Shown one piece after another: positions 1 to 24,298 of a stretch of DNA of 24,298 nt. The notes under the pieces are model-generated. The model saw nothing but the letters and a program-made list of their open reading frames with translations. It had not been told where the DNA came from and searched no databases. This stretch comes from a virus. The translations under genes were made by a program, and so were the position numbers. The stretch is from positions 1 to 24,298 of IMG/VR virus record IMGVR_UViG_3300048029_000388. One strand, written 5' to 3'. The first letter of the stretch is position 1. Every line of letters begins with the position of its first letter.

Positions 1-5
1 TAGCA

Positions 6-221
6 ATGGATAGTGAAATGAAAAAAAGTAAATCAATGTTAGGCGAAGTTACTAAAGAACTAACAGAAGCAGAATTTGATGAAGCGGCCGGTGAAAAGGA
101 CGCTTGTTATAGAAAAGTAAAAAGTCGCTACAAAGTATGGCCTAGTGCATATGCAAGTGGTGCCCTAGTAAAATGTCGTAAAGTTGGAGCGGCCAATTGG
201 GGAAATAAGAGTAAAAAGTGA
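6..221 (+). CDS. Conserved small basic phage protein (possibly 5'-partial)
   Basis: A 71-residue Lys/Arg-rich protein. Residues about 34-71 hold a block (AC-YRKVKSRYKVWPSAYASG then ALVKCRKVGAANWG) that I recognise as recurrent in marine T4-like phage hypothetical proteins. Its two Cys sit in conserved-looking positions (ACY and VKCRK). The function is not known. The frame stays open to the left window edge, so ATG at 6 or the in-frame ATG at 18 may be internal and the true start may lie outside. The stop overlaps a GTG start of the next small gene, which suggests translational coupling. The neighbour at 384 also carries a short basic phage domain of the same general style. Confidence is good that it is real and low on role. 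Confidence 0.7.
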   Translation: MDSEMKKSKSMLGEVTKELTEAEFDEAAGEKDACYRKVKSRYKVWPSAYASGALVKCRKVGAANWGNKSKK

Positions 222-397
222 TATTAACTTCCCACCAAGATAGTACAGGTAGTAACTGCCAAAATTGTGGATGGGGAAGTCATTGTGGTACAGCAAGATA
301 TGCTGAAGTAAGAGAAAGAAATACAGATTACGAGCCTTACCAAATAAAGGTTTGCAGTAGTTGCAGATGTGAGAAATGTTCAAATGTTGATAAATGA
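218..397 (+). CDS. Small Cys-rich (zinc-ribbon-like) protein, GTG start
   Basis: This 59-residue ORF fills the gap between two clear genes. It starts with GTG at 218, overlapping the upstream TGA, with a modest AAGAG about 7 bases before it. Seven Cys occur: a CxxC plus a third Cys at residues 14, 17 and 23, then 46, 49, 51 and 54 (CSSCRCEKC). The spacing of two CxxC-like knuckles about 25 residues apart is typical of small zinc ribbons. It has no membrane segment. It overlaps the next gene by 14 bases if that gene starts at ATG 384. Function is unknown; zinc binding is inferred from Cys spacing only. It is easily missed because of its length and non-ATG start. Confidence 0.6.
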   Translation: MILTSHQDSTGSNCQNCGWGSHCGTARYAEVRERNTDYEPYQIKVCSSCRCEKCSNVDK

Positions 398-677
398 AGT
401 AACAAACGAAGATTTACGTAAATGGTTTAAGGACAAGTGGGTGAATATTGGCAAGAAAGACAAGTCCGGCAAGCACCCGCCTTGTGGTTCTAGTGGAAAG
501 AAAAGTGGTTATGCCAAGTGCGTTCCTTCTTCCAAAGCTAAAAGCATGAGCAAGAAAGATAAAGAATCCGCGGTGCGACGTAAAAGGTCAGCACAAAACA
601 AAGCAGGTCGCGGTGGTAAGAAATCCGGTTCAGGTACTGGAAAGAAGCCTATTAGGGTAGCCACTAAGGCCAAATGA
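384..677 (+). CDS. DUF5872-like small basic protein
   Basis: A 97-residue protein. The N-terminal part reads LRKWFKDKWVNIGKKDKSGK followed by HPPCG and a Y-AKCVP block, which matches the short DUF5872-type domain found in many phage and bacterial hypothetical proteins. The remainder is a Lys/Arg/Gly/Ser-rich tail with KKSGSGTGKKP, suggesting nucleic acid contact or disorder. I prefer ATG 384 over the in-frame GTG 369 because the protein then starts directly before the conserved region. It overlaps the next gene by ATGA. Cys in HPPCG and AKC could bind metal. The molecular role of the family is not known to me. Confidence 0.75.
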   Translation: MLINEVTNEDLRKWFKDKWVNIGKKDKSGKHPPCGSSGKKSGYAKCVPSSKAKSMSKKDKESAVRRKRSAQNKAGRGGKKSGSGTGKKPIRVATKAK

Positions 678-1327
678 CAATGAAAATATTTGATGAAGAG
701 GCATACGCCTCACATCCAGGTTCAAACTGGGTGTATAATAAATTGACTCTATCCGAAAAATTAGGATATGTATGTGGCCCAGCAGGAGTTAAAGTCCCAG
801 AATCAGGAGAATATATTATAAGACCAATAATGAATTTATCTGGTATGGGTATAAAAGCAAAAATAGTTGAATGTAAAAAAGGCAAAACACCTACATGGGA
901 GCCAGGATTATTTTGGTGTGAAGTGTTTAAAGGCAGACATATTAGTGCAGACTTTTTATATAGAAAAGGCGAAAGATTTACAAAATTTGTTAGTGAAGGA
1001 TTTAATAGTAAAAAAGAATTATACAAGTTTACTCGATGGGACAAATTAGAAAAATTACCAGAAGAGTGTGACATACCAACTTGGTTAGATAGTACATTAA
1101 ATCCAAATCACTGTAATGTAGAATTTATAGATGGAAAAATTATTGAAGTACATCTTAGGCATGGAACGGATTTTCCGGAAAATGCAACAACGATTATACC
1201 AATTTGGAAAGACTCAGACCAGCAAGAACATCATACTTGGATGTCTGCAGGTTATACATATATAGATAATCCAGATGATGCAGATGGCCATCTAGATAAT
1301 CCCCGAGTTGGTTTTTATTATAAGTAA
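674..1327 (+). CDS. Conserved phage hypothetical protein (217 aa)
   Basis: A soluble acidic protein whose start overlaps the previous stop (ATGA); ATG 680 is an in-frame alternative. Notable blocks are VCGPAGVKVPESGEYIIRPI and NLSGMGIKAKIVE near the N-terminus, and WEPGLFWCEVFKGRHISADF in the middle. The combination YIIRP, SGMG and WCEVFxGRHxSxD resembles an ATP-grasp-like order (lysine strand, glycine loop, E-x-F-x-G-x-H-x-x-x-D strand), but it is much shorter than usual ATP-grasp enzymes, so this is only a weak structural guess. No signal peptide or membrane segment. I do not recognise a named family. It is real by length, context and the overlap. Confidence 0.8.
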   Translation: MTMKIFDEEAYASHPGSNWVYNKLTLSEKLGYVCGPAGVKVPESGEYIIRPIMNLSGMGIKAKIVECKKGKTPTWEPGLFWCEVFKGRHISADFLYRKGERFTKFVSEGFNSKKELYKFTRWDKLEKLPEECDIPTWLDSTLNPNHCNVEFIDGKIIEVHLRHGTDFPENATTIIPIWKDSDQQEHHTWMSAGYTYIDNPDDADGHLDNPRVGFYYK

Positions 1328-1344
1328 TAGTATAGGAGATAAAA

Positions 1345-1575
1345 ATGTTTGAATGGGATCATTTAACAAAGGCAGGTGCAAGTTGGTTTAGACATTTCTA
1401 TATGGCTATGTATTATAGTGGTATTGCATTCCTAGTAGGAATATTTGGTATAATACATGCAATCTTTCCTCCAGCATTTGGGTTTTTACCATACAGACTG
1501 GCAAAAAAGATTACTGATGGCGCAGAGAAAAACTTTCCAGCCTGTATAATAGACTTAGAAGAAAAAAAGAAATAG
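1345..1575 (+). CDS. Small membrane protein, DUF6356-like
   Basis: A 76-residue protein with a strong ribosome binding site (TAGGAGAT, about 5 bases before the ATG). The pattern HLTKAGASWFRHFYMAMYYS followed by a hydrophobic stretch and IIHAIFPPAFGFLP matches the DUF6356 type: a soluble start, one membrane-spanning helix (about residues 27-46), then the His-Ala-x-x-Pro turn. The end is charged. It probably sits in the inner membrane. The function of the family is unknown. It is followed after one base by the ANL enzyme gene, so the two are probably co-translated. Confidence 0.7.
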   Translation: MFEWDHLTKAGASWFRHFYMAMYYSGIAFLVGIFGIIHAIFPPAFGFLPYRLAKKITDGAEKNFPACIIDLEEKKK

Positions 1576-1576
1576 T

Positions 1577-2638
1577 ATGAAAATATATATTGACGGTGAT
1601 GAACTATCTTCCGTTGAGCTTAGACGAAAACTTAATGAACATCCAAGTTACCAAAAAACGTTAACAGCAGAATATAAGGAAAATATTTTAGCAGGTTTAC
1701 ATAATTGGAGATATAGTCTAGGTTACGGATATGGAGATGAAGGTCCAGGATTTGTAAATGTTACAACAAGTGGCACGACTGGATACCCACAACGAATTAG
1801 CCACACACGAGATACAATAGAACAAGTAGTTGAAGCAAATATAAAACTACTCAACTTAAATAAAAATAGTATAATTTATAGTTTGTACAGTCCACGAGGT
1901 ATCGCTTGGACTGTTTTAAATTTGTATTTGGCGGCAAAATTAGATTGCACGTTATACATAGAAAGTTTTAAAGGTATAAGTTATATAGACAGAATTCATA
2001 AAACTAGACCTACACATACACTATTGTTACCTAATGCATGGAAGGCTCTACATGGACATCCTAAGTGGCAAGACTTAGACTATAGCAGTGTGGATAGGTT
2101 AATTATTGGAAGTGATTTTACTCCAGAAGGTTGCATGAATGAACTTAGACAACACAACCCAAATATTGTTTACAATGTTTACGGAAGCACGGAAGTGCCT
2201 CCTATAGTTCTTTACAGTGAAGATGAAAATACATATAGCAAAGATAGTATTCCAGAAGGTTGTAGTGTAAAACTACATAACACACAAATTTGTGCTAAGT
2301 GGAGTACACAGGACGAGTATTGGATAAGTGGTGATTGTGTAGAAGGTGATATGGATAGTTTTGTTTTAAATGGCAGAGTTCCTAATATGTTTAAGCAAGA
2401 TGTATACAGGGTATATCCTGAACAACTTGAAAAAACAGCAGTAGCACTAGGTGCAGATTTAGCCTTATGTCAACAAGTGAAAAACAGATGTGTTCTGCAT
2501 TATACAGGTAGTATGGATGAACGGGCAGTAGAGGAACGTTACATGGACATACCCCGATTTAGAATGAAGAAAGTCGATGAGATTAAGGTAGACGATAATC
2601 TAAGAAAAATAATCAGAACACAGAAGTTTAAGGATTAA
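1577..2638 (+). CDS. Compact ANL-superfamily adenylate-forming enzyme (AMP-binding)
   Basis: ANL enzymes activate a carboxylate as an acyl-adenylate with ATP and often transfer it to a thiol. Seen here: P-loop TTSGTTGYPQ (residues 63-72), the adenine motif YGSTE (202-206), the ribose-binding ISGD (250-253), the hinge region NGRVPNMFKQDVYRVYP (265-281) and a short C-terminal region with a candidate catalytic Lys near 344 (LRKIIR). At 353 residues it lacks about 100-150 N-terminal residues normally ahead of the P-loop and has a shortened C-terminal domain, so it is a minimal form. It lies 2 bases ahead of an SGNH-hydrolase-like gene, which would suit a two-step acyl activation and transfer scheme. 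Substrate is unknown. Family call is confident, reaction is inferred. Confidence 0.85.
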   Translation: MKIYIDGDELSSVELRRKLNEHPSYQKTLTAEYKENILAGLHNWRYSLGYGYGDEGPGFVNVTTSGTTGYPQRISHTRDTIEQVVEANIKLLNLNKNSIIYSLYSPRGIAWTVLNLYLAAKLDCTLYIESFKGISYIDRIHKTRPTHTLLLPNAWKALHGHPKWQDLDYSSVDRLIIGSDFTPEGCMNELRQHNPNIVYNVYGSTEVPPIVLYSEDENTYSKDSIPEGCSVKLHNTQICAKWSTQDEYWISGDCVEGDMDSFVLNGRVPNMFKQDVYRVYPEQLEKTAVALGADLALCQQVKNRCVLHYTGSMDERAVEERYMDIPRFRMKKVDEIKVDDNLRKIIRTQKFKD

Positions 2639-2640
2639 GA

Positions 2641-3414
2641 ATGATATACGCAATAGGTACAAGTCACACATATGGAATGTGTAGAGGTATAGAGAATGGT
2701 GTTCTTGAAAAAACATGGTGTGATGTACTACAGGAACGAGTAGGAAAACCTGTTATCAATTATGGTAGATCAGGAGTAAACAATTTACAACTTATAGAAA
2801 TGGCAGAATATATTTGTAAAAATGACAAGCCTGAATTAATTATTGCAGAACTAAGATGGACAACTCATCCACTTATGTATGAGAAGCACAAACCAGAAAA
2901 AGCATCTGTAGATCTATTTGCAAAAACAAGGTATAATGGTGGTGGTGATACTGACAAGTATGGTGAACTATATAGGGAAATACATTATGGTTGGGCAAAA
3001 CATGTAGAGTACATTGAAAAACGTTTTCCAGAATTTACTAGTAATTTAAGTGAACAAGAACTTCAAGATGTTAAGGGTTGGATAAAAGTCAGTTTCCTAC
3101 ATAACATTATGGAAGATCAGTATAAGCGTCAAGCTCTAAGTAATTTTTATCACTTACAAAGTGTATGTGATAATCATAACATACCTCTAAAAATGTTTGT
3201 TTGGACTGCAAGTAATTATGCAGATTTAAGTGAAAGCAAATTTGATATGTCTGGATTAGGTACATTTGACTTTTTTAAAGACGGAAAAACATTTATTGAA
3301 CACGCTGGTGATTGGACTCAACAACATAGATGTGAATGTGAACATTTTAAATTACCAGTACATGAACACTTAGTAGACATTATTGAACAAGAAGTTTTAG
3401 ATGTTTTTAAATAA
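2641..3414 (+). CDS. SGNH/GDSL-hydrolase-like protein, copy 1 (CxCxH variant)
   Basis: SGNH enzymes hydrolyse or transfer ester-linked acyl groups using Ser, Gly, Asn and His. Block I is AIGTSHTYG (candidate nucleophile Ser8). A Gly block follows in YGRSGVNN, and IIAELRW corresponds to the strand before block III. The C-terminal catalytic block usually reads DxxH; here it is CECEH (231-235), so the Asp position holds Glu and two Cys flank it. The same CxCxH arrangement recurs in the protein at 16543. At 257 residues it has no signal peptide, so it is cytoplasmic. It follows the ANL gene by 2 bases and is one of five paralogues here. Catalytic activity is uncertain because of the changed triad. 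Confidence 0.7.
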   Translation: MIYAIGTSHTYGMCRGIENGVLEKTWCDVLQERVGKPVINYGRSGVNNLQLIEMAEYICKNDKPELIIAELRWTTHPLMYEKHKPEKASVDLFAKTRYNGGGDTDKYGELYREIHYGWAKHVEYIEKRFPEFTSNLSEQELQDVKGWIKVSFLHNIMEDQYKRQALSNFYHLQSVCDNHNIPLKMFVWTASNYADLSESKFDMSGLGTFDFFKDGKTFIEHAGDWTQQHRCECEHFKLPVHEHLVDIIEQEVLDVFK

Positions 3415-3417
3415 ATA
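3410..3417 (+). promoter_or_regulatory. Candidate T4-type late promoter box
   Basis: AATAAATA fits the NATAAATA late promoter box of T4-like phages. It sits at the end of the upstream gene and 23 bases before the ATG at 3441, with a good Shine-Dalgarno (GGGAGA) between. The genome is AT-rich and the same 8-mer also occurs inside a coding region near 23226, so chance is a real possibility. Confidence 0.35.
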
Positions 3418-3440
3418 CAATATAAGCAAGGGAGAAAACC

Positions 3441-3638
3441 ATGAGCAGTAAAGACGATACAGGTAAACTCGAGATAGCAGTTCGAATCCTTGGCAATGAA
3501 TTAGTTGCACTAAAAATGACAGTAGACGACTTCAAAATGAAGTGGTTAGTATATGGAGTGTTAACAGTAGTTGTCCTAGCATGGGCAGGAGGCACATATG
3601 GTCCTGCATTATTTGATATGGTAGGTAGTGATGGGTAA
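3441..3638 (+). CDS. Small single-span membrane protein
   Basis: A 65-residue protein with ribosome binding site AGGGAGA 6-7 bases before the ATG. The N-terminal half (KLEIAVRILGNELVALKMTV) looks like an amphipathic helix. A hydrophobic segment follows (about residues 35-53, WLVYGVLTVVVLAWAGG). Topology is probably a cytoplasmic N-terminus with a single membrane anchor. It is the first gene after the candidate late promoter at 3410 and overlaps the next gene. No named family recognised. Similar short helix-plus-anchor proteins are common in phage accessory regions. Confidence 0.75.
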   Translation: MSSKDDTGKLEIAVRILGNELVALKMTVDDFKMKWLVYGVLTVVVLAWAGGTYGPALFDMVGSDG

Positions 3639-3882
3639 GAAACGTAGTAGAGCAAAACAGGTTAGTAAGGGTATTACACACCAAAATAGGAATTCTATTT
3701 CAAAAGCAGTACGTAGGGATTATATGAAATCGCCTGAAAGATTGCAAAACCAGTTAGAGGCTCATTTAAAAGGAAAACGTGTAGTATTAACTATAGAAAA
3801 TCCAAACAAAAATGAAACAAACAAACGTTTTATTAAAGTGGTTTCAACAGACCATTGGAAGAGTGGATTTAGAACAAAATGA
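3631..3882 (+). CDS. Conserved basic protein of T4-like marine phages
   Basis: An 83-residue, strongly basic protein starting MGKKRSRAKQ. I chose ATG 3631 over the GTG one codon upstream because it gives a normal start and overlaps the upstream stop region. The middle (MKSPERLQNQLEAHLKGKRV then LTIENPNKNETNKRFIKV) resembles a short conserved protein seen in T4-like cyanophages and relatives. A beta-rich core after a helical N-terminus is likely. It has no Cys. It overlaps the next gene by ATGA. Role unknown; the charge suggests nucleic acid or virion contact. Confidence 0.75.
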   Translation: MGKKRSRAKQVSKGITHQNRNSISKAVRRDYMKSPERLQNQLEAHLKGKRVVLTIENPNKNETNKRFIKVVSTDHWKSGFRTK

Positions 3883-5291
3883 GAGCAGACGAATTCTTAG
3901 TAGAAGCAGGACTAGAAAACAGTCAATTACGTAAGCACAGCGGAAAATATTTACAAGTGCTTCTTAATAAAATTAAGGCTGGAGATCCGTTAGAGATTGT
4001 TCCTGATAAGCAAGCAAGATTTGGCGAAAAAGTTATCGTCGATAAAAAGGCGGCCGATGAATTAATGATGGCTTACTTTGGTACTAAAGAATTTCCTGAT
4101 GCAGATCAAATGGATCTAGCACCTAATGGAGATATTATTCCTAAAACAGATCCAAGTAAAGTAATACTACAAGCACAGAATGGTGATGAGATTACTATTA
4201 GTAGTCTGCAAAAAACACCTGAATATAAAAGTGGTAAAGACTTTAATGCTGGTGATATTGGTGAGGCGGCACTTGGCGCTGGTGTATATGCAGTGTTTGT
4301 AAAACGTTCACAAGGTATTACAGAAGCTGACATCTTTGATATATTTAAAAAATTAGAAGGTGGTGAACTTGTAGGTAAAAATAATCTTAAAGGTGGTGTA
4401 AGTGGTGATAGTAGTAATGATAAAGTACATTTCAAACTTGCACTTAACACAACAAGTTACAAAGCAGTAGTAGGTGCTGGTAATACAGATAAACCACATG
4501 CACAAATTTTAGGCGCAGTAAGGAGCGCCGTCGAGTTTGCAAATAACAATGCAAAAGTTAAAGAAGCACTTACAGCGATCGAAGCTGATAAAGGCGAAAA
4601 TCAGGTAGTAGTGAATGCAGATGGTGTTTCAGATCAAAGCGTAAAGGCAGATCTTTTCCTTACAGTAGATGGTACAACAGTAAACCTATTAAGTCTGAAA
4701 GCGGGTGACGTCAAACAATTTGGACAAGTAAGCGGATACAACTTTGATCAACTAGAACAATTTTTTAATACTAGTTTTGGTGTTAATATTGACAATAGAT
4801 TAAAGAATGAATTTGCAGATGGTGATCCTGTAACAAGTTTTGAAGCAATACATAAAGTATATAATCAGGTTGCTAAAAGTATAAACAGTGAACTATCAGG
4901 CGATAACACACAAAACGAAACACGTTTTGTTGAAAGACTATACAACGGAATTAAACACCACGCCATGAGTGGTGAAGAGGGTACAAACATGGTTATCCTA
5001 AAGACAACACCAAACGCACCTGGTTATACAGAACTACAGTTTGGTGAACCATTAAGACAGGCAATGGAAGGCATTGACCTTTACTTAAAGTATGAAGCGC
5101 CAGGGCAACGTAAACCTGCAAAGATTGAAGTATGGGGTAAAGGAGATCAAGGTGGTGACGCAATGTTCCTACGCCTACGTAGTAACTTTAAATCTGAGGG
5201 CAAGGGTTATGTACGTAATATTGTTGAAATGGGTCCATTGTTAAAAACAATAGCACAATTAGAAAAAAGAATGGTTAAGGGCGGAAAATGA
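3879..5291 (+). CDS. Large phage protein with possible PD-(D/E)XK-like nuclease core
   Basis: A 470-residue soluble protein. Residues about 125-136 (AGDIGEAALGAG), 256-261 (VKADLFL) and 271-283 (LSLKAGDVKQFGQ) reproduce the order Glu helix, Asp strand, (S/E)xK strand, then Gln seen in restriction-endonuclease-like folds; candidates are Glu129, Asp258, Lys274 and Gln280. In many type II restriction enzymes the segment reads KxDI...ISLKxG...Q, which this strongly echoes. The C-terminal part has FLRLRSNFKSEGKGYVRN, a basic patch that could contact DNA. The ATGA overlaps with both neighbours suggest tight co-translation. It could instead be a structural protein of unknown fold. The nuclease idea is inference from motif order only. 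Confidence 0.7.
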   Translation: MRADEFLVEAGLENSQLRKHSGKYLQVLLNKIKAGDPLEIVPDKQARFGEKVIVDKKAADELMMAYFGTKEFPDADQMDLAPNGDIIPKTDPSKVILQAQNGDEITISSLQKTPEYKSGKDFNAGDIGEAALGAGVYAVFVKRSQGITEADIFDIFKKLEGGELVGKNNLKGGVSGDSSNDKVHFKLALNTTSYKAVVGAGNTDKPHAQILGAVRSAVEFANNNAKVKEALTAIEADKGENQVVVNADGVSDQSVKADLFLTVDGTTVNLLSLKAGDVKQFGQVSGYNFDQLEQFFNTSFGVNIDNRLKNEFADGDPVTSFEAIHKVYNQVAKSINSELSGDNTQNETRFVERLYNGIKHHAMSGEEGTNMVILKTTPNAPGYTELQFGEPLRQAMEGIDLYLKYEAPGQRKPAKIEVWGKGDQGGDAMFLRLRSNFKSEGKGYVRNIVEMGPLLKTIAQLEKRMVKGGK

Positions 5292-5566
5292 TTTGGGATA
5301 TGATAGAACGTATGGCAAGCGATAGGCTGTGGATTTATACAGCATTAGCAGGAAGCATCTTCGGTGCTCTTTTTGTTGCCTGGGCTACTGACACACGTAT
5401 TGCATTATGGGCATATGGTAAGTGGTCAGCATTACTTAACTTCTTTGTAGAGCGTTGGGGGTGGACTTGGTTTAAACAAGATCCCAATGCATGGAAAAAA
5501 CTTAATCCAAACCTATCACGTAAGATTGAAGAACTAGAAAATCGTATCAAAAAACTTGAAAAATAG
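5288..5566 (+). CDS. Membrane-anchored coiled-coil protein
   Basis: A 92-residue protein that overlaps the previous gene (ATGA). An N-terminal hydrophobic segment (about residues 14-32, LWIYTALAGSIFGALFVAW) is followed by a Trp-rich juxtamembrane region (FFVERWGWTWFKQDPNAW) and ends in a short heptad-like helix (LSRKIEELENRIKKLEK). This is an inner-membrane anchor with a cytoplasmic coiled coil, suited to oligomerisation or to recruiting a partner. No named family recognised. It is the last gene before the promoter at 5569. Confidence 0.75.
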   Translation: MIWDMIERMASDRLWIYTALAGSIFGALFVAWATDTRIALWAYGKWSALLNFFVERWGWTWFKQDPNAWKKLNPNLSRKIEELENRIKKLEK

Positions 5567-5568
5567 TC

Positions 5569-5596
5569 TTGACAATACTTACAGATAGTGTATAAT
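5569..5596 (+). promoter_or_regulatory. Sigma70-type promoter for the DsbA-like/polymerase unit
   Basis: A perfect -35 TTGACA (5569-5574) and a perfect -10 TATAAT (5591-5596) with a 16-base spacer. The next ATG (5626) has AGGAG 6 bases upstream. The spacer lacks the palindrome found in the promoters at 10404, 12056 and 12902, so this promoter is probably controlled differently or is constitutive early. Confidence 0.85.
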
Positions 5597-5625
5597 CAAC
5601 TTATTCAATTACATAGGAGTTAATT

Positions 5626-5880
5626 ATGACAGCGTATTCTAGTGAAGATGTTGACAAGCTAAAGCGTATTATTCAAGAAGGAATTCATGTAACACAGGAA
5701 ACAGACACCCTTAAAGAAGGGCTACGTGATACTGTAAAGGCTGTTGCCGAAGAACTAGGTATCAAACCTAGTGTACTTAATAAAGCAATTCGTATTGCTT
5801 ATAAAGCAGAGGCAGGTAAAAACAGAGAAGAATATGAAGAACTAGAGGCAATTCTTGAATCAGTCGGACGAAACCAATAA
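5626..5880 (+). CDS. DsbA-like small dsDNA-binding protein (T4 type)
   Basis: An 84-residue protein with AGGAG 6 bases before the ATG. The sequence has a helical N-terminus (EDVDKLKRIIQEG), then LRDTVKAVAEELGIKPSVLN-KAIRIAYKA, which reads like a helix-turn-helix, and a Glu-rich C-terminal helix. This matches the DsbA family of T4-like phages, whose T4 member binds double-stranded DNA and is linked to late transcription. It heads the operon that contains DNA polymerase and has its own consensus promoter, in line with early expression. It is a candidate for binding one of the phage regulatory sites, though nothing shows which. The family call rests on similarity by eye. Confidence 0.6.
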   Translation: MTAYSSEDVDKLKRIIQEGIHVTQETDTLKEGLRDTVKAVAEELGIKPSVLNKAIRIAYKAEAGKNREEYEELEAILESVGRNQ

Positions 5881-6568
5881 AATATTTGTAGTATTTGCTA
5901 GTGGGCTTTGTGGTGAATTTATCATCTCAATGCTTACTGGCATGCGAGATCCAAATGAGTTTGATAGACTTACTGTAACACATGCAGGTTCATGTCATCT
6001 TAATAGACGTGATGAACCTGAGGTTGTATGTAGGAATAGAGAAAAACTTGAAAAACTTTTACAGGAAGAAGAGTATCCTACTTGGCTTGTAAAAGCACAT
6101 ATTAATATTGAAGATAGTGATCTTTTACTAGAACGCTATCCTAATAGTAAAGTTATTGCAATGACACAGGATCATCCTAGAGGATATCAAGGATTTTCAA
6201 ACTTTCTGTGGAAAGCGGTTCTAGCAGAATGGGACAAGTATGGTTGTGATAGTTACAACAAAATGTCAGGGCAAAACATAAAACTAAAAACAGAGATTAA
6301 CAAGGCTGGTGTAGATGCCTTATATAAAAAGTTTTTAGACCCTGCTCATTATCCAATACAAGCACAAGCCAAGATGGCTAGGTTTCCAGGAAGGTACTTT
6401 ACTTTTCCTTTAGATGTGCTATATAATGATAGACAAGGTACAATAGCCATGTTAGAGTACATAAGTGGTGAAAAGATAAATGATAGAGCAGAAGCGTTCT
6501 ATGATGAATACATGTCAAAACAACCTAAAAAACAATTTGTACTAAAGTACTGGGACATTATTAAATGA
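5855..6568 (+). CDS. Hypothetical protein, weakly sulfotransferase/P-loop-like N-terminus
   Basis: A 237-residue protein. TTG at 5855 is the only plausible start before the conserved beginning; AGAGG lies 6 bases upstream inside the DsbA-like gene, giving a 26-base overlap. The N-terminus KIFVVFASGLCGEFIISML looks like a strand, a Gly-rich turn and a helix, as in phosphate-binding loops of sulfotransferase-like proteins. Later comes a central YPNSKVIAMTQDHPRGYQGF block and an end rich in aromatic and basic residues. No clear second sulfotransferase motif is visible. Its position directly before the DNA polymerase (ATGA overlap) may reflect co-translation only. Function unknown. Confidence 0.7.
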   Translation: MNQSDETNKIFVVFASGLCGEFIISMLTGMRDPNEFDRLTVTHAGSCHLNRRDEPEVVCRNREKLEKLLQEEEYPTWLVKAHINIEDSDLLLERYPNSKVIAMTQDHPRGYQGFSNFLWKAVLAEWDKYGCDSYNKMSGQNIKLKTEINKAGVDALYKKFLDPAHYPIQAQAKMARFPGRYFTFPLDVLYNDRQGTIAMLEYISGEKINDRAEAFYDEYMSKQPKKQFVLKYWDIIK

Positions 6569-9219
6569 GTTACGTAGACGCATTTCTTGATAGAGATAAG
6601 GATATTATTAAAGTCGTTGAACGTGTGAACGGCAGACGTGAGTTTAGAGAGTATCCTGCAAAGTATACTTTCTATTATAAAGATCCACGTGGCAAGTATA
6701 CAAGTGTATTTGGTGACAAACTTACTAGAGTACAAGTAAACACAAGTAAGAAGTTCAATACAGAGAAAAAGATACATCAGCATAAAGAACTATTTGAGAG
6801 TGATGTAAATCCTCTTTTTCGTTGTTTAGCAGACAACTATTTAGATAAAGACACGCCTGATTTAAATTTAGCATTTTTCGATATTGAGGTTGATTTCAAT
6901 AAGGATAAAGGCTTTGCTCCTCCAGAAGATCCTTTTAATTCAGTGACAGCGATTAGTGTACATCTAAGTTGGATGCAGAAAACAATTTGCATTGCAATAA
7001 AGCCTGAAACATTAACAACAGAACAAGCAACGGAAATATGCGATAAGTTTGAAGATACTTTCCTTATGGAAACTGAAGAGGAACTTCTTAATACATTTTT
7101 GGATCTTGTTGAAGATGCTGATGTACTAAGTGGTTGGAATTCAGAAGGCTTTGATATTCCGTATTTGGTGAATAGAATTACTCGTGTACTAAGTAAAAGT
7201 CATACACGTAAATTTTGCCTATGGGAAAGAATGCCACGTGAACGTACCCTTGTTAAGTTTGGTAAAGAGCAACAAGCATATGAGCTTACAGGGCGTGTAC
7301 ATTTAGATTACTTGGAACTATATCGTAAGTTTACATATCATGAAATGCATTCATACAGTTTGGATGCTATTGGTGAATATGAATTACAAGAACGTAAAGT
7401 TGCATATGATGGTACATTAGATCAACTATACAACAACGACTTTGAAACATTTATTTCGTATTCAAGACAAGATGTTGACTTGCTTGTACGTATGGATAAG
7501 AAACTACAGTTTATTGATTTAGCAAATGTATTGAGCCATGCAAACACAGTACCGATAATTAGTGCATTGGGTGCGGTTGCACAAACAGATATGGCTATTA
7601 TCAACTTTTCCCATGCACGTGGTTATATTGTTCCTGATAAAAACAGAGGTGAAAAGCCGTTACCAGCCGCAGGCGCATACGTTGCAACACCTAAAAAAGG
7701 TATGCATAAGTGGGTTGGTTCAGTTGACTTGAACAGTCTATATCCTAGTATTTTACGTGCCTGTAACATGAGTCCAGAAACTATTGTTGGGCAAGTACGT
7801 CATAGTCTTACTGGCCCTATGATTGAATCCTTTAACAATGGTCGTGATGGATTTGTTGCGAGAGCATGGGAAGGCAAGTTTGCAACTGAAGAATATGAAC
7901 TTGTAATGGCTAAGGATGCTGATCAACTGTTATGGGTTGACTTTGAAAATGGTGATTCAATAGAAGCAACTGGTAAAGAGATATATGATCTTATTTTTAA
8001 CAATGGTGAAACATGGCTTATTACTGCTAATGCAACTATATTCCGTTATGATAACCAGGGTATTATTCCAGGACTATTGGAACAATGGTATGCAGAACGT
8101 AAAGAGTTACAAGCGAAAGCACGTGAAGCTCGTGAAAAAGGTGGGCATGAATTTGAATATTGGGATAAGCGACAGTTAGTTAAAAAAATTAATCTAAACA
8201 GTTTGTATGGTGCTTTACTTAATCCTGGCAGTAGGTTCTTTGATGAGCGTTTAGGGCAAAGCACAACACTAACAGGGCGTTGTATTGCAAAGCATATGGC
8301 TAGTGAACTTAACAGGGTTATGGATGGTGAGTATGATCACACAGGTAGATCCATTGTTTATGGTGATACAGATTCTACATACTTCAGTGCATACCCTGTA
8401 CTAAAAGATCAGATTGATAAAGGTGAGATTGCGTGGGATAAAGATACAATTATTGAATATTATGATGCAGTGGCAGAAGAAGTAAACAAAACGTTTCCAG
8501 ACTATATGCATAATAGTTTTCATACAACACACAACCTAGGTAAGATTATTGCCGCAGGTAAAGAAGTAGTTGGTGAAGCAGGTATATTCATTACAAAGAA
8601 ACGTTATGCGATTCTTGTGTACGACAATGAAGGTAAACGTGAGGATAAAGACGGCAAACCAGGTAAAATTAAGGCTATGGGTCTTGACTTAAAACGTAGT
8701 GATACTCCTGATTATATGCAAACCTTCTTAGAAGAACTGTTGATGATGGTGCTTACAGGTGGTGAAGAGAAGTCTGTAATTGATAGAATTATTGAATTCC
8801 GTAAAGAGTTTAGAGAGAAACCTAGTTGGCATAAAGGCACACCCAAACGTGTTAACAACCTTACAAGACATACAGCCGTATATGAAAAGACAGGCAAGTG
8901 TAGTATAGGGCATGTATCAGCGGCTATTAACTGGAATAAGTTACGTAAAATGAATAGTGATGCATACAGTATGGAAATTACTGATGGTATGAAAACTATT
9001 GTTTGTAAACTAAAAGATAATCCACTTCAATTAAAAAGTGTAGGTTATCCTACAGACGAAGGGCGTATTCCTGAATGGTTCAAGGATCTTCCGTTTGATG
9101 ATGATGCAATGGAAAATGCAATCATTAGTAAAAAAGTAGACAACTTGTTAGGCGAGCTTGGTTGGGATTTAGATTCTGCACAAGCAAAGACAACGTTTAA
9201 TGATTTATTTGAGTTCTAG
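6565..9219 (+). CDS. 43: DNA polymerase, family B (T4 gp43-like)
   Basis: The replicative polymerase with 3'-5' exonuclease. All motifs are present in order. Exo I is FFDIEVD (Asp106, Glu108). Exo II is SGWNSEGFDIPYL. Exo III is YSRQDVDLL. Pol motif A is DLNSLYPSIL (from Asp388), motif B KKINLNSLYG (540-549), and motif C YGDTDS (599-604). KKRY follows near residue 681. At 884 residues it is close to T4 gp43 and appears complete, with no inteins or introns. The start overlaps the previous gene (ATGA). It belongs to the unit driven from 5569. The sequence places the phage in the T4-like group, although family B polymerases also occur in other phages. Confidence 0.97.
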   Translation: MSYVDAFLDRDKDIIKVVERVNGRREFREYPAKYTFYYKDPRGKYTSVFGDKLTRVQVNTSKKFNTEKKIHQHKELFESDVNPLFRCLADNYLDKDTPDLNLAFFDIEVDFNKDKGFAPPEDPFNSVTAISVHLSWMQKTICIAIKPETLTTEQATEICDKFEDTFLMETEEELLNTFLDLVEDADVLSGWNSEGFDIPYLVNRITRVLSKSHTRKFCLWERMPRERTLVKFGKEQQAYELTGRVHLDYLELYRKFTYHEMHSYSLDAIGEYELQERKVAYDGTLDQLYNNDFETFISYSRQDVDLLVRMDKKLQFIDLANVLSHANTVPIISALGAVAQTDMAIINFSHARGYIVPDKNRGEKPLPAAGAYVATPKKGMHKWVGSVDLNSLYPSILRACNMSPETIVGQVRHSLTGPMIESFNNGRDGFVARAWEGKFATEEYELVMAKDADQLLWVDFENGDSIEATGKEIYDLIFNNGETWLITANATIFRYDNQGIIPGLLEQWYAERKELQAKAREAREKGGHEFEYWDKRQLVKKINLNSLYGALLNPGSRFFDERLGQSTTLTGRCIAKHMASELNRVMDGEYDHTGRSIVYGDTDSTYFSAYPVLKDQIDKGEIAWDKDTIIEYYDAVAEEVNKTFPDYMHNSFHTTHNLGKIIAAGKEVVGEAGIFITKKRYAILVYDNEGKREDKDGKPGKIKAMGLDLKRSDTPDYMQTFLEELLMMVLTGGEEKSVIDRIIEFRKEFREKPSWHKGTPKRVNNLTRHTAVYEKTGKCSIGHVSAAINWNKLRKMNSDAYSMEITDGMKTIVCKLKDNPLQLKSVGYPTDEGRIPEWFKDLPFDDDAMENAIISKKVDNLLGELGWDLDSAQAKTTFNDLFEF

Positions 9220-9231
9220 GTAAATATTATT

Positions 9232-9915
9232 ATGGAACAAGGTAATTGGGCAAAATGTAAAGAGGAATCAAACTATCACTTTGATCCTTTTTCACATACA
9301 TCACAAGCAGATAGAATGCGTTATGTTGGCAGATTTGAGGGCGACTGGTCTGAAGAACTTGCTAAAGCAGTAGAGAACGCAAAAGCAATCACATGGCGTA
9401 GTAGAGATCCTAAAGACAATCCACGTGGTGGTGTAGGTATTGATAGAACTGAAGCTGATATTGTAAATGCAGGTGGCAAAGCAGATACTGAAATTACAAG
9501 TTTAGAAGATGATGTTCATTTATATCCAAGTTTTCAAGCAATGACAGATGCTTTACATCTAGTAGATGGTAAGGATCGTCCCTTACAAACTCGTGTACAT
9601 GTACAAGTACCAGGGCAAACCTGGACAGCCCATGTTGATAGACTACAGAAATGGAGTGAAGAGGAACCATTGTCTAATATATTTAGATTTATGATATTCC
9701 TACACGATTACGAGTTTGGACACTTTGTACAGTATGGTAATGAAATACTTACAAAGTATAGAGCAGGCGAAATTTATACATGGGATCATGTAAACGTACC
9801 ACATTGTACGGCTAACGCAGGTGTTACACCACGTAGTACAATGGTAATTACAGGCATTGGTACACCTGAAACTCATGCAATGTTTAGTCAATCTGATTTA
9901 GTAATAAAAATCTAA
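9232..9915 (+). CDS. Fe(II)/2-oxoglutarate oxygenase-like protein
   Basis: A 227-residue protein. A double-stranded beta-helix core is suggested by VHVQVPGQTWTAHVDRLQKW with an HxD motif (His134, Asp136), then VPHCTANAGVTPR giving a distal His (191) and an Arg ten residues later (201) that would bind 2-oxoglutarate. This is the normal order for 2OG oxygenases, which are frequent in marine T4-like phages. The substrate is not evident; protein, nucleic acid or small-molecule hydroxylation are all possible. It lies 12 bases after DNA polymerase with a weak ribosome binding site, at the end of that unit and just before the RNA locus. Confidence 0.75.
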   Translation: MEQGNWAKCKEESNYHFDPFSHTSQADRMRYVGRFEGDWSEELAKAVENAKAITWRSRDPKDNPRGGVGIDRTEADIVNAGGKADTEITSLEDDVHLYPSFQAMTDALHLVDGKDRPLQTRVHVQVPGQTWTAHVDRLQKWSEEEPLSNIFRFMIFLHDYEFGHFVQYGNEILTKYRAGEIYTWDHVNVPHCTANAGVTPRSTMVITGIGTPETHAMFSQSDLVIKI

Positions 9916-9923
9916 AAAAAAGG

Positions 9924-9952
9924 TTGACAATCAATAGTTTATATCATATATT
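9924..9952 (+). promoter_or_regulatory. Sigma70-type promoter of the structured RNA
   Basis: TTGACA (9924-9929), a 17-base spacer and TATATT (9947-9952). The start point would fall near 9959. The GG before TTGACA is shared with the promoters at 10404, 12056 and 12902, but the palindromic spacer of those three is absent, so this RNA would escape that control. No start codon with a ribosome binding site follows at a usual distance. Confidence 0.8.
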
Positions 9953-9958
9953 GTTATT

Positions 9959-10200
9959 AATAAGGCGACGGTCTTGTTAGAGTAGTGCAAGGAAGAGACA
10001 TTTACCAGAGTGTCGAACTTGGCTAGTTAGGGGTGGTACCCAGGTATGGTTGCAGAAATGCGTTGTATCACATTGCTCTCCCGAGCGGAACTAGGCTCCC
10101 TGGCTTTGAGAATGGTATCTCGGTCGAGGGGTTGGAGGTGAACCCAAAGTCCTCCCTACTCATTATAAAAAAAGGCACCTATAAAAGGTGCCTTCTTCTT
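9959..10200 (+). ncRNA. Structured non-coding RNA, about 240 nt, unknown family
   Basis: Bounded by a consensus promoter (9924-9952) and a terminator hairpin (10172-10194). It is visibly richer in G+C than the flanking genes. Self-complementary blocks seen: CTTG 9973-9976 with CAAG 9988-9991; GACA 9997-10000 with TGTC 10011-10014; CCAGG 10040-10044 with CCTGG 10099-10103, enclosing GCA-GAAA-TGC (10052-10061) and GAGC/GCTC (10083-10086/10095-10098); GAGA/TCTC (10108-10111/10118-10121). There is also a possible pseudoknot: GGGT 10129-10132 with ACCC 10142-10145, and GGAGG 10134-10138 with CCTCC 10151-10155. The conflicting pairs 10023-10028/10089-10094 and 10028-10033/10153-10158 could be alternative folds. 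No tRNA, tmRNA or RNase P signature recognised. The exact ends are inferred. Confidence 0.7.
10172..10194. terminator. Bidirectional intrinsic terminator
   Basis: Arms of 9 bp (AAGGCACCT and AGGTGCCTT) around the loop ATAAA. On the + strand it is followed by CTTCTTT. On the minus strand it is followed by an uninterrupted run of Ts (the A-run at 10167-10173), so it is stronger in the minus direction. It lies exactly between the + strand RNA and the minus-strand unit at 10209-10393, as expected for convergent transcripts. Confidence 0.85.
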
Positions 10201-10208
10201 TGCGATTG

Positions 10209-10310
10209 CTACGAACTTTGCAGTCGACTACGATAAAATAGTATACGCTCGAGTCTAGCAATTCTTCTTAGTTGGCTAAAACGAGCGAGTACCCAATGTT
10301 GTGAAGTCAT
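10209..10310 (-). CDS. 33-residue Arg-rich peptide ORF on the minus strand
   Basis: It starts at ATG (10310 to 10308) and ends at TAG (10211 to 10209). A near-perfect Shine-Dalgarno, GAGGAGG, lies 5-6 bases upstream (+ coordinates about 10316-10322). The peptide MTSQHWVLARFSQLRRIARL plus ERILFYRSRLQSS has seven Arg, no Lys and no Cys, and could be an amphipathic helix. It is framed by a T4-like late promoter box and tandem pseudoknots upstream and the terminator downstream, which argues for a real transcription unit opposite to all other genes. No homologue is recognised. The peptide may be real or the ribosome binding site may be fortuitous. Confidence 0.45.
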   Translation of the reverse strand: MTSQHWVLARFSQLRRIARLERILFYRSRLQSS

Positions 10311-10330
10311 TGTACCCTCCTCTTTCTTAA

Positions 10331-10380
10331 CCAGCTTTTAACCCATGCTGAATGGGCCACTTTTAAACCATGTGAATGGT
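10331..10380 (-). promoter_or_regulatory. Tandem H-type pseudoknots in a minus-strand leader
   Basis: Two adjoining copies of one design, read on the minus strand. Copy 1 (10380-10357): stem 1 ACCAU/AUGGU, loop U, stem 2 CAC/GUG, A-rich loop UUAAAA. Copy 2 (10356-10331): stem 1 CCCAU/AUGGG, loop U, stem 2 CAGC/GCUG, the same UUAAAA loop. Base differences between the copies keep pairing (A-U becomes C-G in stem 1; stem 2 changes on both sides). Loop lengths suit the minus strand: one base across stem 2 and six A/U across stem 1. They sit between the predicted start point (about 10380) and the Shine-Dalgarno at 10322-10315, where they could control translation. Confidence 0.6.
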
Positions 10381-10385
10381 ATACG

Positions 10386-10393
10386 TATTTATC
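10386..10393 (-). promoter_or_regulatory. Candidate T4-type late promoter box, minus strand
   Basis: GATAAATA on the minus strand fits NATAAATA. With usual T4 late spacing the RNA would start near 10380, which is exactly the first base of the first pseudoknot. That coincidence raises confidence, although the 8-mer is not rare in AT-rich DNA. Confidence 0.5.
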
Positions 10394-10403
10394 AACAAAA
10401 AGG

Positions 10404-10432
10404 TTGACAAGTAAGATATCTTATGTTACAGT
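10404..10432 (+). promoter_or_regulatory. Promoter with palindromic operator, copy 1 (DNA ligase unit)
   Basis: TTGACA (10404-10409), spacer of 17 and a weak -10 TACAGT (10427-10432). The spacer holds GTAAGATATCTTAT (10411-10424), a palindrome with one end mismatch. An extra half-site, GTAAGATAT, follows at 10431, and a TATAAT at 10437 is at the wrong distance for this -35. The same layout recurs at 12056 and 12902. It drives the ligase gene, whose ATG at 10462 has AGGAG nearby. Confidence 0.8.
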
Positions 10433-10461
10433 AAGATATAATAAAAATTTAGGAGTAGTTA

Positions 10462-11583
10462 ATGCAAAATATAAGTTCACTAAAAGAGTTGTTTAAAAGA
10501 GATACTAAGGGTAAAGTTAGAACCTGGACTATTCAAGTAGGTTGGGATTCAGATAATATTGCTGGTATTAGAACTATTAGTGGCTTAGTAGATGGCAAGA
10601 AAATTACTTCAGAATGGAATTACACAGAAGCAAAAAATGTAGGCAAGGTTAATGCTACTACTGCCAAAACACAGGCAGATGCTGAAGCACAAGCACAATG
10701 GACTAAAAATGTAGAGAAAGACTTTTTTGAGGACATCTCAAAGATTGATACATTTACTGCATTCAAGCCTATGTTAGCACATGATTTTACAAAGACACCT
10801 GTTACTTCAGGTTATACACAACCTAAACTAGATGGTATTAGATGTATTGCTAGTAACAAAGGTTTGTTCAGTAGACAGTTTAAAGAGATTGTTGCAGTTC
10901 CTCACATTGCAGAGGCACTTGTAGATTTTTGTGAGAAGTTTCCAGGTATTACACTTGACGGAGAACTTTACAATCACGAACTAAAGTCAGACTTTCAAAA
11001 GATTACAAGTCTAGTTAGAAAAACTAAAAACTTAGGTGAGGCTGAACTTGCTGAATCTAAACAAATGGTACAGTATCATGTGTATGACTGTTTTGATGCA
11101 AACAATCCTACAGAAAAATTTATAGAAAGATACAAGTTTCTTAAGATGTTTTTACCCGTTGGTGTTAGTATTGTACTTGTTGACACTCATTGGGCAGGCA
11201 ACAGTGAAGAAATTGATGAACTGTATGGACAGTATACTTCAGAAGGTTATGAAGGCCAGATGGTTAGACAGGATACTGCTTATCAGCCTAAAAGAACTAA
11301 GGACTTGCTAAAGAGAAAAGAGTTCATTACTGAAGAATACAAGGTTGTAGAGGTACATGAAGGGCAAGGTAATTGGGCAGGATATGCCAAAAGACTTACT
11401 TTGCAAATGGAAGATGGAAGAACATTTAGTTCAGGTATTAGGGGTTCGCAAGCACAACTAAAGGCATTGTTAGACAATCCAAATATTGATTGGGCTACTT
11501 GCAGATACTTTGAACTAAGCAATGACGGGGTTCCTAGATTTCCAGTAACAATAGATTATGGACAAGGTATTAGAAACGATTAA
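10462..11583 (+). CDS. lig: ATP-dependent DNA ligase
   Basis: A nick-sealing DNA ligase. The adenylation motif I is PKLDGIR with nucleophile Lys122. Motif III is LDGELY, motif IV YEGQMVR and motif V LLKRKEF, followed by an OB-type C-terminal part (VVEVHEGQGNWAGYAKRLTL then FSSGIRGS). Residues about 20-90 form a separate N-terminal region (WTIQVGWDSDNIAGIRTISG...WNYTEAKNVGKVN) resembling the WGR-like or phage-specific N-terminal domain of some viral ligases. The length, 373 residues, suits a phage ligase. A ribosome binding site, AGGAG, is present. It is controlled by the palindrome-bearing promoter at 10404. It would act with the polymerase in replication and repair. Confidence 0.93.
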   Translation: MQNISSLKELFKRDTKGKVRTWTIQVGWDSDNIAGIRTISGLVDGKKITSEWNYTEAKNVGKVNATTAKTQADAEAQAQWTKNVEKDFFEDISKIDTFTAFKPMLAHDFTKTPVTSGYTQPKLDGIRCIASNKGLFSRQFKEIVAVPHIAEALVDFCEKFPGITLDGELYNHELKSDFQKITSLVRKTKNLGEAELAESKQMVQYHVYDCFDANNPTEKFIERYKFLKMFLPVGVSIVLVDTHWAGNSEEIDELYGQYTSEGYEGQMVRQDTAYQPKRTKDLLKRKEFITEEYKVVEVHEGQGNWAGYAKRLTLQMEDGRTFSSGIRGSQAQLKALLDNPNIDWATCRYFELSNDGVPRFPVTIDYGQGIRND

Positions 11584-11596
11584 CAAGGAGTAATAT

Positions 11597-11815
11597 ATGA
11601 AATTGAATAATGTAAATGTAATTGATGTAGAAGTTGATAATGTTGATATGAAGGATTATCCAGACTTTTGTGATGCTTATATAAGTGAAGCAAAGTTTAC
11701 TAATGGTAAATCTTTAGATGATAATCAATTAGCAGAACTACAAGAACAAAATATTGATGAGTTCAGTGAACTAGTTTTAGATGAATTTTTAAGCATTGCT
11801 GATAGGCATTACTAA
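11597..11815 (+). CDS. Small acidic phage protein
   Basis: A 72-residue strongly acidic protein with ribosome binding site AAGGAG 8 bases before the ATG. The sequence includes DMKDYPDFCDAYISEAKF and NGKSLDDNQLAELQEQNIDE, a pattern of short Asp/Glu-rich phage proteins that recur beside ligase or nucleotide genes, but I cannot name a family. One Cys, no membrane segment. The TAATG overlap with the next gene suggests coupling. Acidic phage proteins of this size sometimes mimic DNA or inhibit host enzymes, but nothing here shows that. Confidence 0.75.
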   Translation: MKLNNVNVIDVEVDNVDMKDYPDFCDAYISEAKFTNGKSLDDNQLAELQEQNIDEFSELVLDEFLSIADRHY

Positions 11816-12000
11816 TGGCAATTAATGATCCTAAAATTAAAAAAGATACAAGACGTGATGCTTGGGATAGAGATTATATGGGTTCACATTATGTTAAACC
11901 TGAGCCACCAACAACTAAGAAAATATCAAATGCGGCACCAGTCTTTGTGTTCGCATTTTTTTATGTGGCAATTTTAGTAATGATAGGTAGTGTAAAATGA
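11815..12000 (+). CDS. Small C-tail-anchored membrane protein
   Basis: A 61-residue protein; its ATG overlaps the preceding TAA. The hydrophilic front (KIKKDTRRDAWDRDYMGSHY) is followed by a hydrophobic span near the C-terminus (APVFVFAFFYVAILVMIGSV), so it would insert with a cytoplasmic N-terminus. WDRDYMGSHYV looks like a short conserved block. Function unknown. A 20-codon hydrophobic ORF follows with an ATGA overlap. Confidence 0.7.
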   Translation: MAINDPKIKKDTRRDAWDRDYMGSHYVKPEPPTTKKISNAAPVFVFAFFYVAILVMIGSVK

Positions 12001-12059
12001 TAGAATTTATAACATTTTTAATTGTAGGAAATTACATTTTAAGTGTTTTTTCTGGTTGA
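11997..12059 (+). CDS. Possible 20-residue hydrophobic mini-ORF
   Basis: ATG overlaps the preceding TGA (ATGA), and the peptide MIEFITFLIVGNYILSVFSG is almost wholly hydrophobic. The stop TGA lies inside the -35 box of the next promoter. The coupling geometry is like that of the real genes here, but at this length in AT-rich DNA a chance ORF is likely. No ribosome binding site of its own is clear. Confidence 0.25.
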   Translation: MIEFITFLIVGNYILSVFSG

Positions 12060-12084
12060 CAAGTAAGGCATCTTACTGTATAGT
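12056..12084 (+). promoter_or_regulatory. Promoter with palindromic operator, copy 2
   Basis: TTGACA (12056-12061), spacer 17 and TATAGT (12079-12084). The spacer contains GTAAGGCATCTTAC (12063-12076): the half-sites GTAAG and CTTAC are intact while the central four bases differ from the other copies. The ATG at 12116 has AGAGG upstream. This copy shows that the half-sites, not the centre, are what is kept. Confidence 0.85.
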
Positions 12085-12115
12085 ATAAGAGTAAGTTAAA
12101 AAAAGAGGTAACAAG

Positions 12116-12394
12116 ATGAGAACAATAGCCGCACTAGTTTATTTAGGTTGGTATTTTGTAAAATGGTTTGTAATTACAAGTGTTGTTTTATGGGGTATTA
12201 TTTTTGCACTAGGTGCTAGTTTAGCTGAAGCAAGTGAAAATCCGCCAGTAAAAATGAGTAAGAGCGAGATTTGTCATGCAGTTGATAGTTCTTATTATAA
12301 TCGTACAAAGAACTTTGTTGCCTATGAAACATTAGACGATTGCCTAGAAGCAGGTGGACGTCTTCCTAAAAACTATAAAAAGAAGGAGGCTTAA
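12116..12394 (+). CDS. Membrane/periplasmic small protein with C-terminal CL-GGRLPK motif
   Basis: A 92-residue protein. A long hydrophobic N-terminus (about residues 4-37) ending in ASLAEASEN resembles a signal peptide or signal anchor. The remainder has EICHAVDSSYYNRTKNFVAY and LDDCLEAGGRLPKNYKK. The two Cys and the phrase Y-x-R-T-K-N-F..Y..L-x-x-C-L-x-x-G-G-R-x-P-K is a short recurrent block seen at the ends of phage and bacterial small proteins, including some HNH-associated ones. The two Cys could pair in the periplasm. First gene of the unit driven from 12056. Function unknown. Confidence 0.7.
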   Translation: MRTIAALVYLGWYFVKWFVITSVVLWGIIFALGASLAEASENPPVKMSKSEICHAVDSSYYNRTKNFVAYETLDDCLEAGGRLPKNYKKKEA

Positions 12395-12395
12395 T

Positions 12396-12599
12396 ATGGG
12401 AATGTCAAGTTACATTATGGATATTGAAGAAAACTTCTGGGACATTGTCACAGAGTTTATTAAAGAAGCAGAACATTGGGAAGAAGCAAGTGAAAAGGCT
12501 GTAATACTTGCTAAGAACATGGCTCCCTTTCTAGACGTTACAGATGTTGAGGAAGGTGTTAGTGAAATGTGGAACGAATATTGGAGTGCCTATGTCTAA
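12396..12599 (+). CDS. Small acidic helical protein
   Basis: I place the start at ATG 12396 because a strong AAGGAGG (12383-12389) precedes it by 6 bases; an upstream in-frame TTG at 12354 lies inside the previous gene with no such signal. The 67-residue product is acidic and helical (MDIEENFWDIVTEFIKEAEH, WEEASEKAVILAKNM, VEEGVSEMWNEYWSAYV). No Cys, no membrane span. The aromatic residues at regular spacing suggest a small helical bundle. It overlaps the next gene by 8 bases. Function not recognised. Confidence 0.75.
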   Translation: MGMSSYIMDIEENFWDIVTEFIKEAEHWEEASEKAVILAKNMAPFLDVTDVEEGVSEMWNEYWSAYV

Positions 12600-12894
12600 G
12601 ATTGGCATTGATATCCAACAAAAGGTTGGTATAAAAAGAGAGCTATTCAAACACGATGGTGTTACCTATGATATTACATGGGAAGATGGCAACGACTTAA
12701 TTAGGCATGGTGGTCCTTGGGATAGAGGCGGTGCTGATAGTTACTATAGGCGTGGGGCAAATCCTCACTACTATATGGGTGGTACTGGTAACTCACAAAT
12801 GGTAGAAGAAAACCATATGAGTCCAAAAGAGATTATGGAATATTATGCAGGTTTTGAATATAATGAACTTGCTGGTGATTTCAAAGAATGGTAA
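12592..12894 (+). CDS. Conserved protein with GGPxDRGxADxYY motif
   Basis: A 100-residue protein, start ATG 12592 (MSKIGIDIQQ). The core IRHGGPWDRGGADSYYRRGA followed by NPHYY is a distinctive block that I associate with widespread small phage and bacterial hypothetical proteins (GGPYDRGxADxYYxR..PHY). A helical end follows with SPKEIMEYYAGFEYNE. The first part (HDGVTYDITWEDGNDL) may form a small beta sheet. Dense aromatic and His/Arg content suggests a binding site, but the function is unknown. It is the last gene of the 12056 unit. Confidence 0.75.
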   Translation: MSKIGIDIQQKVGIKRELFKHDGVTYDITWEDGNDLIRHGGPWDRGGADSYYRRGANPHYYMGGTGNSQMVEENHMSPKEIMEYYAGFEYNELAGDFKEW

Positions 12895-12901
12895 AAAAAG
12901 G

Positions 12902-12930
12902 TTGACAGGTAAGATATCTTACTGTATTAT
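12902..12930 (+). promoter_or_regulatory. Promoter with palindromic operator, copy 3
   Basis: TTGACA (12902-12907), spacer 17 and TATTAT (12925-12930). The spacer contains the perfect 14-bp palindrome GTAAGATATCTTAC (12909-12922), one base after the -35 and two bases before the -10, as in copies 1 and 2. The downstream ATG at 12961 has AAAGGAGA upstream. It heads the unit that ends in the lysin and SGNH genes. Confidence 0.87.
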
Positions 12931-12960
12931 AGTGGTATAGTTAATTAAAAGGAGAACACG

Positions 12961-13245
12961 ATGTATTCCACAGAACTTGAAAATGCACTGAACGCAATGC
13001 GCCAACTCAATAATGCAACTGACATGTCAGTACTTGCGTCAGAATTTAACCGCCACATGAATTACATTGGTAAGCAGAAGTCGGTTGGCATTAAAAAGGG
13101 TGATACTATTACCTGGGAATATGGCGGCATCCAGAAGCAGGGTGTAATTATTAAAGTCAATCGTAAGACTGTGGAAGTTTCACAGGCTAATGCAGGCATG
13201 TTTGGTGCTACTCGCACACGTATTGACAAGTCAATGATTGTATAG
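12961..13245 (+). CDS. Small protein with SH3/KOW-like beta domain
   Basis: A 94-residue protein with ribosome binding site AAGGAGA. The N-terminal half is helical (ELENALNAMRQLNNATDMSV). The C-terminal half, IKKGDTITWEYGGIQKQGVI followed by IKVNRKTVEV, reads as a small SH3/KOW-like barrel of the kind found in DNA- or RNA-binding accessory proteins of phages and plasmids. Its last codons hold part of the strong AGGAGG that serves the next ORF. As the first gene behind an operator-bearing promoter it could be regulatory, but that is not shown. Confidence 0.72.
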   Translation: MYSTELENALNAMRQLNNATDMSVLASEFNRHMNYIGKQKSVGIKKGDTITWEYGGIQKQGVIIKVNRKTVEVSQANAGMFGATRTRIDKSMIV

Positions 13246-13254
13246 GAGGTATTT

Positions 13255-13419
13255 TTGGCAAAAAAACATGACATTAATATGATTGCTCAATGGGCAAGAG
13301 AAAATGGAATACGAGGTTATGAACATCTCGATCCAAAAGAAAGACAAAAACATCAGTACAACACTGCAAAACGTGTTGCTGAAAAAAAGCAGAGGCAAAA
13401 GAGATATGAATCTAATTGA
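13255..13419 (+). CDS. Small basic protein, TTG start
   Basis: A 54-residue ORF starting at TTG 13255, with a perfect AGGAGG (13244-13249) 5 bases upstream. It reads AKKHDINMIAQWARENGIRG then YEHLDPKERQKHQYNTAKRV and a Lys/Arg/Gln-rich end. It fills the space between two genes and overlaps the next by 14 bases. The helical, basic character suggests nucleic acid binding. An ORF in another frame across this stretch has no ribosome binding site and is a shadow. The strong Shine-Dalgarno makes this a confident gene despite the non-ATG start; function unknown. Confidence 0.7.
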   Translation: MAKKHDINMIAQWARENGIRGYEHLDPKERQKHQYNTAKRVAEKKQRQKRYESN

Positions 13420-13693
13420 TCTTTATGCAAATCCTCCAGTTCGTTTGAGCTTTGGAGAAGCATACGAACTAAGCATCATTGACACTGGTTATGGTGCTGG
13501 TTCTAGTACGCCATATGAGATCATGGCATTTAAAAACGGTACTGGTTGTGAACTTCCTGGTATTACTGTTGAAGGAGATACTGTTAAAGGGTTTCTTAGT
13601 AAAGAGGAAGTTGACGGAATTATTCTTAAAATGATGAGTATTTCTGGTGCAGAACCGGTAAATAATAGTGCAGAGGGGGAAATAAATGACTAG
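13406..13693 (+). CDS. Conserved hypothetical protein (95 aa)
   Basis: Start ATG 13406 (MNLIDLYANPPVRLSFGEAY); the open frame extends upstream to 13283 but that part overlaps the TTG-initiated gene in another frame and looks non-coding. The product has blocks YELSIIDTGYGAGSSTPYEI, GCELPGITVEGDTVKGF and an acidic tail. Gly-rich and beta-rich, no membrane segment. It overlaps the lysin gene by 8 bases. I do not recognise a family. Confidence 0.72.
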   Translation: MNLIDLYANPPVRLSFGEAYELSIIDTGYGAGSSTPYEIMAFKNGTGCELPGITVEGDTVKGFLSKEEVDGIILKMMSISGAEPVNNSAEGEIND

Positions 13694-14363
13694 AATCGTT
13701 AATTTTATTAGCGGTGCTATGACTGCCTTTATAGGCATATTCGCCGCTACAGTTATTTTTTATTCAACCGTTCCACTACCACAGGCTGTAAAAGCAGATA
13801 CTACAGGTGTACATCCTGATTTTCGTGTGGTAACCCAAGACGATTATATCTATGAAGTAGATAGTTGGTTTACACAGGTGAGTCAGGACGAGATACATTG
13901 TTTAGTACAAAATGCATACCACGAAGCACGATCAGATGGATATGCAGGAATGTATGCAGTTACTATGGTAGTTATGAATCGTGTACACGATCCAAGATAT
14001 CCTAATACAATTTGTGCAGTAGTATATCAAGGCCCAGTCCGCGAAAGTTGGAAAACTAAAAAGGTTGAGTCTATGGCAGAAGAGGATAGAATTTACTATC
14101 CTATTAGGCATAGGTGTCAATTTAGTTGGTACTGTGACGGCAGAGCAGATGATATGCGAGACGAAGATGCATTTTACCTTGCACAGGAAATTGCACATCT
14201 TGTAATTAGAGCATACATGGGTGAGTATCCACTTGCTGATATTACTGAAGGCAGTACACACTATCATACAAATTACGTTAGCCCTAAATGGAAAAACGAC
14301 AGAGGTATGGCTAAAATAACTAGAGTTGGAGTACACTATTTTTATAGGTGGGAAATACTTTAG
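13686..14363 (+). CDS. SleB-type cell wall hydrolase (lysin)
   Basis: Lytic enzymes of the SleB/Hydrolase_2 family cleave peptidoglycan glycan strands. Residues about 8-30 form a membrane anchor or uncleaved signal (FISGAMTAFIGIFAATVIFY). The catalytic domain begins at NAYHEARSDGYAGMYAV (candidate acid Glu80). Further family motifs are VVMNRVHDPRYPNTICAVVY, QFSWYCDG and the end ITEGSTHYHTNYVSPKW. At 225 residues it is a full-length single-domain enzyme. The N-terminal anchor suggests export by the host secretion system (a signal-anchor-release style lysin). It may be the phage endolysin; no holin is clearly identified nearby, though several tiny membrane proteins are candidates. Confidence 0.88.
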   Translation: MTRIVNFISGAMTAFIGIFAATVIFYSTVPLPQAVKADTTGVHPDFRVVTQDDYIYEVDSWFTQVSQDEIHCLVQNAYHEARSDGYAGMYAVTMVVMNRVHDPRYPNTICAVVYQGPVRESWKTKKVESMAEEDRIYYPIRHRCQFSWYCDGRADDMRDEDAFYLAQEIAHLVIRAYMGEYPLADITEGSTHYHTNYVSPKWKNDRGMAKITRVGVHYFYRWEIL

Positions 14364-14908
14364 TGATTAAAACATTTGACTCTGAAAATTTTAGAGACAA
14401 TGCTACAACCGGGAGAGGTGCTTTCGGTTGTAGTTTTACCTATGGCACTGGTGTAGAATCTTATGAAGCATGGCCTAAACTTGTAGGTGCAAACAATTAT
14501 GGATTACCAGGAAGTTCTAATGATAAAATTTGCAGACTTGCAATAGAATATATACGTCTTGCAAAACCAGACACTATATTTGTAATGTGGACATTTCCAA
14601 ATAGACGTGAATGGATTGATGAAGATGGGAATGTTCTTCGTTTTAAAGCAGATGATGTAAATTATAAATGGGAAGAGGCTCACATAGAATTACATAACAC
14701 ACATTGGGATAATTACAATTATAGCAAAAATAAATTATTGCTTGAATCTTTTTGTGTAAATACAGATGTTAGACTATTTCAACTTAACGTCTTAGATATT
14801 GATCACAGTTTAATGAATAGTTATGGGAGTGATAATTCACACCCAGGAAAAGAATGGCATATATATGTATCAGAGAACTTTACTAAACAAATGGTGGCTC
14901 GCCCATAA
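14363..14908 (+). CDS. SGNH-hydrolase-like protein, copy 2 (canonical DxxH)
   Basis: It starts at GTG 14363, overlapping the lysin stop (TAGTG), with GGGAAA upstream; GTG 14348 is an alternative. The 181-residue product has block I FGCSFTYGTG (Ser24), a Gly block in GLPGSSNDKI, an Asn-containing block in MWTFPNRREW, and block V DNSHPGKEWH with Asp157 and His160. All four catalytic elements are present, unlike copy 1, so this copy is the best candidate for an active esterase or acyltransferase. It is short and cytoplasmic. The following gene overlaps it by 44 bases. Confidence 0.72.
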   Translation: MIKTFDSENFRDNATTGRGAFGCSFTYGTGVESYEAWPKLVGANNYGLPGSSNDKICRLAIEYIRLAKPDTIFVMWTFPNRREWIDEDGNVLRFKADDVNYKWEEAHIELHNTHWDNYNYSKNKLLLESFCVNTDVRLFQLNVLDIDHSLMNSYGSDNSHPGKEWHIYVSENFTKQMVARP

Positions 14909-15560
14909 GCGATATGCTGGAGAAGTTTGGAAAGTAAAGTGTGATACTACAATACTAGATTCCCCAGAAAATTATATAGATAAAACATTCGAACAGTTTA
15001 AAAAACTTCCATTGGAAGATGTCATGGCTTTTTCAGAAGCTGAAGTTACTGACAATAATATGGAGAATCGTGAGGTTCTAGAAGATGCTAGTAAGATACA
15101 TTACCTAAGACATTGTATACGTAATGATGGATTAAACTTTGCTCCACAATTACTGCACGAACCATGGAAAGATAGGTATAGAGTACACCCTGGTAGTGGT
15201 AGATTCGCCGCCTTATGGTTAGAAGGGTATAGAGAGTTTGATGCAATATATATTCATTTCGTTGAAAACAATTTTGTTTCTCCAGCACGAGCAACGGAAT
15301 TAAAAACACAAGCTGAATTTATACAAGCAATAAAATTAAATAATATAGAACCTTACTATGAAACCTACTTTGCATTTCCCAAAGTAGCAAAGGATTGTAG
15401 AAATACGCTAAATATGGATAGAGAGTGGCAATGGCACCATACACCAACATATATACCTTGGAAGTTTATACGTTGGAGTGAAGGACCAGAGTTTCTAAAC
15501 TATAAAAGAAACTGGCGCTCTTATGGTATTGACTTATGGAGAACATTAAATGGCATATAA
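14865..15560 (+). CDS. Hypothetical protein with a weak ParB-like segment
   Basis: I place the start at ATG 14865 because the frame upstream lies wholly inside the SGNH gene; this leaves a 44-base overlap. The 231-residue protein begins YQRTLLNKWWLAHKRYAGEV. In the middle YRVHPGSGRFAALWLEGYRE recalls the GxxR strand-helix of ParB/Srx-like folds (HPGxxRxxA), preceded by INxxxx-like text (CIRNDGLNFAPQLLHEPW). The rest is aromatic and basic, ending FLNYKRNWRSYGIDLW. Apart from the ParB echo I recognise nothing. Adjacent to SGNH copy 2, it may be a partner in the same pathway. Confidence 0.7.
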   Translation: MYQRTLLNKWWLAHKRYAGEVWKVKCDTTILDSPENYIDKTFEQFKKLPLEDVMAFSEAEVTDNNMENREVLEDASKIHYLRHCIRNDGLNFAPQLLHEPWKDRYRVHPGSGRFAALWLEGYREFDAIYIHFVENNFVSPARATELKTQAEFIQAIKLNNIEPYYETYFAFPKVAKDCRNTLNMDREWQWHHTPTYIPWKFIRWSEGPEFLNYKRNWRSYGIDLWRTLNGI

Positions 15561-15825
15561 AATAACAAAGAAAATTACACCTAATCCTGTACCTGACAGT
15601 GCTTATGCAGATGTAGCCGCCTGGAAAGCCGCTAACGGTCCTTACCATGGATCACAAGCACCAGCAATTCAAGCTCAGGAATGGACTTTGGATAGTGATG
15701 GTAAGAGCATGATTATTGCACTTACTTACGAAGATAAAGATACATGTGATAGACATCAATTGACAGAACCAGAAGATTATGGTGATGCATACGATACTGC
15801 CACTGTAAGCGAAGGCGAAGTATAA
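15550..15825 (+). CDS. Small acidic phage protein
   Basis: A 91-residue protein whose ATG overlaps the previous stop. It contains PVPDSAYADVAAWKAANGPY and WTLDSDGKSMIIALTYEDKD, with an acidic tail. It has one Cys and no membrane segment, and looks soluble. It is the last gene before the promoter at 15830. Function not recognised. Its Ala-Ala pairs use GCC-GCC and GCC-GCT, part of the codon pattern described under findings. Confidence 0.75.
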   Translation: MAYKITKKITPNPVPDSAYADVAAWKAANGPYHGSQAPAIQAQEWTLDSDGKSMIIALTYEDKDTCDRHQLTEPEDYGDAYDTATVSEGEV

Positions 15826-15829
15826 ACAC

Positions 15830-15858
15830 TTGACAATTTCTTAACATCGTATTACAAT
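15830..15858 (+). promoter_or_regulatory. Sigma70-type promoter of the metabolic gene run
   Basis: TTGACA (15830-15835), spacer 17 and TACAAT (15853-15858). No palindrome in the spacer. The expected start point (about 15865) coincides with an ATG, so the first message may be leaderless. The long overlapping gene run from 16071 to the window end has no other clear promoter. Confidence 0.75.
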
Positions 15859-15864
15859 GTATAC

Positions 15865-16011
15865 ATGTTAGAAGTATTATTTTGGGTTTGCATAGTATTA
15901 TGGTTCTCGCTCTTTCCTCAGAGCTTCCTTAGAACTATACTATGCATTCTTCAACTTATAGGGTTATCCTTTGGTTTGTTTTTACTATACTATGGGATAA
16001 CACATGCATAG
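15865..16011 (+). CDS. Small two-span membrane peptide (possibly leaderless)
   Basis: A 48-residue ORF. MLEVLFWVCIVLWFSLF and ILQLIGLSFGLFLLYYGI are two hydrophobic segments separated by a short PQSFLRT turn. It lies just after the promoter at 15830-15858 and has no Shine-Dalgarno; the ATG falls at the predicted transcription start, so a leaderless message is possible. Holin-like size and topology, but no family match. The same DNA contains inverted repeats, so it could instead be a structured leader. It was found by reading the gap before the QueD-like gene. Confidence 0.5.
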   Translation: MLEVLFWVCIVLWFSLFPQSFLRTILCILQLIGLSFGLFLLYYGITHA

Positions 16012-16012
16012 T
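15889..16012 (+). repeat. Interlocking inverted repeats (TGCATAGT / ACTATACTATG)
   Basis: TGCATAGTAT (15889-15898) is perfectly complementary to ATACTATGCA (15937-15946). A second copy of the right arm, ACTATACTATG, ends near 15993, and a second copy of the left arm, CATAGT, lies at 16007-16012 and can pair with ACTATG near 15988. The arms could therefore form two hairpins or switch partners. They overlap the small membrane ORF and precede the QueD-like gene. No terminator T-run is present. Confidence 0.4.
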
Positions 16013-16070
16013 GGCCTACACACATCAACCCACTTAAAATATTCTGCCGTGTTTAATCAAGGAGAAATTA

Positions 16071-16550
16071 ATGGCTTATTATAGCACAAAAACTTATAAT
16101 CATAGTATTGGACTAAGTGCGGTTTTTAGACAACCACACGCAGATCATTCACACTGTAAATACTTACATGGTTACAGTTTAGCATTCAAGTTTACATTTG
16201 GTTGTAAAGAACTTGATAACAAAAACTGGGCAGTAGACTTTGGTGGATTAAAGCCACTTAAACAATGGCTTGAAGATACATTTGATCACAAGACAGTGAT
16301 TGATGTAAATGATCCTCATCTAAACGACTTTAGAATTTTAGAAGCAAAACATCTATGTCAAGTTGTTGTACTAGATGGCGTGGGTGCAGAGAAGTTTGCA
16401 GAACATGCCTGGCGATTTGCAGACGAATTGATTAGAGAAATGACAGATGATCGTTGTTGGTGTGAATCTGCTGAATGTTCTGAGCATGGAGCAAATAGTG
16501 CAATCTACACACCGTTTACTTGGCAGAAGACAACATTTGCAGATGCATAA
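16071..16550 (+). CDS. 6-pyruvoyl-tetrahydropterin synthase/QueD-family protein
   Basis: QueD converts dihydroneopterin triphosphate to 6-carboxytetrahydropterin on the way to preQ0/queuosine; family relatives act in pterin synthesis. Seen: a His-rich front (PHADHSHCKYLHGYSL, candidate nucleophile Cys29), FDHK (72-75), LDGVGAEKF, and SEHGANSAIYTP near the end. The usual HGH zinc motif reads HGY here (33-35), so one zinc ligand seems changed or supplied from elsewhere. The length, 159 residues, is slightly above that of bacterial QueD. A ribosome binding site AAGGAG is present. No queC, queE or folE is in the window. The family is confident, the exact reaction is not. Confidence 0.8.
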   Translation: MAYYSTKTYNHSIGLSAVFRQPHADHSHCKYLHGYSLAFKFTFGCKELDNKNWAVDFGGLKPLKQWLEDTFDHKTVIDVNDPHLNDFRILEAKHLCQVVVLDGVGAEKFAEHAWRFADELIREMTDDRCWCESAECSEHGANSAIYTPFTWQKTTFADA

Positions 16551-17454
16551 CGAACCATTTATCCTAGTAATAGGTACAAGTCATTCATCAGGCAGTTGTG
16601 CAGACAGGGATTGGAAAACAGCGGGTATTAAAAATACACCGCTGTTAGAATATTCTGATAGATGGCCCAGCAAGATGGAAGCTGACCTTGAAACAAAGGT
16701 AATAAATCTATCACAACCTGGTGTAATTAATTCAAGAATGCTTGCAATACTTGCAGATGCCTTTGACAGAGGTTTGGATAACTGTAAGGCAATTATAATG
16801 GAAGTAAGACTTGGAACTGGTGGTAGTGCAGTTGCTTATAGTGGCTTTCAATACTATGAAAACTTTCCTAACAAATGGAAGAATAAATTAATAAGAGATA
16901 TAGAAGCAACAGTAGAATATGGTTTAGGTGATTGGGCTTACAATAGATTCTTTAGCACATATGCAGGTGGTAAAGTACACAAGCCTGGATATAGTAGAAA
17001 ATTACTAGGTGCGGCATTTCCATATGAGATAGTTCCTGATAGGGCTGTTGAAGATATGGATCATTATATAGAGCAAAGATCAAACTTTTATCATAGGACA
17101 GATCATCCAACATGGGATGATTTTTTTGATATAAGAAATATGCAAAAAATGTGTGAGCTTGCAAATATTCCTTTTAAATGGTTTCACTGGTCAAAGAAAA
17201 CCACAGTATCAGTAATGGAGGAATATTTGTTTACAGAATATCCTAATGTAGGGCAAGGGAATATGTTGCTAAAGGATGATTCAGTTCAAGGACAAGTTGC
17301 AGGATTATGGAACTATATGAGAGATTTAGGATATCCTACTGACGATTCAACTATACAATGTAGTTGCAGACATATGAACGAAATTGGTACGGAGATTGTA
17401 TACCAAGAATTATTAAAACCGAGGATTAATCAATGGTTGAAGAACAAATTATAG
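16543..17454 (+). CDS. SGNH-hydrolase-like protein, copy 3 (CxCxH variant)
   Basis: Start ATG 16543, overlapping the QueD-like gene by 8 bases; the open frame upstream is a shadow. The 303-residue protein has block I VIGTSHSSG (Ser13), a Gly block around NLSQPGVINSRM, and IIMEVRLGTGG. The C-terminal block is CSCRH (273-277): Ser replaces the expected Asp and two Cys flank it, closely matching CECEH of copy 1. The SNFYH-like block (here RSNFYHRTDHP, in copy 1 LSNFYHLQS) is also shared, so copies 1 and 3 form a subfamily. Metal or disulfide chemistry by the CxCxH motif is conceivable. Activity unproven. Confidence 0.7.
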   Translation: MHNEPFILVIGTSHSSGSCADRDWKTAGIKNTPLLEYSDRWPSKMEADLETKVINLSQPGVINSRMLAILADAFDRGLDNCKAIIMEVRLGTGGSAVAYSGFQYYENFPNKWKNKLIRDIEATVEYGLGDWAYNRFFSTYAGGKVHKPGYSRKLLGAAFPYEIVPDRAVEDMDHYIEQRSNFYHRTDHPTWDDFFDIRNMQKMCELANIPFKWFHWSKKTTVSVMEEYLFTEYPNVGQGNMLLKDDSVQGQVAGLWNYMRDLGYPTDDSTIQCSCRHMNEIGTEIVYQELLKPRINQWLKNKL

Positions 17455-17732
17455 AAAACTTACGTGAAGTATACGATCCTGAAATAAGTGTCAATGTATA
17501 TGATCTTGGATTGATTTATGAGATAAATGTTAATGAGTCACATGTAGATATAGTAATGACATTAACTAGTGCCTTCTGTCCAGCGGCAGATGAAATTATA
17601 GCAGACGTACATGATGCATGTTGCCTTGCAGAAGGAATAGAAACATGTAATGTTGATGTAACGTTTGATCCACCTTTTGGCCCTGACAAAATGAGTGAGG
17701 ATGTCAAAATGATGTTAGGAGTTTGGGATTGA
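17433..17732 (+). CDS. SufT/MIP18-family (DUF59) Fe-S assembly protein
   Basis: A 99-residue protein. The family mark is [20 protein letters not shown] followed by [13 protein letters not shown] with the conserved Cys49, then [20 protein letters not shown] and a terminal LG. These match SufT/PaaD/MIP18-like domains that help mature Fe-S proteins. It overlaps the upstream SGNH gene by 22 bases and the downstream ferredoxin by TTGA, so scaffold and client-like genes are adjacent. Phages seldom carry SufT; with the A-type carrier at 21964 it suggests a viral Fe-S maturation function. Family identity is confident. Confidence 0.88.
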
Positions 17733-18091
17733 CATTTATAGTAAATGATGCATGTATTAAATGTAAGTATACAGATTGTGTGGAAGTCTGTCCCGTAGAT
17801 TGTTTCTACGAAGGTGACAACATGCTTGTTATCAATCCAGATGAATGTATTGATTGCGGAGTGTGTGAGCCTGAATGTCCAGCAGGTGCCATTTTGCCAG
17901 ATACAAATCTTGGTGGCTGTGATGTTGATTGGGTTGAAATAAACAGGAAATATTCTCAAGACATGAACTGGCCTAATATTACAGAAATGAAAGAACCCAT
18001 GCCAGATGCAGATAGTTTTAATCCAAAAGAAGGATATACAGGACCAAGTAAACTAGATCAGTTAAGTGAAGAACCAGGAGAAGGCGATTGA
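17729..18091 (+). CDS. fdxA: 7Fe ferredoxin (FdxA-like)
   Basis: Start TTG 17729 (overlap TTGA with the previous stop) gives [20 protein letters not shown], matching the classic beginning of FdxA-type ferredoxins; a TTG two codons upstream is less likely. Cluster ligands are Cys9, Cys17, Cys21 and Cys25, then Cys40, Cys43, Cys46 and Cys50, spaced as in Azotobacter ferredoxin I ([3Fe-4S] plus [4Fe-4S]); Cys12 is extra. A tail of about 65 residues ends acidic (EEPGEGD). Low-potential electron transfer in the cytoplasm is expected. It sits between SufT-like and PyrF, and could donate electrons to an oxygenase or dehydrogenase such as those encoded nearby, but the partner is unknown. Confidence 0.92.
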
Positions 18092-18729
18092 AAATAATTA
18101 TAGCATTAGATAGTATAGACGCAGAAAAGAATATTGATATTGCAACAAGTCTTAAAGGCATGGTTGATGGATTTAAAATTAATCACCTGATGTGGGAAAA
18201 TACAAAATTACTTAAAACATTAGCAGATGAATTGTTTATTGATTGTAAATTATGGGACACACCAAATACAGTTGAACAAGTTCTAAGACGAATAAAATGT
18301 AAAGGTGCTACAATGACAACAGTATCAACCTTTAACAATAGAGCAGTATTTGAGGCTTGTCAAAAATATGCAGATGATATGAAAATATTAGGAGTTACAT
18401 ATCTCACAAGTTGGGATAGTATGGAACTTCTTAATATTACAAATCAAAATGCAAAAGTTACATGGCGTAGTGCTATAGATAGTATAAGCGACTTTGGCTT
18501 TTCAGGAGTAATATGTAGCCCTAAAGATTTAGATACAGTAAAACCACTAGCACCAAATATGTTAAAAGTTTGTCCTGGCATAGGTAATAATCCTGGGCAG
18601 ACACGTACAGTGACGGCAAAAGAAGCGTTAAATATGGGTGCAGACTACATTGTAGTAGGCAGAACAGTAACTAATGCAGAAAATCCTGCAAGTGCAGTAG
18701 AAGAAATGAAAGAAAGTTTACTTTTATGA
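18088..18729 (+). CDS. pyrF: Orotidine 5'-phosphate decarboxylase
   Basis: It converts OMP to UMP, the last step of UMP synthesis. Seen: IIALDS with Asp8, FKIN with Lys30, the catalytic array [10 protein letters not shown] (Asp52, Lys54, Asp57, Thr61), then VCPGIGNN for phosphate binding and [17 protein letters not shown] near the end. All catalytic residues of the family are present, and at 213 residues the length is normal for the compact bacterial form. It starts with TTG 18088, overlapping the ferredoxin stop. It is 4.0 kb upstream of a dihydroorotate dehydrogenase-like gene in the same run, so the phage seems to support pyrimidine supply. No orotate phosphoribosyltransferase is recognised in the window. 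Confidence 0.93.
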
Positions 18730-19550
18730 AACTTTATAATTTAGATCAAATAAAACAATTACAAACTGAAGGCAAGTTTATTACACATGAATGGCCACTT
18801 CTTAATGAAAAGTATTCTGATAGATGGGACAAAGCTCAAGAAGCAGTTGAAGTTTTAACTAATCCAATGCTAATGATTGAAAGTCATAAGAAGCAAGAAG
18901 GTAGAGATGAAACAGAGTGCAGAATAAAAGTAAGAAAGAATCATGCTAGAAATTATGAGGAAAGTTACGAGTCTGATACTTGGAGTTGGCTAACTGATAT
19001 CTTTCATCATACACAAGGTGATGATTCATGTATTGCAATTAGAAAGAAGTTATACATAATTGGTGGCACATCAAAAATGATTGACCAATACGGAATAGAT
19101 ATTCCTGTGCTGAATTATTGGGTAGACTTTTGGAAAGACATGGAACCTATTGTTGAACACTACGGAAGAACAGTATTTCCAGATGTAAACAGATTCATAC
19201 ATAGACTTTGCATTATTGAATATAGTTATCCTACTGCAACTCCTGAAAACTATATAGAACAAAGAAAATTTAACACAGTTAGTTTTGGTGATGAACATTG
19301 TGATGAGCAATTAGCAGGTTGGCATATAGGTGAAAACTATATGGAATATCAGGCACAAAACAAACAAACAGGTGAATATGAATACATACCTAATCTAGAT
19401 AAGACTAACACAATTTATATGTTTGGTGAGTTTGCTAAAAAGTATGGTTTTGATCCTACATATCATAGAATGATTCATAATCCAGATCCTACTGTAGGCA
19501 CAAGATACTCACTTATATGTAATACACTAATGGATCCAAAATGGCAGTAA
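18726..19550 (+). CDS. Fe(II)/2OG oxygenase-like protein (H-x-D...H-x8-RxS)
   Basis: A 274-residue protein; the start overlaps the pyrF stop by ATGA. The C-terminal half carries GDEHCDEQLAGWHIGENY with HxD at His191/Asp193 and YHRMIHNPDPTVGTRYSLI with His251, Arg260 and Ser262. The spacing H, eight residues, R-x-S is that of isopenicillin-N-synthase-like oxygenases, in which Arg and Ser bind 2-oxoglutarate. The N-terminal half is helical without known motifs. Substrate unknown; small molecule, lipid or peptide hydroxylation are possible. The neighbouring ferredoxin is not normally needed by this class. The reading rests on the motif set, which is complete. Confidence 0.65.
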   Translation: MKLYNLDQIKQLQTEGKFITHEWPLLNEKYSDRWDKAQEAVEVLTNPMLMIESHKKQEGRDETECRIKVRKNHARNYEESYESDTWSWLTDIFHHTQGDDSCIAIRKKLYIIGGTSKMIDQYGIDIPVLNYWVDFWKDMEPIVEHYGRTVFPDVNRFIHRLCIIEYSYPTATPENYIEQRKFNTVSFGDEHCDEQLAGWHIGENYMEYQAQNKQTGEYEYIPNLDKTNTIYMFGEFAKKYGFDPTYHRMIHNPDPTVGTRYSLICNTLMDPKWQ

Positions 19551-19822
19551 AAGTATTTTTTATAGCAAAAATAAAAGACTTCAATGATGAATATAAAGAC
19601 TATGTGCAACGTGTAAGAGAACTTGGCGAAGCACACCCTGGATTTATAAGTCTTGAAAATGAAGAGATAGGTGATATTGAAATAACAATTACAACATGGC
19701 GTAGTAAAGAAGATGTAGCAGATTGGGCGAAGGATCCTGTACATGTAAGTGCTAAACGTAAATGGCGTAATTGGTATCATTGGGTAAAAGGAATACATGT
19801 AGAATGTACACTGGACAAATAG
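19541..19822 (+). CDS. ABM-like small monooxygenase-fold protein
   Basis: A 93-residue protein with the pattern of antibiotic-biosynthesis-monooxygenase folds (dimeric ferredoxin-like barrels): a beta strand MAVKVFFIAKI, then a helix, HPGFISLENEEIGDIEITIT, TWRSKEDVADWAKDPVHVSAKR and a C-terminal strand. The motif W-x-S-x-E-D-V-x-x-W-x-x-D-P-x-H is characteristic. Members cleave haem, modify quinones or only bind ligands, so a specific function cannot be assigned. It overlaps both neighbours (10 and 19 bases). It sits directly after a 2OG oxygenase-like gene, so two possible oxidative enzymes are adjacent. Confidence 0.72.
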   Translation: MAVKVFFIAKIKDFNDEYKDYVQRVRELGEAHPGFISLENEEIGDIEITITTWRSKEDVADWAKDPVHVSAKRKWRNWYHWVKGIHVECTLDK

Positions 19823-20622
19823 CAATATGTGTGTCTGGAGAGACACGTGATTTTAACGACAACAAAACCCATTGGCTATCAGATGTTGAACGTATATTTG
19901 GTAGAAATAACGTGGACTTTTATGGACATACCTGGAGCCATTGTGAAGCTCCTGAAGTAAACTACTTTAAAAAAATTGAACAGACAGATCAAGTTGTAAT
20001 AGATCACTGGGCAGATAGAGATCCTGATCGTAGACTTTTCAAGCACGATATTCCACCACATCTTCAACCACAAGCAACAAGAGCCGCCTTTGGTCAGTTG
20101 TGGAGTAATAAACTTTGTATGGACTTAGTACCTGTAGAAGCATACGACCTTGTTATTCGCTATCGTTGGGATATAGGTTTATTTGAAGGTCATGCTAAAA
20201 GGTTTCCAAATAACTTTTTAAATGCAATTAATTTACTTCAAGATATTAATACACAACAAATGCATCATGATAAAAGGCCTTGTGAGCATTCATTAGATGA
20301 TTTGGAAGCTGGAAACATAGTTACAGATATTAAAGAAGATTATCCATTTTGTGTGGCTACTATGCCATTTTCATTTGATTATTTAGAAGATCAATGTATA
20401 TGGTTTGATAGACATGCACATAAAAGAATAGTACAAAGGCGTATTGAAACAGATTTGGTGTTACTAATACAAAAAGATGGCAAGCCAAGTAGTCATCAGT
20501 TATGGAAAATGTATATAGATGAATTAGGAATAAACCCATTTATAAAGTTACCACTTACGTGGAGTAGAATGTTTTGGGAAAGTGATATGAGTAAAGAGTT
20601 TGCTAAGGTATGGAGCATATGA
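19804..20622 (+). CDS. Glycosyltransferase-like protein, tandem copy 1
   Basis: Start ATG 19804 overlaps the ABM gene; a TTG at 19771 is less likely. The 272-residue protein has AICVSGETRDFNDN at the front, VDFYGHTWSH, then YDLVIRYRWDIGL and KPSSHQLWKMY near the end. This order (SG-x-x-R, an H-T-W strand, then YDxxxRxRxD) is that of a large family of glycosyltransferase-like proteins of phages and giant viruses, where R-x-D would serve as a metal/nucleotide-sugar-binding DxD equivalent. It is paralogous to the next gene by the same four blocks. A role in glycosylating virion, host surface or DNA bases is possible; the acceptor is unknown. Confidence 0.65.
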   Translation: MYTGQIAICVSGETRDFNDNKTHWLSDVERIFGRNNVDFYGHTWSHCEAPEVNYFKKIEQTDQVVIDHWADRDPDRRLFKHDIPPHLQPQATRAAFGQLWSNKLCMDLVPVEAYDLVIRYRWDIGLFEGHAKRFPNNFLNAINLLQDINTQQMHHDKRPCEHSLDDLEAGNIVTDIKEDYPFCVATMPFSFDYLEDQCIWFDRHAHKRIVQRRIETDLVLLIQKDGKPSSHQLWKMYIDELGINPFIKLPLTWSRMFWESDMSKEFAKVWSI

Positions 20623-21455
20623 AAGTTTGCGTCATATATAGTGGGCAGACAAGAAGTTACAATAACAATCATGAGTTGTGGCATAGCCATAAAAGAATGG
20701 CTGATGAACTTCAAACACGTTATAACATTGAAGTTGATTTCGTTGGTCATACTTGGGAAGATCAACCAATACCCTGGAACATAAGTGACTTTATACAATT
20801 CAAACAGGATAATCAAGACTGTATTGATATGTGGGCAAAAGATGACTTCTTTAAACGTGCATGGTGGGCTCCAGGCAGTGATACATTTCAGGACTTTGTT
20901 ATAGATTGTATTGACCAACGTAAGGGTAATGAACTGTTAGACAAAATAATACATAACACCAGGCAAGCATATGGACAAATTTTTAGTTTCTTTAAATGTA
21001 TAGATGAACTAGATAACACTTATGATGCATATTTTAAAACTCGTTGGGATATAATGATTGATAAAACACTTGGACTATGCGAATTCTTTCCATATGCTAT
21101 TGAAGAAAAGGATCCACTTGTTTTGTTTTCTGGAAATGCTTACATAAACCCACAACACCCTAAAGACAGAATGCATAATACTGCTACAACCAAAACTTTT
21201 GTGGGCGATACAAACTTTGTTATTAATAAGAAAGCAATGAATGCATACAAGGATACCAATTGGCTTGATTACTTACATTGGAATATTGTAAATTCAAGAT
21301 ATGATGATCCTAAACCAAGTAGTCACACATTATGGACAATGATGCACCCTGATACTATAACAGGAAGGTTCGTATTAAAAGGTGATTGTTTTAGTATAAC
21401 TAGAACACCAGATGATGTAAATCGAAAAAAGGAAATAAACAAATGGGCTATTTAG
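20619..21455 (+). CDS. Glycosyltransferase-like protein, tandem copy 2
   Basis: Start ATG 20619 overlaps the previous stop by ATGA. The 278-residue protein shares blocks with copy 1: CVIYSGQTRSYNNN, VDFVGHTWED, YDAYFKTRWDIMI and KPSSHTLWTMMH. The remaining sequence has diverged, so the duplication is not recent. It also has DTNFVINKKAMNAY, the usual acceptor-side block before the C-terminal domain. The end overlaps apt by 13 bases. Two divergent copies in tandem suggest two linkages or a heterodimer. No signal peptide. The assignment is by motif order only. Confidence 0.65.
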   Translation: MKVCVIYSGQTRSYNNNHELWHSHKRMADELQTRYNIEVDFVGHTWEDQPIPWNISDFIQFKQDNQDCIDMWAKDDFFKRAWWAPGSDTFQDFVIDCIDQRKGNELLDKIIHNTRQAYGQIFSFFKCIDELDNTYDAYFKTRWDIMIDKTLGLCEFFPYAIEEKDPLVLFSGNAYINPQHPKDRMHNTATTKTFVGDTNFVINKKAMNAYKDTNWLDYLHWNIVNSRYDDPKPSSHTLWTMMHPDTITGRFVLKGDCFSITRTPDDVNRKKEINKWAI

Positions 21456-21967
21456 AATTAAAAGAATATATTAGAACAGTGCCGGACTATCCGGTAGAGG
21501 GCGTTAATTTTTACGACCTGAACAGTTTATTTGCAAGTGATATTTGGTCACAAGTTGTTGAAGAGCTTGTTGAGAAAATGGAACATCTTCACTTTACACA
21601 TATTGTAGGTGTTGAAAGTCGTGGCTTTGTAGTAGCACAGGCTATTGCAAGTGAACTTAGAAAACCTATGGTTATGGTACGTAAAAAGGGTGCTAAATAC
21701 CCAGGTAAGTTACTAGAAGAGTCTTACGAATTAGAATACGGCACTGATACTCTTACACTTCAGGAGGGTATACTAGGACACACAAGTAGAGTTCTAATTG
21801 CAGATGATCTTATTGCTACTGGCGGTAGTATGTTGGCAACAAAAAGATTATGTGAACAGACAGGTGCCCGTGTAATTGCAACAGCAACAATCGTAAATCT
21901 TCGTTATTTAAATGCAGAAGGTTTAAGTGATATGGAAATTTACAGTTCAATGGGGGTAGATAAATGA
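21443..21967 (+). CDS. apt: Adenine phosphoribosyltransferase
   Basis: It joins adenine and PRPP to form AMP. Family marks are an N-terminal flexible hood (RTVPDYPVEGVNFYDLNSLF), GVESRGF for pyrophosphate binding, ESYELEYGTDTL (the Apt-specific segment) and the PRPP loop VLIADDLIATGGSM (117-130). At 174 residues it is full length. The Apt segment argues against it being an orotate phosphoribosyltransferase, although it lies in the same run as the pyrimidine genes. It overlaps the following A-type carrier by ATGA. It would salvage adenine released by host nucleic acid breakdown. Confidence 0.9.
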   Translation: MGYLELKEYIRTVPDYPVEGVNFYDLNSLFASDIWSQVVEELVEKMEHLHFTHIVGVESRGFVVAQAIASELRKPMVMVRKKGAKYPGKLLEESYELEYGTDTLTLQEGILGHTSRVLIADDLIATGGSMLATKRLCEQTGARVIATATIVNLRYLNAEGLSDMEIYSSMGVDK

Positions 21968-22329
21968 TAACAGTAACAGAAGATGCAGGTAAACATCTAA
22001 AAAATATTCAAGAAGATCAGAACAAATACATCTGCTTGGGTGTAAAAGGTGGTGGCTGTGCTGGCTTTAGTTATGATTGGCAACTTTCAGACGACAAACC
22101 AGAAGATTCAGAAACAATAGATTTAAAAAATGGTACAAACTTATATGTTGACAATATGAGCTTAATGTATTTGTTTGGTTGTACTGTGGATCTTAAAAAA
22201 GATGTCTTTGGAACAGTACTTGAAGTACAGACTCCAGCCGCACAGAGTTCATGTGGTTGTGGAGAATCAATAAACTTTGATATGGACATGATTGAACAAA
22301 ACGCAACAAAGTTCAATATACCAAGCTAA
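21964..22329 (+). CDS. A-type Fe-S carrier (IscA/ErpA/HesB)
   Basis: It delivers Fe-S clusters to apo-proteins. The three cluster-binding Cys are present: Cys32 in KGGGCAGFSY, and Cys97 and Cys99 in SSCGCGES near the end. At 121 residues it is slightly longer than bacterial IscA, with a C-terminal extension (INFDMDMIEQNATKF). hesB-like genes are known from marine T4-like phages. It overlaps apt (ATGA) and touches the membrane protein gene downstream. With the SufT-like protein and ferredoxin it makes three Fe-S-related genes in about 5 kb. Confidence 0.92.
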   Translation: MITVTEDAGKHLKNIQEDQNKYICLGVKGGGCAGFSYDWQLSDDKPEDSETIDLKNGTNLYVDNMSLMYLFGCTVDLKKDVFGTVLEVQTPAAQSSCGCGESINFDMDMIEQNATKFNIPS

Positions 22330-22685
22330 TGAAATTCGATTGGGAAAAGACAAAAGAATATCTAATCTATAGAGAGCAAGTACGTGGCAAGTGGGAAGAC
22401 TACGTTCGTTGGGGTATTGCCATCTCCGTAGTAATTTATGGACTATATAGCAAAGAATATGAGTATGCTTTTGCTATTGCCCTTGTAATTTGGTTATTAC
22501 CTGTAATAATCTTGCCGTGGATTAGTGGAAAACTTTATGGTGCAAAATGGTACCTAAGAATGAAGGAACGAAATGAAAACCGTATGGCGGGCTTACCTAA
22601 ATATATTAGATGGCCAATCCAAGGGGCAGTTATATTGCTTCTATGTTATATGATGAATGGCTTTAAGTTTTGGCCCATAGGATGA
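22329..22685 (+). CDS. Multi-span membrane protein
   Basis: A 118-residue protein starting within the stop of the A-type carrier. A hydrophilic front (FDWEKTKEYLIYREQVRGKW) precedes hydrophobic segments at about residues 28-40 (GIAISVVIYGLY), 46-65 (YAFAIALVIWLLPVIILPWI) and 96-110 (IQGAVILLLCYMM), with a basic loop LRMKERNENRMAG. It has about three spans, with the basic loop probably cytoplasmic. No family recognised. It might anchor the neighbouring dihydroorotate dehydrogenase-like protein, whose start it overlaps (ATGA), but that is speculation. Confidence 0.72.
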   Translation: MKFDWEKTKEYLIYREQVRGKWEDYVRWGIAISVVIYGLYSKEYEYAFAIALVIWLLPVIILPWISGKLYGAKWYLRMKERNENRMAGLPKYIRWPIQGAVILLLCYMMNGFKFWPIG

Positions 22686-23398
22686 TTTTTATATCAGCAC
22701 CTTTTGGAAATTACTTACACTATAAAAATACTCTTAGTGTACATGGTACATTTACTGTGTCACCACGTCCTGGCAGACTAAAAGCAATAATCAAAACATT
22801 AAGATATACTAAACAGGGTTGGAGAAACAAATTAGGTTTGCGTAATCCTGGATTACATGCTGGCATGTTCAAAACAAGTTATGATAATGTACTTAGTGTG
22901 GCGGCTATAGAACCTGCAGACTGGACAAAGATACAGATGTCTATAGGAGTAGAGCGTAACATAGAACTAAACGTAAGTTGCCCTAATTTAGATTCACATG
23001 ACGATACAACTACGTGGGAAAACTTTGAAAAGTTTCCAAATAAAATGCGAGGCAAGTATTGTATTGTAAAGATTCCACCAAACAGTAGTGAAACATTAAT
23101 TGATAAACTTGTAGACATGGGCTACACACAAATTCATGCAAGTAATACATTACCAACAGATAAAGGTGGATTAAGTGGCAAAATACTACAGCCCTATACT
23201 ATGAAACTTGTAAAATATATCAAGAATAAATATCCGGAAGTAGAAGTAATTGCCGGAGGTGGAATTACAACACCAAAAGATGCAAAAAATTATTATGACG
23301 AAGGCGCAGATCACATAAGCCTCGGATCAGTTTGCTTTACGCCGTGGAAGATTAGGAAAATTATAAATGAAAGTGGCGGTAATAGGTTGCAGTCATAG
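22682..23398 (+). CDS. Compact dihydroorotate dehydrogenase-like flavoprotein
   Basis: DHODs oxidise dihydroorotate to orotate with FMN. Seen: FTVSPRPGR, LRNPGLHAGM, the substrate motif ELNVSCPN (95-102), VKIPP with Lys130, ASNT (153-156), the flavin motif GGLSG (162-166), AGGGI (191-195) and LGSVCF (214-219). These are in correct barrel order. I chose ATG 22682 (ATGA overlap with the previous stop). At 238 residues it lacks part of the usual N-terminus and appears shorter in loops than class 1 (about 310) or class 2 (about 340) enzymes. It pairs functionally with pyrF at 18088. It could also be a related flavin barrel acting on another substrate. Confidence 0.82.
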   Translation: MIFISAPFGNYLHYKNTLSVHGTFTVSPRPGRLKAIIKTLRYTKQGWRNKLGLRNPGLHAGMFKTSYDNVLSVAAIEPADWTKIQMSIGVERNIELNVSCPNLDSHDDTTTWENFEKFPNKMRGKYCIVKIPPNSSETLIDKLVDMGYTQIHASNTLPTDKGGLSGKILQPYTMKLVKYIKNKYPEVEVIAGGGITTPKDAKNYYDEGADHISLGSVCFTPWKIRKIINESGGNRLQS

Positions 23399-24053
23399 CG
23401 ATACCACATACATTAGAAATAATTGGGTTGAACAACTCGCGAACAAATACAAACATCATACCTTTCATAATTATAGTGTAGTTGGATCAGGCCAATTAGA
23501 CATTGATTGTGTTCTAAAGCATTTCGTAAAGTTTAATCTGCAATACGATAAAGTAATTGTTCAGTTCAGTGGTAATAATAGATGGATAATTCCTAGTGTG
23601 GGTAAGAGTAAAGGTTTTGATGATGCGTTTATTAATATCAAACTTACAGACAATCTTACATGCTATAGATTAAACATTCCACGTAGTAGATCTTCACGTA
23701 TATACACAAGAGAAGAACTAAAAGGTGTTGCAAAAGGTTTTTGGAGTGATGGTAGAGTGAGACCTGAATCAGATGAATGGGTAGAAGACGAATCAAGTTA
23801 CAGTGTTGGCTTTGCACATTACTACAGTGATCTATTACGTGAAACTATTACTAAAATATATCCATATAATTTTATTTACTGGACATTTAGACCATCACAT
23901 ACAAATAACATTGGACAAGAGCTTTGTGCTCACGATTGGTTTGAGAAAGAACACCCAGTTTCGTATGTAGAAACATATACAGATGATACATTACATCTTA
24001 ATCCTTTAGGCAATACAATTTTGCTTGAACATTACTTGAAAATTAAATTATGA
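23367..24053 (+). CDS. SGNH-hydrolase-like protein, copy 4 (canonical DxxH)
   Basis: The start overlaps the DHOD-like gene by 32 bases. The 228-residue product has block I VIGCSHSD (Ser9), a Gly block in NYSVVGSGQLDID, an Asn block in IVQFSGNNRW, and block V DDTLHLNPLGN with Asp207 and His210. All four elements are kept, so it could be active. The region 100-150 (SSRIYTREELKGVAKGFW) is unlike the other copies. It is followed by copy 5 with an ATGA overlap. No signal peptide; cytoplasmic. The substrate may be an acylated sugar or lipid, unproven. Confidence 0.75.
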   Translation: MKVAVIGCSHSDTTYIRNNWVEQLANKYKHHTFHNYSVVGSGQLDIDCVLKHFVKFNLQYDKVIVQFSGNNRWIIPSVGKSKGFDDAFINIKLTDNLTCYRLNIPRSRSSRIYTREELKGVAKGFWSDGRVRPESDEWVEDESSYSVGFAHYYSDLLRETITKIYPYNFIYWTFRPSHTNNIGQELCAHDWFEKEHPVSYVETYTDDTLHLNPLGNTILLEHYLKIKL

Positions 24054-24298
24054 AAAACGTAGCAGTACTAGGTTGTAGCCATAGCAGTGAACGAACACAT
24101 GATAGAATGTGGCCTGTACAACTAGCTGAACGTTATCCAAATCTAAACATCATAAACTACAGTATGCCAGGGCATGGACATTATTATATGGACATAATTC
24201 TTAAGCATTTAATGTATGAAAGTGAAGAACAGATAGACTGGATAATAGTACAGTTTACAGGTTTCCATAGGCATCATATTCCTATATTATGTAGTAAA
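24050..24298 (+). CDS. SGNH-hydrolase-like protein, copy 5 (3'-truncated by window)
   Basis: It starts at ATG 24050 (ATGA overlap) and runs off the window end after 83 codons. Block I is VAVLGCSHSS (Ser10), then INYSMPGHGHYYMD gives the Gly block and IIVQFTGFHRHH the strand before the catalytic region. It is closest in layout to copy 4 (IGCSHS, NYSVVGSG, IVQFSGNN), suggesting a tandem duplication. The C-terminal block cannot be seen. Confidence 0.75.
   Translation, partial: MKNVAVLGCSHSSERTHDRMWPVQLAERYPNLNIINYSMPGHGHYYMDIILKHLMYESEEQIDWIIVQFTGFHRHHIPILCSK

Follow-up and report, generated by a model that had tools for sequence, protein, structure and literature searches.

The analyzed window, i.e., the whole 24,298-nt stretch of DNA (IMG/VR record IMGVR_UViG_3300048029_000388, positions 1 to 24,298), carries all of its sizeable genes on the + strand. 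A self-contained late transcription unit was found on the minus strand, in which promoter box, pseudoknots, Shine-Dalgarno sequence, ORF, and terminator follow one another exactly as a first-pass annotation had described. The unit opens with a T4-type late promoter box read from the sequence, GATAAATA (10393-10386, minus strand), located 5 nt ahead of the first base of pseudoknot 1 (PK1). PK1 (10380-10358, minus strand; ACCAU-U-CAC-AUGGU-UUAAAA-GUG) consists of stem S1 (ACCAU:AUGGU), loop L1 (U), stem S2 (CAC:GUG), and loop L3 (UUAAAA). A single G, between 10358 and 10356 on the minus strand, links it to pseudoknot 2 (PK2; 10356-10332, minus strand; CCCAU-U-CAGC-AUGGG-UUAAAA-GCUG), with S1 CCCAU:AUGGG, L1 U, S2 CAGC:GCUG, and L3 UUAAAA. 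Both knots are supported by covariation, and PK1 also by the covariance model (CM) R1. The Shine-Dalgarno sequence GAGGAGG (10322-10316, minus strand), likewise read from the sequence, and the start codon lie within a hairpin predicted by minimum-energy folding (10273-10333, minus strand). They are followed by a 33-codon Arg-rich ORF, MTSQHWVLARFSQLRRIARLERILFYRSRLQSS (33 aa; 10310-10209, minus strand), with homologues in contigs L004 and L008, and by an intrinsic terminator hairpin with a T-run (10199-10167, minus strand), identified by folding of the transcript and matched on the + strand at 10172-10194.

The strict tandem-pseudoknot design occurred in none of 600 windows simulated with an order-1 Markov model, and strict-design single pseudoknots arose at 0.10 per simulated window, compared with two observed, which form one tandem. 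The unit transcript (~215 nt) folds with z = -4.75. A looser scanner gave four tandem matches in 20 block-shuffled windows and was dropped as unspecific; it is therefore the relatives, together with the strict design, that bear the evidential weight. The existence of the minus-strand unit is confirmed, and it represents one case of an undescribed leader RNA.

The unit converges on a predicted + strand manA RNA (RF01745; 9958-10165), a neighbor outside the unit that was absent from the first-pass annotation, and the terminator at 10199-10167 is common to both. The manA match is full length; cmscan scored it at 55.1 bits (E 2.2e-13), 0.1 bit short of the 55.2 required for gathering; a matching manA RNA in Pelagibacter phage Mosig (64 bits) lies directly before a rubrerythrin gene. 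In the window, the manA RNA has its own TTGACA/TATATT promoter-like site at 9924 (+) and a terminator directly behind it (9924-10194), and thus looks like a free-standing small RNA. The gene at 9232-9915 was read by us as 2OG-oxygenase-like, and L013, which contains a relative of this gene, has neither RNA behind it. Several + strand genes are preceded by copies (10404, 12056, and 12902) of an early promoter that combines TTGACA with a TAAG..ATCTTA-type palindrome behind it. The first copy adjoins the minus-strand late box, so that late transcription from the unit could shut off the ligase promoter. The window also encodes host-like metabolic genes, namely QueD/PTPS, ferredoxin, OMP-decarboxylase-like, phosphoribosyltransferase, and AMP-binding enzyme genes (16071-16550, 17723-18091, 18088-18729, 21443-21967, and 1577-2638).

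Relatives of the leader and the tiny genes behind it

Pattern scans revealed the same layout (5′ pseudoknot, one-purine linker, second pseudoknot, ribosome-binding site (RBS), and tiny ORF) in about 20 other IMG/VR contigs, ahead of tiny genes of at least four kinds (33, 38, 66, and 78 codons). Neighboring genes encode UvsX, baseplate, and, by our own reading, DsbA-like proteins, indicating that these marine phages are T4-like. A scan with the PK2 pattern recovered L004 and L008, in which the entire unit lies in different gene contexts and the 33-codon ORF is kept, with the signature HW[IV]LARFSQLR[RK]IA. Scanning with PK1 only revealed the tandem leader ahead of 66-codon genes (L071/L085 and L074/L080/L086) and of a 78-codon gene (L087). 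With a looser pattern, ten contigs were identified in which the leader precedes a 38-codon gene, MQ[VI]TKNI..RWGYK; leaving loop and stem 2 unconstrained added L122/L123. The near-invariance of PK1 is partly due to ascertainment, since most scans required its sequence; PK2 was unconstrained in the PK1-only scan, as were loop and stem 2 in the free-loop scan.

Peptide scans found only the three 33-codon members, none of them in the genome-contig collection. No match was found in cultured phages, where blastn of the leaders against 50,697 phage records returned chance matches only and the complete records of five Pelagibacter phages, searched with the CM, gave no copy above chance. Among the phages with the 33-codon ORF, all three carry the unit against the direction of its neighbors and a short distance upstream of an early-type gene, which has a TTGACA-like promoter and is read divergently from the unit. 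The unit is absent at the same flank in the ligase relatives L010-L062, and is thus not fixed to this locus.

The 33-codon ORF, proposed in the first-pass annotation, was substantiated by its homologues in L004 and L008, with dN/dS values of 0.27-0.61 among the three members. The 38-codon set gave values of 0.04-0.62 where measurable, and L074 versus L086 gave 0.19. These ratios show that the predicted tiny ORFs are coding and under purifying selection. The 33-codon ORF has no match in PHROGs or Pfam and no PDB relative. Relatives of the 66-codon ORF occur in Pelagibacter phages (phrog_32989), and neither the pseudoknot scanner nor R1 detected a leader at the Pelagibacter loci fetched for them. 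An alignment suggests, without proving, that the 33-codon ORF, which has no PHROG hit, is a shortened 66-codon ORF. In L097, L099, and L113, an SdhB-like iron-sulfur gene (Fer2_3 and Fer4 domains in L099) lies behind the 38-codon ORF, within a few bases of it in L097 and L113; the leader may therefore control this metabolic gene as well.

Comparison of these contigs shows reuse of the predicted leader before unrelated tiny genes, a conservation that the first-pass annotation had not noted. This reuse, including that before an ORF and then an SdhB-like gene, and the conservation of the ORFs at the protein level, make it very improbable that the transcript serves chiefly as a small regulatory RNA with an incidental or secondary ORF, even though it is only ~215 nt long, has its own promoter and terminator, and folds stably.

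Pseudoknot structure and the transcript 5′ end

The first-pass annotation had proposed two pseudoknots of one design and staked them on compensatory stem changes in related phages, and such changes were found. Over 12 distinct leaders, 98.5% of the pair cells of the four stems are paired and six pairs change on both sides, whereas sliding the partner strand by 1-3 columns reduced pairing to 21-38%; in the MAFFT alignment, one loop gap is wrongly placed in L071 and L074, with the sole effect of lowering the number of pairs counted. Five of the pairs changed on both sides belong to PK2 (12 distinct leaders, G-U wobbles counted). Stem 2 of PK2, which occurs as CAGC:GCUG, CAUC:GAUG, CUAC:GUAG, CCAC:GUGG, GUCC:GGAC, and GUCC:GGGC, is the strongest case of covariation. 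In PK1, the second S1 pair changes from C-G to G-C in L004 and L109. Each knot spans 23-26 nt, with a first loop of 0-2 nt, zero bases from stem 2 to the 3′ strand of stem 1, and a third loop of 6 nt, mostly UNAAAA, that ends in AAAA (with the exception of L087); one purine forms the joint between the knots. The CM R1 scored members at 63-77 bits, compared with at most 18.6 bits for all else (677 kb). Within the 38-codon clade, the two pseudoknots differ at 0-4 of ~50 nt, whereas the ORF behind them is often saturated at synonymous sites. The covariation demonstrates the predicted tandem pseudoknots.

The tolerance of G-U pairs points to RNA rather than DNA. A DNA-level element, in the form of operator palindromes or extruded single-stranded DNA, would account for the inverted repeat that constitutes stem 1 of each knot. 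However, stem 2 covaries between a loop and a downstream strand with G-U pairs kept, and the orientation relative to promoter and ORF is fixed, which leaves this explanation barely credible. Frameshifting was also considered and was rejected, as no ORF is read into the knots.

A TATAAATA-like late box of T4 type would place the start five bases downstream in the window and its relatives. This box-N5-PK1 arrangement was observed in the window, in L004 (as the variant CTAAATA), in L008, and in the 38-codon clade. T4 late boxes, which are used by the late sigma factor gp55 and the co-activator gp33, occupy positions -13 to -6, so that +1 would coincide with base 1 of PK1. The same start is implied by a sigma70-like TTGACA/TACAAT (TACACT) promoter seven bases ahead of PK1 in L074 and L086, and L071 has GATAAT at this distance; the exception is L087, with ~16 extra nt between predicted start and PK1. 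The spacing supports the start proposed in the first-pass annotation, and we infer from it a 5′ end on the first base of PK1 in nearly all members, under either a T4-late or a sigma70-like promoter. The ATAAATA core is strongly depleted in the window (three found versus 14 expected from shuffles), with copies at 3411-3417, 10386-10392, and 23226-23232, of which only 10386-10392 is on the minus strand. Other late-box genes of the member contigs have leaders of mostly 11-28 nt, indicating that the 70-85 nt leader is dedicated.

The terminal position also raises a serious rival explanation, which we nevertheless regard as rather unlikely, namely that knots on the first transcribed base protect the 5′ end by blocking pyrophosphate removal, RNase E entry, and 5′-3′ exonuclease, so that the mRNA of an abundant tiny protein persists for long without any switching of its translation. 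Such protection would require a terminal position only of the 5′ knot, which is where it is found, with a predicted +1 on PK1 base 1 under both ATAAATA-N5 (window, L008, and the 38-codon clade) and TTGACA/TACAAT-N7 (L074 and L086). However, it would leave the second knot and the covarying RBS hairpin (see below) superfluous, it fits poorly with the ~16 nt ahead of PK1 in L087, and such a cap is absent from the other late mRNAs of these phages.

The RBS hairpin and control of translation

A further element absent from the first-pass annotation is the hairpin around the RBS that overlaps PK2. All members tested are predicted to be able to fold such a hairpin directly behind PK2, and in 11 of 15 its 5′ arm begins at base three of the four-base last strand of PK2. 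In the window, the 5′ arm of the hairpin (10273-10333) reuses the final two bases of PK2 stem 2; the hairpin is the minimum-energy fold (z = -2.6), and an overlapping helix at least as stable was obtained in 1 of 500 shuffles. Over five clades, hairpin stability exceeds that of shuffles (Fisher p = 6e-5). The hairpin of the 38-codon clade, GCGUAAUGUUC/GAAUAUUAUGC, is predicted to bury the start codon. All of its cells are paired (88/88) and 5 of its 11 pairs vary, one of them doubly (compensatory), a pattern that demonstrates the predicted RBS hairpin in this clade.

Locking the PK2 strand in the folding model weakened the hairpins by 3.6-7.0 kcal/mol and, in the 38-codon clade, increased opening of the AUG from 0.00 to 0.02-0.68. 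In the 33-codon clade, including the window, locking gave no rise in predicted RBS accessibility. A helix overlapping the four free stem 2 bases arises in 38-82% of shuffles, so that the overlap alone is weak evidence of a switch. In view of both results, a switch is the best reading of the data, not a demonstrated one.

Two local features were also observed. The 33-codon ORFs and the 66-codon ORF of L071 contain an identical stretch, CGTTTTAGCC (window 10273-10290), that can pair with GGUUAA/GGUUUUAAC behind PK2 and may serve as an RNA arm as well as coding sequence. In the 38-codon clade (e.g., L097 after 3795), an SD-like AAAAGGG overlaps the last PK2 strand and precedes an upstream AUG, GUAAUGUUC, possibly a mini-ORF ahead of the real start.

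On balance, we consider it somewhat probable that the element is a conserved cis-acting leader, in which two H-type pseudoknots are arranged head to tail and which gates translation of the tiny ORF within a short late mRNA. During transcription, PK1 and PK2 would form first. With PK2 stem 2 intact, the base of the RBS hairpin would be weakened and ribosomes could load, whereas opening of stem 2 would allow the hairpin to close; the balance might be set by a factor of phage or host origin, or by the infected cell's physical state. We infer the competition between PK2 and the hairpin, the direction of control, and the trigger. More tentatively, the leader could represent a new class of RNA switch, in which two stacked 5′-terminal pseudoknots jointly sense a late-infection ligand, protein, or cell state, a mutually exclusive hairpin controls the start codon, and the cassette is reused before different tiny proteins.

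Another proposal, a translational operator bound by a phage protein in the manner of gp32 on the T4 gene 32 pseudoknot, is mechanistically the main gating model with a protein as trigger. The T4 operator comprises a ~28 nt 5′ pseudoknot, UUAAA repeats, and the RBS (PMC535899, PMC3014915), and the leader resembles it in knot size, third loops, and 5′-terminal position. However, the parallel with gene 32 drawn in the first-pass annotation found no support: within the 38-codon clade, the gp32 homologues of contigs G010 and G014 have plain, motif-free leaders. The leader is thus not an instance of gp32 autoregulation, though it might be acted on in trans. As a separate explanation, the operator is distinctly unlikely.

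Comparison with known systems

No Rfam 15 family, riboswitches included, matched the window leader at its gathering score. At E up to 5, the sole overlap was a chance antisense SL2 hit (20.7 bits versus 41), and the leaders of four member loci gave none at E up to 1. The preQ1-I riboswitch is likewise a minimal H-type pseudoknot with an A-rich third loop upstream of the RBS; its ligand sits in the segment joining stem 2 to the 3′ strand of stem 1, whereas the leader has no bases there and no Rfam match.

The closest system in layout is the STAXI motif (RF01728), in which a small pseudoknot recurs head to tail in two or, more often, three copies (PMC2864571). The leader is similarly a tandem, with two covarying pseudoknots. 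However, it lacks UUCG loops, contains exactly two knots, is positioned at the mRNA 5′ end before tiny ORFs, and is not found beside ssb, topoisomerase, integrase, or antirestriction genes. STAXI is excluded by its CM, which gave one unrelated hit in 14 motif records (4.8 bits versus a cut-off of 40.5). The closest system in setting is the gene 32 operator of T4, T2, and RB69, also a small 5′ pseudoknot upstream of the RBS, with UUAAA-type sequence, in T4-like phages (PMC535899, PMC3014915). The leader differs in having two knots, an RBS hairpin, and downstream ORFs of 33-78 aa, and in its absence from the gp32 genes noted above. The manA and wcaG RNAs of cyanophages and marine metagenomes are orphan structured RNAs of T4-like marine phages (PMC2864571), as is the leader, which a manA RNA directly adjoins; their structure is unlike that of the leader, and they are mostly known ahead of metabolic genes.

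The leader thus constitutes a new family of a known general kind, the cis-regulatory leader pseudoknots, for which the mechanism given here is a proposal. Among marine T4-like phages, a group that includes the pelagimyophages, for which in silico mapping of late promoters did not succeed (PMC7029224), the leader provides a way into late gene control. It also provides a compact natural module (~50 nt) for testing, and a pointer to tiny ORFs that can escape gene callers. A 2010 review described T4 gene 32 as perhaps the only viral example of a pseudoknot in translational autoregulation (PMC3014915). To leader pseudoknots controlling phage translation, so far nearly a single case, these findings add a well-covarying cassette of uncultured marine phages, reused on several unrelated tiny ORFs.
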